A stretch of 64,000 bases of DNA, taken from NCBI RefSeq assembly GCF_036077095.1, contig NZ_CP107960.1, positions 5,394,001 to 5,458,000 of the forward strand. Direction: 5' to 3'. Position numbers and translations under genes: made by a program. Numbering within the stretch: the stretch's first letter is position 1; each line of letters starts with the position of its first letter. The notes beneath the pieces were generated by a model. The model was not told the origin of the DNA and searched no databases. It saw only the letters and a list, made by a program, of their open reading frames with translations. Source of the stretch: Streptomyces sp. NBC_00376 (GTDB lineage: Bacteria; Actinomycetota; Actinomycetes; Streptomycetales; Streptomycetaceae). Positions 1 through 64,000 of this stretch are shown piece after piece.

Positions 1-214
1 CACCGGGCCGGACCGTCACCCCGTGCAGCTGGAGCAGCCCCCGGACCACCCGCACGTCGCGGATGTCGGGCACGTTGCGCAGCCGGCTGGGCCCGCTGCC
101 GAGCAGCGCGGCGACCATCGCCTTCGGCACCAGGTTCTTGGCGCCTCTGACGCGGATCTCGCCCTCCAGCGGGGTTCCGCCGTGGACAAGCAGGACATCG
201 TCTGTGCCGGTCAT
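1..214 (-). CDS. murA: UDP-N-acetylglucosamine 1-carboxyvinyltransferase, N-terminal part (cut by window edge)
   Basis: Only the first ~71 codons are in the window, read on the minus strand from an ATG at 214. The translation begins MTGTDDVLLVHGGTPLEG and continues into IRVRGAKNLVPKAMVAALL, the conserved start of MurA, where the lysine and asparagine of the GAKN motif bind UDP-GlcNAc. MurA transfers enolpyruvate from PEP to UDP-GlcNAc in the cytoplasm, the first committed step of peptidoglycan synthesis. It is divergent from the YqgE gene. The catalytic cysteine loop lies outside the window. Identification is firm despite truncation. Confidence 0.93.
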   Translation of the reverse strand, partial: MTGTDDVLLVHGGTPLEGEIRVRGAKNLVPKAMVAALLGSGPSRLRNVPDIRDVRVVRGLLQLHGVTVRPG

Positions 215-490
215 GAATCTCGCGTTCCGGAGTGGTCGGGCAGGGGGCCAAACGAAAGAGTAATGGCCGACTACCCCCATTCCGTAAGAGAACCGGGGGT
301 GTACGAACGTCATGAATCCGCCACAACACGCTCTGCTCCCCGACTCTTGCGGAGGGTTACCGTCCGCAAGGCCCTCCGGATCGCGCGCTCCCCATGCATC
401 CGTGCGCCCTGAGCTGCGCTCCGGCCCGGCCGGTGACCGGGCGGCCCGCTTGGTCCCCGCGGCGGGCGAAGATGCGGGATCATTTCTGCC
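215..490. promoter_or_regulatory. Divergent intergenic region between murA and the YqgE gene
   Basis: This 276-bp spacer must hold the promoters of both divergent genes. The clearest structure is an inverted repeat, ttgcgga at 347-353 and tccgcaa at 363-369 with a 9-bp spacer, which could be an operator. I could not assign -10/-35 boxes with confidence. Confidence 0.4.
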
Positions 491-1051
491 ATGACGGAGG
501 TGTCCTCGCTCACAGGGCGACTGCTCGTGGCCACACCCGCGCTCGCGGACCCGAATTTCGACCGTGCGGTGGTGCTCCTCCTCGACCACGACGAGGAGGG
601 CTCACTCGGCGTGGTCCTGAACCGCCCGACCCCGGTCGGCGTCGGTGACATCCTCACGCCCTGGGCCGGCCTGACCGGCGAGCCGGACGTCGTCTTCCAG
701 GGTGGCCCGGTCTCGCTCGACTCGGCGCTCGGCGTGGCCGTGATCCCCGGCGACGAGGGCCCGCTCGGCTGGCGCCGGGTGTACGGGGCGATCGGGCTGG
801 TGGACCTGGAGGCGCCGCCGGAGTTGCTGGCCGCGGCGCTCGGCTCGCTGCGGATCTTCGCCGGGTACGCGGGCTGGGGCCCCGGACAGCTGGAGACCGA
901 ACTGACCGAGGGCGCCTGGTACGTGGTCGAGTCCGAACCCGGGGACGTCTCCTTCCCGCGCCCGGAGCACCTCTGGCGCGCGGTCCTGCGCCGCCAGCGC
1001 AGCGAACTGGCGATGATCGCCACGTATCCGGACGACCCTTCGCTGAACTGA
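491..1051 (+). CDS. YqgE/AlgH family protein (UPF0301/DUF179)
   Basis: A 186-residue protein starting MTEVSSLTGRLLVATP. It carries the family hallmarks: GRLLVATPxLxDPNFxRxVVLLLxHDxEGxLGVVLNRP near the N-terminus (about residues 9-50), then FQGGPV (about 79-84), and FAGYAGWGPGQLexEL near residue 140. The length matches the family. The fold is a compact alpha/beta domain. AlgH was named for an effect on alginate transcription in Pseudomonas, but no biochemical activity is established and I assign none. ATG 491 is the natural start. It is followed 30 bp later by the DUF3039 gene, so the two are probably co-transcribed. Confidence 0.9.
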   Translation: MTEVSSLTGRLLVATPALADPNFDRAVVLLLDHDEEGSLGVVLNRPTPVGVGDILTPWAGLTGEPDVVFQGGPVSLDSALGVAVIPGDEGPLGWRRVYGAIGLVDLEAPPELLAAALGSLRIFAGYAGWGPGQLETELTEGAWYVVESEPGDVSFPRPEHLWRAVLRRQRSELAMIATYPDDPSLN

Positions 1052-1081
1052 AGCTCCGGGCGGTCGGTACCCTTGGCGGTT

Positions 1082-1375
1082 ATGAGCACTCTTGAGCCCG
1101 AGCGCGGGGCAGGTACCGGAACCCTCGTGGAACCGACGCCGCAGGTGTCGAACGGCGACGGCGACCACGAGCGCTACGCCCATTACGTCCAGAAGGACAA
1201 GATCATGGCGAGTGCCCTGGAGGGCACCCCCGTGGTCGCACTGTGCGGGAAGGTCTGGGTGCCGGGGCGCGACCCCAAGAAGTACCCGGTCTGTCCGATG
1301 TGCAAGGAGATCTACGAGTCCATGGGCGCCGGTGGCGACAAGGACAAGGGCAAGGGCGGCAAGGACAAGAAGTAG
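1082..1375 (+). CDS. DUF3039 small zinc-ribbon-like protein
   Basis: A 97-residue protein starting MSTLEPERGAGTG at ATG 1082; a TTG three codons upstream is less likely. The middle reads ALEGTPVVALCGKVWVP and is followed by KYPVCPMCKEIYE, so one Cys and a CPxC pair form a possible metal-binding ribbon. The tail is a run of Gly/Lys/Asp (KGKGGKDKK). This is the actinobacterial DUF3039 family of unknown function. It lies directly downstream of the YqgE gene and ends just before a strong terminator, which suggests a two-gene unit. Confidence 0.85.
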   Translation: MSTLEPERGAGTGTLVEPTPQVSNGDGDHERYAHYVQKDKIMASALEGTPVVALCGKVWVPGRDPKKYPVCPMCKEIYESMGAGGDKDKGKGGKDKK

Positions 1376-1413
1376 CGAGAAGCGGGCCGGAGCCGTCCGG
1401 CGACCTCCGCTTC

Positions 1414-1457
1414 GGGCCCCCGGGGCACGCGTACGACGCGTGCCCCGGGGGCCCTTT
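1414..1457 (+). terminator. Rho-independent terminator after the DUF3039 gene
   Basis: Perfect 18-bp inverted repeat, arms 1414-1431 and 1437-1454, loop tacga, followed by ttt. Confidence 0.85.
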
Positions 1458-1502
1458 GCGTTGTACGGACGCGTGCCCCGAGAGGCCCTTCGCGTTGCAC
1501 GG
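1436..1502 (+). repeat. Imperfect 33/34-bp tandem direct repeat
   Basis: Two adjacent copies (1436-1468 and 1469-1502) share acgcgtgcccc followed by ggccctttgcgttg-like sequence. The first copy is the right arm of the terminator at 1414-1457, so the terminator tail has been duplicated. Confidence 0.7.
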
Positions 1503-1522
1503 ACTGCTTCGCCGGGTCACAG

Positions 1523-1538
1523 AGTGGTAGAGACCACT
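1523..1538 (+). promoter_or_regulatory. DasR-responsive element (dre-like) upstream of the sugar ABC operon
   Basis: The 16-mer agtggtagagaccact is a near-perfect palindrome of the dre type (consensus resembling ACTGGTCTAGACCACT), deviating only in the central four bases. DasR is the GntR-family repressor that releases DNA on binding glucosamine-6-phosphate. The site lies 96 bp before the solute-binding protein start, consistent with control of the ABC/hexosaminidase operon. Confidence 0.75.
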
Positions 1539-1633
1539 TGTCGGCGTCTGCGTGCGCACCTACTCTCCTGCCAGTTGTGCAGTACGAAACGCTCGTTGCG
1601 TATGCTGCAACGCCAACCGGTAGGGGTTCCCGG

Positions 1634-2938
1634 ATGAAGCTGTCTGCCCGAATTGCCGCCCCGGCCGCAGCCCTTGTGCTGGCGGGTCTCACCGCCACCG
1701 CATGCGCGCCGCAGACCTCCGACACCGGAGCCGAGGGGGACGAGAAGACCGGCACACTGCGTGTCTGGCTCTTCCAGGAAGTCGGCAACAAGCCCAAGGA
1801 GCAGGTCGTCGACGCGGCGGTCGCCGACTTCGAGAAGGCCCACAAGGACGCGGAGGTCGAGATCGAGTACATACCGGTCGACACCCGCGCCCAGCGCATC
1901 AAGGCGGCGTTCAACGACCCGAAGAGCGCCCCGGACCTCATCGAGTACGGCAACACCGACACCGCCGGATACGTCAAGGACGGCGGACTCGCCGATGTGA
2001 GCGCCGAGTTCGCCGCCTGGGACGAGGCCAAGGACACCGACCCGACCGCCAAGCAGTCCGTGACGGCGGACGGCAAGATCTACGGCGCCCCGCTCTTCGT
2101 CGGTGTACGGGCGCTGTACTACCGCACGGACGTCTTCGAGGAACTGGGGATCGACGCCCCCAAGACCCAGGGCGAGCTGATCTCCACCGCGAAGAAGATC
2201 CACAAGAAGAAGCCGGACCTGTACGGGCTCGCGGTCGGCGGCGCGTACACCTACGGCGCGATGCCCTTCATCTGGTCGGCCGGCGGCGAACTCGCCGACG
2301 AGAGCGGCGGAACGTACAAGGCGGCCATCAACAGCGACAAGGCCCGCAAGGGCATCGAGGCCTACACCTCGCTCTTCGGCGACGACAACTGTCCGGCCGC
2401 CAAGTGCGCGGCCATGGGCGGCAACGCGACCGTCACCGCCTTCGCCTCCGGCAAGGCCGCCATGGCGATCGGCGGCGACTTCAGCCACGCGGCCGTCGAG
2501 GCGGGCTCGGTGAAGGGCAAGTACGCGGTGGTGCCGCTGCCCGGCGTCGCCGAGGGCTCCGTCGCCCCCGCCTTCGCGGGCGGGAACAACATCGGCGTGC
2601 TGAAGAGCAGCCCGCACCGCACGCTCGCCGTGGACCTGATGAAGACCCTGACCGGCAAGCAGACGCAGACCAAGATGTTCGACGCGATGGGCTTCCTGCC
2701 GACCTACACCGACGTACGGGACGCGGCCGCGAAGAAGGAGCCGTTCGTCGAGCCGTTCGTCAAGACGCTCGGCGCGGGCGCCAAGTTCGTCCCGGCCTCG
2801 CCGGGCTGGGGCCAGATCGACTCCTCGCTGGTCCTGCCGACGATGTTCCAGGAGATCGTCAGCGGCCGGAAGGACGTCGCGAAGGCCGCGGACGACGCGG
2901 CGAAGAAGATGGACGCGGCGTTCGCCGACGCGGGCTGA
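1634..2938 (+). CDS. Extracellular sugar-binding lipoprotein of an ABC importer
   Basis: A 434-residue family-1 solute-binding protein. It starts at ATG 1634, giving MKLSARIAAPAAALVLAGL then a lipobox LTATAC with the lipidated Cys at residue 24. The mature part contains GTLRVWLFQE, FEKAHKDAEVEIEYIPVD and a later ALYYRTDVFEELGI, typical of carbohydrate-binding SBPs. It sits outside the membrane and delivers substrate to the two permeases that follow 2 bp downstream. A DasR-like site upstream and a hexosaminidase downstream suggest a substrate of N-acetylglucosamine oligomers (inference). No ATPase gene is nearby; such Streptomyces importers commonly share MsiK. Confidence 0.9.
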   Translation: MKLSARIAAPAAALVLAGLTATACAPQTSDTGAEGDEKTGTLRVWLFQEVGNKPKEQVVDAAVADFEKAHKDAEVEIEYIPVDTRAQRIKAAFNDPKSAPDLIEYGNTDTAGYVKDGGLADVSAEFAAWDEAKDTDPTAKQSVTADGKIYGAPLFVGVRALYYRTDVFEELGIDAPKTQGELISTAKKIHKKKPDLYGLAVGGAYTYGAMPFIWSAGGELADESGGTYKAAINSDKARKGIEAYTSLFGDDNCPAAKCAAMGGNATVTAFASGKAAMAIGGDFSHAAVEAGSVKGKYAVVPLPGVAEGSVAPAFAGGNNIGVLKSSPHRTLAVDLMKTLTGKQTQTKMFDAMGFLPTYTDVRDAAAKKEPFVEPFVKTLGAGAKFVPASPGWGQIDSSLVLPTMFQEIVSGRKDVAKAADDAAKKMDAAFADAG

Positions 2939-2940
2939 CC

Positions 2941-3933
2941 ATGACCGCGAACAGTACGGCGTACAAAGCGCCCGGCACGCCCGGAACGGGTGGCACGTCC
3001 GGAGCGGGCGGCACCTCCGCCCGCCCGCTCCGGCGGCGCCGCCCGGCCCCGTCCGCGCGCCGCCCCGGCCGGACCCCCTGGCTCTATCTCCTGCCCGCGC
3101 TCGTCCTGCTCGGTGGGCTGCTCGTCTACCCGATCTACCAACTCGGCCTGATCTCCTTCCTGGAGTACACCCAGGCCCAGGTCAGCGGTGGTGAACCGAC
3201 CACCTTCCAGGGCTTCGGGAACTACGCGACGCTCTTCGGCGACGGCCAGTTCTGGCAGGTGCTGCTGGCGACCGTGGTCTTCGCCGCCACCTGCGTACTG
3301 GCCACCCTGCTCGTCGGCTGCGCGCTCGCCGTCCTGCTGACCCGCGTCCGGGCCCTGCCGCGGCTCGCCCTGATGATGGCCGCGCTCGGCGCCTGGGCGA
3401 CCCCGGCGATCACCGGGTCCACCGTCTGGGTGTTCCTCTTCGACCCCGACTTCGGACCGGTCAACAAGGTCCTGGGGCTCGGCGACTTCTCCTGGACGTA
3501 CGGGCGCTACAGCGCCTTCGCGCTGGTGCTCCTCGAAGTCCTGTGGTGCTCGTTCCCGTTCGTCATGGTGACCGTGTACGCGGGCATCCGGGCGATCCCC
3601 ACCGAGGTGCTGGAAGCGGCCGCGCTGGACGGTGCCTCGCAGTGGCGGATCTGGCGGTCGGTCATGGCCCCGATGCTGCGGCCGATCCTCGTCGTCGTCA
3701 CCATCCAGTCGATCATCTGGGACTTCAAGGTCTTCACCCAGATCTACGTCATGACGGGCGGCGGCGGCATCGCCGGCCAGAACCTGGTGCTCAACGTGTA
3801 CGCGTACCAGAAGGCGTTCGCGTCCTCGCAGTACAGCCTCGGCTCCGCGATCGGCGTCGTGATGCTGGTGATCCTGCTGGCCGTCACGCTCGTCTATCTG
3901 CGCCTGGTGCGGCGCCAGGGGGAGGAACTGTGA
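2941..3933 (+). CDS. Sugar ABC transporter permease 1
   Basis: A 330-residue inner-membrane permease starting at ATG 2941, 2 bp after the binding-protein stop. After a ~45-residue Gly/Thr/Arg-rich cytosolic N-terminus there are about six hydrophobic segments, the first being WLYLLPALVLLGGLLVYPIY. The EAAxxDGA coupling loop is visible as EAAALDGASQWRIWRSVMAPMLRP, where the ATPase docks. The family is the MalF-like binding-protein-dependent permeases. It pairs with the next gene, whose GTG start overlaps this stop by 4 bp, implying translational coupling. Confidence 0.9.
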   Translation: MTANSTAYKAPGTPGTGGTSGAGGTSARPLRRRRPAPSARRPGRTPWLYLLPALVLLGGLLVYPIYQLGLISFLEYTQAQVSGGEPTTFQGFGNYATLFGDGQFWQVLLATVVFAATCVLATLLVGCALAVLLTRVRALPRLALMMAALGAWATPAITGSTVWVFLFDPDFGPVNKVLGLGDFSWTYGRYSAFALVLLEVLWCSFPFVMVTVYAGIRAIPTEVLEAAALDGASQWRIWRSVMAPMLRPILVVVTIQSIIWDFKVFTQIYVMTGGGGIAGQNLVLNVYAYQKAFASSQYSLGSAIGVVMLVILLAVTLVYLRLVRRQGEEL

Positions 3934-4778
3934 GCGCACGGACCATGCTGCACGTCCGCCGGCCCGGCCGGCTGGCCGCCGAGGCCGCGACCCTGCTGAT
4001 AGCCGCCGCGGTCGCCTTCCCGCTCTACTGGATGGTGCTTTCCGCGCTCAAACCGGCCGGCGAGATCCAGTCCACCGACCCCCGCCCGTGGACGCTGTCG
4101 CCGTCCCTGGACTCGTTCCGCCGGGTCTTCGAACAGAACGACTTCGGGCGGTACTTCCTCAACAGCCTGCTCGTCGCCGGCACGGTCGTCATCGCCTCCG
4201 CGCTGATCGCCTTCCTGGCGGCGACGGCCGTGACCCGGTTCAGGTTCCGCTTCCGGACCACGCTGCTGATCATGTTCCTGGTCGCGCAGATGGTGCCGGT
4301 CGAGGCGCTGACCATCCCGCTGTTCTTCCTGATGCGGGACTTCGGCCAGCTGAACACGCTCGGCTCCCTGATCCTGCCGCACCTCGCCTTCTCGCTGCCG
4401 TTCGCGATCTGGATGCTGCGCGGCTTCGTCAAGGCCGTCCCGGAGGCTCTGGAGGAGGCCGCGTACATCGACGGCGCGAGCCGCACCCGCTTCCTGTGGC
4501 AGATCCTCTTCCCGCTGGTCTTCCCGGGCCTGGTGGCGACCAGCGTCTTCTCGTTCATCTCCACCTGGAACGACTTCCTGTTCGCGAAGTCGTTCATCAT
4601 CAGCGACACCTCCCAGTCGACGCTCCCCATGGCGCTGCTGGTCTTCTTCAAACCCGATGAGAACGACTGGGGAGGGATCATGGCCGCCTCGACGGTGATG
4701 ACCGTTCCCGTACTGGTCTTCTTCGTACTCGTACAGCGCCGCCTGGTCTCGGGACTCGGCGGAGCGGTAAAGGACTGA
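3930..4778 (+). CDS. Sugar ABC transporter permease 2
   Basis: A 282-residue MalG-like permease. The start is GTG 3930, overlapping the upstream TGA in a GTGA arrangement. Six membrane segments are evident, and the coupling loop reads EEAAYIDGASRTRFLWQILFPL. It forms the membrane channel with permease 1 and is the third gene of the DasR-linked operon. The stop at 4778 lies only 4 bp before the hexosaminidase start, so uptake and hydrolysis are expressed together. Confidence 0.9.
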   Translation: MSARTMLHVRRPGRLAAEAATLLIAAAVAFPLYWMVLSALKPAGEIQSTDPRPWTLSPSLDSFRRVFEQNDFGRYFLNSLLVAGTVVIASALIAFLAATAVTRFRFRFRTTLLIMFLVAQMVPVEALTIPLFFLMRDFGQLNTLGSLILPHLAFSLPFAIWMLRGFVKAVPEALEEAAYIDGASRTRFLWQILFPLVFPGLVATSVFSFISTWNDFLFAKSFIISDTSQSTLPMALLVFFKPDENDWGGIMAASTVMTVPVLVFFVLVQRRLVSGLGGAVKD

Positions 4779-4782
4779 CGCC

Positions 4783-6486
4783 ATGGAAACCGACAACGAC
4801 ACGAACCCGGCACCGGCGCCCGCAGACATCGTCCCGGCGCCCGCGCACATCGTCCCGGCACCCGTGGGCGCCGGTGGTGAAGGGCGCTGCGGCTTCCTGT
4901 TCGACCCGTCCACCACCATCACGGCGGCCCCCGGCACGGAGAACACCGAACGCTGGCTGCGCACCACGCTCGGCGCCGCCTTCGGTCTGCCGCTCGCCCC
5001 GCGGCCGGCCGCCGAGGGCCGCGAGCACGCCACGAACACCGTCCGGCTGGGCATCGACCCGGCACTGGAACCGGAGGGCTACCGGCTGAGCACCGGGACC
5101 GGCACATGCGTCGAGATCACCGGCGGCAGCCCCGCCGGGGTCTTCTGGGGCGCGCAGACCCTCCGTCAGCTCCTGGGCCCCGAGGCCTTCCGCCGCGCGC
5201 CCACCGCCCCCGGCACCCGGCGCGCCATCCCCTTCGCTGACATCGAGGACAGCCCCCGCTTCCCCTGGCGCGGAATGATGCTCGACGTCGCACGGCACTT
5301 CCTGCCCAAGGACGACGTGCTGCGCTACCTCGACCTCCTCGCCGCACACAAGCTGAACGTCTTCCACTTCCACCTCACCGACGACCAGGGCTGGCGCATC
5401 GAGATCAAGCGCTTCCCCCGGCTCACCGAGGTCGGCTCCTGGCGCTCCCGCACGAAGCACGGCCACCGGGCGTCCGAGCTGTGGGACGAGACCCCGCACG
5501 GCGGTCACTACACGCAGGACGACATTCGCGAGATCGTCGCTTACGCCGCCGAGCGGCACATCCGGGTCGTCCCCGAGATCGACATCCCCGGCCACTCGCA
5601 GGCCGCCATCGCCGCCTACCCCGAACTGGGCAACACCGACGTCGTCGACACCACCGCCCTCTCCGTCTGGGACACCTGGGGCATCAACTCGAACGTACTC
5701 GCCCCCACCGACAACACCCTGCGCTTCTTCGAAGGCGTCCTCGAAGAGGTCCTCGACCTCTTCCCCGCCGCCACCTCGCCGTTCATCCACATCGGCGGCG
5801 ACGAATGCCGCAAGGAGCAGTGGAAGGACTCGCCGGTCGCCCAGGCCCGGATCGAGGAATTCGGCCTGGCCAACGAGGACGAGCTGCAGTCCTGGATCAT
5901 CCGGCACTTCGACACCTGGCTCACCGCGCGCGGGCGCCGGCTGATCGGCTGGGACGAGATCCTGGAGGGCGGCCTCCCGGCGGGCGCCGCCGTGTCGTCC
6001 TGGCGGGGTTACGGCGGAGGCATCGCCGCCGCCGAGGCCGGCCACGACGTCGTCATGTGCCCCGAGCAGCACGTGTACCTGGACCACCGTCAGGACGGCG
6101 GCCCCGACGAGCCGATGCCCATCGGCTTCGTCCGCACCCTGGAGGACGTCTACCGCTTCGAGCCCGTACCGGCGGGCCTCTCCGAGGAGGCGGCCCGTCA
6201 CATCCTGGGCACCCAGGCCAATGTCTGGACCGAGGTGATGCAGAACCGGTCCCGCGTCGACTACCAGGTCTTCCCGCGCCTCGCGGCGTTCGCGGAGGTC
6301 GCCTGGTCGCCGCTGCCCGCCCCCGCCGAGCGGGACTTCGCCGGCTTCGAAAGCCGAATGACCACGCACTACGCCCGGCTCGACGCCCTCGGCGTCGACT
6401 ACCGGCCGCCGGGCGGCCCGTTGCCCCGGCAGCAGCGCCCCGGCGTGCTGGGCCGGCCCATCGACGGGGTGCCCCCGAACGTGTGA
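4783..6486 (+). CDS. Beta-N-acetylhexosaminidase, glycoside hydrolase family 20
   Basis: A 567-residue GH20 enzyme that removes terminal N-acetylhexosamine from chitooligosaccharides. The catalytic Asp-Glu pair is in FIHIGGDECRKEQW (D340, E341), where the Asp orients the substrate acetamido group and the Glu is the acid. The conserved HFHLTDDQGWRIEIK and PGHSQAAIAAYPE blocks precede it. The GH20b domain occupies roughly residues 40-160 and the barrel 165-530. No signal peptide is evident: the N-terminus METDNDTNPAPAPAD is hydrophilic, suggesting cytosolic processing of imported oligomers. It is the last gene of the DasR-linked operon. The S. coelicolor counterpart appears to be the HexP-type enzyme (from memory, not checked). 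Confidence 0.92.
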   Translation: METDNDTNPAPAPADIVPAPAHIVPAPVGAGGEGRCGFLFDPSTTITAAPGTENTERWLRTTLGAAFGLPLAPRPAAEGREHATNTVRLGIDPALEPEGYRLSTGTGTCVEITGGSPAGVFWGAQTLRQLLGPEAFRRAPTAPGTRRAIPFADIEDSPRFPWRGMMLDVARHFLPKDDVLRYLDLLAAHKLNVFHFHLTDDQGWRIEIKRFPRLTEVGSWRSRTKHGHRASELWDETPHGGHYTQDDIREIVAYAAERHIRVVPEIDIPGHSQAAIAAYPELGNTDVVDTTALSVWDTWGINSNVLAPTDNTLRFFEGVLEEVLDLFPAATSPFIHIGGDECRKEQWKDSPVAQARIEEFGLANEDELQSWIIRHFDTWLTARGRRLIGWDEILEGGLPAGAAVSSWRGYGGGIAAAEAGHDVVMCPEQHVYLDHRQDGGPDEPMPIGFVRTLEDVYRFEPVPAGLSEEAARHILGTQANVWTEVMQNRSRVDYQVFPRLAAFAEVAWSPLPAPAERDFAGFESRMTTHYARLDALGVDYRPPGGPLPRQQRPGVLGRPIDGVPPNV

Positions 6487-6507
6487 TCCCGGCCGAACCC
6501 GGTCGCC

Positions 6508-6548
6508 GGCCGGCCCGCTCCGAGAGGGCGGGCCGGCCGCGTTTTTTT
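6508..6548 (+). terminator. Terminator of the ABC/hexosaminidase operon
   Basis: Arms ggccggcccgc (6508-6518) and gcgggccggcc (6528-6538) are followed by a seven-T run at 6542-6548, a canonical intrinsic terminator. Confidence 0.88.
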
Positions 6549-6820
6549 GTCCGGAACTCGCTCTGTCGGAACGGGACGCGGCAACGAAGCGCCAGAACAG
6601 AACAATCAGTCATGAGCCATGCCGAAGAGCTGCAATTCACACTCTGCACCGAAGCGGGGTGAAACGGGAACATTCCCCTGATCGGGGATGGATACGCCCT
6701 TCGCGGACCCTCGCGTCGGTCCGATCCGAAGATGTGCCAGAGTTGCCACGTCCAGGCCTTGAGCACGTACCGTACGGCGAAACAGCCGGACAGCCGGGAC
6801 ACCGGGAAGGGGCAGCTGGG
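6549..6820 (+). promoter_or_regulatory. Leader region of the molybdoenzyme cluster
   Basis: This spacer precedes the probable TTG start at 6821. The reading frame of the FAD subunit stays open from 6659, but the upstream codons look non-coding. A short palindrome, cccctgatcgggg, lies near 6674-6687. No promoter could be assigned with confidence. Confidence 0.35.
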
Positions 6821-7717
6821 TTGACCACGCACGCACCGCAGGCGACGCAGTCCGTGACGCTGCCGGCCTCGCTCGACGAGGCCGTGGCGGCGCTCAGCGC
6901 CATGCCCGCCGCCGTTCCCGTGGCGGGCGGCACGGACCTGATGGCGGCCGTCAACAAGGGGCTGCTGCGCCCCTCCGGCCTGGTCGGCCTCGGCCGGATC
7001 AGTGAGCTGCGCGGCTGGCACTACCAGGACGGCCACGCCCTGCTCGGCGCCGGCCTCACCCACGCACGCATGGGGCGGCCCGACTTCGCGGCCCTGATCC
7101 CCGCACTGGCCGCGTCGGCGCGCGCCGCCGGCCCGCCCCAGATCCGTAACGCCGGAACGCTCGGCGGCAACATCGCCACCGCGGCCCCGACCGGCGACGC
7201 CCTCCCGGTGCTCGCCGCGCTGGAGGCCGAGCTGGTCATCGCGGGTCCGGGCGGCGCCCGGCGCGAGATCCCCGTCTCGCACCTGCTGGCCGGCCGCGAC
7301 ATGCTCGAACCCGCCGAACTCATCGGCTTCGTCCGGGTGCCGCTGCTGCACGCTCCCCAGGTCTTCCTGAAGGCCACCGGCCGTACCGGCCCCGGCCGCG
7401 CCACCGCGTCCGTCGCGATCGTCCTCGACCCGGCCCGGCGCGGGGTGCGCTGCGCGGTCGGCGCCATCGCACCGATGCCGCTGCGGCCGCTGGAGGCCGA
7501 ACGCTGGATCGCCTCGCTGATCGACTGGGACGGCGAACGGGGCCTGGCCCCCGACGCGCTGGCCGCCTTCGGCGAGTACGTCGCCGCGGCCTGCATCCCG
7601 GACCAGGAACCACCCGCCGACGGGGGAGAGGCACAACCGCTGCCCCCCGCCGTACTGCACCTGCGGCGGACCGTCGCCGCGCTGGCCCGACGCGCGCTGG
7701 GGAGGGCACTGTCGTGA
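6821..7717 (+). CDS. FAD-binding subunit of a xanthine dehydrogenase-family complex
   Basis: A CoxM/XdhB-type flavoprotein of 298 residues if started at TTG 6821, preceded by a purine-rich ggaagggg. FAD contacts are visible in PVAGGTDLMAAVNKG near residue 35 and TLGGNIATAAPTGDALPVLAAL near residue 115. Both match the FAD_binding_5 signatures. It would pass electrons between the 2Fe-2S subunit and an external acceptor. The stop overlaps the next gene's GTG start by 4 bp. An upstream start in the same open frame (6659) cannot be excluded but would add unconserved-looking sequence. Confidence 0.85.
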   Translation: MTTHAPQATQSVTLPASLDEAVAALSAMPAAVPVAGGTDLMAAVNKGLLRPSGLVGLGRISELRGWHYQDGHALLGAGLTHARMGRPDFAALIPALAASARAAGPPQIRNAGTLGGNIATAAPTGDALPVLAALEAELVIAGPGGARREIPVSHLLAGRDMLEPAELIGFVRVPLLHAPQVFLKATGRTGPGRATASVAIVLDPARRGVRCAVGAIAPMPLRPLEAERWIASLIDWDGERGLAPDALAAFGEYVAAACIPDQEPPADGGEAQPLPPAVLHLRRTVAALARRALGRALS

Positions 7718-9630
7718 GCAACGAGGACCGCAACGATCAGCACGGGCAGCAGGAGCACCTGCAGCACGGGGGCTGGCAGCCGACGCCGCAGGGCGGCGAG
7801 TACGACGCGGAGGCGACCGCCTTCGTCCACCTGCCGCCGGAGGACCTGGCGAACATCCCGCTGGCCGCACCCGGCCACGGCTACGTACCGCCGATGATCG
7901 TTCCGCTGACCCCCGCGGCCGGGCTCGACCCGTCGGCCACGGGCAGCTGGGTCGTGCAGACGCAGAGCCAGCAGGAGCGCGGTACGGGGGCGGAGCAGCA
8001 GGCCCCCGAGACGGTGCACTGGCCGGACCCGAACCAGCAGCAGGGCCCGTACGACTACGAGTACGAGTACCCGCAGCAGGCTCCCCACGCCCCACAGGCT
8101 CCCCACGCCCCGCAGCTCCCGCACGATCCGTATGCGCAGGAGCAGTACCAGCAGAGCCCGGCGGCCACGGGCCAGTGGAACTTCACCGAGTCCACGGAGT
8201 TCGGCGTCCACACGGGCCAGGCCGGACAGGCGGGGCTCGCCGATCACGTCGACCACACCGGTCAGCACGGCGACAGCACCGGGCACACGGGGCACACCGA
8301 CCACACCGGGCACACGGGTCAGTGGACGATTCCGGTCGCCGACGGTGATCTCCCGGAGGAATCCGGCGAGTTCGCGGCCTCGGCCCTGGCCGCCCAGTGG
8401 TATGGGGACCGGACCCCGCCGGCCACGCTGCCGGGCGGTGCGCCCGCGCCGTGGGCGACGCAGGAGCCGGCCCCGGAGCCCGCCCACGAGGAGCCCGAGG
8501 CCGAGTTCGCGGCGGAGCCCGCACTCCTGGCGGACATAGAGCCGGAGCACGCGCCGGAAGCCGGGTTCGAGCAGCAGCAGCCGTCGGTCGAGGCGTCGTC
8601 CGTGACGTACGAAGACGTCCTGCGCGCCCCCGAGGCCGTTGCCCCTGCGGAGACGGAGGCCGCCCCCGTACCCGACGGAGGCGCCCCGCACCCCGTCGAT
8701 GCGGCCCCCGAGCCGGCGAAGCCCGCGGGACCCCCCCTCGAAACCGCCGCAGAAACCGCCGCAGAAACCGCTCCGGTAACCGCTCCGGAAGCTGTCCCCG
8801 ACACAGTCCCTGACACCACTTCCGAACCCGACGCAAACAACGTCACCTCCGAGCAGCCGGCGGAGGCCGCGCCCGAGGACCCGGAGCAGGAAGCGGCTTC
8901 GGCGACCGCACAGGCCGGGGCGACCGATCCCGAATCACCCCCCGAGGAACCCCGGCCCCTCGATCCCCAGCCGGTCGACTCCCAGCCGGTCGACCCCGCC
9001 CCGCTCGGCGTTCCCGACGACCGCCCGGCCGCCTCCTACGTCCTGCACGTGAACGGCGCCGACCGCCCCGTCGCCGACGCCTGGATCGGCGAGTCGCTCC
9101 TCTACGTGCTGCGCGAGCGCCTCGGCCTCGCGGGCGCCAAGGACGGCTGCTCGCAGGGCGAGTGCGGCGCGTGCAACGTCCAGGTGGACGGCAGGCTGGT
9201 CGCCTCCTGCCTGGTCCCCGCGGCCACCGCGGCCGGCAGCGAGGTCCGTACGGTCGAGGGCCTCGCCGTGGACGGCGAGCCGTCCGACGTCCAGCGCGCC
9301 CTCGCCAAGTGCGGTGCCGTCCAGTGCGGCTTCTGCATCCCCGGCATGGCCATGACCGTCCACGACCTGCTGGAGGGCAACCACGCCCCCAGCGAGCTGG
9401 AGACGCGCCAGGCGCTCTGCGGAAACCTCTGCCGCTGTTCCGGCTACCGCGGTGTCCTCGACGCCGTCAACGAGGTCATCGCGGGCCGCGAGGCCGACAC
9501 CGGCACCGGCACCGACCCCGCCTCGTCGGACTCCACGTCCCCGGAGCCCGACGAGGCCCGCATTCCGCACCAGGCGGCCCCCGGCGCCGGTAGCGTCCAG
9601 TCGCACCCGCAGGACGGAGGCATGGCGTGA
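7714..9630 (+). CDS. 2Fe-2S subunit of the molybdoenzyme, with a ~440-residue disordered N-terminal extension
   Basis: A 638-residue protein; stand-alone CoxS-type subunits are normally about 160-180 residues. The ferredoxin and helical domains occupy residues ~442-600. The plant-type cluster motif is CSQGECGAC (C479, C484, C487), with the second cluster in QCGFCIPG (C538, C541) and CGNLCRCSGYRG. Residues 1-440 are rich in Gln, Pro, Glu, Ala and His, including QQEHLQHGG, DYEYEYPQQAPHAPQAPHAP and an HTGHTDHTGHTGQ tract, with no recognisable domain. GTG 7714 overlaps the FAD-subunit stop and the stop overlaps the Moco subunit's start. The extension may serve in protein interaction or localisation; that is inference. 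Confidence 0.88.
   Translation: MSNEDRNDQHGQQEHLQHGGWQPTPQGGEYDAEATAFVHLPPEDLANIPLAAPGHGYVPPMIVPLTPAAGLDPSATGSWVVQTQSQQERGTGAEQQAPETVHWPDPNQQQGPYDYEYEYPQQAPHAPQAPHAPQLPHDPYAQEQYQQSPAATGQWNFTESTEFGVHTGQAGQAGLADHVDHTGQHGDSTGHTGHTDHTGHTGQWTIPVADGDLPEESGEFAASALAAQWYGDRTPPATLPGGAPAPWATQEPAPEPAHEEPEAEFAAEPALLADIEPEHAPEAGFEQQQPSVEASSVTYEDVLRAPEAVAPAETEAAPVPDGGAPHPVDAAPEPAKPAGPPLETAAETAAETAPVTAPEAVPDTVPDTTSEPDANNVTSEQPAEAAPEDPEQEAASATAQAGATDPESPPEEPRPLDPQPVDSQPVDPAPLGVPDDRPAASYVLHVNGADRPVADAWIGESLLYVLRERLGLAGAKDGCSQGECGACNVQVDGRLVASCLVPAATAAGSEVRTVEGLAVDGEPSDVQRALAKCGAVQCGFCIPGMAMTVHDLLEGNHAPSELETRQALCGNLCRCSGYRGVLDAVNEVIAGREADTGTGTDPASSDSTSPEPDEARIPHQAAPGAGSVQSHPQDGGMA
8250..8325 (+). repeat. Short in-frame tandem repeats encoding His-Thr-Gly units
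   Basis: Repeats of about 9-12 bp of the type cacaccgggcacacg encode STGHTGHTDHTGHTGQ inside the N-terminal extension of the 2Fe-2S subunit. They are coding micro-repeats rather than a mobile or CRISPR structure. Confidence 0.75.
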
Positions 9631-11978
9631 GCAACGACGCAGCCACCGCTGCCAACGCGACCAGCACACGGATCACCACCCCGGCGGGCACCGTCCCGAC
9701 GGCCGAGGGCCCCGACACCGAGACGCCCGTACTCGGCCTCGGCGTCTCGCTGCCGCCCGCCGACGCGCGCGCCAAGACCGAGGGCACCTTCCCGTACGCC
9801 GCCGACCTCTGGGCCGAGGGCCTGCTCTGGGCGGCCGTCCTGCGCTCCCCGCACCCGCACGCCCGCATCCTGTCCATCGACACCTCGGCCGCCGTCGAGA
9901 TGACGGGGGTGCAGGCCGTCATCACGCACGAGGACATCCCGGGCGAGAGCGCGTACGGACGCCGGGTCGTCGACCGTCCGGTCTTCGCCTCCGACCTGGT
10001 CCGCCACCACGGCGAGCCGATCGCCGCGGTCGCCGCCGACCACCCCGACACGGCCAGGCTCGCCGCCGCGGCCATCGCCGTCCAGTACGAGGTCCTCGAC
10101 CCGGTCACCGACCCGGAGAAGGCCTTCGCCGCCGAACCGCTGCACCCCGACGGCAACCTGATCCGCCACATCCCGCTGCGCTACGGAGACCCCGACGCCA
10201 CCGGCGAGTTCGTCGTCGAGGGCCTGTACCGCATCGGCCGCCAGGACCCGGCTCCCATCGGCGCCGAGGCCGGGCTCGCCGTGCCCCGCCCCGACGGCGG
10301 CGTGGAGATCTACACCGCCTCCACCGACCCGCACACCGACCGCGACCTCGCCGCCGCCTGCTTCGGCCTCGAACCGGAGCGGGTGAAGGTCGTCGTCACG
10401 GGCGTCCCCGGCGCGACCGGCGACCGCGAGGAACCCGGCTTCCAGCTCCCGCTCGGCCTGCTCGCACTGCGCACCGGCTGCCCGGTGAAGCTGGCCGCCA
10501 CCCGCGAGGAGTCCTTCCTCGGCCACTCCCACCGGCACCCGACGCTACTGCGCTACCGCCACCACGCGGACGCCGACGGCCGGCTGGTGAAGGTCGAGGC
10601 GCAGATCCTGCTCGACGCGGGTGCCTACGCCGACTCCTCGTCCGAGTCGCTGGCCGCCGCGGTCGCGTTCGCCTGCGGCCCGTACGTCGTCCCGCACGCG
10701 TTCATCGAGGGCTGGGCGGTCCGTACGAACAACCCGCCGTCGGGGCACGTCCGGGGCGAGGGCGCGATGCAGGTCTGCGCCGCGTACGAGGGCCAGATGG
10801 ACAAGCTGGCCGCCAAGCTCGGCATCGACCCGGTCGAACTGCGCCTGCGCAACGCCCTGTCCACCGGCGACATCCTGCCCACCGGCCAGACGGTGACCTG
10901 CCCCGCACCCGTCGCCGAACTCCTCGCCTCCGTACAGGACTTCCCCCTCCCCGCGCTCCCCAAGGACGCCCCGGAGGACGACTGGCTGCTCCCCGGCGGC
11001 CCCGAGGGCGCGGGCGAACCCGGTGCGGTGCGCCGGGGGGTCGGCTACGCGCTGGGCATGGTCCACATGCTCGGCGCGGAGGGCGCCGACGAGGTCTCCA
11101 CGGCCACGGTCAGGGTCCACGACGGCATCGCCACGGTCATCTGCGCGGCGGTCGAGACGGGTCAGGGCTTCTCGACCCTCGCCCGCCAGGTCGTCCAGGA
11201 GACCCTGGGCATCGAAGAGGTCCACGTGGCCTCCGTCGACACCGACCAGCCCCCGGCCGGCCCGGCGACGCACGGCCGCCACACCTGGGTCTCGGCCGGG
11301 GCGGTGGAACGCGCCGCCAAGATGGTCCGCACCCAGCTCCTCCAGCCCCTGGCCCACAAGTTCGGCATGTCCACGGAGCTGCTGCAGATCGCCGACGGCA
11401 AGATCACCTCGTACGACGGTGTGCTGTCCACGACGGTCACCGAGGCCATGGACGGCAAGGAACTCTGGGCCACCGCCCAGTGCCGCCCCCACCCGACCGA
11501 ACCCCTCGACGAATCCGGCCAGGGCGACGCCTTCGTCGGCCTCGCCTTCTGCGCGATCCGCGCGGTGGTGGACGTCGACATCGAGCTCGGCTCCGTCCGG
11601 GTCGTGGAGATGGCGGTCGCCCAGGACGTCGGCCGGGTCCTCAACCCGTCCCAGCTCGCGACCCGCATCGAGGCCGGCATCACCCAGGGAATCGGCGCCG
11701 CCCTCACCGAGAACCTCCGCAGCGCCCGCGGCCTGATCCGCCACCCCGACCTCACCGGCTACACCCTCCCGACCGCGCTGGACGCCCCCGAGATCCGCAT
11801 CGTCAAACTCATCGAGGAACGAGACGTGGTGGCCCCCTTCGGCGCCAAGCCCGCCTCGGCGGTCCCCGTGGTGACGTCCCCGGCAGCAGTGGCCGCAGCC
11901 GTACGAGCCGCCACCGGCCGCCCGATAAACCGCCTCCCCATCAGGCCCCAGGCAGCGGTGGCGGCCCCCAACTCCTGA
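9627..11978 (+). CDS. Molybdopterin-binding large subunit, xanthine dehydrogenase family, with degenerate active-site motifs
   Basis: A 783-residue CoxL/XdhA-like protein from GTG 9627. The N-terminal a/b-hammerhead domain (LWAAVLRSPHPHARI, then IPGESAYGRRVVDRPVFA) and the Moco domains are recognisable by position. However, the usual GGGFG[G]K loop reads GVPGATGDREEPGF, the RGFGxPQ motif reads RGEGAMQ, and the C-terminal GAKGVGE block that carries the catalytic glutamate reads GAKPASA, putting Ala745 where Glu is expected. The C-terminal helix AAVAAAVRAATGRPINRLP is intact. Third gene of a GTGA-overlapping trio. It may be a non-canonical hydroxylase or a non-catalytic scaffold; the substrate is unknown. 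Confidence 0.85.
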   Translation: MSNDAATAANATSTRITTPAGTVPTAEGPDTETPVLGLGVSLPPADARAKTEGTFPYAADLWAEGLLWAAVLRSPHPHARILSIDTSAAVEMTGVQAVITHEDIPGESAYGRRVVDRPVFASDLVRHHGEPIAAVAADHPDTARLAAAAIAVQYEVLDPVTDPEKAFAAEPLHPDGNLIRHIPLRYGDPDATGEFVVEGLYRIGRQDPAPIGAEAGLAVPRPDGGVEIYTASTDPHTDRDLAAACFGLEPERVKVVVTGVPGATGDREEPGFQLPLGLLALRTGCPVKLAATREESFLGHSHRHPTLLRYRHHADADGRLVKVEAQILLDAGAYADSSSESLAAAVAFACGPYVVPHAFIEGWAVRTNNPPSGHVRGEGAMQVCAAYEGQMDKLAAKLGIDPVELRLRNALSTGDILPTGQTVTCPAPVAELLASVQDFPLPALPKDAPEDDWLLPGGPEGAGEPGAVRRGVGYALGMVHMLGAEGADEVSTATVRVHDGIATVICAAVETGQGFSTLARQVVQETLGIEEVHVASVDTDQPPAGPATHGRHTWVSAGAVERAAKMVRTQLLQPLAHKFGMSTELLQIADGKITSYDGVLSTTVTEAMDGKELWATAQCRPHPTEPLDESGQGDAFVGLAFCAIRAVVDVDIELGSVRVVEMAVAQDVGRVLNPSQLATRIEAGITQGIGAALTENLRSARGLIRHPDLTGYTLPTALDAPEIRIVKLIEERDVVAPFGAKPASAVPVVTSPAAVAAAVRAATGRPINRLPIRPQAAVAAPNS

Positions 11979-12433
11979 GCCCCGTACGGATGTCGCACTC
12001 CGGGTCGCCGGCGCGACCCGGAGGTACACGGTGTCGCCAGTCGTCGGCTGCCTTCAGGAGTCGTCGAGCGGGCGACATGTGCGGTGCGTACGCTACGGCT
12101 CGGGACTGACCAGGTAGGCCGGAGACAGGAGGCCGGGGCCGTCCTTCGCGTCGCCCCGGCCGCACGGCCATCCACCGACGAACGGTTCCGGATGGGTACG
12201 TGCGTACCGCTGGTCCGATCCCGCTTTCTGGAGGCCAATTTCGGAGTCGGAGGGGCTCTTTTCGGGCAACTACGCATCCGCACCGCGCCCCTGGGCATTG
12301 CGCTTCGACTCGGGAGTTCTTTATGAATATCGTCCCGCTTGTCTGGTGCCATTGGGGAAGGATCCGATGATGTGCCGGGGGCGCCACGTTCTTCGGGCAG
12401 GGCCGCCAACCGGGAAGAGCTTTGGGGGATTTC
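11979..12433 (+). other. 455-bp spacer between the molybdoenzyme cluster and the WXG module
   Basis: It begins with a hairpin, ctccgggtcgc (11998-12008) and gcgacccggag (12013-12023), probably terminating the molybdoenzyme operon. The rest, from about 12050, is less GC-rich than its surroundings and presumably holds the promoter of the next operon. A short open frame at 12084-12326 has no recognisable product. Confidence 0.5.
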
Positions 12434-12868
12434 GTGACGTTTGACGAGGAATGGGCGGAGCTTCGCGATGCGGCGGCCGCGCGGCGGAGTGCCATGCAGA
12501 TCAACAGCGTCCCGGCCGAGGGCGGCGGTAGCGGGGGTGGCGCCCCCGACCTGGTGGTCAACCGGGACTCCCTCGGCGCCATCGGGAACGACGCCTACGA
12601 CCTGCGGATCCGGTTGTCGAAGGAGGGGGACCGTGCCCGTCCCGCTACGTTCGACGCGGCGATCGCGCTGACCAACGGCAACTTCGCGAGCGGTTCGGCG
12701 GTGCTCAAGGTGCACGACTTCTGGAAGACCCACCTGAAGACGCTGCTGGATTCCCTCGCGCACATCTCGAACCACCTGGATTACACCAAGGCTCAGCATG
12801 CGAAGGACGAAGCGAAGGTCGAGGGGGATCTGGCGCCGATCTCCAAGCTCACGGAATACATGAAGTAA
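12434..12868 (+). CDS. Small helical protein, probable WXG100-like partner
   Basis: A 144-residue protein from GTG 12434, chosen because ggggga lies 5-6 bp upstream; a TTG at 12422 is an alternative. It has an N-terminal helix (FDEEWAELRDAAAARRSAM), a Gly-rich linker, then a long helical C-terminus (HDFWKTHLKTLLDSLAHISNHL) resembling an Esx-type hairpin, although no strict WXG motif is present. It is 19 bp upstream of the large WXG/DUF6571-like protein. In Streptomyces such small proteins accompany larger type VII-like substrates, so I infer a heterodimer partner or chaperone. Confidence 0.6.
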   Translation: MTFDEEWAELRDAAAARRSAMQINSVPAEGGGSGGGAPDLVVNRDSLGAIGNDAYDLRIRLSKEGDRARPATFDAAIALTNGNFASGSAVLKVHDFWKTHLKTLLDSLAHISNHLDYTKAQHAKDEAKVEGDLAPISKLTEYMK

Positions 12869-12887
12869 GGGTCGGGGGAGCGCGCAC

Positions 12888-15251
12888 ATGCTGAAGTACG
12901 ACGACTTGATCGACGCCCCGGTAGCGAAACTGAAGTCCGCGGTCGACGACTGGGACAAGATGGCGAGCGATCTGGACAAGCTCGCCGATGACGCGGCCAA
13001 GGGTATGAAGGTCAAGTCGGACAAGGCGGACTGGGAGGGCCTCAACGCGGGCGTCACCAAGGCGTTCGTCACCAAGACGGCCAAGGAGTTCGCGGACGCC
13101 GCAGCCGAGGCCAAGGGCGTGAAGGCGATCCTCGAAGAGGGGCACGCGGCCATCAAAAAGGCCAAGGACGACCTGATCAACATCCGGGACCACGAAGGAC
13201 CCGCGGCAGGGATCAAGGTGGATGGCAAGGGCACGGTCACGGCGCGGCACCCGGTGCAGGAGTCCCTGGTGGCCAGGCATGATCCCGACTACTCCGCGAT
13301 GCTCCAGCAGGAGAGGAAGAACGTCGAGTCGTGGCAGAAGAGGATCGACCTCATCGTCGACAACTGCAACGACACCGACGTGTCCTTCAAGAACTCCCTC
13401 GAAGCCAATGTCACCGATCGCAAGGACTTCACCGCCCCCAAGTACACGAAGATGGACCAGGAGGAGGCCGCCCGGGCCGCCCGCCTTGCCGCCAAGGGCC
13501 GCGACCTCACGCACAAGGAGCTCCAGGCGCTCAACGAGCTGTTGAAAGACAACAGCGATTCGAGAGAGTTCTCGACGAACTTCTACAGGAAGCTCGGGCC
13601 AGAGGGGGCGCTTGCCTTCTTCGGGCAGCTCTCCCAGGACACATACGACCACCCCAAGCTCGATGAGCAGCGACTCAAGGACGTCCAGGAACTCCAGAAG
13701 AACTTGGGGCTCAATCTGGCCAACGCCTCCGAGGACACGGATTTCACCAAGAAGTGGGGCCCGGAGCTCCGCAAGATGGGTACGGAACGCATCCCGCTGC
13801 AAAAGAACGAATACGGTGGTGCGTTCGGCTACCAGCTGCTCGGCGGCATCATGCGGTACGGAAACTACGACGCGAAGTTCCTCAACCCGATAGCCGAGCA
13901 CGTGGCGCAGCTGCACCAGAAGAACCCGGACATGTTCCGGGGGAACAGTCTGGTGACCATCCCCGTCAAAAACCCCTTCAACCCGTCCGGTCTCAACGGC
14001 GCCGGTTACGACCCGGTCGCCTCCATGCTGGAGGCGTTGGGGCACAGCCCGGAAGCGGCAAAGCAGTTCTTCACCGACGATCCGACGGCCTACAACGAGG
14101 ACGGCACGGTCGACGAGAGTGCGACGGCGAACCTTGGCAAGGACAAGGATGGCAAGGCCATCGGGAACTATCTCGACTTCTTCGGTAACGAGAAGTGGCA
14201 GCCCTTCGGGGACGTCGACATGCACACCCCGAAGGAGATGAAGGAGTCGCTCGGGTATGTGCCGGATGCGCTGGGTCACGCACTGGAGGCGGCGACTCTC
14301 GGGTACCCGTACGACAGTCCAGATGCCAGCGTTGTGCGGGATGCGGACAATGCCACTGTCATGCGGGACGTCATGGAGAAATATGGCGCGGACGCGGGCT
14401 TGCTCAAGAAGCAGGAAGCGATGTCCGACAGCCTGGGGATCATGGGTGCCGGCTACATCGACGACATCAACTGGTCGCTGGAAAAGAACGAACCCGACAG
14501 CGTCTTCGTTCCAGGAAAGAACCCGGAAGGCCACCTCAACTTCTCCACTGAGAACAGTGACGGCGTCAAAGACAACGGCAGACTAGTCGCCCGCGAATTC
14601 CTGAGTTCCTTGGGTCAGCACCCCGACTCGTACGCGACTGTCTCCAACGCCGAGCAGATCTACAGCACCAGCATGCTGGAACGGCAGGTGACTCCGGAGG
14701 GTGAGATCAAAAATACCGGTGCTGCGCGGGCAGTGGTCGGCACGGGTGCCGAGGTGCAGGGCATGCTTGACCAGTCTCGCGCGGATCAGATCGAGGCGAC
14801 GAACCTCAAAACCCATGAGGACTACGAGAAGGCAGTGGCGGCGAGGTCGGGCTGGATGGAGTTCGGAACCGGCGTGGGGGTCGCTGCCGGGGTCGCCTTT
14901 CTGCCACCGATCGCGGCGGCAGGGACAGCAGCAACACTCATCACGCTGGGAAGCGATACGGCCAGCGGCGCCGTGGAGCATGTCATTGGCCAGTTTGTTG
15001 GGGACATCTCGGATAAGTCAGTGGATGAGCACAAGAAAGAGGTCGAGGAACTCACTCGCGAGGAGAAGACCAGGGTGTTTCGGGCCGGCGAGTCCATGGC
15101 CGAGGCGCCCATGGAAGGCTTCCTGAAGCGCCATGCGCCTGCTGTCGACGACGATTTCCGCCAGGACTTGAAGGAGTCGATGACGGGCGGGTACGCAAAG
15201 GGGAATCAACGTGAGGACCAGCAGGGCAGCGATCCCGAGACCGGAGACTGA
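12888..15251 (+). CDS. WXG-domain/DUF6571-like large protein of a type VII-secretion-like module
   Basis: A 787-residue protein. Residues 1-110 form an Esx-like alpha-helical hairpin with WEG at 49-51 in place of WXG (KADWEGLNAGVTKAFV). The middle resembles the Streptomyces DUF6571 family: DLTHKELQALNELLKDNS, then EFSTNFYRKLGPEGALAFF and LGHSPEAAKQFF. Near residues 660-690 there is a hydrophobic segment, GVAAGVAFLPPIAAAGTAA. The C-terminus (MTGGYAKGNQREDQQ) is polar, with no toxin domain that I recognise. The lipoprotein gene downstream overlaps its last ~40 bp. I infer an exported or surface-associated structural protein; no enzymatic activity can be assigned. Confidence 0.65.
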   Translation: MLKYDDLIDAPVAKLKSAVDDWDKMASDLDKLADDAAKGMKVKSDKADWEGLNAGVTKAFVTKTAKEFADAAAEAKGVKAILEEGHAAIKKAKDDLINIRDHEGPAAGIKVDGKGTVTARHPVQESLVARHDPDYSAMLQQERKNVESWQKRIDLIVDNCNDTDVSFKNSLEANVTDRKDFTAPKYTKMDQEEAARAARLAAKGRDLTHKELQALNELLKDNSDSREFSTNFYRKLGPEGALAFFGQLSQDTYDHPKLDEQRLKDVQELQKNLGLNLANASEDTDFTKKWGPELRKMGTERIPLQKNEYGGAFGYQLLGGIMRYGNYDAKFLNPIAEHVAQLHQKNPDMFRGNSLVTIPVKNPFNPSGLNGAGYDPVASMLEALGHSPEAAKQFFTDDPTAYNEDGTVDESATANLGKDKDGKAIGNYLDFFGNEKWQPFGDVDMHTPKEMKESLGYVPDALGHALEAATLGYPYDSPDASVVRDADNATVMRDVMEKYGADAGLLKKQEAMSDSLGIMGAGYIDDINWSLEKNEPDSVFVPGKNPEGHLNFSTENSDGVKDNGRLVAREFLSSLGQHPDSYATVSNAEQIYSTSMLERQVTPEGEIKNTGAARAVVGTGAEVQGMLDQSRADQIEATNLKTHEDYEKAVAARSGWMEFGTGVGVAAGVAFLPPIAAAGTAATLITLGSDTASGAVEHVIGQFVGDISDKSVDEHKKEVEELTREEKTRVFRAGESMAEAPMEGFLKRHAPAVDDDFRQDLKESMTGGYAKGNQREDQQGSDPETGD

Positions 15252-15951
15252 GACGGCGAATGGTGCAGGGCGGAGCGCGGAGGTGAGACCTGCGGGAGCG
15301 GTGCGTGTGAGGCGGGCGCTGTGCGTTGTCGGGTTGGTGATGGCTGTCGGCGCGGCGGCGACCGGGTGTGGGGGGGAGGAGGCGCCGGAGTACGTCGGGA
15401 CGGAGGAGGTGTGCCACGGTGTGTTCAAAGGCCGGCTGGCGAAGACGGTCGAGTCCGTCATGGGCGCGTCTTCGTTCGCCTGGACCAGCCCGAAAGAGTT
15501 GGACCGCGTTGTCGATGCGCTCAAGGCCGGGTACGAATCCGGCAACAGCTGGGCCAGGGGGGGCGCCCTGTGTCAACTGACTCCGGAGGGCGGTGGGAGG
15601 GCGGATCGGGCAGGAATTGCCTTCTCCCTGTACGCGCCGCAGGACGTGGGCGACCTTCGTCTTCCGGCGGGAGGGCGGCTCTACACGATGGGAAAGCAGT
15701 CCGAGGCGACTCCCGAATCCGCTGCCCTCTACTTTGAGTGTGTGAGCTCTCAGTTCAAGGGGTCGAAGGTGCGTCCGATGCGCATACTCGGGCAGCTCGG
15801 CCGCCCGAAAGACCGTGGACAGAAGGCGTCGGACCCCAGGAAGGTCAACCTGACGATTCTGCATGCGGCATCCCTCTTCCTGGCAAAGGAGTTGGAGTGC
15901 GAGAACAATGGCGGGCTCCCCGAGAAGCCGGTGCTGACGCCGCGATCCTGA
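15211..15951 (+). CDS. Hypothetical lipoprotein of the WXG/DUF6571 module
   Basis: From GTG 15211 it encodes 246 residues and overlaps the upstream gene by 41 bp; GTG 15283 or 15307 would avoid the overlap and place the signal peptide at the very N-terminus (RRALCVVGLVMAVGAAATGC). The lipobox AATGC is clear, so the protein should be anchored outside the membrane. The mature part has Cys in EVCHGVF, ALCQLTP, FECVSS and LECENN, suggesting disulfides. No family is recognised. The tight coupling suggests it works with the large DUF6571-like protein, perhaps as surface receptor or immunity partner (inference). Confidence 0.7.
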   Translation: MRTSRAAIPRPETETANGAGRSAEVRPAGAVRVRRALCVVGLVMAVGAAATGCGGEEAPEYVGTEEVCHGVFKGRLAKTVESVMGASSFAWTSPKELDRVVDALKAGYESGNSWARGGALCQLTPEGGGRADRAGIAFSLYAPQDVGDLRLPAGGRLYTMGKQSEATPESAALYFECVSSQFKGSKVRPMRILGQLGRPKDRGQKASDPRKVNLTILHAASLFLAKELECENNGGLPEKPVLTPRS

Positions 15952-15966
15952 TCGTGGGACGAGGCA

Positions 15967-16642
15967 TTGGCTGAGCCTCGACGGTTTCCCGTAACGTCCG
16001 CCGGAGGCGGAGCGGTCAACGGATGGTGTGCCACGCGTGTGATCGGGCGGGGGAGGCTGCTGGGGTGTGTGCTCATGGTGGCGGTGCTTGCCGCTTGTGG
16101 GTCCGCGAGCGGGCCGACCCGGGCCGGGAAGGGGCCTGAGAACTCCGCGATGAACACGCAACAGGCCGGGCAGCGCTCGGAAGCCACGCTCGACGGTACT
16201 TTGGCGGCCATCCGTCCGCCTGTGAAATGGGCCTACGGAGCACCCGTGGAAGCGGCGTGCAGTACCGGTCTCAACGAGTCGGCCGGCACCACGACCGTCA
16301 CCCGCAGCAGGAACGTCCTCACCGTGGTCTCCGAGCAGCGGCGCGGCCACCTGCTGGGGCTCGTTCAGCGGTACTGGGAACAACAGGGCTTCCAGGCCGT
16401 CAGCGTCGGTTCCGACAAGGACATGCCGCGGATCCGGGCCAGGGCCGCTATGGATTCACCGTCTCACTGGACGTCGGAAGTATCGGCAATGTCTCCGTCA
16501 GCGCGGGGGTCAACTGCGCCGTGAACTCTGCGATGACTTATCCGAAGGGGGCGCCCGGACACCCAGCGGGCCGAAGGCGCAGGAGTTCAGGCCGCGGCAG
16601 CGTTCTGAATTCTGTTCCTACAGTGAGCCGTTCCGGCAGTAG
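15967..16642 (+). pseudogene. Second lipoprotein of the module, apparently frameshifted
   Basis: The open frame 15967-16524 encodes a signal peptide with lipobox VLAACGS and a sensible domain up to VQRYWEQQGFQAVSVGSDKD, then ends in low-complexity RARAAMDSPSHWTSEV. In the -1 frame the DNA from about 16446 instead reads YGFTVSLDVGSIGNVSVSAG and then VNCAVNSAM, which looks like the natural beta-strand end. That frame has no stop and runs into the kinase gene. A third frame reads TPSGPKAQEFRPRQRSEFCS and ends at a TAG at 16640-16642. Two frameshifts, real or from sequencing, would give one intact gene. The start (TTG 15967 or GTG 16039) is uncertain. Confidence 0.6.
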
Positions 16643-16667
16643 ACGCGAGAGAAGGGCGGGCGATGAC

Positions 16668-17270
16668 GTGATGGTGGCTGCGGGCGGCGACGGAGAGCGG
16701 GAGCCGGAGCAGAGCGACGGGCCAGGGGCCGCCGTCGTGCTCATCACCGGGGTGATGGCCTCCGGGAAGTCCACCGTGGCGCAGGCTCTCGCCGAGCGGT
16801 TGCCGCGGGCCGTGCATGTGCGGGGAGATGTCTTCCGGCGGATGGTGGTGTCCGGGCGGGCCGAGATGGTGCCGGGGGCGTATGAGGAGGCTGTCGCCCA
16901 ACTCCGGCTCCGGTACCGGTTGTCCGCGATGACGGCCGACGCGTACGCGGGTGAGGGCTGGAGTGCTGTGGTGCAGGACGTGGTGCTGGGGGAGGAGTTG
17001 TCCGCGTACGTCGGTCTCGTACGGACATGGCCGCTGTACGTCGTCGTGCTCGCCCCCGAGCCGCGGGCCGTTGCCGAGCGGGAGGCCGGGCGGGGCAAGA
17101 GCGGTTACGGGGCCGGCTGGACGGTCGAATCGCTGGACCGGGTGCTGCGCGAGGAGACGCCGCGGATCGGGCTCTGGCTGGACACGACCGGGCAGACCGT
17201 GGAGCAGACGGTCGACGCGGTCCTTGCGGGTCTTGAGCGGGCTCGGGTAGCGGGAGGGTTGGAGGGCTGA
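16668..17270 (+). CDS. P-loop kinase-like protein (AAA_33 family)
   Basis: About 199-200 residues; GTG 16668 and ATG 16671 are both possible behind agaagggcggg. The Walker A is GVMASGKSTVAQAL, followed by HVRGDVFRRMV, the arrangement of small-molecule kinases of the chloramphenicol phosphotransferase/gluconate kinase type. REAGRGKSGYGAGWTVESLD resembles the lid. Substrate cannot be told from sequence. It follows the frameshifted lipoprotein in the same direction but probably belongs to a separate function. Confidence 0.75.
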   Translation: MMVAAGGDGEREPEQSDGPGAAVVLITGVMASGKSTVAQALAERLPRAVHVRGDVFRRMVVSGRAEMVPGAYEEAVAQLRLRYRLSAMTADAYAGEGWSAVVQDVVLGEELSAYVGLVRTWPLYVVVLAPEPRAVAEREAGRGKSGYGAGWTVESLDRVLREETPRIGLWLDTTGQTVEQTVDAVLAGLERARVAGGLEG

Positions 17271-17353
17271 GGCGGCAGGAGGTTCGACCATCCGCTTCGC
17301 CTCCGCCGACGCGCGCATCGACCCCACCGGCCACGATCGCGGCGGCACCCCGG

Positions 17354-17869
17354 CTACTCCTCGTCGTCCTCGTCGAAGTCGCCCAGCACGTCGGAGAGGT
17401 GCTGCTCGATGAGGTTGCCCAGCTCGTCTTCGGTGGAGAACAGTCCGTGCACGGCGCCCATCGGATGGATGGCCTCCTCCGTGTCCTCTCCGGGCACCCC
17501 CACGCAGGGGTCGTCAATGACCCCTGACGGATCCGCCTCCCCGAACAGGGACGGAAGTTCGGCGCCCTTCACGGCGAACGGCTCGAACTTCCACACCGCC
17601 CCCCGGGCCCGGCACACCACTTCCCCGATGTACCAGCATGCCCCTTGAAGGAATGCGTCGCGTCGGGCTGTGAGGCTCTCCGCGCCGCTGTCGTACCGGC
17701 TGCGGATGAGGTCTTCCAGCGTGTCCAGGGACTGGGGGGAGAAGTCCCATGTCCCGGGGGTTCTGGTGGCCTCGGCCCAGTGCCCGAAGCTCTGGGCGCG
17801 TTCGGTCAGCCACGCCGGCAGGTCGGGGCGGGTCTGCGGGTCGACGCCGTGGTCTGTGCGATCAGCCAT
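17354..17869 (-). CDS. Hypothetical acidic protein
   Basis: 171 residues from ATG 17869 (MADRTDHGVDPQTRPDLPAW); the frame is open further upstream but the extra sequence looks non-coding. The sequence contains FSPQSLDTLEDLIRSRYDSG and ends in an acidic tail LSDVLGDFDEDDEE. GACWYIGEVVCRARGAVWKF suggests a compact alpha/beta domain. I recognise no family or function. It is convergent with the kinase gene and divergent from the DUF1269 gene. Confidence 0.65.
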   Translation of the reverse strand: MADRTDHGVDPQTRPDLPAWLTERAQSFGHWAEATRTPGTWDFSPQSLDTLEDLIRSRYDSGAESLTARRDAFLQGACWYIGEVVCRARGAVWKFEPFAVKGAELPSLFGEADPSGVIDDPCVGVPGEDTEEAIHPMGAVHGLFSTEDELGNLIEQHLSDVLGDFDEDDEE

Positions 17870-18102
17870 GCCGCCCACTGCAGAAAGCCTCTCGGGCAGT
17901 GGAAGCGAACTGTCCGCCCTGTCACGCCAGTTGGCACTTCGCTCCTGAAATCCAGCTGCTCTACGGGAAGTCCAAAGAGCCCGACGGGGGCATTGCCTCG
18001 GGGTTGCTCGCGTTCCGTATGGGAGAAGAGACGTGGGTCGGAACGGACCGCTGAAGCGCTTGGAGGGCCGATGCATTCGGACTTAATGTCTTATTTAACA
18101 AC

Positions 18103-18128
18103 GTTTCCTCTATGGTTGGTGCGGTAAC
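18103..18128 (+). promoter_or_regulatory. Possible SigB-like promoter of the DUF1269 gene
   Basis: gttt (18103-18106) and ggtaac (18123-18128) are separated by 16 bp, similar to the GTTT-N14-16-GGGTAC pattern of stress sigma factors. The start codon follows at 18153. This is a weak match in an AT-richer stretch. Confidence 0.3.
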
Positions 18129-18152
18129 GCACCACGAGGAGGAGTCAGCCGC

Positions 18153-18668
18153 ATGAGCAATCTGTTCGTCATCGCCTACGACGATCTCGCCACCGCCGAC
18201 CAGGTCCGGGACAAGCTGCTGTCCATGAACCGCGAGCACCTCGTCGAGCTGGAGGACGTCGTCGTCGTCGAACGGCGTGAGAAGGACGGCAAGATCAAGC
18301 TGCATCAGGCCGTCAACCACGTGGGTACCGGTGCCGCGGGCGGCGCGCTGTGGGGGAGCGTCATCGGGCTGCTCTTCCTCGTGCCGTTCCTCGGTGCCGC
18401 GGTGGGCGCAGCGGCCGGCGCCGCCGGAGGGTCCGTCGTCGACACCGGCGTCAACGACGACTTCATGAAGGAGCTGAGCACCAATCTCCGGCCCGGCGCC
18501 GCCGCTGTCTTCGTGCTCGTCAGGAAGTCCGCCCGCGACAAGGTCATCCCCGAGATCGCCAAGTTCGGTGGTCAGCTCGTGCAGACCTCGCTCAGCAAGG
18601 AGGACGAGGCGCACCTGCGGGAGATGGTGAAGGAAGCGCTCAAGGAAGAGACGACGATCGCCTCCTGA
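18153..18668 (+). CDS. DUF1269-family membrane protein
   Basis: 171 residues behind a strong ribosome binding site (gaggagg, about 11 bp before ATG 18153). It begins MSNLFVIAYDDLATADQVR, contains ERREKDGKIKLHQAVN, and a single glycine-rich hydrophobic hairpin at about residues 55-95 (GAAGGALWGSVIGLLFLVPF). This is the DUF1269 family (TM2-like glycine-zipper), often stress-induced. Molecular function is unknown. The C-terminus is charged and helical (EDEAHLREMVKEALKEE). Confidence 0.85.
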   Translation: MSNLFVIAYDDLATADQVRDKLLSMNREHLVELEDVVVVERREKDGKIKLHQAVNHVGTGAAGGALWGSVIGLLFLVPFLGAAVGAAAGAAGGSVVDTGVNDDFMKELSTNLRPGAAAVFVLVRKSARDKVIPEIAKFGGQLVQTSLSKEDEAHLREMVKEALKEETTIAS

Positions 18669-18953
18669 TCTCCGGACCGTACGAGAGAAGGCGACTGCCC
18701 GCGCCGCGCGTAGGGTGGTCGCCCTTCGTACGCGGGGACCCGGTGCAGATCGGGGTTCCTCGCGGAAGTACGCCGTCCTTGTCGAACTCGGCGAATTCAA
18801 GCCGGTACCCGAGGACGTCGCCGATCGCCGCAAAGCGCTGAAGGAATTCATCAACGGTTTCGCACCGTCCGCGCTCAGGGCCCAGGGGTGTTCCCGAAAA
18901 TGCTGAGGCCCGCCCGGCGTGGCGTATGACGCGTGCTGGGCGGGCGTACTGCG
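18669..18953. other. Spacer between the DUF1269 gene and tRNA-Cys
   Basis: The 3' part (18740-18906) has open frames on both strands with moderately GC-rich third positions (plus: VELGEFKPVPEDVADRRKAL; minus: VDEFLQRFAAIGDVLGYRLE) but no credible start. It could be a gene remnant. A hairpin with arms gcccgccc (18908-18915) and gggcgggc (18938-18945) lies downstream of the minus-strand tRNA and probably terminates it. Confidence 0.4.
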
Positions 18954-19028
18954 TGGAGGCCGTGACCGGATTCGAACCGGTGTAACTCGAGTTGCAGTCG
19001 AGCCCCTGAACCACTCGGGCACACGGCC
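18954..19028 (-). tRNA. tRNA-Cys (GCA)
   Basis: Read on the minus strand: the 7-bp acceptor stem GGCCGTG/CACGGCC pairs perfectly, the anticodon stem CTCGA/TCGAG encloses loop CTGCAAC with anticodon GCA, and the T arm is ACCGG-TTCGAAT-CCGGT. The 3' CCA is encoded (18954-18956). All arms fold in cloverleaf order. Confidence 0.95.
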
Positions 19029-19214
19029 GTGTGTTCCTCGTCGTGATCCGACCGTAGGGCCGGGCGTCCCGGCCGCTCAAGAGCGCGGGGCGGGGTGCAA
19101 TGCGACTGCCATGGCGCGTTCACATTCGGTGCCGTGGTCCTACGACCAACGGACGACCGGAGGACCGTCTCGCGACAGGGCTCAAATGAGATCTTGCCCC
19201 TTACTCTTGGGCTC

Positions 19215-20699
19215 ATGAGTGCCCTGGAACCACGAGACGCCGGTGTCGAGACCGGCACCGCCGACGACGCGGAGGTGCCCGGCGGGGCCGGGTCGCCCGT
19301 CGAAACCGGAGGGGTGCTCGGGCGGAGCTACCGGGCGCTCAGCGTCGGCATCGTCTCCGTCGTGTTCCTGATCGCCTTCGAGGCGACCGCCGTGGGAACC
19401 GCGATGCCGGTCGCCGCGCGGGAGCTGCACGGCATTCCCTTGTACGCGTTCGCGTTCTCCGCGTACTTCACGACCAGCCTCTTCGCCATGGTGCTCTCCG
19501 GCCAGTGGGCGGACCGGCATGGTCCGCTGGGGCCGCTCGCCGCCGGGATCAGCGCGTTCGCGGCGGGGCTGCTGCTCTGCGGGACCGCCGCGAGCATGTG
19601 GATCTTCGTCGCGGGGCGGGCCGTGCAGGGGCTCGGCGGCGGGCTGGTGATCGTGGCGTTGTACGTGGTGATCAGCCGCGCCTACCCGAAGCGGCTGCAA
19701 CCGTCGATCCTGGCCGCGTTCGCCGCGAGCTGGGTGATCCCCTCGGTCGTCGGGCCGCTCGCCGCCGGGAGTGTGACCGAGCACCTGGGGTGGCGCTGGG
19801 TCTTCATCGGCATCCCGGTGCTCGTGGTGTTCCCGCTGGCGCTCGCGCTGCCCGCGATCCGGCGGCGGGCGTCGGGGCCGGCCGATCCGGCGGCGCCCGT
19901 CGAGCCGTACGACCGGCGGCGCATCCTGCTCGCGCTGGGGATCTCGCTGGGCGCGGCGCTGCTCCAGTACGCCGGGCAGGAGCTGAACTGGTTCGCGCTG
20001 CTCCCGGCCGCCGTGGGCGTCGCACTGCTCGTGCCCGCCGTGCGGGGGCTGCTGCCCCCGGGGACCGGCCGCGCCGCGCGCGGGCTGCCCTCGGTGGTGC
20101 TGCTGCGCGGGGTGGCGGCCGGGTCGTTCATCGCCGCCGAGTCCTTCGTACCCCTGATGCTGGTGACCCAGCGCGGCCTCAGCCCCACGATGGCCGGGCT
20201 CTCGCTCGCGGCCGGCGGCGGGACCTGGGCGCTCGGTTCGTACGTGCAGTCCCGGCCGCGCCTGGAGCCGTACCGGGAGCGCCTGATGGTGGGCGGCATG
20301 GTGCTGGTCGCCGCTTCGATAGCGGCCGCGCCGTCCGTGCTGATCGAGGCGGTGCCGGTCTGGACCGTGGCCGTGGCCTGGGCCTTCGGGTGCTTCGGCA
20401 TGGGCGTGGTGATCGCGTCGACGAGCGTGCTGCTGCTGAAGCTGTCGGCGCCGGAGGAGGCGGGGGCGAACTCGGCCGCCCTCCAGATCTCCGACGGGCT
20501 CTCGAACGTACTGCTGCTCGCCGCGGGCGGAGCTGCCTTTGCGGCGCTCGGTGGCGGGGCCGTGGGGGCCGTGCACGACGCGGCGGGGGCGGGGGCCGCG
20601 GGGTCCCATCCGGGGGCGTTCGCGGCGGTCTTCCTGCCGATGGCGGGGGTGGCGCTGGTGGGGGCGTGGGTGGCGGCGCGGGTGCGGACAAAGCCTTAG
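19215..20699 (+). CDS. MFS transporter, drug-exporter type
   Basis: 494 residues from ATG 19215. A ~45-residue acidic N-terminus is followed by about 12-14 hydrophobic helices beginning SVGIVSVVFLIAFEATAVGT. The MFS motif A is present after TM2 as GQWADRHGPLGPL, and FIAFEATAVGTAMPVAARELHG resembles motif D1 of the 14-TM DHA2 drug antiporters. The substrate cannot be inferred. An in-frame extension upstream to 19095 has no ribosome binding site. Confidence 0.85.
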   Translation: MSALEPRDAGVETGTADDAEVPGGAGSPVETGGVLGRSYRALSVGIVSVVFLIAFEATAVGTAMPVAARELHGIPLYAFAFSAYFTTSLFAMVLSGQWADRHGPLGPLAAGISAFAAGLLLCGTAASMWIFVAGRAVQGLGGGLVIVALYVVISRAYPKRLQPSILAAFAASWVIPSVVGPLAAGSVTEHLGWRWVFIGIPVLVVFPLALALPAIRRRASGPADPAAPVEPYDRRRILLALGISLGAALLQYAGQELNWFALLPAAVGVALLVPAVRGLLPPGTGRAARGLPSVVLLRGVAAGSFIAAESFVPLMLVTQRGLSPTMAGLSLAAGGGTWALGSYVQSRPRLEPYRERLMVGGMVLVAASIAAAPSVLIEAVPVWTVAVAWAFGCFGMGVVIASTSVLLLKLSAPEEAGANSAALQISDGLSNVLLLAAGGAAFAALGGGAVGAVHDAAGAGAAGSHPGAFAAVFLPMAGVALVGAWVAARVRTKP

Positions 20700-20706
20700 G
20701 CGCCGT

Positions 20707-20749
20707 GTGGTACCACTCTGGCCCCTCTCGGTGGTACCGTTTTGGTATG
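20707..20749 (+). promoter_or_regulatory. Repeated operator-like sites before the toxin-antitoxin pair
   Basis: The perfect palindrome gtggtaccac (20707-20716) recurs as gtggtaccgt (20731-20740), 24 bp apart, and partly as tttggtatgg (20741-20750) at the start codon. Such TGGTACC half-site repeats are expected for autoregulation by a ribbon-helix-helix antitoxin. Confidence 0.55.
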
Positions 20750-20947
20750 GCTATGAACCTGCGTCTTCGTGACGATCAGACCGAGGCCCTCAAGCAGCGC
20801 GCGGAGCAGGAGGGGACCAGCATGCACGCCATACTGCTGCAGGCCGTGGACGACTACCTGGCCAGGACCGCTCAGCAGGCCATCGTCCGCAAGACGGCCA
20901 AGGAGCAGGCGGCCAAGTGGAGCGAGCTCATGGAGCGGCTCAAGTGA
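20747..20947 (+). CDS. Ribbon-helix-helix antitoxin
   Basis: 66 residues from ATG 20747. It has the CopG/Arc layout: a beta strand NLRLRDDQTEALKQRA followed by two helices (GTSMHAILLQAVDDYLAR), and a C-terminal toxin-binding tail ending KWSELMERLK. It overlaps the toxin gene by 4 bp (GTGA), the standard antitoxin-first order. It should bind its own promoter and mask the Doc-like toxin. Confidence 0.82.
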   Translation: MAMNLRLRDDQTEALKQRAEQEGTSMHAILLQAVDDYLARTAQQAIVRKTAKEQAAKWSELMERLK

Positions 20948-21333
20948 ACTGTGTCTACCTGGCTTCCGAGGACATCCTCGTCATCGCCGAGCATGCCTGC
21001 GCGGACATGCAGATCGTCGTACGCGATGCCGGGCTCCTCGAATCGGCGGCACACCGCCCCTCCGCGGCCATGTTCGGCGAGGAGGCCTACCCGGACCTGA
21101 TCGACAAGGCCGCCGCGCTTCTGCAGTCCTTGGCGATCAACCATCCGTTCTTCGATGGCAACAAACGCACGGCCTGGCTGTCGTGCGTGACCTTCCTGGC
21201 GATGAACGGGGTCGATCTGCGCCCGGACATCGATGCCGCGGAACGCCTGGTCATCGCGGTGGCCACCGGGGAAATGGACGAGGTGAAAACGATCTCTCAG
21301 GGGCTGCGTGAGCTGGTCGTCGACGACGTGTGA
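20944..21333 (+). CDS. Doc/Fic-family toxin
   Basis: 129 residues from GTG 20944. The Fic core motif reads HPFFDGNKRT (H67 to R75), as in the Doc subgroup, which in phage P1 phosphorylates EF-Tu rather than adenylylating targets. The N-terminus YLASEDILVIAEHACA is typical of Doc. It is translationally coupled to the RHH antitoxin. The target here is inferred by family. Confidence 0.85.
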   Translation: MNCVYLASEDILVIAEHACADMQIVVRDAGLLESAAHRPSAAMFGEEAYPDLIDKAAALLQSLAINHPFFDGNKRTAWLSCVTFLAMNGVDLRPDIDAAERLVIAVATGEMDEVKTISQGLRELVVDDV

Positions 21334-21484
21334 CCGCCATCGCAATTCCGTGTGGGGTGGCGTAGTTCGAGGCGGTTCACGCCCGGCCCCCCGGTAAGGT
21401 GGCCCGGTTGTCGTATCGCGTACGAGCCCCTCGCGGCCCGTACCGGCAGCGCCCCACGTACCCGAGAGACCCGAACCGGAGACC

Positions 21485-23266
21485 GTGACTACTACCGCCT
21501 CCCACCACCTCTCACCCGCCTTCCCCGGCCGCGCCCCCTGGGGCACGGCCGGCAAGCTGCGAGCCTGGCAGCAGGGCGCCATGGAGAAGTACATCCAGGA
21601 GCAGCCGCGCGACTTCCTCGCGGTCGCCACCCCCGGCGCGGGGAAGACCACCTTCGCGCTGACCCTCGCGTCATGGCTGCTGCACCACCACGTGGTGCAG
21701 CAGGTCACCGTCGTCGCGCCGACCGAGCACCTGAAGAAGCAGTGGGCCGAGGCAGCGGCCCGGATAGGGATCAAGCTCGACCCCGACTACAGCGCGGGCC
21801 CGCTCAGCAAGGAGTACGACGGCGTCGCGGTCACCTACGCGGGCGTCGGCGTGCGGCCGATGCTGCACCGCAACCGCTGCGAGCAGCGCAAGACCCTCGT
21901 CATCCTCGACGAGATCCACCACGCCGGTGATTCGAAGTCCTGGGGCGAGGCGTGCCAGGAGGCGTTCGACCCGGCCACCCGGCGGCTCGCGCTCACCGGT
22001 ACGCCGTTCCGGTCGGACACCAACCCGATCCCCTTCGTCGTGTACGAGGAGGGCAACGACGGCATCCGGCGCTCCTCGGCCGACTACACCTACGGCTATG
22101 GCAACGCGCTCGCCGACGGCGTCGTCCGGCCCGTGATCTTCCTCAGCTACAGCGGCAACATGCGCTGGCGCACCAAGGCCGGTGACGAGATCGCCGCCCG
22201 GCTCGGTGAGCCGATGACCAAGGACGCCATCGGGCAGGCCTGGCGCACCGCCCTGTCGCCCACCGGCGAGTGGATCCCCAATGTGCTGAGCGCCGCCGAC
22301 AAGCGGCTGACCGAGGTCCGCAAGGGCATTCCGGACGCGGGCGGGCTGGTCATCGCCACCGACCAGGAATCGGCGCGCGAGTACGCCAAGATCCTCAAGC
22401 GGGTCACCGGTGAGAAGGCCACCGTGGTCCTCTCCGACGAGAAGGCCGCCTCGAAGAGGATCGACCAGTTCAGCGGGGACGACTCGCGCTGGATGGTCGC
22501 GGTGCGCATGGTGTCGGAGGGTGTCGACGTGCCGCGCCTGGCCGTCGGCGTGTACGCCACCACCATCTCCACGCCGCTGTTCTTCGCGCAGGCCGTCGGC
22601 CGTTTCGTGCGTTCGCGCAGGCGCGGCGAGACCGCCTCGGTCTTCGTACCGACCATTCCGATGCTGCTCGACTTCGCCAACGAGATGGAGGTCGAGCGGG
22701 ACCACGTCCTCGACAAGCCCAAGAAGGGCAGCGACGAGGAGAACCCGTTCGCGGAGGAGGACAAGCTCCTCGCCGACGCCGAGAAGCTGGAGGACGAGGA
22801 GACCGAGGAGCAGCTGCCCTTCGAGGCCCTCGAATCGGACGCGGTCTTCGACCGGGTGCTGTACGACGGTGCCGAGTTCGGCATGCAGGCGCACCCCGGC
22901 AGCGAGGAGGAGCAGGACTACCTGGGGATTCCGGGGCTGCTGGAGCCCGACCAGGTGCAGCTGCTGCTCCAGAAGCGGCAGTCCCGGCAGATCGCGCACA
23001 GCCGCCAGAAGCCGGCCGTGGAGGCCGACCTGCTGGAGAAGCCGGCCGAGGCGCGGCCGGTGGTCACGCACAAGCAGCTGCTCGGGCTGCGCAAGCAGCT
23101 CAACACGATGGTTTCGGCCTACACGCACCAGAGTGGCAAGCCGCACGGGGTGATCCACACCGAGCTGCGGCGGGTGTGCGGCGGGCCGCCGAGCGCGGAG
23201 GCCACGGCCGGGCAGATCCAGCAGCGGATCAAGAAGGTCCAGGAGTGGGCCACTCGTATGACGTGA
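21485..23266 (+). CDS. DEAD/DEAH-box SF2 helicase
   Basis: 593 residues from GTG 21485. The Walker A is TPGAGKTT (residues ~49-56), motif Ia VVAPTEHLKKQW, motif II DEIH at 142-145, motif III LTGTPFRSD, and motif VI is visible in FFAQAVGRFVRSRRRGE. The second RecA domain contains VRMVSEGVDVPRL. After an acidic linker (residues ~420-440, DAEKLEDEETEEQL) a C-terminal domain of ~130 residues of unknown type follows. It resembles the ResIII/XPB-like group of DNA helicases; the physiological role is unknown. A terminator follows. Confidence 0.88.
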   Translation: MTTTASHHLSPAFPGRAPWGTAGKLRAWQQGAMEKYIQEQPRDFLAVATPGAGKTTFALTLASWLLHHHVVQQVTVVAPTEHLKKQWAEAAARIGIKLDPDYSAGPLSKEYDGVAVTYAGVGVRPMLHRNRCEQRKTLVILDEIHHAGDSKSWGEACQEAFDPATRRLALTGTPFRSDTNPIPFVVYEEGNDGIRRSSADYTYGYGNALADGVVRPVIFLSYSGNMRWRTKAGDEIAARLGEPMTKDAIGQAWRTALSPTGEWIPNVLSAADKRLTEVRKGIPDAGGLVIATDQESAREYAKILKRVTGEKATVVLSDEKAASKRIDQFSGDDSRWMVAVRMVSEGVDVPRLAVGVYATTISTPLFFAQAVGRFVRSRRRGETASVFVPTIPMLLDFANEMEVERDHVLDKPKKGSDEENPFAEEDKLLADAEKLEDEETEEQLPFEALESDAVFDRVLYDGAEFGMQAHPGSEEEQDYLGIPGLLEPDQVQLLLQKRQSRQIAHSRQKPAVEADLLEKPAEARPVVTHKQLLGLRKQLNTMVSAYTHQSGKPHGVIHTELRRVCGGPPSAEATAGQIQQRIKKVQEWATRMT

Positions 23267-23286
23267 GCCCACGGGGGCGTGCTGGT

Positions 23287-23328
23287 GCCGGCCCGGGGCG
23301 GGGACATCGGTCCTCGCCCCGGGCCGGC
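23287..23328 (+). terminator. Terminator after the helicase gene
   Basis: Perfect 13-bp arms gccggcccggggc (23287-23299) and gccccgggccggc (23316-23328). No T-run follows, as is common in Streptomyces. Confidence 0.7.
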
Positions 23329-23418
23329 GTCGTGCGTGCGGATGACGGTGCGGACGCGGGTGCGGATGAGGTGGCGCGACTACCGGACGGACAGCCCGGC
23401 TACTGGACGGACGGCCCG

Positions 23419-23949
23419 CTACCAGACGAACGGCGCCGACTGGTTCGACGTGGCCACACACGGAACCGTGGCCGACGTCGGGGACGACGCCACGATCTGC
23501 AGTGACCAGTTGGTGGAGCTCGGGGGCGGGGGCAGCACCACGGAGTCCGTGCGGTCACCGGCCGCCAGGGTGCCGGAGGTGAGCTTCAGCGGGCCCAGGG
23601 TGATCGGGCTGCCGCCGCTCATGCCGGGGTTGGTCTTTCCGGAGAACTGCACCTGACTGGTGACGCCGCCCGAGGTCTTGGTGAGCTTGAGCGTCGTCGT
23701 GATGCTGTTCGGGTCGGCACTGGTGCCGGCCGGCATCGTGATCGCGGTGGACGTGATCTTGATGGTCTTGGACGTGCCCGAGTCGGCGGCGGTCAGGGTG
23801 GCGAGACCGGTGCCCCAGGCGCCGCAGTTGTACGTGGCCGTCGCGGTGAGCGGACTCACGGCCTGGGCCGTCGGAGCCAGGGCGAGCGCGCCGGCCACCG
23901 AGCAGGCCGCGGCCAGTACCAGCGGGATGTGTCTTCGATTCGACGACAT
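23419..23949 (-). CDS. Secreted hypothetical beta-rich protein
   Basis: 176 residues from ATG 23949, which has aaggag 9-16 bp upstream. A signal peptide is clear: MSSNRRHIPLVLAAACSVAG then ALALAPTAQA. The mature part is Ser/Thr-rich and beta-type, with Cys in TYNCGAWG and VPCVA bracketing the domain, and repeated Gly-Ser-Pro turns. It ends FVW. No family recognised. It is divergent from the two larger secreted proteins; the Cys-bracketed ~130-residue layout resembles their N-terminal domain, so the three may form a system. Confidence 0.75.
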   Translation of the reverse strand: MSSNRRHIPLVLAAACSVAGALALAPTAQAVSPLTATATYNCGAWGTGLATLTAADSGTSKTIKITSTAITMPAGTSADPNSITTTLKLTKTSGGVTSQVQFSGKTNPGMSGGSPITLGPLKLTSGTLAAGDRTDSVVLPPPPSSTNWSLQIVASSPTSATVPCVATSNQSAPFVW

Positions 23950-24209
23950 GACGGGGGGAACTCCTTCCGGTTCTGAATTCCGCAGATCCACCGAAGAGCT
24001 GAGAAGTGGATCTGCGTGCCGGGCCCGGCATGTCGGCAGCAGTGAAACTGTGATCTTCAGAGAAGTCAATAGATGTCCACAGAGGCACTTGAAATTCCCA
24101 TGGAAATGCTTTTCGGGCATTTCAGATAAGGATCAATCAATTCTCTCTTGACTTCTTGGCACCCGACCTCCTCAATGTGCGCAATCAATGGGCCATGGAG
24201 GGGTGTCTG
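23950..24209. promoter_or_regulatory. Divergent promoter region of the secreted-protein genes
   Basis: An AT-rich stretch (about 24040-24160) unusual for this genome separates the divergent secreted-protein genes. TTGACT (24148-24153) may be a -35 box for the plus-strand gene, but no good -10 is seen at 17-18 bp. Confidence 0.35.
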
Positions 24210-25862
24210 GTGATACGACGACGAAGACCCGGCGTGACCGGTCTGCTCGCTGCCTGCTTCGTACTGTCCCTGAGCTGCGCCGGGGCCACCGCCCAGGCCG
24301 TGCCGCAGGACGCGCCGGCAGCCGGATCGCGGGCCGCCGGTACGGTCACCCCGACCGTGCACTGCACCCTGCCCGCGGGGCAGGGCGAGGCTACGGGGCC
24401 GCAGCAGATGACCGTCGAGCTGTCGCCCGCGGTCGTCGCCCCGGGCGGGAAGGTGCACGCCAAGGTCACGCTGGGGCCGTCCCCCGCCACCAGCGCGCTG
24501 CCGCTGGAGGACGTACCGACCATCCCCAGCCTCGACCTCGCCATGTCCGGCGGGGCCACCGGCACCGTCACGGTGCGGGGGGCCGAGTTCACGATGGACA
24601 TCCCGTCCGGGACGCCCATCGAACTCCCGCCCTACGAAGGTGACTTCCTGGTCCCGGCGAACGCCTCCGGGGACGTCTCGTTCGCCCCGATCCGTACGCT
24701 GACGCAGACCAAGGTGCTCGGCTCGGTCTTCGAGACGCCCTGCGATGTCGTCGACGGCGGCGGCAGCGTCGGCAGTGTCACGGTGGAGGGCACCGGCTCC
24801 GAGCCCGCCACGCTGACCGCCCCCGCCGATCCCGTACGCCCCAACACCGAGGTGACGCTGGGAGGTTCGGGGTGGACGCCGGGCGGGGCGCCCGTGCCCT
24901 CGCTCTGTGCGGTGGGCGGTGGCGGCTGCGATCCGCTGAAGTTCAGGAGCAACACGCTCGCCATCGGCGGTGACGGGACGCTGACCGGTACGGCCACCCT
25001 CGCCGAGGCCGGTGCGGTGCCGGACGGTACGTACGAGGTGAAGGTCAACGACGGTACGAAGGAGGCCACGGCCCCCCTCACCGTCAAGGCCGTCGCGGCC
25101 GGTGACCGCGAGATCTCGCTGTCGCAAAGCAGCGGACCGGTCGGCAGCGTGATCACGGTCAGCGGCAAGAACTACAACCCGGACCGCTGGATCAACGTCA
25201 TCGGACTCGACGCCTCGGGCACCGGGCTCGACGACAGCGCGGTGTACGTCAAGAGCGGCTCGGACGGCACGTTCGCCGTCGAGTTCACCGTGACCTCCGA
25301 CGCCGTCGTCGCGGTCCAGGCCGACGAGGGCAACGATCCGGCGACCGTACGGACCGCGCCGTTCACCGTCTCCGACGGCGGGGGAGGGGGCGGCGGTAGC
25401 GCCGACCAGCGGCTGAGCACCTCGGTCAGGGCCGGGACGCTCTCCATGGTCCAGGACGGTGACACCGTCGACTTCGGTACGACGGTCCTGGGCACCGGCA
25501 GCGGTGTGCAGCGCTCCCGGCTCAACCGGGTCGAGGTGGAGGACGGCCGCGGTGTCGACAGCGGCTGGTCGTTGACCGCAACTCTCTCCGGCTTCACCAG
25601 CAGCAGCGGCGGCACCATCCCGGCCGACGCCGTCCGGTGGACGCCCAAGTGCAAGGCGCAGAACGGCAGTGTGGGGGTGCCGGTGGCCGGTTCGCCCGCC
25701 GTGCTCGGGAGCGAGGCGGCGAGCCTCTGCCGGATGGATCCGGACGGTTCCCGTCCGTTCACCGGCGGCCGGTTCGACGCCGATGCCGATCTCGTCCTCA
25801 CCGTTCCCGGATTCACCCAGCCGGGAGATTACAGCGCCACTCTCACCCTCACCCTTCTCTGA
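24210..25862 (+). CDS. Secreted multidomain protein with Ig-like modules and a WxL-like C-terminal domain
   Basis: 550 residues from GTG 24210, preceded by ggagg at 8 bp; ATG 24195 is an alternative. Signal peptide RRRRPGVTGLLAACFVLSLS. Domain 1 (about residues 45-190) begins TPTVHCTLPAGQGEATGPQ and ends with ETPCDVV. Two Ig/TIG-like modules follow (PSLCAVGGGGCDPLKF; SSGPVGSVITVSGKNYNPD), then a Gly linker and a domain resembling WxL cell-wall-binding domains (VDFGTTVLG, GRGVDSGWSLTATLSGFTSS, W453-L455). No LPXTG or membrane anchor. Expected on the cell surface. Paralogue of the next gene. Function unknown. Confidence 0.72.
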   Translation: MIRRRRPGVTGLLAACFVLSLSCAGATAQAVPQDAPAAGSRAAGTVTPTVHCTLPAGQGEATGPQQMTVELSPAVVAPGGKVHAKVTLGPSPATSALPLEDVPTIPSLDLAMSGGATGTVTVRGAEFTMDIPSGTPIELPPYEGDFLVPANASGDVSFAPIRTLTQTKVLGSVFETPCDVVDGGGSVGSVTVEGTGSEPATLTAPADPVRPNTEVTLGGSGWTPGGAPVPSLCAVGGGGCDPLKFRSNTLAIGGDGTLTGTATLAEAGAVPDGTYEVKVNDGTKEATAPLTVKAVAAGDREISLSQSSGPVGSVITVSGKNYNPDRWINVIGLDASGTGLDDSAVYVKSGSDGTFAVEFTVTSDAVVAVQADEGNDPATVRTAPFTVSDGGGGGGGSADQRLSTSVRAGTLSMVQDGDTVDFGTTVLGTGSGVQRSRLNRVEVEDGRGVDSGWSLTATLSGFTSSSGGTIPADAVRWTPKCKAQNGSVGVPVAGSPAVLGSEAASLCRMDPDGSRPFTGGRFDADADLVLTVPGFTQPGDYSATLTLTLL

Positions 25863-25891
25863 ATTCTCCGGGAACCGTAAGGGGAAGTTCC

Positions 25892-25939
25892 GGAGGCGCC
25901 CGTCCGCTCCGTATCGCATCGGAGCGGGCGGGCGCCTCC
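25892..25939 (+). terminator. Hairpin between the two secreted-protein paralogues
   Basis: Arms 25892-25910 and 25921-25939 pair over 19 bp with a single G-U pair, loop of 10 nt, no T-run. Confidence 0.75.
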
Positions 25940-26004
25940 ATTCCGAATCCGGGGAATTCCCGCAGTCGATACCTCAGCCAGCACCTCAGCCATGGAGGAG
26001 ACGC

Positions 26005-28038
26005 ATGTCCGTGTCCGTCAGACCGAGAAGAACAGACCGGCCGAGAAGGGCCCACGGTCCGGGTTCGGGGTTACGCCGTGCCGTGGCCCTCACCGCCGGG
26101 GCCGTGCTCGTCTGGACCGGTGGCACCGTCGCGCTCGCGCCCGTCGCCGAGGCCGGCACCGTCACCCCGACCGTGCACTGTTCCCTGCCCGCGGGGCAGG
26201 GCGAGGCGACCGGGCCGCAGCAGATGAGCGTCGACCTGTCGCCGTCGATCGTCGACCCGGGCGGCAAGGTCCACGCCAAGGTCACCCTCGGCCCGTCACC
26301 CGCCACCAGCGGCCTCAGCCTGAACGACGTACCCACCACCCCCAGCATCGACTTCGCGATGTCCGGCGGTGCCACCGGCACGGTCACCGTCACCGGCCCC
26401 CAGATCAACCTCGACATCCCGTCCGGCAAGCCCATCGAAATCCCGCCGTACGAAGGGGACTTCCTCATCCCCGCCAATGCGAGCGGCCCGATCACCTTCA
26501 CCCCGATACGCAATCTGACGCGTACGAAGGTGCTCGGCTCCACCTACGAGACCCCGTGCGACGTGGTGAGCGGCGGCGGCTCCATCGGCACGGTGACCGC
26601 CGAGGGCACCGCGGGCCACCCGGCCACCCTGACCGCGCCCGGCACCGCCGTCCGGCCGTCCACCGCCGTCGCCCTGTCCGGCAGCCTCTGGACCGCGGGC
26701 GCCACTCCCGTACCGTCGCTCTGCTCGGCGGACGGCGGCGGCTGCGACACCGGCAAGTTCGCCTCCAGCACCCTCGCGATCAGCGCCTCGGGGGAGTTGA
26801 GCGGAAGCGCGGTGCTCGCCGCCGCGGGCGCCGTGCCCGACGGCTCGTACCTGGTGAAGGTCGGCGACGGTACGAAGGAGGCGACCGCGCCCCTGACGGT
26901 CAAGGCCTTCGTCCCCGCCGGGCCGCGGGCCATCGCGCTCTCCCGCTCCGGCGCACCGGTCGGCAGCGTCATCTCCGTCACCGGCAGCAACTACTTCCAG
27001 GACCGGTGGATCAACACCGTCGGCCTGGACGCGAGCGGGGCGACGCTCGACGACACCGCCGTCTATGTGAAGAGCACCCCCGACGGTACGTTCAGCGCCG
27101 AGTTCACCGTCTCCGACCCGGCCATCGCCGCCATCCAGGTCGACGAGGGCAACGATCCGGCCACTGTGCTCACCACACCGTTCACCGTGACCGACGCCTC
27201 CGCGACGCTCTCCGCGGGCGCGGCGAAGGTCAAGCCGGGAGGAACGATCGCCCTCTCCGGCGGTGACTGGCCGTCCGGTACCACGCCCACCGCCGCGCTC
27301 TGCAACGCCGACGGCAGCTCCTGCGACAGCGCCCGGATCAGCGGCTCCACTCTCCGGATCGGCACCGACGGCACCCTCGCCGGCACGGTCACCGTGGCCG
27401 GGTCCACCCCGCGTGCCGTGTACGCGATCCAGGTCACCGCCGGGGGAGCGCAGGCCCTCACCCCGCTGACCGTCGCCCCGTCCTTCGTGGTCCTCACCCC
27501 CTCGGCCGGTCCGAAGGGCACCACCGTCACCGTCATCGGGCAGGGCTTCGCGAAGGTCGCGACCGTGTCCATCGTCGGGCTGCGCGCCGACGGCTCGCAG
27601 ACGTCCGACCCGGCGAAGACCAAGGTGGTGGGGCTGGACGGGGCGTTCTCGCAGACCTTCAAGGTCAACGCCGCCGACACCGTCGCCATCCGGGTACGGG
27701 AGGTCCTCGTCAACCCGCGCACCGAGACGGCGGCGTTCACCGTCCAGGACGGAACCGTGCCCGCCGGACCGTCCTTCGCGCTCTCGCCGCCCGAGGGGCC
27801 CGTCGGCACGGCGGTCCAGGTGACCGGACGGGGATTCGCCCCCGTCGCCACGGTCTCGGTGACCGGCCGCACCGCGGACGGGAAGCAGACCGCCGACCCG
27901 TACGTCACCCGGGTCATCGGACTCGACGGCACTTTCGCCCTCGACTTCACCGTCCGTGACCCGGCGACGAAGTCGATCCGGGCCTGCGAAGTACTCGTGA
28001 ACGGAAAAATTGTGCAGCAGTCATTCACCGTGAGTTAA
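26005..28038 (+). CDS. Secreted multi-Ig-module protein, paralogue of the upstream gene
   Basis: 677 residues from ATG 26005 with ggaggag 5 bp upstream. A basic signal peptide with an RRxxRxxR-like n-region (SVRPRRTDRPRRAHG) leads into AVALTAGAVLVWTGGTVALA. Domain 1 is nearly identical to the upstream protein's (TPTVHCSLPAGQGEATGPQ, SGGATGTVTVTGPQ). Five Ig/TIG-like modules of ~90 residues follow (for example GAPVGSVISVTGSNYFQDRW, GPKGTTVTVIGQGFAKVATV). No WxL-like domain and no anchor are present, so the two paralogues differ in their C-terminal ends. The pair looks like a duplication followed by module exchange. Role unknown; adhesion or wall assembly is a guess. Confidence 0.75.
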   Translation: MSVSVRPRRTDRPRRAHGPGSGLRRAVALTAGAVLVWTGGTVALAPVAEAGTVTPTVHCSLPAGQGEATGPQQMSVDLSPSIVDPGGKVHAKVTLGPSPATSGLSLNDVPTTPSIDFAMSGGATGTVTVTGPQINLDIPSGKPIEIPPYEGDFLIPANASGPITFTPIRNLTRTKVLGSTYETPCDVVSGGGSIGTVTAEGTAGHPATLTAPGTAVRPSTAVALSGSLWTAGATPVPSLCSADGGGCDTGKFASSTLAISASGELSGSAVLAAAGAVPDGSYLVKVGDGTKEATAPLTVKAFVPAGPRAIALSRSGAPVGSVISVTGSNYFQDRWINTVGLDASGATLDDTAVYVKSTPDGTFSAEFTVSDPAIAAIQVDEGNDPATVLTTPFTVTDASATLSAGAAKVKPGGTIALSGGDWPSGTTPTAALCNADGSSCDSARISGSTLRIGTDGTLAGTVTVAGSTPRAVYAIQVTAGGAQALTPLTVAPSFVVLTPSAGPKGTTVTVIGQGFAKVATVSIVGLRADGSQTSDPAKTKVVGLDGAFSQTFKVNAADTVAIRVREVLVNPRTETAAFTVQDGTVPAGPSFALSPPEGPVGTAVQVTGRGFAPVATVSVTGRTADGKQTADPYVTRVIGLDGTFALDFTVRDPATKSIRACEVLVNGKIVQQSFTVS

Positions 28039-28374
28039 CGGCAGTTCACTTCTGGTGCGCGAAGTGCCGTGAAGGCGTCGGCCGACCTGGACGCGCGTAG
28101 ACCTCCAGAACCCGGCCGACGCCGCGCTGACCGGCGCTTATGCTGCTTCAAGCCAACTCCCGCTCCGACGGCGCCCGGATTCTGGACGAGGTCTTCCGCT
28201 GAGCGGACTCGCTCGCTACTGTCCCAAAAAAATGAACGCCCCGTGGCAGAACCGCAGCGGGGCGCAGCCGGTGCCTGGCCAGGCCGGCGGCCTCTCCGTG
28301 CGTCGCCGCTGGGACCGGCGGCGCACATTCCGTGGGAATCAGCCGCTGCCGCTCATCAAAGAGGAGAGGGCGTC
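28039..28374. other. 336-bp spacer before the IclR gene with two hairpins
   Basis: A hairpin with arms ggcgtcggccg (28074-28084) and cggccgacgcc (28113-28123) probably ends the secreted-protein transcript. A second, arms cgccccg (28237-28243) and cggggcg (28258-28264) with seven A's at 28226-28232, has terminator polarity on the minus strand although no minus-strand gene is evident. The IclR frame is open through much of this region but looks non-coding. Confidence 0.55.
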
Positions 28375-29016
28375 GTGACAGCGGAAACCTCCCAGACGCT
28401 CGACAGGGGACTGAGGGTCCTCAAACTGCTTGCCGACACCGACCACGGTCTGACCGTCACCGAGTTGTCCAACAAACTCGGGGTCAACCGGACCGTGGTC
28501 TACCGTCTGCTCGCCACCCTGGAACAACACGCCCTGGTACGCCGCGACTTGGGCGGCCGGGCCAGAGTGGGTCTGGGCGTGCTGCGCCTGGGCCGCCAGG
28601 TGCATCCGCTCGTGCGCGAGGCCGCGCTGCCCGCGCTGCGGTCGCTCGCCGAGGACATCGGGGCCACCGCCCATCTCACACTGGTCGACGGCAGCGACGC
28701 GCTGGCCGTCGCGGTCGTCGAGCCGACCTGGACCGATTACCACGTGGCCTACCGGGCCGGCTTCCGCCACCCGCTGGACCGGGGTGCCGCGGGCCGGGCG
28801 ATCCTCGCCGCCCGTCAGAAACCGGTCGGCGAGACCGCCTTCACCCTCACCCACGGCGAGCTGGAGGCCGGGGCGAGCGGGGCGGCGGCGGCGCTGGTGG
28901 GGGTGACCGGGGTCGAGGGCAGCGTGGGCGTGGTGATGCTCGCGGACTCCGTGCCCGAGCGCGTGGGGCCCCGCGTGGTGGACGCGGCCCGGGAAGTGGC
29001 GGACGCGCTCCGGTAG
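28375..29016 (+). CDS. IclR-family transcriptional regulator
   Basis: 213 residues from GTG 28375 with gaggagagg upstream. The winged helix-turn-helix is TVTELSNKLGVNRTVVYRLL (residues ~30-50), followed by the IclR effector-domain helix LRLGRQVHPLVREAALPALR and HPLDRGAAGRAILAARQ. It is shorter than typical IclR proteins (about 250), mainly by a compact effector domain. The ligand and targets are unknown; it stands alone between unrelated genes. Confidence 0.82.
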   Translation: MTAETSQTLDRGLRVLKLLADTDHGLTVTELSNKLGVNRTVVYRLLATLEQHALVRRDLGGRARVGLGVLRLGRQVHPLVREAALPALRSLAEDIGATAHLTLVDGSDALAVAVVEPTWTDYHVAYRAGFRHPLDRGAAGRAILAARQKPVGETAFTLTHGELEAGASGAAAALVGVTGVEGSVGVVMLADSVPERVGPRVVDAAREVADALR

Positions 29017-29061
29017 GGCGCGCTCCGGCAGGACGTGGCGGGCGTGCTCCGAAGAGCGGGG

Positions 29062-29101
29062 CGCCGGGCCCGGAGGGCCGGTGGGCCGGACGGGCCCGGC
29101 G
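29062..29101 (+). terminator. Hairpin after the IclR gene
   Basis: Arms cgccgggcccg (29062-29072) and cgggcccggcg (29091-29101), 11-bp perfect, with an internal GC-rich loop. Confidence 0.55.
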
Positions 29102-29230
29102 GGGCCGAGCCGGGGTGGTTGCCCGGGGCGGATTTCTGGCCGGTTCAGGTCTTCGCGGATGTCCGGTCGGGCCGTATGTTTTCGGGGCTCACGCCTTGAC
29201 CGAAGCGCGTGGCCGTTCCGGGGGGTTCTG

Positions 29231-29419
29231 ATGGATGGTTCCGTTTTCCTGCTTCTCGTCATCGTGGGTATCGCGGTGTACTTCCTGCCCTTCTTCATCG
29301 CCGCGGGGCGCGGGGTGAACACCGGCTCGGTGTTCGTGATCAATCTCTTCCTCGGCTGGACGTTCATCGGCTGGGTGGTCGCCCTGGCCATGTCGATGGG
29401 AACCCGGCGGACGCCGTAG
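29231..29419 (+). CDS. Superinfection-immunity-like small membrane protein
   Basis: 62 residues from ATG 29231. Two hydrophobic helices surround VNTGSVFVINLFLGWTFIGW and VVALAMSM. The pattern YFLPFFIAAGRGxNTGSVFVINLFLGWTFIGWVVALAM is that of the Imm_superinfect family (related to phage T4 Imm). In T4 the protein blocks DNA entry of superinfecting phage; chromosomal copies have no proven role. It is a single gene with no phage neighbours. Confidence 0.72.
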   Translation: MDGSVFLLLVIVGIAVYFLPFFIAAGRGVNTGSVFVINLFLGWTFIGWVVALAMSMGTRRTP

Positions 29420-29501
29420 GAACGCCCCCAGGGGCTGTTCCTCCGGCCGCGTACGGGGCTCCGAGCCCCTGCGTCCGGGGCCCGACGGTTAGATTGGGCG
29501 G

Positions 29502-30290
29502 GTGCTCCCTCGTCTCTCGCGTCCCCGTGCCCTCGTCCTGTGCGCCCTGCCCGTCCTCGCCCTGTTCGGTGTGGCCGCCTTCGCGCCGCTGCCGTTCACC
29601 CTGGCGCAGCCCGGTTCGACCGCGAACGTGCTCGGGGACGATCACGGCACGCCGGTGATCAGCATCAAGGGTGCGCCGACCCGGACCACCGAGGGCCAGC
29701 TGCGGATGACGACGATCGTCGCGACCGGCCCCACCGCCGAGGTCGGCATCGGTGATGTGATCGACAGCTGGTTCCGTACGGACCGGGCGGTGCTGCCCCG
29801 CGACTCCGTCTACCCGAGCGGTGGCTCCGAGAAGGAGATCGAGAAGCACAACCTCGAAGACATGCGGAAGTCGCAGGACTCCGCGGTCGACGCCGCCCTG
29901 AACTACCTCGGGAAGAAGCCCGGCTCGGTCGACGTGACCCTGCATCTCGCCGACGTGGGCGGCCCCAGCGCCGGCCTGTTCTTCGCTCTCGGCATCGTCG
30001 ACAAGCTCGAAGGGGACGGGGCCGGCGGCGATCTCACCGGTGGCCGCAACATCGCGGGCACCGGCACGATCGAGGCGAACGGCGAGGTCGGGGCGGTCGG
30101 CGGGGTGTCGCTGAAGACTCAGGCCGCGCGCCGCGACGGGGCGACCGTCTTCCTCGTGCCGAAGGCGGAGTGCCGGGAGGCGGGAGCCGAGCTGCCCAAA
30201 GGGTTGCGGCTGATTCCGGTCACGACTCTGAAGGGCGCGGTGTCCTCGCTCCGGGCACTGGAGCAGGGGCACAAGGTCCCGAGCTGCTGA
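29502..30290 (+). CDS. Lon-like S16-domain membrane protease (YlbL-type)
   Basis: 262 residues from GTG 29502. One N-terminal membrane anchor (ALVLCALPVLALFGVAAFAP) precedes an extracytoplasmic Lon-type proteolytic domain. The catalytic dyad is Ser156 in GGPSAGLFFALGI and Lys205 in VGGVSLKTQAARRDG. At this length there is no room for the PDZ domain seen in longer YlbL proteins. It overlaps the 3' end of the convergent MFS gene by 71 bp. Confidence 0.82.
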   Translation: MLPRLSRPRALVLCALPVLALFGVAAFAPLPFTLAQPGSTANVLGDDHGTPVISIKGAPTRTTEGQLRMTTIVATGPTAEVGIGDVIDSWFRTDRAVLPRDSVYPSGGSEKEIEKHNLEDMRKSQDSAVDAALNYLGKKPGSVDVTLHLADVGGPSAGLFFALGIVDKLEGDGAGGDLTGGRNIAGTGTIEANGEVGAVGGVSLKTQAARRDGATVFLVPKAECREAGAELPKGLRLIPVTTLKGAVSSLRALEQGHKVPSC

Positions 30291-31593
30291 CCTCGCCGGC
30301 CGGTGAAGGCGCCGGTACGGGGGCACCGCCCGTCTCCGCTCCCGTGCCGTCCGCCACCGCGCCGTCCATCGTGCGCCACACCGGGAACACCAGCGGACTC
30401 AGCGTCGCCAGCAGGTAGACCCCGCCCATCGCCAGCAGCGCCCCCTTCGCTCCCGTGCTCTCCACCAGCAGGCCGGCCGTGAGACCGCCCACCGGCAGGG
30501 CCAGCTCGCAGCCCGCCGTGATGACCCCGGAGACCCGGCTGCGCAGCTCGTCGGGGACCGTGCCGTAGATCACCGTCGTCAGGATCGGGTTCAGCACCCC
30601 GCTCGCGAGGCCGCTCAGCGCCATGGTCACGGCGAGCGGCAGCGTCGTTCCGGTCAGCGCCGCGACCACGTACCTGGGCGCGCCGCACAGCAGCACGCAC
30701 ACCGTGAACACGGCCCACCGCGAGAAGCGGTGCCCGACCGCCCCGTACAGCAGCGCCCCGGCCAGCCCGCCCGCGCCGAACAGTGCGGTGAGCAGCCCGA
30801 TGTCCCCGGCCCCGCCCAGTTCGGCGGAGGCGTGCACCGGGAGCAGGACGGCGTACCAGCCCTGGTCGGTGCCGTTCATGAACAGGACCATCACCACGAC
30901 CGCCAGCAGCAGTGGGGTGCCCAGCAAGTAGGCGAAGCCCTCCCGCATTTCGGTGCGGTACGCCCGCAGCGATGCCGGCGCCTCGGCCTTGCGGGGCTCG
31001 GCCGCGCGCACCCCCCGTACGCCTGCCGCGATCAGCAGCGCGGACGTCAGGAAGGTCGCCGCGTCCAGCAGCAGTACGGTCTCCGCGCCGACGAGCGCGA
31101 TCAGCAGGCCGGCCAGTGCCGCCCCGACCATCCGGGCGCCGCGCGAGACGGCGTCGAAGAGGCTGGCGGCGCGGGCGAGGGTGGTGCCGGCGTGCTCGGC
31201 GAGGTCCGGCACCAGGACGTAGCGCGCGGTGTCGCCCGGGGTGTGCATGAGCCCGCCGACCGCCATCAGCGCGCACAGCATCCAGAAGTCCAGGGCGTCC
31301 GCGAAGTGCAGCAGCGGGATGGCGGCGACGGAGAGGCCGCACACCAGGTCGGAGACGACGGAGACCCGGCGCCGTCCGATCCGGTCGATGACGGGTCCGC
31401 CGATCAGGGCGGAGACGACGATCGGCAGGGTCGCGCAGAAGGCCACGACACCGGCCCGGCCGGCGCTTCCCGTGGTTTCCAGCACGAACCACGGAACGCC
31501 GATCATGGTGAGTGAACTGCCGGCCCTGGATATGGAGTTGGCGGACAGTACGGCGGCGAGCGGAATACGGCTGCGGTCCCCCCGACCGGTCAT
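30220..31593 (-). CDS. MFS exporter of an ArsR-type operon
   Basis: 457 residues from ATG 31593. It begins IPLAAVLSANSISRAGSSLT and has about 12 helices; the MFS motif A is GGPVIDRIGRRRVSVVSD. The family is the MFS_3/Bcr-type exporters. The last ~45 residues are Pro/Ala/Ser-rich and overlap the convergent protease gene. It is translationally coupled (ATGA) to the small ORF upstream and likely regulated by the ArsR-type protein two genes up. Probable efflux of a toxic compound. Confidence 0.85.
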   Translation of the reverse strand: MTGRGDRSRIPLAAVLSANSISRAGSSLTMIGVPWFVLETTGSAGRAGVVAFCATLPIVVSALIGGPVIDRIGRRRVSVVSDLVCGLSVAAIPLLHFADALDFWMLCALMAVGGLMHTPGDTARYVLVPDLAEHAGTTLARAASLFDAVSRGARMVGAALAGLLIALVGAETVLLLDAATFLTSALLIAAGVRGVRAAEPRKAEAPASLRAYRTEMREGFAYLLGTPLLLAVVVMVLFMNGTDQGWYAVLLPVHASAELGGAGDIGLLTALFGAGGLAGALLYGAVGHRFSRWAVFTVCVLLCGAPRYVVAALTGTTLPLAVTMALSGLASGVLNPILTTVIYGTVPDELRSRVSGVITAGCELALPVGGLTAGLLVESTGAKGALLAMGGVYLLATLSPLVFPVWRTMDGAVADGTGAETGGAPVPAPSPAGEVSSSGPCAPAPVPGARTPRPSES

Positions 31594-31790
31594 GCCGGAC
31601 CGGCTGCGACGGAGGAGGGGCGGCCGGGGTGGCGGGGCAGGACGCGCAGCCCCAGGTCGACTAGGGCCCAGCCCAGCCGGGTGCGCAGGCCGGTGCCCGG
31701 CGAGGCCGGTGCGGGGCCGGACCGCACGGCCCGGCGCCGCAGTTCGGCGGAGCGCAGGTCGTGCAGCAGCAGATGGGTGTCGGAGTGCAT
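31590..31790 (-). CDS. Small Arg/Leu-rich protein coupled to the MFS exporter
   Basis: 66 residues from ATG 31790, ending in an ATGA overlap with the MFS start at 31593. The sequence MHSDTHLLLHDLRSAELRRR then RTRLGWALVDLGLRVLP predicts an amphipathic helix. It lies 30 bp after the ArsR-type gene. Similar small ORFs accompany Streptomyces MFS genes, but no function is known. Coupling and spacing support it being real. Confidence 0.55.
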   Translation of the reverse strand: MHSDTHLLLHDLRSAELRRRAVRSGPAPASPGTGLRTRLGWALVDLGLRVLPRHPGRPSSVAAGPA

Positions 31791-31820
31791 GACGGTGTCC
31801 TTCCGGTCAGCAGGGGCTGG

Positions 31821-32429
31821 CTAATCCGCGGGGCGCGGGAAGAGGTGCACATGGCTGCGGACGTTGGCCGATCCCTCGGTGCCCTCCGGGACCTGGCCCC
31901 GGTAGCCCTCGATGAGTTCGTGGATCTTCCCGATCAGCTCCTCGGCGAGATCGGGGGTGAGGCGCACCTGGAAGTCGCTGATGTCCCAGCCGTCGCGCCA
32001 TTCCTCGGGCCATTCGCGCATGGTGCCGATCCAGGTGCTCAGCTCCTGGGAGTGCGCGGTGGCGATCTCGTGGAGCACGACGTCGACCGCGCCGCGCACC
32101 TCGGGGTCCGGGTGGCTCAGGAACCGGCCGCTGTCGAAGACGGTGCCCCGGTGCGCGGCACGCCACCAGCGCTCGCGGCCCTTGCCGCGCTCCGGGTCGT
32201 CCTCGACGAAGCCGTACGCCGCCAGTTGCCGAAGGTGGTAGCTGGTGGCGCCGCTGGACTCGCCGAGCCGGTCGGCGAGACCGGAGGCGGTGGCGGGGCC
32301 GTACTCCCGCAGGGCGGCCAGCAGGCGCAGCCGCAGGGGGTGGGCCAGCCCGCGCAGGGTGCGGGCATCGACCTTGTGGATGTTCTCGGCTTCGGCGGGG
32401 GTCTCGGCGCCGTCCTCTGGTGCGGGCAT
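31821..32429 (-). CDS. ArsR-type winged-helix transcriptional regulator
   Basis: 202 residues from ATG 32429 (MPAPEDGAETPAEAEN); an upstream ATG at 32495 lies within the operator repeats. The helix-turn-helix is RGLAHPLRLRLLAALREYGP then ASGLADRLGESSGATSYHLR. The C-terminal ~110 residues are helical, with EEWRDGWDISDFQVRLTPDL, and likely sense a ligand. First gene of the regulator/small ORF/MFS operon. The tandem CTTTGCA repeats just upstream are the probable operator. Confidence 0.82.
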   Translation of the reverse strand: MPAPEDGAETPAEAENIHKVDARTLRGLAHPLRLRLLAALREYGPATASGLADRLGESSGATSYHLRQLAAYGFVEDDPERGKGRERWWRAAHRGTVFDSGRFLSHPDPEVRGAVDVVLHEIATAHSQELSTWIGTMREWPEEWRDGWDISDFQVRLTPDLAEELIGKIHELIEGYRGQVPEGTEGSANVRSHVHLFPRPAD

Positions 32430-32443
32430 GGGTAAACCGTAGA

Positions 32444-32503
32444 GTTGCAAAGCTCTCTTTGCAACAGGTTCTTTGCATCGGTTTCTTTGCAACATGCCTT
32501 TGC
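32444..32503. promoter_or_regulatory. CTTTGCA repeat array, probable operator of the ArsR-type operon
   Basis: gttgcaaag (32444-32452) and ctttgcaac (32457-32465) form a perfect inverted repeat. Further direct copies start at 32471 (ctttgcat), 32485 (ctttgcaac) and 32498 (ctttgcga), at 14, 14 and 13-bp intervals. Location immediately upstream of the regulator gene indicates autoregulation. Confidence 0.65.
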
Positions 32504-32519
32504 GAGTGGGCTCCCCGGC

Positions 32520-33500
32520 TCAGCCCTGCTTGATGAACCCCTCCTGGATCAGCCACTCCTTCGCCACCTGGTGCGGGTCCTGCCCGTCCACGTCCACCTT
32601 GGCGTTGAGCACCTGGGCTACCTCGGTGGTCAGTTTCTTGCTGACCGGGTCGAGCAGCCCGGCGATCTGCGGGTACTTCTCGAAGGTCTTGGTGTGGATC
32701 ACCGGGGCCGCGTTGTAGTTGGGGAAGAAGTGCTTGTTGTCGACGAGCACTTCGAGGTTCATCGCCTTGATCCGGCCGTCCGTGGTGAACACTTCGCCCA
32801 GCAGGCAGGAGTCGGACTTGGAGACCTGGGTGTAGATGATCCCGGCGTCCATCTTCTTGATGTTGGCGGCCGGCAGCGACATCCCGTACGCCTTCTCCAT
32901 GCCCGGCAGCCCGTCGTCGCGCGAGGCGAACTCGTTCTCCACGCAGATCGTCACCGCCGACGGGTCCGTCTTCGCCAGCGCCGCGACGTCGGAGAGCGTC
33001 TTCAGGTGGTACTTCGCGTTGTTCTGCCGGCTGATGGCGAGCGCGTAGGTGTTGTTGAGCGTGGACGGCGTCAGCCAGGTCACCCCGGTGCGGCGGTCCT
33101 CGTCCCGGACCGCCTCCCACTGCTTCACCGGGTCGGGGACCGGCTTCGCATGGCCGAGGTACGTGATCCAGCCGGTGCCCGTGTACTCGTACATCGCGTC
33201 CGCGTCGCCCTTGACGATCGCCTCGCGCGCACTGATCGAGCCGGGCAGGTTCGTCCGGTCCAGGACCTCCGCTCCGGCGGCCTTGAAGACCAGGCCGATC
33301 ATCTGGCCCAGGATGATGTTCTCGCTGAAGTTCTTCGAGGTGACGGTCAGCGAGGCACCGTTCAGCGGCTGCCCCTGGCCGACCGAGCCCGGCTCCACCG
33401 CGTCCACCATCGGCGAACCGCTCTTCAGTCCGCACCCGGAGAGCAGCAGCGCCAGCGCCACCGCCCCCGCCAGGCCCACACGCACCTTCCGCGGACCCAT
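32520..33500 (-). CDS. Osmoprotectant ABC transporter substrate-binding lipoprotein (OpuC/ProX type)
   Basis: 326 residues from ATG 33500. Signal and lipobox are RKVRVGLAGAVALALLLSGC. The mature protein has SLTVTSKNFSENIILGQMIG and SISAREAIVKGDADAMYEYT, hallmarks of the glycine betaine/choline/carnitine-binding OpuAC fold. The aromatic-rich site is suggested by EYTGTGWITYLGH. It is the last of four genes on the minus strand and overlaps the permease stop by 1 nt. Ligand choice (betaine, choline) cannot be read from sequence. Confidence 0.88.
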   Translation of the reverse strand: MGPRKVRVGLAGAVALALLLSGCGLKSGSPMVDAVEPGSVGQGQPLNGASLTVTSKNFSENIILGQMIGLVFKAAGAEVLDRTNLPGSISAREAIVKGDADAMYEYTGTGWITYLGHAKPVPDPVKQWEAVRDEDRRTGVTWLTPSTLNNTYALAISRQNNAKYHLKTLSDVAALAKTDPSAVTICVENEFASRDDGLPGMEKAYGMSLPAANIKKMDAGIIYTQVSKSDSCLLGEVFTTDGRIKAMNLEVLVDNKHFFPNYNAAPVIHTKTFEKYPQIAGLLDPVSKKLTTEVAQVLNAKVDVDGQDPHQVAKEWLIQEGFIKQG

Positions 33501-34396
33501 CACCCCACCTCCAGTCCGCGCGGCGTCAGCGCCACCTCGACCAGTGAGGCCAGCCAGTCGACCAGCAGCGCCAGCACCACCGTCAACACGGAACCGAGCA
33601 CCAGCACCGGCATCCGCTGGGTCTGGATGCCCGAGGTGATCAGGTCCCCGAGGCCGCCGCCGCCGACGAAGGTGGCCAGCGTCGCCGTACCCACGTTGAG
33701 CACCAGCGCCGTACGCACACCCGCCAGGATCAGCGGGACGGCGAGCGGCAGTTCGACCTTGGTGAGTGTCCCCGTCGCCGACATGCCGATGCCGCGCGAG
33801 GCCTCGATCAGGTTCGGCTCGATCGCCCTGAGGCCGGCCACCGTGTTGGAGAAGACCGGCAGCACCGCGTAGATCACCATGCCGATGATCGCCGTCGAAG
33901 GACCGATGCCCAGCCAGATCACCAGCAGTGCCAGCAGACCGATCGCCGGTGTCGCCTGCCCGATGTTGGCGACCGCCGTGACCACCGGGGCGCCCTTGCG
34001 CAGCCGGCGACGGGTCAGCGCGATCCCCAGCGGAATGGCGATGATCAGCACCCAGAACGTCGAGATCGCGGTCAGCCGCACATGCTGCCACCAGCGCAGC
34101 TGCACATTGCCGCCGGTCAGCGAGTTCCGCGCGATCGAGTCGAGATGGACATTGGTGATCCACAGGTACGTGATGGCCAGTACGACCAACAGCGCGAGTG
34201 GCATCAGCACCAGCTTGCGCCAGGTGAACCGGCGCGGCGGACCGGCCGGCGGCGGAGCCGGCTCCTCCTCCTCGTCCCGGAAGGCATGGCCCTTGACGTC
34301 GTGCTCGCCGGGCGGGCGGTCCTTGTCGGCGGAGGGCACGGGCGGCTCGGGGCGCGGCCGGCGGGGTTCGTGGTTCAGCGGTGGATTGCGAGTCAT
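33500..34396 (-). CDS. Osmoprotectant ABC permease with an acidic-proline N-terminal extension
   Basis: 298 residues. A ~70-residue Pro/Glu/Arg-rich cytosolic N-terminus (RDEEEEPAPPPAGPPRRFTW) precedes a six-helix BPD_transp_1 domain starting LVLMPLALLVVLAITYLWIT. The coupling loop is EASRGIGMSATGTLTKVELP. Third gene of the operon, overlapping the ATPase stop by 4 bp. Confidence 0.86.
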   Translation of the reverse strand: MTRNPPLNHEPRRPRPEPPVPSADKDRPPGEHDVKGHAFRDEEEEPAPPPAGPPRRFTWRKLVLMPLALLVVLAITYLWITNVHLDSIARNSLTGGNVQLRWWQHVRLTAISTFWVLIIAIPLGIALTRRRLRKGAPVVTAVANIGQATPAIGLLALLVIWLGIGPSTAIIGMVIYAVLPVFSNTVAGLRAIEPNLIEASRGIGMSATGTLTKVELPLAVPLILAGVRTALVLNVGTATLATFVGGGGLGDLITSGIQTQRMPVLVLGSVLTVVLALLVDWLASLVEVALTPRGLEVG

Positions 34397-35664
34397 GCGC
34401 CCGGACCGCCCTCCAGCTCCGTCTCGGTCTGGTGGCTGCGCAACTCCTCCAGGTCGTGCTGGTGCTCGATGGCGGCGAGCCGGTCGGCCTCCAGCAGCTC
34501 ATGGACGGAGTTCATCAGGGTCTGCATGTCGACGACCCCGATGAACTCGCCGCGCCGCCCGGTCACCGCGACCCGCCCACCGCTGTCGGTCAGCACCGCC
34601 TCCAGCGCGTCGTGCAGCGTCCCGTCACGCGTCACCGTGTCGTGGACCAGCTGCCCGGCCCGCGCCAGCGAACCCCGGGCCCGCATCAGGTCACCGCGCC
34701 GCAGCCACTTGTACGGGCGGTTCCTGCGGTCCAGCATCAACAGCTCGTTGTGCGGGCCGCTGCGCAGCTTGTTGAAGATCGACTGGAGCGGGTCGTCGAC
34801 CGTCACCGTCGGGAACGCGGCCATCTCCACATCCCGCACGCGGGTGAGGTTGAGCCGCTTCAGCGCCGCACCGGCCCCTACGAAGCCCGAGACGAAGTCG
34901 TCCGTCGGATTGGTGAGGATGGCCTCCGGGGTGTCGAACTGCGCGATGTGCGAACGCTCCCGCAGCACCGCGATCCGGTCGCCCAGCTTGATCGCCTCGT
35001 CGAAGTCGTGGGTGACGAAGACGATCGTCTTGTGCAGTTCGTGCTGGAGCCGGATCAGCTCGTCCTGGAGGTGGTCGCGGGTGATCGGGTCGACCGCGCC
35101 GAACGGCTCGTCCATCAACAGAACCGGCGGATCGGCCGCCAACGCCCGTGCCACGCCCACCCGTTGCTGCTGACCGCCGGAGAGCGCGCGGGGATAGCGC
35201 CCGTGGAACTCCCGCGGATCCAGCCCCACCAGATCGAGCATCTCCTCGACCCGGTCCTTCACCTTCGACTTCGACCAGCCGACCATCTTCGGTACGAGGG
35301 CGATGTTCTCGGCGACCGTCATGTGCGGGAAGAGCCCGGACGACTGGATCGCGTAGCCGATCTTGCGGCGCAGCTTCACCGGGTCGATGTCGGTGACGTC
35401 CTCGTCGTTGATTTTGATCCGCCCGGACGACGGCTCGATCAGCCGGTTGATCATCTTCAGGGTGGTGGACTTCCCGCAGCCGGACGGGCCGACGAAGATC
35501 ACCGTCTCGCCGGCCTTGATCTCCATCGAGACGCTGTCCACCGCCGGGTTCGGATTGCCCGGATAGCGCTTGGTCAGGTCCTCCAGCTGGATGGTGGCCC
35601 CGGACGTGGTCCTCTCCGGCCCCGCGCTGCCGTCGGCGGAGCTCCCGGTGGCGGTCTCAGACAC
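34393..35664 (-). CDS. Osmoprotectant ABC ATPase with C-terminal CBS domains (OpuCA-like)
   Basis: 423 residues from GTG 35664. Walker A GPSGCGKST is at 59-67, the signature is LSGGQQQRVGVARALA, and Walker B VLLMDEPFGAVDP. After the NBD (~280 residues) a paired CBS region follows, ending VAVTGRRGEFIGVVDMQTLM. In OpuA/OpuC systems CBS domains sense ionic strength or cyclic di-AMP. The gene overlaps its upstream permease by 8 bp. Confidence 0.9.
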   Translation of the reverse strand: MSETATGSSADGSAGPERTTSGATIQLEDLTKRYPGNPNPAVDSVSMEIKAGETVIFVGPSGCGKSTTLKMINRLIEPSSGRIKINDEDVTDIDPVKLRRKIGYAIQSSGLFPHMTVAENIALVPKMVGWSKSKVKDRVEEMLDLVGLDPREFHGRYPRALSGGQQQRVGVARALAADPPVLLMDEPFGAVDPITRDHLQDELIRLQHELHKTIVFVTHDFDEAIKLGDRIAVLRERSHIAQFDTPEAILTNPTDDFVSGFVGAGAALKRLNLTRVRDVEMAAFPTVTVDDPLQSIFNKLRSGPHNELLMLDRRNRPYKWLRRGDLMRARGSLARAGQLVHDTVTRDGTLHDALEAVLTDSGGRVAVTGRRGEFIGVVDMQTLMNSVHELLEADRLAAIEHQHDLEELRSHQTETELEGGPGA

Positions 35665-36304
35665 GGATCCCCCTCGGGATGGTGAGCCGCCCGAGCAGTA
35701 CGTACGCGGCGTCGAAGAGCAGGGCGAGGATGACGATGCCGAGCGTGCCCGCGAGCACCTGATTGAGCGCGTTGGCGCTGCCCAGCGAGGCGATGCCGCG
35801 GAAGATCTCGTTGCCCAGGCCGGGGCCCGAGGCGTACGCGGCGATGGCGGCGATGCCCATCAGCATCTGGGTGGAGACCCGGATGCCGGTGAGGATCGGC
35901 GGCCAGGCGAGCGGCAGTTCCACCCGGCACAGCCGGGCCAGCCGCGACATCCCGATGCCCTTCGCCGCGTCGACCAGGGCCGGATCGACGCCGCGCAGCC
36001 CCACGATGGAGTTGCGGACGACGGGCAGCAGCCCGTACAGCGTCAGGGTGATCACGGTGGGCGCGACCCCGAGGCCGACGAGCGGGATGAGCAGACCGAT
36101 CGCGGCGAGCGAGGGGATGGTGAGGATCGTCGCCGTCGAGGTGATGGCCAGTGACCCCGCCCAGCCACTGCGGTAGGTGACGACCCCGATCAGGATGCCC
36201 AGCGCGGTGGCGATGACCATGCACTGGAACACGGCACTGACGTGCTGGTACGCGTCGGTGAGCAGCTGTTGGTGCCGGTTGCCCAGGTACTCCCAGAAGC
36301 TCAC
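35657..36304 (-). CDS. Osmoprotectant ABC permease (first gene of the operon)
   Basis: 215 residues from GTG 36304. Six helices, and the EAA-type loop is DAAKGIGMSRLARLCRVELP. It is shorter than the second permease because it lacks the hydrophilic N-terminus. The two permeases probably form a heterodimeric channel. The Lrp-type gene ends 15 bp upstream on the same strand. Confidence 0.86.
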   Translation of the reverse strand: MSFWEYLGNRHQQLLTDAYQHVSAVFQCMVIATALGILIGVVTYRSGWAGSLAITSTATILTIPSLAAIGLLIPLVGLGVAPTVITLTLYGLLPVVRNSIVGLRGVDPALVDAAKGIGMSRLARLCRVELPLAWPPILTGIRVSTQMLMGIAAIAAYASGPGLGNEIFRGIASLGSANALNQVLAGTLGIVILALLFDAAYVLLGRLTIPRGIRV

Positions 36305-36319
36305 ACGTCACTCCTCGGC

Positions 36320-36793
36320 TCAGTCGGTGTCCTTCGCGGCCTGCTCGACGAGCGGGATGATCCGCAGCGGGACCGGGTTCTCCATGACGATGGCCGTGGA
36401 GGCCCGGACAATGCCATCAAAACCGACAACCCGGTCGATCACCCGCTGAAGATCGGCGTTGGAACGCGCGACGAGACGGCAGAGCATGTCGCCGTGACCG
36501 GTGGTGGTGTGCAGTTCCAGCACCTCCGGTACGCCGGCCAAGTGGGCCCGTACGTCCGCTCCTTGGCCCTGCTTGATCTCCAGAGTGGCGAACGCGGTGA
36601 CGGGGTAGCCGAGCGCCGCCGGATCGACCGCCGGACCGAATCCGCGGATGACGCCATTCGACTGAAGCCGGTCGAGTCGCGCCTGCACCGTCCCGCGCGC
36701 CACACCGAGCCTGCGCGACGCCTCCAGTACGCCGATGCGGGGCTCGCGGGCCAGCAGCACGATCAGCCGCCCGTCCAGATGATCGATCGCCAT
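36320..36793 (-). CDS. Lrp/AsnC-family regulator, divergent from HPPD
   Basis: 157 residues from ATG 36793. N-terminal helix-turn-helix: EASRRLGVARGTVQARLDRL. The RAM/ligand domain follows with FATLEIKQGQGADVRAHLAG and TTTGHGDMLCRLVARSNADL. Longer in-frame starts exist upstream but fall inside the divergent promoter. It likely senses an amino acid (perhaps an aromatic one) and controls hppD; that is inference from position. Confidence 0.85.
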   Translation of the reverse strand: MAIDHLDGRLIVLLAREPRIGVLEASRRLGVARGTVQARLDRLQSNGVIRGFGPAVDPAALGYPVTAFATLEIKQGQGADVRAHLAGVPEVLELHTTTGHGDMLCRLVARSNADLQRVIDRVVGFDGIVRASTAIVMENPVPLRIIPLVEQAAKDTD

Positions 36794-38072
<1,279 letters not shown>

Positions 38073-38174
38073 CCGCCCGCCCGGCGGGCGCGGAACCGCC
38101 CGCCGGCCGGACCGGTGCGTCGGCCCGCCCGAGGGCGCATTCGCATGCCGGCGGCCGGGGAGGTACCCCATCGT

Positions 38175-38212
38175 GCGAACGTGACACCTCACGCCCCAGG
38201 TGTCACGTTCGC
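38175..38212. terminator. Bidirectional terminator between hppD and the TPR gene
   Basis: Perfect 15-bp arms gcgaacgtgacacct (38175-38189) and aggtgtcacgttcgc (38198-38212). It overlaps the 3' end of the convergent TPR gene. Confidence 0.8.
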
Positions 38213-39871
38213 CCTTCCTGCCAGGTCATGGTCCTGGCGAGAGTGATCCTCAGTGGCCGGCCGCGGGCTGCTGCTGTGGTCCGGAACCGGGTTGTTACGC
38301 GGCCGATTCTGCTGGGGAACGACCGGGGCCGGGGCCGGGGCGGGCTGCGGGTGCTGCGGGCCGCCCGGCGAGGAAGGGGCCAGATCGTCCAGGGCCTCCT
38401 GGGCGGCGGGTCCGGCCAGGGGTGAGAACCGGGGGTTGGTGCGCAGCGCCTCCTCCAGATTCCGGCGCGCCGGACCGTAATCCCGCAACGCCTTCTGGAT
38501 CACGCCCAGGTGGTACGCGTACGAGGCGTTCCGCCCACCCGTGTCGACCGCGTGGGCCGCGTACTCCAGGGCGGCGGACGGGTGGCCGGAGCGATGCAGG
38601 GCCCAGCCCAGCGCGTCCGCCACCGCGGCGCTGCGGTGCGAGCGCGCCCACTCGGCTTCCAGCAGCTCGACCGCCGCGTCCGGGTCCCCGTGATCGGCCT
38701 CGAAACGGCCGCGCAGCAGCGCCTCGTCCACGCCCTGGGCCTCGTCCCGGGCGAGCGCCTCGCGCAGCCGCGCGTACTGGTCACCGGCCTCCTCGTCCAG
38801 CCCCAGCGACTCGTACAACTCGCCCAGCTCCAGCATGTATTCGGGCCGGGGGAGATGCGCCAGCGCCGCCCGGTAGTCGCGCCGGGCCTCGTCCGTGCGG
38901 TCGAGCGCCACCAGTGCCCTGGCCCGGCCCGCGAGCGACGGGTGGTGGGCGCGGTCGGTCCGCAGCGCCGCGCCGTACTGCGCGACCGCCTCCGCCGGCT
39001 CGCCCCGCTCCCAGGCCAGTTCGCCCAGCAGGGCCAGGCACTCCGCCTTCTGCGCGGGCGTGGCCGCCCGGTCCGCCGCGGCCTGCGCGTCGGCCAGCGC
39101 GTCCTCGGGCCGGCCGCGGCCCAGGTGCATCCGTGCCGTCCGCATGAGCGCCGGAACCCCCGCGCGCAACGCCGTGAACCGCTCCACCGCCGTGCTCACG
39201 CCCTTGCGGTCCCCGAGACCGCTGTACGCGTCGATCAGCGCCGGATACACGGCCCACTGCTTCGGCTGCCGTGCCCGCACCGTCTCGCCCCACTTCTTCG
39301 CCGTGACGAAGTCGTGCCGGGCACCGGCGAGCTCCGCGAGCCCCACCCAGGCCGCCGTGTTCCCGTTCTCACCCGGCCGGATGTCCAGCGAGCGCTTCAG
39401 CGCCTGCTCGGCCCGTCCGTAGTACGCCGCGTCCGCGGAACGCCGCCCCCACTCCACGTAGGCCGTCCCCAGCATCGCCCAGGACCCCGCGTCCGACGGA
39501 TGCGTGCCCACCCACTGCTGCCGGTCCCCGATCAGCGCCGTCAGATCGGAGAGCGAGGCCGGCGAACCGGCTGCCGTCGCCGCCAGTGCACGCGAGACCG
39601 AACCGGGTACGGGCGGCTGCGACGCCTTCTTCCCGTCCTCCGGAACGGCCACCACCGCACCCGTCACCAGCACCGCACCCGCCACCACACCCAGGGCCGC
39701 CCTGCGCAGCGTCGCACGCAGCGAGAGCGGCGGGGGCTCGGCCAGCGACGCCGGATCGGCGAGCGCGGAGAGCGCGGAGGCGCCGGAGAAATCGGAGACG
39801 TCAAGGGGAGGTCGGCTGCTCGGATCGGGGGCCTGCGGAGGCTGCTGCGGCATGACATCCATGCCGATCAC
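38189..39871 (-). CDS. TPR-repeat membrane protein
   Basis: 560 residues if read from GTG 39871; ATG 39862 or 39853 are alternatives. A ~60-residue Pro/Ser-rich N-terminus precedes one membrane segment (LGVVAGAVLVTGAVVAVP), leaving the rest outside the cytoplasm. About eight tetratricopeptide repeats follow (AMLGTAYVEWGRRSADAAYY, LALLGELAWERGEPAEAVAQ, YMLELGELYESLGLDEEAGD). The C-terminus is a Pro/Gln tail. TPR proteins mediate protein contacts; the partner is unknown. Confidence 0.85.
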   Translation of the reverse strand: MIGMDVMPQQPPQAPDPSSRPPLDVSDFSGASALSALADPASLAEPPPLSLRATLRRAALGVVAGAVLVTGAVVAVPEDGKKASQPPVPGSVSRALAATAAGSPASLSDLTALIGDRQQWVGTHPSDAGSWAMLGTAYVEWGRRSADAAYYGRAEQALKRSLDIRPGENGNTAAWVGLAELAGARHDFVTAKKWGETVRARQPKQWAVYPALIDAYSGLGDRKGVSTAVERFTALRAGVPALMRTARMHLGRGRPEDALADAQAAADRAATPAQKAECLALLGELAWERGEPAEAVAQYGAALRTDRAHHPSLAGRARALVALDRTDEARRDYRAALAHLPRPEYMLELGELYESLGLDEEAGDQYARLREALARDEAQGVDEALLRGRFEADHGDPDAAVELLEAEWARSHRSAAVADALGWALHRSGHPSAALEYAAHAVDTGGRNASYAYHLGVIQKALRDYGPARRNLEEALRTNPRFSPLAGPAAQEALDDLAPSSPGGPQHPQPAPAPAPVVPQQNRPRNNPVPDHSSSPRPATEDHSRQDHDLAGRANVTPGA

Positions 39872-39959
39872 TCTGCGTCAGTAATAAGAGCACACCGCGC
39901 CTTGCGAAGGCCGTCGCAGACGGGTTCACACCAATGGGCCCGGGTGCCACTCTTGGATC

Positions 39960-41327
39960 ATGGACGGTCTTCTCGAACAACTGCGTGCCGGTCTGCCCGC
40001 CGAGGCGCTGATCACGGATCCCGACGTCACCGCCTCGTACGCCCACGACATGGCGAGCTTCTGCGAGGCGGGCACACCCGCGGTCGTCGTGCTCCCGCGC
40101 ACGGTCGAGCAGGTCCAGCACGTCATGCGCACCGCCACCGCCCTGCGCGTCCCGGTCGTCCCGCAGGGGGCCCGCACCGGGCTGTCGGGTGCGGCCAACG
40201 CCTCCGACGGCTGCATCGTGCTGTCCCTGGTGAAGATGGACCGGATCCTGGAGATCAGCCCCGTCGACCGGATCGCCGTCGTCGAGCCCGGCGTCATCAA
40301 CGCGGTGCTGTCCCGTGCGGTCGACGAACACGGTCTGTACTACCCGCCGGACCCCTCCAGCTGGGAGATGTGCACCATCGGCGGCAACATCGGCACCGCG
40401 TCCGGCGGCCTGTGCTGCGTGAAGTACGGGGTCACCGCCGAATACGTACTCGGCCTGGAGGTCGTCCTCGCCGACGGGCGGCTGCTCACCACCGGCCGCC
40501 GCACCGCGAAGGGCGTCGCCGGATACGACCTCACCCGGCTCTTCGTCGGCTCGGAGGGCAGCCTCGGCATCGTCGTCAAGGCCGTGCTCGCGCTGAAGCC
40601 CCGGCCGCCGCAGCAGCTGGTCCTGGCCGCGGAGTTCCCGAGCGCGGCGAGCGCCTGCGACGCGATCTGCCGGATCATGGAGCGAGGTCACACTCCGTCA
40701 CTCCTCGAACTGATGGACCGTACTACGGTCCGGGCCGTCAACAAGATGGCCAACATGGGCCTCCCCGACACCACCGAGGCGCTCCTGCTCGCCGCCTTCG
40801 ACACCCCGGACCCGTCGGCCGATCTGGCCGCCGTCGCCGAGCTGTGCACCGCCGCGGGCGCCACCGAGGTGGTCCCCGCCGAGGACGCCGCCGAGTCCGA
40901 GATGCTGCTCCAGGCCCGGCGGATGTCGCTCACCGCGCTGGAGACCGTCAAGTCGGCCACGATGATCGACGACGTCTGCGTACCCCGCTCGAAGCTCGCC
41001 GCCATGCTGGAGGGCACCGCGGCCGTCGCCGACAAGTACGGCCTCACCATCGGCGTCTGTGTGCACGCGGGCGACGGCAACACCCACCCCGTCGTCTGCT
41101 TCGACCACACCGACGCCGACGAGTCCCGGCGGGCCCGCGAATCGTTCGACGAGATCATGGCGCTCGGCCTGGAGCTGGGCGGCACGATCACCGGCGAACA
41201 CGGCGTCGGCCTCCTGAAGAAGGAGTGGCTCGCGCGCGAGCTCGGCGAGGTGAGCGTCGAACTGCACCAGGGCATCAAGCAGGCGTTCGACCCGCTGGGG
41301 CTCCTCAACCCCGGCAAGGTGTTCTGA
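39960..41327 (+). CDS. FAD-linked oxidase, glycolate oxidase GlcD-type
   Basis: 455 residues. The PCMH-type FAD site is PQGARTGLSGAANASDGCIV with the later GGNIGTASGGLCCVKYGVT. The C-terminal FAD-oxidase domain has GVCVHAGDGNTHPVVCFD and ends GLLNPGKVF, a hallmark of the GlcD/D-lactate dehydrogenase group. It oxidises a 2-hydroxyacid; glycolate and D-lactate are the usual substrates. No GlcE/GlcF partners are adjacent, so it may act alone. Confidence 0.88.
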   Translation: MDGLLEQLRAGLPAEALITDPDVTASYAHDMASFCEAGTPAVVVLPRTVEQVQHVMRTATALRVPVVPQGARTGLSGAANASDGCIVLSLVKMDRILEISPVDRIAVVEPGVINAVLSRAVDEHGLYYPPDPSSWEMCTIGGNIGTASGGLCCVKYGVTAEYVLGLEVVLADGRLLTTGRRTAKGVAGYDLTRLFVGSEGSLGIVVKAVLALKPRPPQQLVLAAEFPSAASACDAICRIMERGHTPSLLELMDRTTVRAVNKMANMGLPDTTEALLLAAFDTPDPSADLAAVAELCTAAGATEVVPAEDAAESEMLLQARRMSLTALETVKSATMIDDVCVPRSKLAAMLEGTAAVADKYGLTIGVCVHAGDGNTHPVVCFDHTDADESRRARESFDEIMALGLELGGTITGEHGVGLLKKEWLARELGEVSVELHQGIKQAFDPLGLLNPGKVF

Positions 41328-41339
41328 CGGCGGGCGCGA

Positions 41340-41420
41340 AGGGGGCCGGTGCTGCGACGGGGGCCGGTGTTTCGGCGACGGTCGATGCTCCGGCGGCCGG
41401 TGCTCCGACGTTCGGGCGGA
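41340..41420 (+). repeat. Degenerate gggccggtg repeats downstream of the flavoprotein gene
   Basis: Short imperfect copies of ggccggtgctgcgac occur at about 41345, 41361 and 41396. They lie between convergent genes; no function is evident. Confidence 0.45.
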
Positions 41421-41431
41421 GCCGTGCCCGC

Positions 41432-41908
41432 TCACGCCTCGCCGTCCTGCGACTCGTCCGACGGCCACGGGTCGCACAGCCACAGGTCGTCGGCCGGCAG
41501 CGGCGCGAGCAGCTCGGCGAGGCCCTCGTCGATCCCGAGCCGCTCGGACTCCGTACCGGGCGGGACCACTCGCAGCGTCCGCTCCACCCAGGCGGCCACC
41601 GCGGCGGACGGCACCTCCAGGAGCGCGTTCCCGTCGGGCGAGGTCAGCGCGACGAAGATGACGTTGCGCTGGTCGACCTTGGTCGGCCAGATCCGGACGT
41701 CCCCGTGACCGCACGGCCGGAACACGCCCTCGACCAGCAGATCGCGGGCGAACGTCCAGTGCACCGGGAAGTCGGAGCCGATGTGGAAGGCCACGTGCAC
41801 GGCGTACGGGTCCTGAGTGCGGTACGTCAGACGGGCGGGGACGGGGATGCTGCGCTCGGGCGACAGGACCAGCTTGAGTTCCAGCTCGCGTTCCACGGTG
41901 GTGTGCAT
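41432..41908 (-). CDS. ssgG: SsgA-like sporulation/cell-division protein, probable SsgG
   Basis: 158 residues from ATG 41908. The SALP family signature runs from ELKLVLSPERSIPVPARLTY through DPYAVHVAFHIGSDFPVHW and ends VWxxxxVDQRNVIFVAL-like. SALPs are unique to morphologically complex actinomycetes and control septum placement and wall processes in sporulation. The symbol rests on gene order: glycolate-oxidase-type gene, SALP, RDD gene match the ssgG locus of S. coelicolor as I recall it. The family call is firm; the paralogue assignment is less so. Confidence 0.82.
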   Translation of the reverse strand: MHTTVERELELKLVLSPERSIPVPARLTYRTQDPYAVHVAFHIGSDFPVHWTFARDLLVEGVFRPCGHGDVRIWPTKVDQRNVIFVALTSPDGNALLEVPSAAVAAWVERTLRVVPPGTESERLGIDEGLAELLAPLPADDLWLCDPWPSDESQDGEA

Positions 41909-42120
41909 GAGTGCGTCCTTCCGGTGCCTGTGGACCGGCCTCCTGACCGGTCCGCACAAGGAGAGAGCGACCTCCACGCCATCTATTACGCGACTTCCGA
42001 GAAAAATTTCCGAGCGACGGGAAAGTGGCCCAAACCCCTGGAGTGGCCCAGGCGTACGCGGGCGTCTGGTAGATGTGGACCCGTTGTATTCAGGCCTCGA
42101 AGAGATACGGGACCACGGTG

Positions 42121-43719
42121 ATGAGCGCCCCAACCCCGGCACCCGGTGACGAAAGCCCCCGCGAGGGGTACTACCCCGACCCGTCCATTCCCGGATATGT
42201 CCGGTACTGGAACGGCGCTTCGTGGGTGCCAGGCACGAGCCGCCCCGCCCCTGAGCAGGGTGAGTCGACGCCTGCGAGCCCCTCCGGAGCAGTGCCCTCC
42301 GCACCGGCGCCCGAGCCGCAGCCGCAGTCCCGGCCGCAGCCGTCGGCCCCCGCGCCGGTGGACGAGACCGGCCCGGTCTTCCTGGACGACGAGCCGAACG
42401 CGGGCAACCGCTCCGAACCGGCCACCGCCTGGCAGGCCGACGCCTCCCGGCAGGCCGGCTTCGGCGGGGAACTCGACCGGCGGGTCTCCTGGGGCGGCGG
42501 CACCGGGCAAACCGGCGAGCAGGGCGGACAACCCGGCGGACAGGGCGGGCAGGGCGATCCGCGTACGTCTGCGGACAGCGCCCCGGCCGGCCGGGTGCCG
42601 GACGATCGCGCCCCGGCGGTCCGTACCCCCGCCGACCGTGCCCCCGCCCCCGCACCGGACCCGCGGCAGCCCGCCTCTTCTTCTCCTTCTCCCGCTGCGC
42701 CTGCGCCTGCGCCGGAGAACACCGTCGCGATCCGGATCGGCCGACAGGGCCGCCCCGGCGGCGGCACGGATGCCGGTGCGGGCGACTCGGGTCGCCCGCC
42801 CGCCGATGGGACGGTCACGATCCGGGCCGTGGGCCAGGGCGGCAGTCCGCCGGCCCGTCGGACGACCGAACCGGCGGCATCGGAAGGGACGATGGCGATC
42901 CGCGCGATCGCCCCCGGCACGGGCGCACAGCCCTCCGCCCCTGCGCAGAACCCCGCCCAGGCGCCGGGCGCCCCCTGGGCGCAGCAGGCCAATCAGCCCG
43001 CTCAGGCGGCCCTGCCGGCCCAGCAGTCCCAACCCCAACTCCAGCCCCAGCCCCGGCAGCTCCAGTCTCAGCAGCCCCGGCCCCAGCTCCAGCAGCCACC
43101 GCTCCAGCCCCAGCCCCAGCAGCCCCGCCCGCAGTTCGGCGCGCAGGGTGCTCAGGGTTCTCAGCCGGATCAGCCCGTCGTGCCCTGGAAGCCCCCGGTC
43201 GACGACCCCTTCCAGCAGCTCGCGCAGGCCCAGGCGGCGGCCAGGCCCGCCGGGCTCGGCAAGCGGTTCGCCGCCCGGCTGATCGACAGCGTCGTGCTGA
43301 TGGGGCTCGTCGGTGCGATCGGCTTCCCGCTGGTCTCGAAGGCGCTGGACCACATCGACGAGAAGATCGATGCGGCGAAGCTGTCCGGTGAGACGGTCAC
43401 CGTCTGGCTGGTGGACTCCACCACGGCCGGCCTGTTCGGCGTGGTGCTCGGCGCGTTCCTCGTGCTCGGTGTCCTGCTGGAGGCGCTGCCGATGGCCAAG
43501 TGGGGACGTACGCTCGGCAAGAAGCTCTGTGGACTCGAAGTGCGGGACATCGAGTCCCACGGCGCTCCGTCCTTCGGCGCCGCACTGCGCAGGTGGCTGG
43601 TCTACGGCGTGCTGGGCATCCTCGTGATCGGGGTGTTCAACGTGCTGTGGTGCCTGATCGACCGCCCGTGGCGCCAGTGCTGGCACGACAAGGCGGCGCA
43701 CACCTTCGTGGCGGGCTGA
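42121..43719 (+). CDS. DUF2510/RDD membrane protein with a long low-complexity linker
   Basis: 532 residues from ATG 42121 (GTG 42118 also possible). The N-terminal DUF2510 motif is GYYPDPSIPGYVRYWNGASW, a short tryptophan-containing domain. A ~330-residue Pro/Gln/Ala/Arg-rich linker follows, with QLQPQPRQLQSQQPRPQLQQ. The C-terminal RDD domain (about residues 375-530) begins GLGKRFAARLIDSVVLMGLV and ends PWRQCWHDKAAHTFVAG, with three helices. RDD proteins are poorly characterised; some are Na+/H+ antiporter-like. First of two RDD genes in a row. Confidence 0.85.
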   Translation: MSAPTPAPGDESPREGYYPDPSIPGYVRYWNGASWVPGTSRPAPEQGESTPASPSGAVPSAPAPEPQPQSRPQPSAPAPVDETGPVFLDDEPNAGNRSEPATAWQADASRQAGFGGELDRRVSWGGGTGQTGEQGGQPGGQGGQGDPRTSADSAPAGRVPDDRAPAVRTPADRAPAPAPDPRQPASSSPSPAAPAPAPENTVAIRIGRQGRPGGGTDAGAGDSGRPPADGTVTIRAVGQGGSPPARRTTEPAASEGTMAIRAIAPGTGAQPSAPAQNPAQAPGAPWAQQANQPAQAALPAQQSQPQLQPQPRQLQSQQPRPQLQQPPLQPQPQQPRPQFGAQGAQGSQPDQPVVPWKPPVDDPFQQLAQAQAAARPAGLGKRFAARLIDSVVLMGLVGAIGFPLVSKALDHIDEKIDAAKLSGETVTVWLVDSTTAGLFGVVLGAFLVLGVLLEALPMAKWGRTLGKKLCGLEVRDIESHGAPSFGAALRRWLVYGVLGILVIGVFNVLWCLIDRPWRQCWHDKAAHTFVAG

Positions 43720-43789
43720 CCGCACCCGCTCGGCCGACGGCCCATCGGGCGAGGGACCGTCGGCCCGGCCGTTCCCCCGAACGCACCTG

Positions 43790-43841
43790 GAGCCTGTCGG
43801 GTGACCTCTGATCGGGCGGTCGAAGGTCACCCGACAGGCTC
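43790..43841 (+). terminator. Terminator between the RDD genes
   Basis: Perfect 18-bp arms 43790-43807 and 43824-43841 (gagcctgtcgggtgacct and its complement), loop 16 nt. Confidence 0.8.
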
Positions 43842-43883
43842 TGAGCCGTTGCGGGCCCCTCCGGGCCGGGGTGCACTGCCCCC

Positions 43884-44564
43884 ATGAGCAACGATCAGCC
43901 GACGTCCGGTGAGCCGCCCGAGGACGACCCGTTCCTCAAGAAGCCGCATGAGCCGCCACCGTCGTCGGGTTCGCCGTACGACAGCGCTCCGCCGCCCCCG
44001 CCGCCGCCCCCGCCCCCGCCGCCGTACGATCCGGGCCCCTACGGCGGCGGAGGGCCGTACGGCGGCCCGGATCCACTGGCCGGCATGCCGCCGCTCGGGG
44101 AGCCGGGCAAGCGCATCCTGGCCCGGCTGATCGACTTCCTGATCATCTCGATCCCGCTCTATCTGATCTCGCTGCCGTGGGGCGGCGCGGTCGAGGTGTC
44201 GAACAACAACGGCAGCAGCAACGACTTCGGCGACGTCTTCAACCAGACGTACAGCGGGCACCAGATGATCTGGTCGCTGATCGGTCTGGTCGTGTACGTC
44301 GCCTACGACACGTACTTCACGCACAAGGACGGCCGGACCATCGGCAAGCGGCTGCTGAAGCTGCGCGTCGCGATGCTCAACGACGGCCGGGTGCCGGACA
44401 CCGGGGCCGCGTTCCTGCGGGCCGTGGTGCTCTGGCTGCCCGCGCTGCTGTGCTGCCCGTGCCTGTGGTGGCTGATCAACATCGTGCTCATGTTCACGGA
44501 CAAGCCGTACCGGCAGGGCCTGCAGGACAAGGCGGCGAAGACGGTGGTCGTCCAGACCAACTGA
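43884..44564 (+). CDS. RDD-domain membrane protein with polyproline N-terminus
   Basis: 226 residues. The N-terminus contains a 12-proline run (APPPPPPPPPPPPYDPGPYG). The RDD domain starts GKRILARLIDFLIISIPLYL and has DGRTIGKRLLKLRVAMLNDG. Ends DKPYRQGLQDKAAKTVVVQT. Paralogue of the preceding gene's C-terminal domain, without DUF2510. Three membrane helices. Function unknown. The separate terminator upstream suggests its own promoter. Confidence 0.82.
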   Translation: MSNDQPTSGEPPEDDPFLKKPHEPPPSSGSPYDSAPPPPPPPPPPPPYDPGPYGGGGPYGGPDPLAGMPPLGEPGKRILARLIDFLIISIPLYLISLPWGGAVEVSNNNGSSNDFGDVFNQTYSGHQMIWSLIGLVVYVAYDTYFTHKDGRTIGKRLLKLRVAMLNDGRVPDTGAAFLRAVVLWLPALLCCPCLWWLINIVLMFTDKPYRQGLQDKAAKTVVVQTN

Positions 44565-44624
44565 GCCGGGCCGATCGAGCCGAACCGACCGGGCCGGCCG
44601 CGACCGACCCGGTCCGGACGAGTC

Positions 44625-44987
44625 CTAGCGGCGTACGGACTGCCGGCCCACGCGCTCGTCCGCGGGGGTCGCGGGTCGCGGTGCGGCCTCGCGGGGCGCG
44701 ACCATGCCCTGGGCGCCGTCGCGGGCGAGGCCCTCGGCCTCGACGGCTGCGGAGACCGCGTCCTGGTTCACGCGGACCGCGGAGCGGGCACCGGCCCGGT
44801 TCGCGGTTTTCGCGCGTGACGGCTGGGGTACGGTCACGGCCACCAGCAGACCGAGCGCGAGCGCCGCGGTCCCGATGACGGCGATGCCGAGGCCCGACTC
44901 CGTACGGGAGAGCAGCAGCATCGCAAGGGTCGAGAAGATGACGGTGACCGAACCGTAGGAGAGCTGTGCGGCAGTGGGATGCGGCAT
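44625..44987 (-). CDS. Small membrane protein, unknown function
   Basis: 120 residues from ATG 44987. Two membrane helices: AQLSYGSVTVIFSTLAMLLL and GIAVIGTAALALGLLVAVTV. The C-terminal ~55 residues are basic and cytoplasmic. It is convergent with the RDD gene and divergent from the M6 protease. I recognise no family. Confidence 0.7.
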   Translation of the reverse strand: MPHPTAAQLSYGSVTVIFSTLAMLLLSRTESGLGIAVIGTAALALGLLVAVTVPQPSRAKTANRAGARSAVRVNQDAVSAAVEAEGLARDGAQGMVAPREAAPRPATPADERVGRQSVRR

Positions 44988-45358
44988 GGCGGTATCCGTC
45001 CTCGGGGCATCGGATGGGCAGTCTCTCAACACGGTCGCACTGTCAAGCGACTCTACGACGGTGGATGCCCGAGCGGGGACATCGGTAAGCGTGGCCTAAC
45101 CCACGGTGCCGGTGCACAGGGGGCGCACGGAGTCATATGCCGCTCCAACCGTGGTCGATGACGCGCCGGTTGGTCGTTTGCTGAACGTCCGGATAACGGA
45201 AGCGTTCTCCTGCATAGTGCACTTGGCCTGTTCAAGTCAAGGTCTGTCTTTTCTCGCGTAACTCCGGTCGAATGTCGTCACTTGTGACGCGTATTCGCGC
45301 GCGGCCCCTCCATACCACTCAAGGCCGCAGCCGCGGGTGCCGGGGAGGACTGCATCAA
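44988..45358. promoter_or_regulatory. 371-bp divergent spacer between the membrane protein and the M6 protease
   Basis: A -35-like TTGACA on the minus strand (tgtcaa at 45041-45046) may serve the membrane protein. The protease promoter is probably in the AT-richer stretch 45180-45290. A large spacer is typical of developmentally controlled extracellular proteases, but no AdpA or other operator was clear. Confidence 0.35.
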
Positions 45359-47758
45359 GTGACCACAAACAGACGGGCGCTTCGCGCTGCTGCGGTTGTC
45401 GTGGCCATGGCCGCCACTGCCGCCACGGCGTCAGCTTTCGCCACGGCCCAGGCAGATGACAAGGCGCCGGGAGCCAAGAGCACCAGCGTCGACCGCCGTG
45501 ACCCGGGGTCGGCCAAGGGCAATGAGCACGACCTGAAGGGCCCGTTCAGCGAGCAGCAGGACGCGCAGCGTCAGGCCGCCCTCGAGCAGGTCATATCGGG
45601 CGACAAGAAGATCTCGAAGCGGGGCGGCTCCCAGGTCGTCAAGCTCGACGACAAGAAGTACGTCGAGCTCGGCCGGGAGAAGACCGACAAGATCTTCACG
45701 ATCCTGGTGGAGTTCGGCGACAAGGTCGACAACACCACCATGTTCGACCCGGACGGCGACGGCCCGAAGCCGGCCGTCCCGAAGTACGGGGGCACGCCCG
45801 GCCCGCTGCACAACAAGATAGCCAAGCCGGACCCCAAGAAGGACAACAGCACCGCCTGGCAGGCCGATTACAACCAGGCGCACTTCCAGGACCTCTACTT
45901 CGGTGAGGGCGCCGGCAAGGACTCGCTGAAGACGTACTACGAGAAGACGTCCTCCGGGCGCTACTCGGTCGACGGCGAGGTCTCCGACTGGGTCAAGGTG
46001 CCGTACAACGAGGCCCGTTATGGCTCGAACTACTGCGGCTCGACCAACTGCGCCAACGCCTGGGACATGATCCGGGACGGCGTGAACGCCTGGGCCGCCG
46101 ATCAGAAGGCCCAGGGCCGTACGCCCGAGCAGATCAAGACGGACCTCGCCAAGTACGACCAGTGGGACCGTTACGACTACGACGGCGACGGCAACTTCAA
46201 CGAGCCCGACGGCTACATCGACCACTTCCAGATCGTCCACGCCGGTGAGGACGAGTCCGCGGGTGGCGGCGCCGAGGGCAAGAACGCCATCTGGGCCCAC
46301 CGCTGGTACGCCTACGGCACGGACGCCGGCGCGACCGGCCCGGGCGAGAACAAGGCGGGCGGCACCCAGATCGGTGACACCGGCATCTGGGTCGGCGACT
46401 ACACCGCGCAGCCCGAGAACGGCGGCCTGGGTGTCTTCGCCCACGAGTACGGCCACGACCTGGGCCTGCCGGACCTCTACGACACCACCAACACCGCCGA
46501 GAACTCGGTCGGTTTCTGGTCCCTGATGTCGGCCGGTTCCTGGCTCGGCACCGGCAAGGACTCGATCGGTGACCTGCCCGGCGACATGACCGCCTGGGAC
46601 AAGCTCCAGCTGGGCTGGCTCGACTACGCCGAGGCCAAGGCCGCGACGAAGTCCACCCACAAGCTCGGTGTCTCGGAGTACAACACCAAGAACAAGCAGG
46701 CGCTCGTCGTCACGCTGCCCGAGAAGCCCGTCACCACCGACGTCACCAAGCCGGCGGAGGGCTCCAAGCAGTGGTGGAGCGACATGGGCGACGACCTGAA
46801 CAACACCCTGACCCGCTCGGTCGACCTCACCGGCAAGTCCAAGGCCTCCCTGGACCTTTCGGGCTGGTGGGACATCGAGAAGGACTACGACTACCTCTAC
46901 ACCGAGGTGTCGGACAACGGCGGCACCAGCTGGACCGCGATCGACGGCACGGCCGACGGCAAGGCGATCCCGCGCGACGCCAGTGACAAGCCGGCCCTGA
47001 CCGACGTCTCCGGCAAGTACCAGCAGCTCTCCTTCCCGCTGGACGCCTACGCGGGCAAGAAGATCGACGTCCGCTTCCGTTACGCCACCGACGGCGGCGC
47101 GGGCGGCATCGGCTTCGCGGCCGACACCATCTCGGTGACCGCCGACGGTGCCGTGCTCTTCTCGGACAACGCCGAGGGCGACGACAACGGCTGGACCGCC
47201 AAGGGCTTCTCCCGCGTCGGCGAGTCGTTCACCAAGGACTACCCGCAGTACTACATCGCGGAGAACCGTCAGTACGTCAGCTACGACAAGACTCTCGCGG
47301 TCGGCCCGTACAACTTCGGCTTCTCCAAGACCCGTCCGGACTGGGTCGAGCACTACCCGTACCAGAACGGTCTGATGGTCTGGCTCTGGGACAAGTCCCA
47401 GAAGGACAACAACGTGTCGCAGCACCCCGGCAAGGGCCTGATCCTGCCGGTCGACGCGCACGCCAAGCCCCTGAAGTGGGCCGACGGCACGGTCATCCGC
47501 AACAAGATCCAGCCGTTCGACGCGCCCTTCAGCTGGTACGCGACCGACGCCTTCACGCTGCACAACGCGGACGTACCGGTCCGGGTGAAGTCGCAGCGCG
47601 GCGTCCCGGCCTTCGACGACCACAAGGGCACGTACTGGTACGAGGAGAACCCGACCGGAAGCGTTCAGGTCCCTGACACGAACACCCGGATCTCGATCGT
47701 CAAGGAGCCGCGCAGCGGCCAGACGATCACCGTCAAGGTCGGTCCTTCGAACAAGTAG
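45359..47758 (+). CDS. Secreted M6-family metalloprotease (immune inhibitor A-like)
   Basis: 799 residues from GTG 45359, with gggaggac about 9 bp upstream; an in-frame extension begins at 45272. Signal peptide TNRRALRAAAVVVAMAATAA. A prodomain of ~60-100 residues with KYVELGREKTDKIFTILVEF precedes the protease domain. The zinc site is HEYGH at 362-366 followed by DLGLPDLYD. The C-terminus has beta domains (YLYTEVSDNGGTSWTAIDG; FAADTISVTADG) of the MAM/VEG type typical of InhA. Secreted protein degradation is expected. A strong terminator follows. Confidence 0.92.
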   Translation: MTTNRRALRAAAVVVAMAATAATASAFATAQADDKAPGAKSTSVDRRDPGSAKGNEHDLKGPFSEQQDAQRQAALEQVISGDKKISKRGGSQVVKLDDKKYVELGREKTDKIFTILVEFGDKVDNTTMFDPDGDGPKPAVPKYGGTPGPLHNKIAKPDPKKDNSTAWQADYNQAHFQDLYFGEGAGKDSLKTYYEKTSSGRYSVDGEVSDWVKVPYNEARYGSNYCGSTNCANAWDMIRDGVNAWAADQKAQGRTPEQIKTDLAKYDQWDRYDYDGDGNFNEPDGYIDHFQIVHAGEDESAGGGAEGKNAIWAHRWYAYGTDAGATGPGENKAGGTQIGDTGIWVGDYTAQPENGGLGVFAHEYGHDLGLPDLYDTTNTAENSVGFWSLMSAGSWLGTGKDSIGDLPGDMTAWDKLQLGWLDYAEAKAATKSTHKLGVSEYNTKNKQALVVTLPEKPVTTDVTKPAEGSKQWWSDMGDDLNNTLTRSVDLTGKSKASLDLSGWWDIEKDYDYLYTEVSDNGGTSWTAIDGTADGKAIPRDASDKPALTDVSGKYQQLSFPLDAYAGKKIDVRFRYATDGGAGGIGFAADTISVTADGAVLFSDNAEGDDNGWTAKGFSRVGESFTKDYPQYYIAENRQYVSYDKTLAVGPYNFGFSKTRPDWVEHYPYQNGLMVWLWDKSQKDNNVSQHPGKGLILPVDAHAKPLKWADGTVIRNKIQPFDAPFSWYATDAFTLHNADVPVRVKSQRGVPAFDDHKGTYWYEENPTGSVQVPDTNTRISIVKEPRSGQTITVKVGPSNK

Positions 47759-47781
47759 TTCCGCATAACCGCAGGTCAGAG

Positions 47782-47826
47782 CATGATCGGCCGTCGCCCT
47801 CTAGCGGGCGGCGGCCGATCGTGTTT
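47782..47826 (+). terminator. Terminator of the M6 protease gene
   Basis: 18-bp arms 47782-47799 and 47806-47823 with two G-U pairs, followed by ttt. Confidence 0.82.
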
Positions 47827-47882
47827 AGGTGCGTCTTGTTCAGATACTTATTGACACGACGTCTCACGGGGGAGCGCGGAGC

Positions 47883-48218
47883 ATGGCAGGCGGAGGATTC
47901 TGCAAGTTGCCGAACGGAAGCGTGGTGGTGGCGATCACCCTGCCCAGTCCGGCCGACGGAGCCGGTTCGGGAACCCCGGTCCGGGTCCTGGTGCACGCGC
48001 CCAACCGGGCCCGCGCCCTGACCCGGCTGCGCAACGCCGGCCTGCGCGCGGTCTACCTCCGCGGCAACGCGGAGCCGCCCAGTCCCGACGAGATCACCGC
48101 CGTGCTGCACCATCCCGACGGGGTGCTCTGGCGCGCGAGGCCGGAGCAGGCACAGGAGCTCTGGCATCCGATCCGGGCCCTGCTCCGCCCGGCCGTACCC
48201 GTCCGCCGGCCGGCCTGA
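47883..48218 (+). CDS. Hypothetical small protein
   Basis: 111 residues from ATG 47883 with cggag upstream. Sequence: MAGGGFCKLPNGSVVVAITL then RVLVHAPNRARALTRLRNAG and EPPSPDEITAVLHHPDGVLW. Alternating hydrophobic residues suggest a compact alpha/beta fold. No family recognised. It is convergent with the nicotinamidase gene. Confidence 0.68.
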   Translation: MAGGGFCKLPNGSVVVAITLPSPADGAGSGTPVRVLVHAPNRARALTRLRNAGLRAVYLRGNAEPPSPDEITAVLHHPDGVLWRARPEQAQELWHPIRALLRPAVPVRRPA

Positions 48219-48281
48219 GCGGCGCGCGGGCCGGACCAGGGTCGCTGGCCGAGGGCCGCGGCGCGTCTCCGTGGCGGCGCC

Positions 48282-48866
48282 CTACACCACCGGCTTGCCG
48301 GACAGCTTCACGCCCGCCCTGCGGAGCTCTTCCAGCGCCCGCTCCGTGGTCGTCTCGGCGACTCCGGCGGTCAGGTCGAGCAGCACATGCGTGGTGAAGC
48401 CCGCCCGGACCGCGTCCAGCGCCGTCGCCCGCACACAGTGGTCGGTCGCGATGCCGACCACGTCGACCTCGGTGATCCGGTGCTCCCGCAGCCAGTCGGC
48501 CAGCCCCACGCCGTTCTCGTCGAGGCCCTCGAAGCCGCTGTACGCCGCCGCGTAGTCGCCCTTGTCGAACACCGCGTCGATCGCTCCCGAGGCGACCGCC
48601 GGTGCGAAATTGGGGTGGAAGCCGACGCCCTCCGTGCCGGCCACGCAGTGCGGGGGCCAGGAGTCCTCGAAGTCCGGGCGGTCGGAGAAGTGGCTGCCCG
48701 GGTCGATGTGGTGGTCACGGGTGGCCACCACATGGTCGTACCCGGCCTGGGCCTCGCCGATCAGGTCGGTGACGGCGGCGGCGACCTCGGCGCCGCCCGT
48801 CACGGCGAGGCTGCCGCCCTCGCAGAAGTCGTTCTGGACATCGACGACGATCAACGCGCGGTGCAT
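48282..48866 (-). CDS. pncA: Nicotinamidase
   Basis: 194 residues, isochorismatase fold. Converts nicotinamide to nicotinate in NAD salvage. The catalytic triad is Asp9 (VVDVQNDFC), Lys102 (DKGDY) and Cys144 (IATDHCVRATAL). Metal-binding region: TRDHHIDPGSHF with D51, H53 and H59. The length matches PncA. It is followed on the same strand upstream by nicotinate phosphoribosyltransferase, the next enzyme of the pathway. Confidence 0.94.
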   Translation of the reverse strand: MHRALIVVDVQNDFCEGGSLAVTGGAEVAAAVTDLIGEAQAGYDHVVATRDHHIDPGSHFSDRPDFEDSWPPHCVAGTEGVGFHPNFAPAVASGAIDAVFDKGDYAAAYSGFEGLDENGVGLADWLREHRITEVDVVGIATDHCVRATALDAVRAGFTTHVLLDLTAGVAETTTERALEELRRAGVKLSGKPVV

Positions 48867-49125
48867 GACGGGTGTCCTTCGGTGGGGGACGGTCGGCGTT
48901 CGTGGGGGTGGGGGCGGGTTCTGGCCTTATGGGGCGTATTCGAGCCTAGAGACTCCGGCCCCGGATAGGGAGGGGACGGAACGGAGCCCTTGCGGCGTCC
49001 GTGGCCGCGGGGGTGACCGGTGCGCGCCGGTCACCGCACCGCACGGCTCCCCGTCATACGTACTCGGCGGGGCTCACCGGCCTTTCCGTCATACGTACGG
49101 GGCAAGACTCACCGGCTCTCCCCGG
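48867..49125. other. Spacer between the nicotinamidase and pncB genes
   Basis: No gene is seen. The right half (49044-49112) consists of two degenerate copies of the 3' end of the pncB gene; see the repeat entry. Confidence 0.6.
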
Positions 49126-49149
49126 TCACATGTACTCGGTGGGAATCAC
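49044..49149. repeat. Tandem triplication of the pncB 3' end
   Basis: Three 34-37-bp units (49044-49077, 49078-49112, 49113-49149) share cggct(c)tcc...tcayatgtact/tacgta...ctcac. Unit 3 is the real pncB tail encoding EPVIPTEYM; unit 1 read on the minus strand gives EPVSPAEYV. Confidence 0.75.
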
Positions 49150-50454
49150 CGGCTCTCCGCGCGACAGCTGCACCGCCGACATCGGCAGCCCCGCCCGTGC
49201 TGCTATGTGCCGCTCGCGCGCCGCGTCCAGCGGCTCGCGGGCGATCACCTGGCCGTCCCTGACCAGCTCGACCAGCAGCTGCCGGTCGGCCAGCTCCGGC
49301 GGTACGGCGCCCGTGCCGATCACCTCGGCCTCGGCGATCCCGTGCGCGTCCAGCCGGCGCGCGGCCCACTTGCGACCGCCCACCGACGACTTCGCGCCGA
49401 GCGACTTCTTGGCCACCGGGCGCAGCGGCTCCGCGGGGTCGGCGGACCCGGCACGGGCGACGAGCTTGTAGACCATCGAGCAGGTGGGCTGCCCGCTGCC
49501 GGTCACCAGCTGCGTGCCCACCCCGTACGCGTCGACCGGCGCCGCGGCCAGCGAGGCGATGGCGTACTCGTCCAGGTCCGAGGTCACCACGATCTTCGTC
49601 TTCGTGGCGCCCAGCTCGTCCAGCTGCTGCCGCACCCGGTGCGCGACCAGCAGCAGGTCCCCGGAGTCGATCCGTACCGCGCCCAGCTCGGTTCCGGCGG
49701 TCTCGACCGCCGTGCGGACCGCCTCGGCGACGTCGTACGTGTCGACCAGCAGCGTCGTGCCCCGGCCCAGCGAGTCGACCTGGGCCCGGAACGCGTCGCG
49801 CTCGGTGTCGTGGAGCAGCGTGAAGGCGTGGGCGCTCGTCCCGACGGTCGGGATGTTGTAGCGGAAGCCCGCGGCCAGGTCGGACGTGGTGTTGAAGCCG
49901 CCGATGTACGCGGCGCGCGCCGAGGCCACCGCCGAGAGTTCATGGGTGCGTCGTGCACCCATCTCGATCAGGCCACGCCCGCCGGCCGCGGCGGACATCC
50001 GCGACGCCGCGGCGGCGATCGCCGAGTCGTGGTTGAGGATCGACAGGATCACCGTCTCCAGCAGCACACACTCGGCGAAGGAGCCCTCGACCCGCAGGAT
50101 CGGGGAGCCGGGGAAGTACACCTCGCCCTCCGGGTAGCCCCAGATGTCGCCGCTGAAGCGGTAATCGGCCAGCCAGTCGAGCGTCGGCGCGTCCACGACG
50201 TGCTGTTCGCGCAGGAAGGTGAGCATCTCGTCGTCGAAGGAGAAGTTCTCCACCGCGTCCAGCACCCGTCCGATGCCCGCGACGACGCCGTAGCGCCGCC
50301 CCTCGGGCAGCCGGCGCGTGAACGCCTCGAAGACCGAGCGCCGATCGGCCGTGCCGGCTTTCAGCGCGGCCTGCACCATCGTGAGCTCGTACTGGTCGGT
50401 GAAGAGCGCGGTCGACGGCACACCGACCCGACGCCCAAGGTCCGCAGAGTTCAT
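49126..50454 (-). CDS. pncB: Nicotinate phosphoribosyltransferase
   Basis: 442 residues. Joins nicotinate to PRPP, giving nicotinate mononucleotide in the Preiss-Handler route. Signatures: LFTDQYELTMVQAALKAGTA at the start, the active-site histidine region GTSAHAFTLLHDTERDAFRA, VDTYDVAEAVRTA, and VRIDSGDLLLVAHRVRQQLD. Paired with pncA in the same direction but 260 bp apart. It is divergent from clpS. Its 3' end is repeated downstream. Confidence 0.94.
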   Translation of the reverse strand: MNSADLGRRVGVPSTALFTDQYELTMVQAALKAGTADRRSVFEAFTRRLPEGRRYGVVAGIGRVLDAVENFSFDDEMLTFLREQHVVDAPTLDWLADYRFSGDIWGYPEGEVYFPGSPILRVEGSFAECVLLETVILSILNHDSAIAAAASRMSAAAGGRGLIEMGARRTHELSAVASARAAYIGGFNTTSDLAAGFRYNIPTVGTSAHAFTLLHDTERDAFRAQVDSLGRGTTLLVDTYDVAEAVRTAVETAGTELGAVRIDSGDLLLVAHRVRQQLDELGATKTKIVVTSDLDEYAIASLAAAPVDAYGVGTQLVTGSGQPTCSMVYKLVARAGSADPAEPLRPVAKKSLGAKSSVGGRKWAARRLDAHGIAEAEVIGTGAVPPELADRQLLVELVRDGQVIAREPLDAARERHIAARAGLPMSAVQLSRGEPVIPTEYM

Positions 50455-50541
50455 GTTCCGGATGCTACCCCTATTTCGTCAGAGTGACGAGATCTCGGGT
50501 CGTTTGTGCGATGCACCCTCCCGAGTGGCAGCATGGGGTGG

Positions 50542-50847
50542 GTGAGCGTCGCACCCACAGAGATCGAGCGTCCCGAATCGGCCGAGGAGAGCGTTGTCGT
50601 CCCCGAGCCGGACGTCCCCTGGGTGACGCTGGTCCACAACGACCCGGTCAATCTCATGAGCTACGTGACCTATGTCTTCCAGGCCTACTTCGGCTACCCC
50701 AAGGACAAGGCGCACAAGCTGATGCTGGACGTCCACCAGAAGGGGCGCGCGGTCGTCTCCAGCGGCAGCCGCGAGGAGATGGAGCGCGACGTCCAGGCCA
50801 TGCACGGCTACGGACTGTGGGCCACCCTCACCCAGGACCGCAACTAG
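50542..50847 (+). CDS. clpS: ATP-dependent Clp protease adaptor ClpS
   Basis: 101 residues from GTG 50542 (ATG 50533 gives three more). The ClpS core is [20 protein letters not shown] and [20 protein letters not shown]. The HNDxxN motif and the following methionines make the N-degron pocket. ClpS delivers N-end-rule substrates to ClpAP/ClpCP. The unusually long N-terminal part ([20 protein letters not shown]) is disordered. Followed by the DUF2017 gene, as in other actinobacteria. Confidence 0.93.
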
Positions 50848-50911
50848 ACCGGCCCCCTCCGCCACTCCCGATCCCTCCCTGCCCCGCCCGACCCACCATC
50901 GGAGAAAACCC

Positions 50912-51496
50912 ATGGCCGGCCACTTCGAGGCCACCCCCGGCGGCGGCGCGGCCGTCGCGCTCGACGAGGTGGAGATCGCGATCCTGCGCTCCCTCGCCGT
51001 CCAGCTGCTGGAACTGATCGGTCCCGGCGACGAGCCCGAAGAGGGCGCGGACCCGCTCGCCGCCCTCTTCGCGGAAGGGCCCAGCGAACCGCCCACCGAT
51101 CCCGCCCTGGCCCGCCTCTTCCCCGAGGCGTACGGCGACGAGGACAGCGAACTGCGCGCCGCCTCCGCCGAGTTCCGCCGCTTCACCGAGAACGACCTGC
51201 GCGCCCGCAAGCGCACCGACGCCCTCGCCGTCGTGCGCACCCTGGACGCGCTCACGATCGCCGGGAACGGCGGCGCCGTGCTCGAACTCACCGGCAACGA
51301 ATGCCGCAACTGGCTCGGCGCCCTCAACGACCTCCGGCTCACCATCGGCACCCGCCTGGAGGTCTCCGACCAGGACGAGGGCGAGGCCGACTCGCTCTAC
51401 CGGCTCCCGGACAGCGATCCGCGCAAACCGATGGTCATGGCCTATCTCTGGCTCGGCGGGCTCCAGGAGACGCTCGTGGAGACGCTGATGCCGTAA
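50912..51496 (+). CDS. DUF2017 family protein
   Basis: 194 residues. Begins MAGHFEATPGGGAAVALDEV and includes VEIAILRSLAVQLLELIG and LTGNECRNWLGALNDLRLTI. This is the DUF2017 family, nearly always adjacent to clpS in actinobacteria, implying a role in proteolysis or its adaptor function (inference). The gap to clpS is 64 bp. Confidence 0.87.
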   Translation: MAGHFEATPGGGAAVALDEVEIAILRSLAVQLLELIGPGDEPEEGADPLAALFAEGPSEPPTDPALARLFPEAYGDEDSELRAASAEFRRFTENDLRARKRTDALAVVRTLDALTIAGNGGAVLELTGNECRNWLGALNDLRLTIGTRLEVSDQDEGEADSLYRLPDSDPRKPMVMAYLWLGGLQETLVETLMP

Positions 51497-51838
51497 GGGC
51501 CGTCCGTGGCCGGTGGTGGGGCGGCGTGCTCCGGACGGACGTCGAGTGTTCGCTCAACGGACGCTCAAATCCGAATAACGATCCCGTCACCTGAATGGCC
51601 TTTTTGCTGCGGCAGGAAACCCTTGTCCGCTTTTTACTGTGGTGTGCACCACATAACGTCCGGTGGCTCGCCCGGGTGCCCGTGATAAATCTTCACGACC
51701 ACTCGGGGGACGCCACACCTGTTTCCCGAGGACGCCACGAGCCGGCCACCACCGGCGGCACTCCATCCATATCCGGGGGGATCAGGACCCGATGCGCGGC
51801 CCCGACGGCGCGGATCGGCGTGGAGAAAGGCGCAGCAC
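51497..51838 (+). promoter_or_regulatory. Upstream region of the amino-acid permease
   Basis: 342 bp without a gene. An inverted repeat tgtggtg (51638-51644) and caccaca (51647-51653) with a 2-bp spacer is a good operator candidate. A T-rich patch at 51600-51635 may hold the promoter. Confidence 0.45.
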
Positions 51839-53278
51839 ATGACATCGGCACAGGTCGACAATGGGCAGGGCGGCCGGCGGGCCGTGGAAGTCGCGGATGC
51901 CGCCCCGGTGGGCGAGGGATACCAGCGGGCCCTCGGCGCCCGTCAGATCCAGATGATCGCCATCGGCGGAGCCATCGGCACCGGGCTCTTCCTCGGTGCG
52001 GGAAAGGCGATATCCAAGGCCGGACCCAGTCTGGTCCTGGCCTATGCCATCGCGGGCCTGGTGATCTTCTTCATCATGCGGGCCCTGGGCGAACTCCTCA
52101 TGTACCGGCCGGTCTCGGGCTCCTTCTCCGAGTACGCCCGCGAATTCATCGGCCCCTTCGCAGGATTCGTCACCGGCTGGACCTACTGGCTGTTCTGGGT
52201 CGTCACCGGAATCACCGAAGTCACCGCAGCGGCCCAGTACATGACGTTCTGGTTCGAAATTCCGCAATGGATCTCCGCACTGATCTTCACGGTCATCCTG
52301 TACGGAGTGAACCTGATCTCCGTGAAACTCTTCGGTGAACTCGAATTCTGGTTCTCGATGGTCAAGGTCACCGCCATCGTCGGCATGATCCTCATCTGCG
52401 CCGGAATCCTCACCCTCGGCTTCTCCGACGCCGGGGACACCGCCTCCGTCACCCACCTCTGGTCCGACGGCGGATTCTTCCCGCACGGCATCACGGGCAC
52501 CCTGATGACCCTGCAGATCGTGATGTTCGCCTTCCTCGCCGTCGAACTCGTCGGCGTCACCGCGGGCGAGTCCAAGGACCCGAAGACCGTCCTGCCCAAG
52601 GCCATCAACACCGTGCCGTGGCGCATCGCCGTCTTCTACGTCGGCGCACTCATCATGATCCTCTCCGTGGTCCCGTGGACCGAGTTCCAGCCCGACGTCT
52701 CACCGTTCGTCGCCGCCTTCAAGAAGATGGGCCTCGGCCTCGGTGCCGGAATCGTCAACTTCGTCGTGCTGACCGCGGCACTCTCCTCCTGCAACTCCGG
52801 CATGTACTCCACCGGCCGCATGCTGCGCGACCTCGCCCTCAACGGACAGGGCCCGAAGTTCTTCACCCGGCTCACCAGGAGCGGCACCCCGCTCGTCGGC
52901 ACCACCTTCTCCGCCGCCCTGATGCTCGTCGGCGTCTGGATCAACTACCAGTGGCCCGGTGACGCCTTCACCTACGTCGTCTCGTTCGCCACCATCTCCG
53001 GCATGTGGGCCTGGATCATGATCCTGATCAGCCAGATCCGCTACCGGCGCCTCGCCAACCTCGGAGTGCTCCCGCAGTCCACCTTCCGGGCCCCCGGCGC
53101 CCCGTTCACCAGCCTCTTCGCACTTGCCTTCATCGCCATGGTCATCGTGATGATGGGCATCGACAAGGACACCAGGATCTCGCTGTACTGCGCCCCGCTC
53201 TGGGCCGCGCTCCTCGCCATCTCGTACGTGGTCCTCAAGGCCCGCAACCCCGAGAACAAGGCCTTCGCGAAGAACTGA
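51839..53278 (+). CDS. Amino-acid permease, APC superfamily
   Basis: 479 residues with ~12 helices. The start of the transporter domain RQIQMIAIGGAIGTGLFLGA is the AAT-family consensus (GGAIGTGLF binding the substrate backbone). Also RALGELLMYRPVSGSFSEYA and ESKDPKTVLPKAINTVPWRI. It belongs with the CycA/AnsP/GabP group; substrate (D-alanine/glycine/serine or asparagine) cannot be fixed. A strong terminator follows. Confidence 0.9.
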   Translation: MTSAQVDNGQGGRRAVEVADAAPVGEGYQRALGARQIQMIAIGGAIGTGLFLGAGKAISKAGPSLVLAYAIAGLVIFFIMRALGELLMYRPVSGSFSEYAREFIGPFAGFVTGWTYWLFWVVTGITEVTAAAQYMTFWFEIPQWISALIFTVILYGVNLISVKLFGELEFWFSMVKVTAIVGMILICAGILTLGFSDAGDTASVTHLWSDGGFFPHGITGTLMTLQIVMFAFLAVELVGVTAGESKDPKTVLPKAINTVPWRIAVFYVGALIMILSVVPWTEFQPDVSPFVAAFKKMGLGLGAGIVNFVVLTAALSSCNSGMYSTGRMLRDLALNGQGPKFFTRLTRSGTPLVGTTFSAALMLVGVWINYQWPGDAFTYVVSFATISGMWAWIMILISQIRYRRLANLGVLPQSTFRAPGAPFTSLFALAFIAMVIVMMGIDKDTRISLYCAPLWAALLAISYVVLKARNPENKAFAKN

Positions 53279-53313
53279 GCCGCCGACCTGCGGCTTCAGC
53301 GGCCACGTCCACG

Positions 53314-53358
53314 ATGTGGGCCCCGTCGTACCACGCCTCGGTACGACGGGGCCCACAT
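53314..53358 (+). terminator. Terminator of the amino-acid permease gene
   Basis: Perfect 19-bp arms 53314-53332 and 53340-53358 with loop acgcctc. It sits only 15 bp before the JAMM gene start. Confidence 0.85.
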
Positions 53359-53373
53359 GCCTATCCTGGCGAA

Positions 53374-53805
53374 ATGCTGACCATCACCCAGGCGCTCTAC
53401 GACCAGATCGTCGCGCACTCCCGAGCCGACCACCCCGACGAGGCGTGCGGCGTGGTCGCGGGCCCGGCCGGGACCGGCCGCCCCGAGCGGTTCATCCCGA
53501 TGCTCAACGCCGCCCGCTCGCCCACCTTCTACGAGTTCGACTCGGCCGACCTCCTCAAGCTCTACCGCGAGATGGACGACCGCGACGAGGAGCCGGTGAT
53601 CGTCTACCACTCCCACACCGCGACCGAGGCCTACCCCTCCCGCACCGACGTCACCTACGCCAACGAACCCGGCGCCCACTACGTCCTCGTCTCCACCGCG
53701 GACACCGACGACGCGGGCCCCTTCCAGTTCCGCTCGTACCGCATCGTGGACGGCGAGATCACCGAGGAGGACGTCGAGGTCGTCGAGGCGTACGAACCCG
53801 CCTGA
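53374..53805 (+). CDS. JAMM/MPN+ metalloprotease of the CysO pathway (Mec-like)
   Basis: 143 residues from ATG 53374. The JAMM zinc motif is complete: H79-x-H81-x7-S89-xx-D92 in YHSHTATEAYPSRTDV, with an upstream Glu in HPDEACGVVAGP. In Mycobacterium tuberculosis, Mec releases cysteine from the CysO-cysteine adduct. The neighbours CysO and CysM support the same role. The S. coelicolor-type CysO here also has two residues after the GG, so this enzyme could trim them (inference). A hairpin follows at 53832-53862. Confidence 0.9.
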   Translation: MLTITQALYDQIVAHSRADHPDEACGVVAGPAGTGRPERFIPMLNAARSPTFYEFDSADLLKLYREMDDRDEEPVIVYHSHTATEAYPSRTDVTYANEPGAHYVLVSTADTDDAGPFQFRSYRIVDGEITEEDVEVVEAYEPA

Positions 53806-53831
53806 CCCCGCCCCGACCACGGCCGGTGACC

Positions 53832-53862
53832 GGACGGGACCGCGCTCACCACGGTCCCGTCC
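53832..53862 (+). terminator. Hairpin after the JAMM gene
   Basis: Perfect 11-bp arms ggacgggaccg (53832-53842) and cggtcccgtcc (53852-53862). Confidence 0.65.
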
Positions 53863-53937
53863 ACCTGTCGAACACCGAGCATCCATCAGGTGAGATCACA
53901 CTCGGGATTACGGACCGGGAATCGATACGATGAGCGC

Positions 53938-55397
<1,460 letters not shown>

Positions 55398-55415
55398 GCC
55401 CCGGCGGCCCCGGTC

Positions 55416-55443
55416 GGGGTGCGCCCGAACCAGGGCGCACCCC
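55416..55443. terminator. Bidirectional terminator between cysM and the PemK-like gene
   Basis: Perfect 11-bp arms ggggtgcgccc (55416-55426) and gggcgcacccc (55433-55443), 6-nt loop. Confidence 0.72.
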
Positions 55444-55446
55444 ACC

Positions 55447-55959
55447 TCACGCCAGCCCCCGCACCCGCTCCCACACCCCCGCGTCCACGACACCCACCCG
55501 CCGCCGGAACCCGCGCACGGCCACCTCCCGCAGCTCGTCCGTCTCCAGGAAGCTCGCCCTGTCCCGCGCGTCACCCACCGTTCCCGCAGGCAGCGCGATC
55601 ACCCCGGGCCGCTCCTCGTGGTACTTGCTGGTGATCTTCGCGACGAGCGCCGAGTCACCCCGTACCGACAGCACCAGACACGGCCGGTCCTTCGCCCCCG
55701 GCCCGTCCTCGTACGGCACCTCGGCCCACCAGATCTCACCCGGCCGCGGCCGGTGCTCCGGCCCAGGCCCACGGCCGGGCCCCGCCGGCGGACGCGTCCG
55801 ACCACCCGGACGCCCACCGGACCGCGTCCCCGCCCCCGCCGACCTGCGGGAACTTCCACGGGGCCGGTGCCCGCCCCGCCCCCGCCCATCGGCGACCGCC
55901 GCGACGAGCGCGAGCAGCACGACAAGAACGAGCGCGATCCACCACCAGGACATGTCCAT
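55447..55959 (-). CDS. Membrane-anchored PemK/MazF-fold protein
   Basis: 170 residues. N-terminal membrane helix MDMSWWWIALVLVVLLALVA, then a ~45-residue Arg/Gly/Pro linker, then a MazF/PemK-like domain from about residue 72: RPGEIWWAEVPYEDGPGAKD then RPCLVLSVRGDSALVAKITS. No antitoxin gene is next to it, and the toxin-like domain is tethered to the membrane, unlike classical MazF. RNase activity is uncertain. Confidence 0.78.
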   Translation of the reverse strand: MDMSWWWIALVLVVLLALVAAVADGRGRGGHRPRGSSRRSAGAGTRSGGRPGGRTRPPAGPGRGPGPEHRPRPGEIWWAEVPYEDGPGAKDRPCLVLSVRGDSALVAKITSKYHEERPGVIALPAGTVGDARDRASFLETDELREVAVRGFRRRVGVVDAGVWERVRGLA

Positions 55960-56136
55960 GTCCCGACCGTACCGGCGTCACCACCGCTTCCATCGAACCG
56001 GTGACAGAGCAGGTGAGTTCCCCCACAACGGACGGCCGTGGAGGAGCGACCGACTGTTTCGCGCCTTACGCTCGACGAACCGCTCAACAGACCGCACGAA
56101 CCCTCCCCGTTCCCACGTCTCGGAGGTTCACGCTCC

Positions 56137-56889
56137 ATGAAGCTCACCGTCGTCGGCTGCTCCGGCTCGTTCCCGTCCGCGGGATCAGCATGTTCGAGCT
56201 ACCTCGTAGAGGCCGACGGCTTCAGGCTGCTCCTCGACATGGGCAACGGCGCCCTCGGCGAGCTGCAGCGCCATGTCGGTCTCTACGACCTCGACGCCAT
56301 TTTCCTCAGTCATCTCCATTCCGACCACTGCATCGACATGTGCGCGTACTTCGTCGTCCGCTACTACCGGCACGACGGCGGGCGCCCCGCACCCCTTCCG
56401 GTCTACGGACCCGAAGGCACCGAACAGCGGCTGACCACCGCGCACGCCGACACCCCGTCCGAGCACGCGATGAGCGAGGTCTTCGACTTCCACACGCTGA
56501 AGCCGGGATCGTTCGAGATCGGCCCCTTCTCGGTCCGCACGGAGAAGCTCTGCCACCCCGTCGACACCTTCGGGATCCGTATCGAGCACGGCGGCAGCTC
56601 GCTGACGTACTCCGGCGACACGGGGGCCTGCGAGGCCCTGGACGAACTCGCCGAGGGCGTCGACCTGTTCCTGTGCGAAGCATCGTTCGTCCACGGCAAG
56701 GAGGACATCCCGGACCTCCACCTCAACGGCCGCGAGGCGGGCGAGATCGCGGCCCGCGCCGGCGTGGGCCGCCTCGTCCTGACCCACATCCCGCCGTGGA
56801 CCGACGCCGACCGCAACCTCTCCGACGCCCGCGTGGTCTTCGACGGACCGGCGGAGGTCGCGGTGCCGGGGGCGGTGTACGAGATCTAG
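56137..56889 (+). CDS. Metallo-beta-lactamase-fold hydrolase
   Basis: 250 residues from ATG 56137 with ggaggttc upstream. The HxHxDH zinc motif reads HLHSDHCID, with further ligands in LCHPVDTFG and YSGDTGACEAL and VLTHIPPW. The N-terminus MKLTVVGCSGSFPSAGSACS is as in the RNase Z/cAMP phosphodiesterase-related group. Substrate unknown. Confidence 0.87.
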   Translation: MKLTVVGCSGSFPSAGSACSSYLVEADGFRLLLDMGNGALGELQRHVGLYDLDAIFLSHLHSDHCIDMCAYFVVRYYRHDGGRPAPLPVYGPEGTEQRLTTAHADTPSEHAMSEVFDFHTLKPGSFEIGPFSVRTEKLCHPVDTFGIRIEHGGSSLTYSGDTGACEALDELAEGVDLFLCEASFVHGKEDIPDLHLNGREAGEIAARAGVGRLVLTHIPPWTDADRNLSDARVVFDGPAEVAVPGAVYEI

Positions 56890-56916
56890 GACCCGCCCCG
56901 TGTGCGGCGCCGTGGA

Positions 56917-56965
56917 CACGACGAAGCCCTCACCTCCCACGGCGGGAGGTGAGGGCTTCGTCGTG
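56917..56965. terminator. Bidirectional terminator between the MBL gene and nagE2
   Basis: Perfect 22-bp arms 56917-56938 and 56944-56965 with loop acggc. The strongest hairpin in the window. Confidence 0.88.
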
Positions 56966-56978
56966 CGGCGGGCGAGGG

Positions 56979-58244
<1,266 letters not shown>

Positions 58245-58323
58245 CAACTTCCTCCATTGGACAAGGCGCCGCCCAGGTCGTCGAGGGGGGAGGCGGCGAC
58301 TCGGAATACGCGGCAGAACGCCA

Positions 58324-58356
58324 CGTGGTCTGGACCACTCAGTGGTGTAGACCAGT
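58324..58356 (-). promoter_or_regulatory. Two adjacent DasR-like sites upstream of nagE2
   Basis: cgtggtctggaccact (58324-58339) and agtggtgtagaccagt (58341-58356) both fit the dre palindrome and are 17 bp apart, 80-112 bp upstream of the nagE2 start. Confidence 0.82.
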
Positions 58357-58503
58357 TGTAGCACGGTGAGCGCGAGATAAGGAACCTGCAAAGTCCGACT
58401 ACTTCGCATGAGCTATCACCCACGCTCGGTGACATGGCGAAGGCCCCCGGGCCGCATGGGTCCGAGGGCCTGCTCCGATCGGGCCGAAAGCCCGTCCGAC
58501 GTG

Positions 58504-59814
58504 CTACTTCGTGAGGTTCCTCTCGATCTCCGCCTCCAGTTCGTCGGGCTCGCGGCCCGGTGTCTGGAGGTTGAACTTGGTGATCGCGATCCGGAAGATC
58601 ACGTAATACACGGCGGCGAACGCCAGCCCGATCGGAATGATCAGCCATGGTTTCGTCGCCAGGCTCCAGTTGATGACGTAGTCGATCAGACCCGCCGAGA
58701 AGCTGAAGCCGTCCTTCACACCTAGCGCCCACGTCACCGCCATCGAGACACCGGTGAGCACCGCGTGGATCCCGTACAGCAGCGGTGCGACGAAGAGGAA
58801 CGAGTACTCGATCGGCTCGGTGATGCCCGTCACGAACGACGTCAGGCCGACCGAGAGCATCATGCCGCCGACCGCCTTCCGGCGGTGCGGCTTGGCGCAG
58901 TGGTAGATCGCCAGCGCCGCCGCGGGCAGGGCGAACATCATGATCGGGAAGAAGCCCGAGGTGAACTGGCCGGCCGTCGGGTCGCCCGCCAGGAACCGGT
59001 TGATGTCACCGTGCACGACCGTGCCGTCCGGCTTGGTGAAGTCGCCGAACTGGAACCAGACGAAGGTGTTCAGGAACTGGTGGAGGCCGATGACCAGCAA
59101 CGCCCGGTTGGCGAGACCGAAGATGCCGGAACCCACCCAGTCCAGGTCCACCAGCCACTTGGAGAAGCTGGTCAGGCCGTCGCCGATCGGCTGCCACAGC
59201 CAGGCGCACAGGCCCGCGAAGAGCAGACCGACGAACGCCATGATGATCGGGACGAGCCGCCGGCCGTTGAAGAAGCCCAGCCAGTCCACCAGCTTGACCC
59301 GGTGGTACCGCTGCCAGAACCAGGCGGACAGCAGCCCCATCACGATGCCGCCGAACACCCCGGGGTTCTGGTACGCGGCCGCCGTGACCTTGGCGTCGCC
59401 GGTCACACAGGTGCCGAACCAGGTGCCGCCCGAGGTGAACGTCGAACCAGGGGCGCAGTCCACCGGGAAGGCGTGCAGCACCGCGTAGTAGACGAGGAAG
59501 CCGGCCACCGCGGCGAGCGCGGTCGAACCGTCGGACTTCTTCGCCATGCCGATCGCGACACCGACGCAGAACATCAGCGGAAGGCCGAGCCCCGAGTCGA
59601 GCAGTGCACCGCCCGCCGCCGCGAACACCTTGGCGATGTTGGTCCAGCCCAGACCCTCGTCGCCGAATACGTCCGGCTGGCCCAACCGGTTGAGAATGCC
59701 GGCCGCCGGGAGCACCGCGATCGGCAGCTGGAGGCTGCGGCCCATCTTCTGGAGGCCCTGGAAGAAGCCGTTCCACCATGTCTTCTGTGGCACAGCGGCG
59801 CTGCTCGAGCTCAT
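58504..59814 (-). CDS. nagE1: PTS EIIC permease NagE1
   Basis: 436 residues from ATG 59814, chosen because gggagg lies at the right spacing; ATG 59820 is two codons earlier. Paralogue of NagE2: MGRSLQLPIAVLPAAGILNR, MAKKSDGSTALAAVAGFLVY, GITEPIEYSFLFVAPLLYGI. It has an extra loop after residue ~115 (DCAPGSTFTSGGTWFGTCVT). Two EIIC genes with one EIIB suggest subunit redundancy; in S. coelicolor nagE2 is the main GlcNAc transporter. The divergent dre at 59858 probably controls it and nagF. Confidence 0.85.
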   Translation of the reverse strand: MSSSSAAVPQKTWWNGFFQGLQKMGRSLQLPIAVLPAAGILNRLGQPDVFGDEGLGWTNIAKVFAAAGGALLDSGLGLPLMFCVGVAIGMAKKSDGSTALAAVAGFLVYYAVLHAFPVDCAPGSTFTSGGTWFGTCVTGDAKVTAAAYQNPGVFGGIVMGLLSAWFWQRYHRVKLVDWLGFFNGRRLVPIIMAFVGLLFAGLCAWLWQPIGDGLTSFSKWLVDLDWVGSGIFGLANRALLVIGLHQFLNTFVWFQFGDFTKPDGTVVHGDINRFLAGDPTAGQFTSGFFPIMMFALPAAALAIYHCAKPHRRKAVGGMMLSVGLTSFVTGITEPIEYSFLFVAPLLYGIHAVLTGVSMAVTWALGVKDGFSFSAGLIDYVINWSLATKPWLIIPIGLAFAAVYYVIFRIAITKFNLQTPGREPDELEAEIERNLTK

Positions 59815-59857
59815 CGGCATCCTCCCGGAACAAGGCATGTTCGGCGGTCGTTGCAGA

Positions 59858-59873
59858 CTGGTGTAGACCAGTT
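59858..59873. promoter_or_regulatory. DasR-like site between nagE1 and nagF
   Basis: actggtgtagaccagt is a near-perfect dre palindrome, 44 bp before nagE1 and 162 bp before nagF; it may control both divergent genes. Confidence 0.85.
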
Positions 59874-60035
59874 GAGGTACGGTGCGTAACCCGCCTGGAA
59901 GACAGGCACCGATGATCGTCATCATTGGGGACGGTCCAGTCACCCGCTCGCGAAGCTGGGCCAAACGTGCGTTACGGTGACGAAACGGACCCAGGGTGGG
60001 CCGTCGCACGCATGTGAAGAACCAGGGAGAAGGCC

Positions 60036-60269
60036 ATGGCCAGCAAGGCTGAGAAGATCGTCGCCGGGCTCGGCGGTATCGAGAACATCGACGAGATCGA
60101 AGGCTGCATCACCCGCCTCCGCACCGAGGTCCACGACCCGAGCAAGGTCGACGAAGCCGCCCTCAAGGCCGCCGGAGCCCACGGCGTCGTCAAGATGGGC
60201 ACCGCGATCCAGGTCGTCATCGGCACCGACGCCGACCCCATCGCCGCCGACATCGAAGACATGATGTGA
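60036..60269 (+). CDS. nagF: PTS EIIB component NagF
   Basis: 77 residues from ATG 60036 with gggagaagg upstream. The phosphorylated cysteine is Cys24 in [13 protein letters not shown]. Stand-alone EIIB in actinobacteria serves the nearby EIIC proteins; it accepts phosphate from EIIA and passes it to GlcNAc during transport. Divergent from nagE1 with a shared dre. Confidence 0.9.
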
Positions 60270-60346
60270 CCGGCCGCCCAGCCCTCCGCTGAGCCCGCCG
60301 CCCGACCGCTTCCGGCCCTCCGCCGACCCGGCCGCCCGGCACCGTA

Positions 60347-60412
60347 CAGGCCCCGCCCACCCGGACGGGGCCTGTGGCGCACTCGAACGGGCCCTGCGAC
60401 GCACTCGAACGG
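60347..60412 (+). repeat. Terminator-like hairpin and 22-bp direct repeats before rph
   Basis: caggccccg (60347-60355) and cggggcctg (60366-60374) form a 9-bp hairpin after nagF. It is followed by two copies of cgcactcgaacgg (60378-60390 and 60400-60412) spaced exactly 22 bp, two helical turns, just upstream of rph. Confidence 0.55.
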
Positions 60413-60444
60413 ATGCCACCGCCGCACCCGATAAAGTCGACGCC

Positions 60445-61182
<738 letters not shown>

Positions 61183-61222
61183 AGAAGCAACCAAAAACGC
61201 ACCACAACGCGTCATTACGAAC

Positions 61223-61252
61223 ACGGGCGCACGGGTCGAACCGTGCGCCCGT
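61223..61252 (+). terminator. Terminator of rph
   Basis: Perfect 12-bp arms acgggcgcacgg (61223-61234) and ccgtgcgcccgt (61241-61252). Confidence 0.7.
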
Positions 61253-61284
61253 CCGCGTATCCGCACCCGGGGAGGAACCGCACC

Positions 61285-61677
61285 ATGGCCAAGGCCACCC
61301 GCCACCGCCGCATCACCGTCGCGCTGACCCTGACCGCCCTCGCCCTCACCGCCGCGTCCGGCTGCGGCGCCGTCGACAAGGCACTGGACTGCGTCCGCAC
61401 CGCCGACGCCATCGCCACCAGCGTCGACAACCTCCAGCAGGCCGTCTCCAACGCCACCAGCGACCCCACCCAGGCCTCCGAGGCCCTCGACGAGATCGAG
61501 AAGGAACTCGGCAACCTCGGCGACAAGACCGACAACGCCGACCTCAGCAAGGCCGTCGACGACCTCCAGGCGGGCGTCGGCAACGTCCGCGACTCCATCG
61601 ACAAGGGCGACGCCACCCCCGACATCACCCCGGTCACCGACGCGGCCACGGAGATCGGCAAGGTCTGCACCCCCTGA
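61285..61677 (+). CDS. Small lipoprotein of unknown function
   Basis: 130 residues from ATG 61285 with gggaggaac upstream. Lipobox ALTAASGC after a hydrophobic core (TVALTLTALALTAASGC). The mature part is a helical, acidic coiled-coil-like region: NLQQAVSNATSDPTQASEAL and DEIEKELGNLGDKTDNADLS. Between rph and rdgB. Function unknown. Confidence 0.8.
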   Translation: MAKATRHRRITVALTLTALALTAASGCGAVDKALDCVRTADAIATSVDNLQQAVSNATSDPTQASEALDEIEKELGNLGDKTDNADLSKAVDDLQAGVGNVRDSIDKGDATPDITPVTDAATEIGKVCTP

Positions 61678-61698
61678 CCACCCCCGATACTGGGTGAC

Positions 61699-62301
61699 AT
61701 GACCCGCCTCATCCTCGCCACCCGCAACGCCGGGAAGATCACCGAACTCCACGCGATCCTCGCCGACGCCGGCCTCACCCATGAGCTCGTCGGCGCGGAC
61801 GCGTACCCGCACATCCCCGACGTCAAGGAGACCGGCGTCACCTTCGCCGAGAACGCCCTGCTCAAGGCCCACGCCCTGGCCAAGGCCACCGGCCACCCGG
61901 CCATCGCCGACGACTCCGGCCTCTGCGTGGACGTCCTCGGCGGCGCCCCCGGCATCTTCTCCGCCCGCTGGGCCGGCACCCACGGCGACGACAAGGCCAA
62001 CCTGGACCTGCTCCTGGCCCAGCTCTCCGACATCGACGAGGCCCACCGCGCCGCCCACTTCGCCTGCGCGGCCGCCCTCGCCCTCCCCGACGGCACGGAA
62101 CGCGTGGTCGAGGGCCGCCTGCCGGGCACCCTGCGCCACACCCCGTCCGGCACCAACGGCTTCGGCTACGACCCGATCCTTCAGCCCGAGGGCGAAACCC
62201 GCACCTGCGCGGAACTGACCCCGGCGGAGAAGAACGCGATCAGCCACCGGGGCAAGGCGTTCCGGGCGTTGGTGCCAGTGGTGCGGGAGTTGGTGGGGTG
62301 A
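61699..62301 (+). CDS. rdgB: dITP/XTP pyrophosphatase
   Basis: 200 residues. Hydrolyses inosine/xanthine triphosphates to prevent their incorporation. Signatures: RLILATRNAGKITELHAIL, DDSGLCVDVLGGAPGIFSAR, and the late TPAEKNAISHRGKAF. Ends just before a strong hairpin. RNase PH/RdgB adjacency is common. Confidence 0.95.
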   Translation: MTRLILATRNAGKITELHAILADAGLTHELVGADAYPHIPDVKETGVTFAENALLKAHALAKATGHPAIADDSGLCVDVLGGAPGIFSARWAGTHGDDKANLDLLLAQLSDIDEAHRAAHFACAAALALPDGTERVVEGRLPGTLRHTPSGTNGFGYDPILQPEGETRTCAELTPAEKNAISHRGKAFRALVPVVRELVG

Positions 62302-62308
62302 GATACGC

Positions 62309-62340
62309 CGACGGGCCGCCCGGTCGCGGGCGGCCCGTCG
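62309..62340. terminator. Bidirectional terminator between rdgB and tRNA-Leu
   Basis: Perfect 14-bp arms 62309-62322 and 62327-62340 with loop gtcg; serves rdgB (+) and tRNA-Leu (-). Confidence 0.82.
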
Positions 62341-62345
62341 AGATG

Positions 62346-62430
62346 TGCGGCCGGTGGGATTCGAACCCACACGGGATTTCTCCCACGGGCTCCTAAGGCC
62401 CGCGCGTGCTGCCAGTTTCGCCACGGCCGC
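62346..62430 (-). tRNA. tRNA-Leu (UAG)
   Basis: 85-nt class II tRNA on the minus strand. Acceptor stem GCGGCCG/CGGCCGC, anticodon loop CTTAGGA with anticodon TAG between CGGGC/GCCCG, T arm GTGGG-TTCGAAT-CCCAC, and a long variable arm (TGGGAGAAATCCCG). CCA is not encoded. Confidence 0.94.
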
Positions 62431-62442
62431 ATGGCCGCCATG

Positions 62443-63108
62443 CTACCGGTCGACGGCCACCCGTCTACCTCCGCCTCCTCGGCACCAGGTGTCCGTGGAA
62501 GCATGGCAATTGGGACAGAGCAGCCTCAGATTCGTGGGCTGGTCGTCACTCCAGTCCCCATTGATGTGGTCGACCTCCAGCGTCATCGGCTTCCCGAACC
62601 ATTTGGGGCCGGTACCGCACTCTGCACACTCCTCCGGCACGCCGATCTCGCGAAGCGCCCGACGCAGCAGGGTGGTCCTTGTCCGGCGTTTGCCGCCATG
62701 CTTGACCAGGATGTCCTCGTGGCGCCTGGGAGGGACCACGCCTGGCCTGCCGCGCTGATGAGCCTGCCCCAGGAAATGTGCCGTCGAGACGTTCTCTTCA
62801 GCGAGCCACTGACGCAATAGGGTGCGTTGCCTGCCGCTGTCCGGGCGCCCAAGTCTGCGAAGCAGCCCAGCGATCGAGATCGATTCGGCAACTGCCGCAC
62901 GCAGCTCTTCGGCGGTGGGCCGAGGAAGCCCGTCATGGGGTCGGAAATGCGAGATGTCGATGCTGAAGTGGGCGAACCGCCTCGTGAGGTACCTGCGGAG
63001 CTTGCCGCAGGGCTTGATGCCGAAGAAGGCGATGACCTCGTCGAGGCTGGCGCACTGCGCGGCGGCCTCTGCCAGTCGGACGCGGGTGTACCGCACGCCG
63101 TTGCTCAT
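62443..63108 (-). CDS. HNH endonuclease-like protein, copy 2
   Basis: 221 residues. The C-terminal HNH domain is CAECGTGPKWFGKPMTLEVD with HINGDWSDDQPTNLRLLCPNCHAS (zinc-binding CxxC pairs and the DH...N...H set). The N-terminal ~150 residues contain three helix units ending DISHF/STAHF-like, probably DNA-binding. Overlaps the upstream HNH gene by 4 bp. Starts 12 bp downstream of the tRNA-Leu gene. Host nuclease role unknown; such genes are typical of mobile DNA. Confidence 0.78.
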   Translation of the reverse strand: MSNGVRYTRVRLAEAAAQCASLDEVIAFFGIKPCGKLRRYLTRRFAHFSIDISHFRPHDGLPRPTAEELRAAVAESISIAGLLRRLGRPDSGRQRTLLRQWLAEENVSTAHFLGQAHQRGRPGVVPPRRHEDILVKHGGKRRTRTTLLRRALREIGVPEECAECGTGPKWFGKPMTLEVDHINGDWSDDQPTNLRLLCPNCHASTDTWCRGGGGRRVAVDR

Positions 63109-63746
63109 GAGCTCTCACGTCCCTTGCTGCGACCTCGGTAATTGTCCGTCGTCGAATGACAGTTGGGACACAGGAGCCGGAGGTTCTCGATGCGGTTGTC
63201 TCGCCAGTTGCCGTCGATGTGATCGACTTCCAGAGGGAGCGGGCGTCCCCGCCAGACGCTTTCTGTACCGCACAGGGCGCATCGCTCCGGCATGCCCAAG
63301 GCCGTCATGGCCCACTTGATCCGGTCGCTCGGAATGCGTCGGGCTCGGGCCGGTGGTTGCTCAACGAGCAGGCCCTCCGGCGTCCGAGGGCGCCAAGGCA
63401 TTCCTCTCCGGGACGGCATTTTGAAGTGCGACGTGTCGATGCCGCACGCCTTGATGCGGCGGCTGATGTGGGTGTGGTGGCCGCCGACCACGTCCAGCCC
63501 GAGGTGACGCAACACCTCGCACATGTTCGTCGACGCCAAGACCGCCGCCTGGAGGATGTCCCGGGTCCACTTGACCTCCCGCTCGAAGTGGGATGTGTCC
63601 ACTCCCAGCCTTTTCATCCGCCCGGATACGTACCGCCGCGTCGAACTCTTCGGATCCACTCCCAACCGCACCAAGGCTTCCGTCAGTGTCCGTGCCCCTC
63701 GGGCCGCCTCGACGAGCCGCTCTCGTGTGTACGGGCTTGTCCCCAT
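63105..63746 (-). CDS. HNH endonuclease-like protein, copy 1
   Basis: 213 residues, paralogue of the next gene (minus strand order). HNH domain: RCALCGTESVWRGRPLPLEV then DHIDGNWRDNRIENLRLLCP. N-terminal units ending VDTSHF and IDTSHF repeat every ~50 residues. The two genes overlap (ATGA). The tandem arrangement beside a tRNA gene suggests insertion or duplication at a tRNA-proximal site. Confidence 0.78.
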   Translation of the reverse strand: MGTSPYTRERLVEAARGARTLTEALVRLGVDPKSSTRRYVSGRMKRLGVDTSHFEREVKWTRDILQAAVLASTNMCEVLRHLGLDVVGGHHTHISRRIKACGIDTSHFKMPSRRGMPWRPRTPEGLLVEQPPARARRIPSDRIKWAMTALGMPERCALCGTESVWRGRPLPLEVDHIDGNWRDNRIENLRLLCPNCHSTTDNYRGRSKGRESS

Positions 63747-63837
63747 GCTCCCCTCCGTATCCGGCCACGCGTTCGCAGCCTCGTACGGAGCAACGATCCG
63801 TTTATCGGAGGGTCACGTCCGATATCCGACAAGATGC
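63747..63837 (-). promoter_or_regulatory. Upstream region of the HNH gene pair
   Basis: Short spacer before the HNH operon. No clear promoter boxes assigned. Confidence 0.3.
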
Positions 63838-63887
63838 GGAATGGCCTGTGCCGTTTCAGTCGAGGCTGAAGGGGCACAGGCCATTCC
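63838..63887. terminator. Terminator downstream of the Bcp gene
   Basis: 15-bp perfect arms ggaatggcctgtgcc (63838-63852) and its complement (63873-63887) with an inner ttcag/ctgaa stem. Confidence 0.8.
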
Positions 63888-63915
63888 GGGGTCCAGGGCC
63901 CGGCGGAACCCCGAA

Positions 63916-64000
63916 TCAGATGCCGAGGTCCCTGATGATCTTGGCGACATGGCCGGTGGCCTTGACGTTGTAGAGGGCGCGTTCGACCTTGCCCTCCTCG
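63916..64000 (-). CDS. Thioredoxin-dependent peroxiredoxin (Bcp/PrxQ-type), C-terminal end only
   Basis: The last 27 codons are in the window: EEGKVERALYNVKATGHVAK then IIRDLGI and a TGA. This matches the C-terminus of bacterioferritin-comigratory (Bcp) peroxiredoxins, which reduce peroxides with thioredoxin. The catalytic cysteines lie outside the window, so the call rests on the tail alone. Confidence 0.7.
   Translation of the reverse strand, partial: EEGKVERALYNVKATGHVAKIIRDLGI

Follow-up and report, generated by a model that had tools for sequence, protein, structure and literature searches.

In the closest described systems, the E748A exchange in KdhL leaves no detectable activity, about a quarter of kcat is left after F269A, and about 70% after R383A (PMC8305194). 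Simulations of mouse AOX3 have Q772 and E1266 holding the Mo centre through hydrogen bonds (PMC3864932), and a Gly-to-Arg exchange in human AOX1 (G1269R), one position ahead of the Glu, yields a protein that is folded but devoid of Moco (PMC6487702). XdhC chaperones are described as acting in the insertion of sulfurated Mo-MPT; the R. capsulatus protein is presented as the only member studied in detail, and the xdhC mutant of that species makes XDH without Mo-MPT that keeps its FeS centres and FAD (PMC2997495). The XdhR-controlled xdhABC operon of S. coelicolor is counted as the xanthine dehydrogenase of that species (PMC6627660), and a Streptomyces synteny study names xanthine dehydrogenase in its list of annotated clusters (PMC13118837). 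Searches of the open-access literature, as far as its accessible texts go, for a pseudoenzyme, SCO2940-2946 or a Streptomyces xanthine dehydrogenase found no description of the variant reported here.

The window, by which we mean the whole stretch of 64,000 nucleotides from Streptomyces sp. NBC_00376, contains three plus-strand genes for an FAD subunit, an FeS subunit and a large subunit, each junction being a 4-nt overlap. The genes, domains and upstream neighbour are as follows.

4783..6486, + strand: GH20 beta-N-acetylhexosaminidase, a conserved upstream neighbour and not a subunit (domain match, synteny).
6659..7717, + strand: FAD subunit (PF00941); the start is uncertain and the first stretch may be non-coding.
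7714..9630, + strand: 2x[2Fe-2S] subunit, sharing 4 nt with each of its neighbours, the FAD gene and the large-subunit gene.
7714..9039, + strand: long N-terminal extension of low complexity in the FeS subunit, its length varying between species.
9040..9477, + strand: [2Fe-2S] domains, about residues 443-588 of the FeS subunit, with eight ligand Cys present.
9627..11978, + strand: large (molybdopterin-type) subunit, a putative A-type pseudo-hydroxylase of 783 aa with a GTG start (domain matches and alignments).

By domain content the large subunit is a regular member of its family. In a profile search, PF01315, PF02738 and PF20256 each scored above the curated cut-off, and the family set of a/b hammerhead, MoCoBD_1 and MoCoBD_2 is complete within the 783 residues. 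None of the 14 NCBIfam models listed for it reached its curated cut-off, the top score being that of PucD (TIGR03196, xanthine dehydrogenase subunit D) with 648.5 bits against an equivalog cut-off of 783.65. The best-scoring solved chain was the alpha subunit of 4-hydroxybenzoyl-CoA reductase (1rm6), with an alignment near full length. The host genome (G000, 10.04 Mb) holds other family members, the nearest paralogue (G000:C1:1817578) showing 44% identity, and a plasmid search found no record at 60% identity or more. Database entries label the protein 'xanthine dehydrogenase family subunit'.

To describe the molybdenum site, we refer to alignment rows as A-, D- and E-type. The 216 A-type rows comprise the window protein, 120 database proteins (the best 120 of 7790 hits), 79 of 80 named loci, and 16 loci from other genera of the family. 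The named loci are mostly from Streptomyces, with a few from Actinacidiphila and Kitasatospora, and some strains are possibly counted twice; the 16 other-genera loci were assigned to the A-type after the motifs had been seen, and a tree computed without the motif columns agrees with the grouping for those 16. The 39 E-type rows consist of 20 from outside the family and 19 Streptomycetaceae paralogues. Five places in the large-subunit gene matter most.

10323..10325, + strand: Thr233 codon, in place of the Gln that hydrogen-bonds the apical Mo=O; T in 216/216 A-type and Q in 39/39 E-type rows.
10407..10430, + strand: altered GGFGG loop, PGATGDRE (residues 261-268), from the alignment of A- and E-type rows.
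10752..10754, + strand: Arg376 codon, the pterin Arg of RGFG, kept; R in 214/216 A-type rows.
10758..10760, + strand: Glu378 codon, in place of the RGFG Phe; E in 216/216 A-type rows, F in 36 and L in 3 of 39 E-type rows.
11859..11861, + strand: Ala745 codon, at the catalytic Glu position (KdhL E748); A in 216/216 A-type, D in 6/6 D-type and E in 39/39 E-type rows.

The C-terminal block aligns with 1rm6 without gaps (PFGAKEASEGML / PFGAKPASAVPV), and we therefore place Ala745 at the position of the catalytic Glu, where the alignment to the 39 E-type relatives puts it as well; an earlier note on this DNA had proposed this exchange from the window alone. The A-type rows contain no Asp or Glu anywhere between positions 736 and 760 (216/216). 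The changes persist among orthologues, Ala745, Glu378 and Thr233 being present in every A-type row, and the Thr233 exchange adds to those that the earlier note had listed. At position 378, Glu was seen in none of the six D-type rows (P in five, S in one) and none of the 39 E-type rows. We take positions 745 and 233 to correspond to bovine E1261 and Q767 (the apical-oxo Gln), respectively, and the retained pterin-stabilising Arg and Gln residues to correspond to R912, Q1040 and Q1194. The equivalents of both AOX3 Q772 and AOX3 E1266 are changed in the window protein. Because KdhL loses all detectable activity on the same Glu-to-Ala exchange, our analysis indicates that canonical hydroxylation has very probably been lost.

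The two other motifs, GGGFG[G]K and RGFGxPQ, had been described in the earlier note as missing. They are altered rather than absent, since R376, E268 and most pterin-contact residues are retained. The loop reads PGATGDRE in the window protein and GGAFGxRE in E-type rows, and the second motif reads RGEGAMQ against mostly RGFGAVQ. The Phe of GGFGG, invariant in the 39 E-type rows, is Thr264 in the window protein, and the position drifts among the 216 A-type rows (T 131, M 75, others 10). Retention in the same rows is 214 for E268, 214 for R376, 208 for Q687 and 198 for Q513. The pterin-stabilising Arg and Gln residues are thus found in the window protein and most A-type rows, and two loci from other genera, L052 (genus g10) and L057 (genus g15), each from a single genome, have lost R376, Q513 and Q687 together while keeping Glu378, Thr233 and Ala745.

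The claim that the partner subunits keep all their ligands held for the iron-sulfur clusters and in part for FAD. All eight ligand Cys are present in the window and kept in 16/16 loci from other genera; in the named loci they are complete in 77/77 for one cluster and 76/77 for the other, with one gap. PF00941 was found in all eight FAD subunits tested, whereas PF03450, the C-terminal domain of the FAD subunit, was detected in none of three A-type and all of three E-type proteins tested; the FAD subunit of the window has PF00941 and gave no PF03450 match. Two D-type FAD subunits were mixed for this domain, one lacking a match and one having a match below the cut-off. Two extra Cys, C533 and C569 (window 9310-9312 and 9418-9420), lie beside the ligands of one [2Fe-2S] cluster, and both are present in 63 of 93 A-type rows.

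The N-terminal arm of the FeS subunit ranges from 14 to 894 aa, with a median of 363, in 69 named loci, and short motifs recur in it: AT[AM][FH]V in 59 of the 69, PGHGYxPP in 52, W[STN]xP[VF] in 56 and [DE]SGE[FY] in 60. The arm as an A-type-specific feature was ruled out, as some D-type loci have long stretches before the domain and several A-type loci almost none. A search of the host genome for the arm motif ESGE[FY], with one Ser and one Gly codon choice fixed, gave six places and no convincing partner: one was the FeS gene itself (L180), four had unrelated contexts, and the last (L181, window about 25945) was judged from the ORF listing.

Of the 80 named loci, 67 reach far enough upstream to show the gene order (13 are too short), and 64 of these 67 have hexosaminidase-FAD-FeS-large. 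The exceptions were two loci without a hexosaminidase match, L098 (a D-type Embleya) and L171, and one locus scored with FeS before FAD; no hexosaminidase match was found at five other D-type loci. Upstream of the operon, window 1538-6486 encodes a solute-binding-like protein, two permease-like genes (by eye) and the GH20 hexosaminidase, a set resembling an amino-sugar uptake locus. Downstream, at 12422-15251, are two genes that by eye look WXG100/type VII-associated. From synteny and annotation, SCO2940 is likely the S. coelicolor orthologue of the large subunit: SCO2944 and SCO2945 are listed as sugar permease subunits (PMC4852450), and SCO2940 is annotated as a putative xanthine dehydrogenase (PMC3770449). 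SCO2940 is included in an iTRAQ protein data set, where it is one of nine genes for which the combined method alone called a difference between the growth phase and the stationary phase (PMC3770449). The A-type protein is probably expressed.

A-type-level matches are widespread in the genus. In the genus sample, 194 of 199 genomes had a best match with an E value of 0, a level reached by no E-type row in the family and class searches, and five (G008, G050, G119, G171 and G178) had no A-type-level match. All 61 genomes of the family sample gave matches, 54 of them at A-type level (one, G212, in two pieces); the remaining seven, from genera g2 and g5, showed 51-53% identity, and each of the five loci examined among them has Asp at 745, as does Embleya hyalina. 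Embleya and another genus form this D-type sister clade, with Asp at the catalytic site in 6/6 rows. The class search gave matches at 1e-100 in 55 of 197 genomes. Of these 55, 39 lie outside the genus, and the loci examined from 20 of the 39 were all E-type. A tree of 67 rows (23 A-type, 5 D-type and 39 E-type) was computed by a quick method with the motif columns removed and with SH-aLRT support, without bootstrap. It placed the A-type rows on a single branch (SH-aLRT 97) and the D-type on another (100), and it grouped A and D against the E-type (100). Two changes suffice to explain the E, D and A labels on this motif-free tree, so we infer that one lineage lost the Glu, its D-type branch now carrying Asp and its A-type branch Ala. 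L052 and L057 are the two deepest A-type branches. Eight relatives carry one stop within the matched range (G034, G208, G217, G229, G232, G239, G242 and G412), of which G217 is D-type and the other seven are at A-type level; some of these stops may precede the true start.

The A-type subunit is kept nearly as tightly as the canonical paralogue, if slightly less so. Over 45 pairs of 10 genomes, mean identity was 0.725 and mean dN 0.208 for the A-type, against 0.759 and 0.190 for the canonical paralogue in the same pairs, and the A-type was the more conserved in 10/45. Median omega was 0.41 against 0.37, from a simple count in GC-rich DNA that is usable only as a comparison. Compared with its counterparts in three genomes of the genus, G088, G095 and G067, the window protein shows 81, 86 and 87% identity; for the canonical paralogue the values are 84, 91 and 90%. 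At 434 of 736 sites the A-type is at least 97% fixed. Twenty-four sites are fixed differently in A- and E-type, 7 of which fall within 55 pocket-window positions (p = 0.0011, an optimistic value, as the windows were chosen after the motifs had been seen). The new pocket residues are fixed and not drifting, a pattern that fits a vestigial site but equally one that has been repurposed.

The cofactor supply was examined through XdhC and Moco biosynthesis genes. The host genome has seven XdhC_CoxI matches at four places; the paralogues near 1.82, 0.39 and 8.48 Mb adjoin three of these, and no family member was found at the fourth (8.01 Mb). No XdhC match lies near the window locus (5.40 Mb); a maturation gene of this type usually accompanies members of the family without strictly defining them. 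This is weak evidence, since other paralogues of the same genome, near 8.09 and 8.55 Mb, likewise lack an adjacent XdhC match. In the genus sample, with 28 candidates scored per genome and all candidates for G043 and G135, no XdhC match was found in 5 of 199 genomes (G043, G113, G135, G156 and the incomplete G050); of the five, G050 alone lacks an A-type-level match. A MoCoBD_1 search covered the host genome and nine of the eleven single-match genomes (all except G008 and G050). The A-type gene is the sole MoCoBD_1 (PF02738) match in G043, G113 and G135, and the other six genomes have 2 to 4 matches. These three genomes keep T233, E378 and A745 and also R376, Q513 and Q687. G043 has all four syntenic genes; the contigs of G113 and G135 end within or shortly before the FeS gene. 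Since MoaA and MoaC matches are present in all three, Moco is probably available to them. A MoaA match was missing from 3 of 199 genus genomes (G002, G050 and G079), of which only G002 is near-complete, and G002 was rejected as a natural Moco-free genome, having MoaC, MoeA and four MoCoBD_1 matches. One of 393 genomes (G538) gave no MoaC match, and it has MoeA. The gaps in G002 and G538, both near-complete Streptomyces genomes, are possibly assembly gaps.

We consider it somewhat more probable than not that the locus encodes a conserved pseudo-hydroxylase, an FAD/2x[2Fe-2S] redox or scaffold complex without Mo hydroxylation. Its basis is the residue changes and their fixation, the FAD-binding domain, the eight Cys, the gene overlaps and the synteny. 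Further support comes from G043, G113 and G135, where the A-type gene is the sole PF02738 match and no XdhC match was found, from the loss of pterin residues in L052 and L057, and from the dN of 0.208 against 0.190. On the other hand, most A-type rows keep pterin-contact residues, more than a dead pocket needs, G043, G113 and G135 retain R376, Q513 and Q687 together with MoaA and MoaC matches, and conservation is slightly higher in the canonical paralogue than in the A-type. The locus would then have originated as an old PucD-like molybdenum hydroxylase paralogue in Streptomycetaceae whose hydroxylase centre was lost when Asp (D-type branch) or Ala (A-type branch) took the place of the Glu, and which was then kept as a pseudo-hydroxylase. 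The complex would still assemble, and the FAD and the two clusters would exchange electrons among themselves and with some partner that is not a substrate bound at Mo. The large subunit may serve as a scaffold or partner-docking body, with the old Mo pocket holding no competent sulfido-Mo cofactor, and the FeS subunit may dock a partner through its low-complexity arm.

The same retained residues keep alive a rebuilt Mo site, given the invariance of Glu378: Moco could still be bound and support a different chemistry, with Glu378, in the place of the substrate-stacking Phe of RGFG, as a relocated carboxylate beside Mo, in a site reshaped by Thr233 and the altered loop. We regard this as possible, though clearly the less probable reading. 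Glu378 is confined to the A-type rows, the pterin residues are largely kept and the pocket windows are enriched in differing sites, yet L052 and L057 carry Glu378 without any of the three checked pterin residues, three genomes retain the complex with no XdhC match, and three Mo-site residues (the equivalents of Q767, F798 and E1261) are gone at once. In its lineage-wide form, a redesign in which the catalytic carboxylate moved from GxGE to the RGFG loop and serves a Mo chemistry not yet described for the family, the idea is a tentative one. The earlier note had left the choice between a new mechanism and a non-catalytic complex: the loss of canonical hydroxylation is well supported, the non-catalytic option gains weight from G043, G113 and G135 and from L052 and L057, and the new-mechanism option keeps some weight through the invariant Glu378 in the place of the active-site Phe.

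Improbable, to our judgement, is an old active site that now binds a small molecule or a peptide of a partner, the subunit acting as a sensor that gates electron flow through FAD and clusters; the fixed new pocket residues and the remodelled C-terminal domain of the FAD subunit would fit it, but no ligand, partner or regulatory link was found, and the arm-motif search of the host genome had no convincing hit. That the protein is an ordinary hydroxylase tolerating the exchanges is very doubtful, as its nearly full-length homology to the family has to be set against a Glu in 39/39 ordinary relatives and the inactivity of the KdhL Ala exchange. Gene decay or a sequencing artefact is scarcely credible, for despite the stop in seven A-type-level relatives and the five genus genomes lacking such a match, the signature is present in 216/216 A-type rows, a match with an E value of 0 in 194/199 genus genomes, and the likely orthologue SCO2940 in the iTRAQ protein data (PMC3770449).

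If the locus encodes a pseudo-hydroxylase, it would be a natural, strongly conserved one, with an Asp form in the sister clade, and would make it possible to test how, step by step, a molybdoenzyme loses its cofactor chemistry but keeps its electron-transfer chain. Owing to the database name, models of purine salvage may count the A-type protein as a xanthine dehydrogenase. Compared with known systems, the locus shares domain order, three-subunit gene set and near-whole-length alignment with the PucD/XdhA-type paralogue G000:C1:1817578 (row L078), but that paralogue has GGAFG, RGFG and GIGEAP and lies about 2 kb from an XdhC match, none of which is found here. The solved chain 1rm6 likewise differs from the window protein, with a GGGFG loop and with Glu in place of Ala745. 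Kdh (6-hydroxypseudooxynicotine dehydrogenase, 7dqx) has separate MCD, FAD and 2x[2Fe-2S] subunits, as here, and its E748 is essential, the window equivalent being Ala (PMC8305194). AOX1 G1269R and demolybdo-XOR offer a model only for how such a protein may work, as an XO-family protein that is folded although its Mo pocket is empty (PMC6487702); they are a human variant and enzyme preparations, whereas the form in the window is fixed across its lineage.
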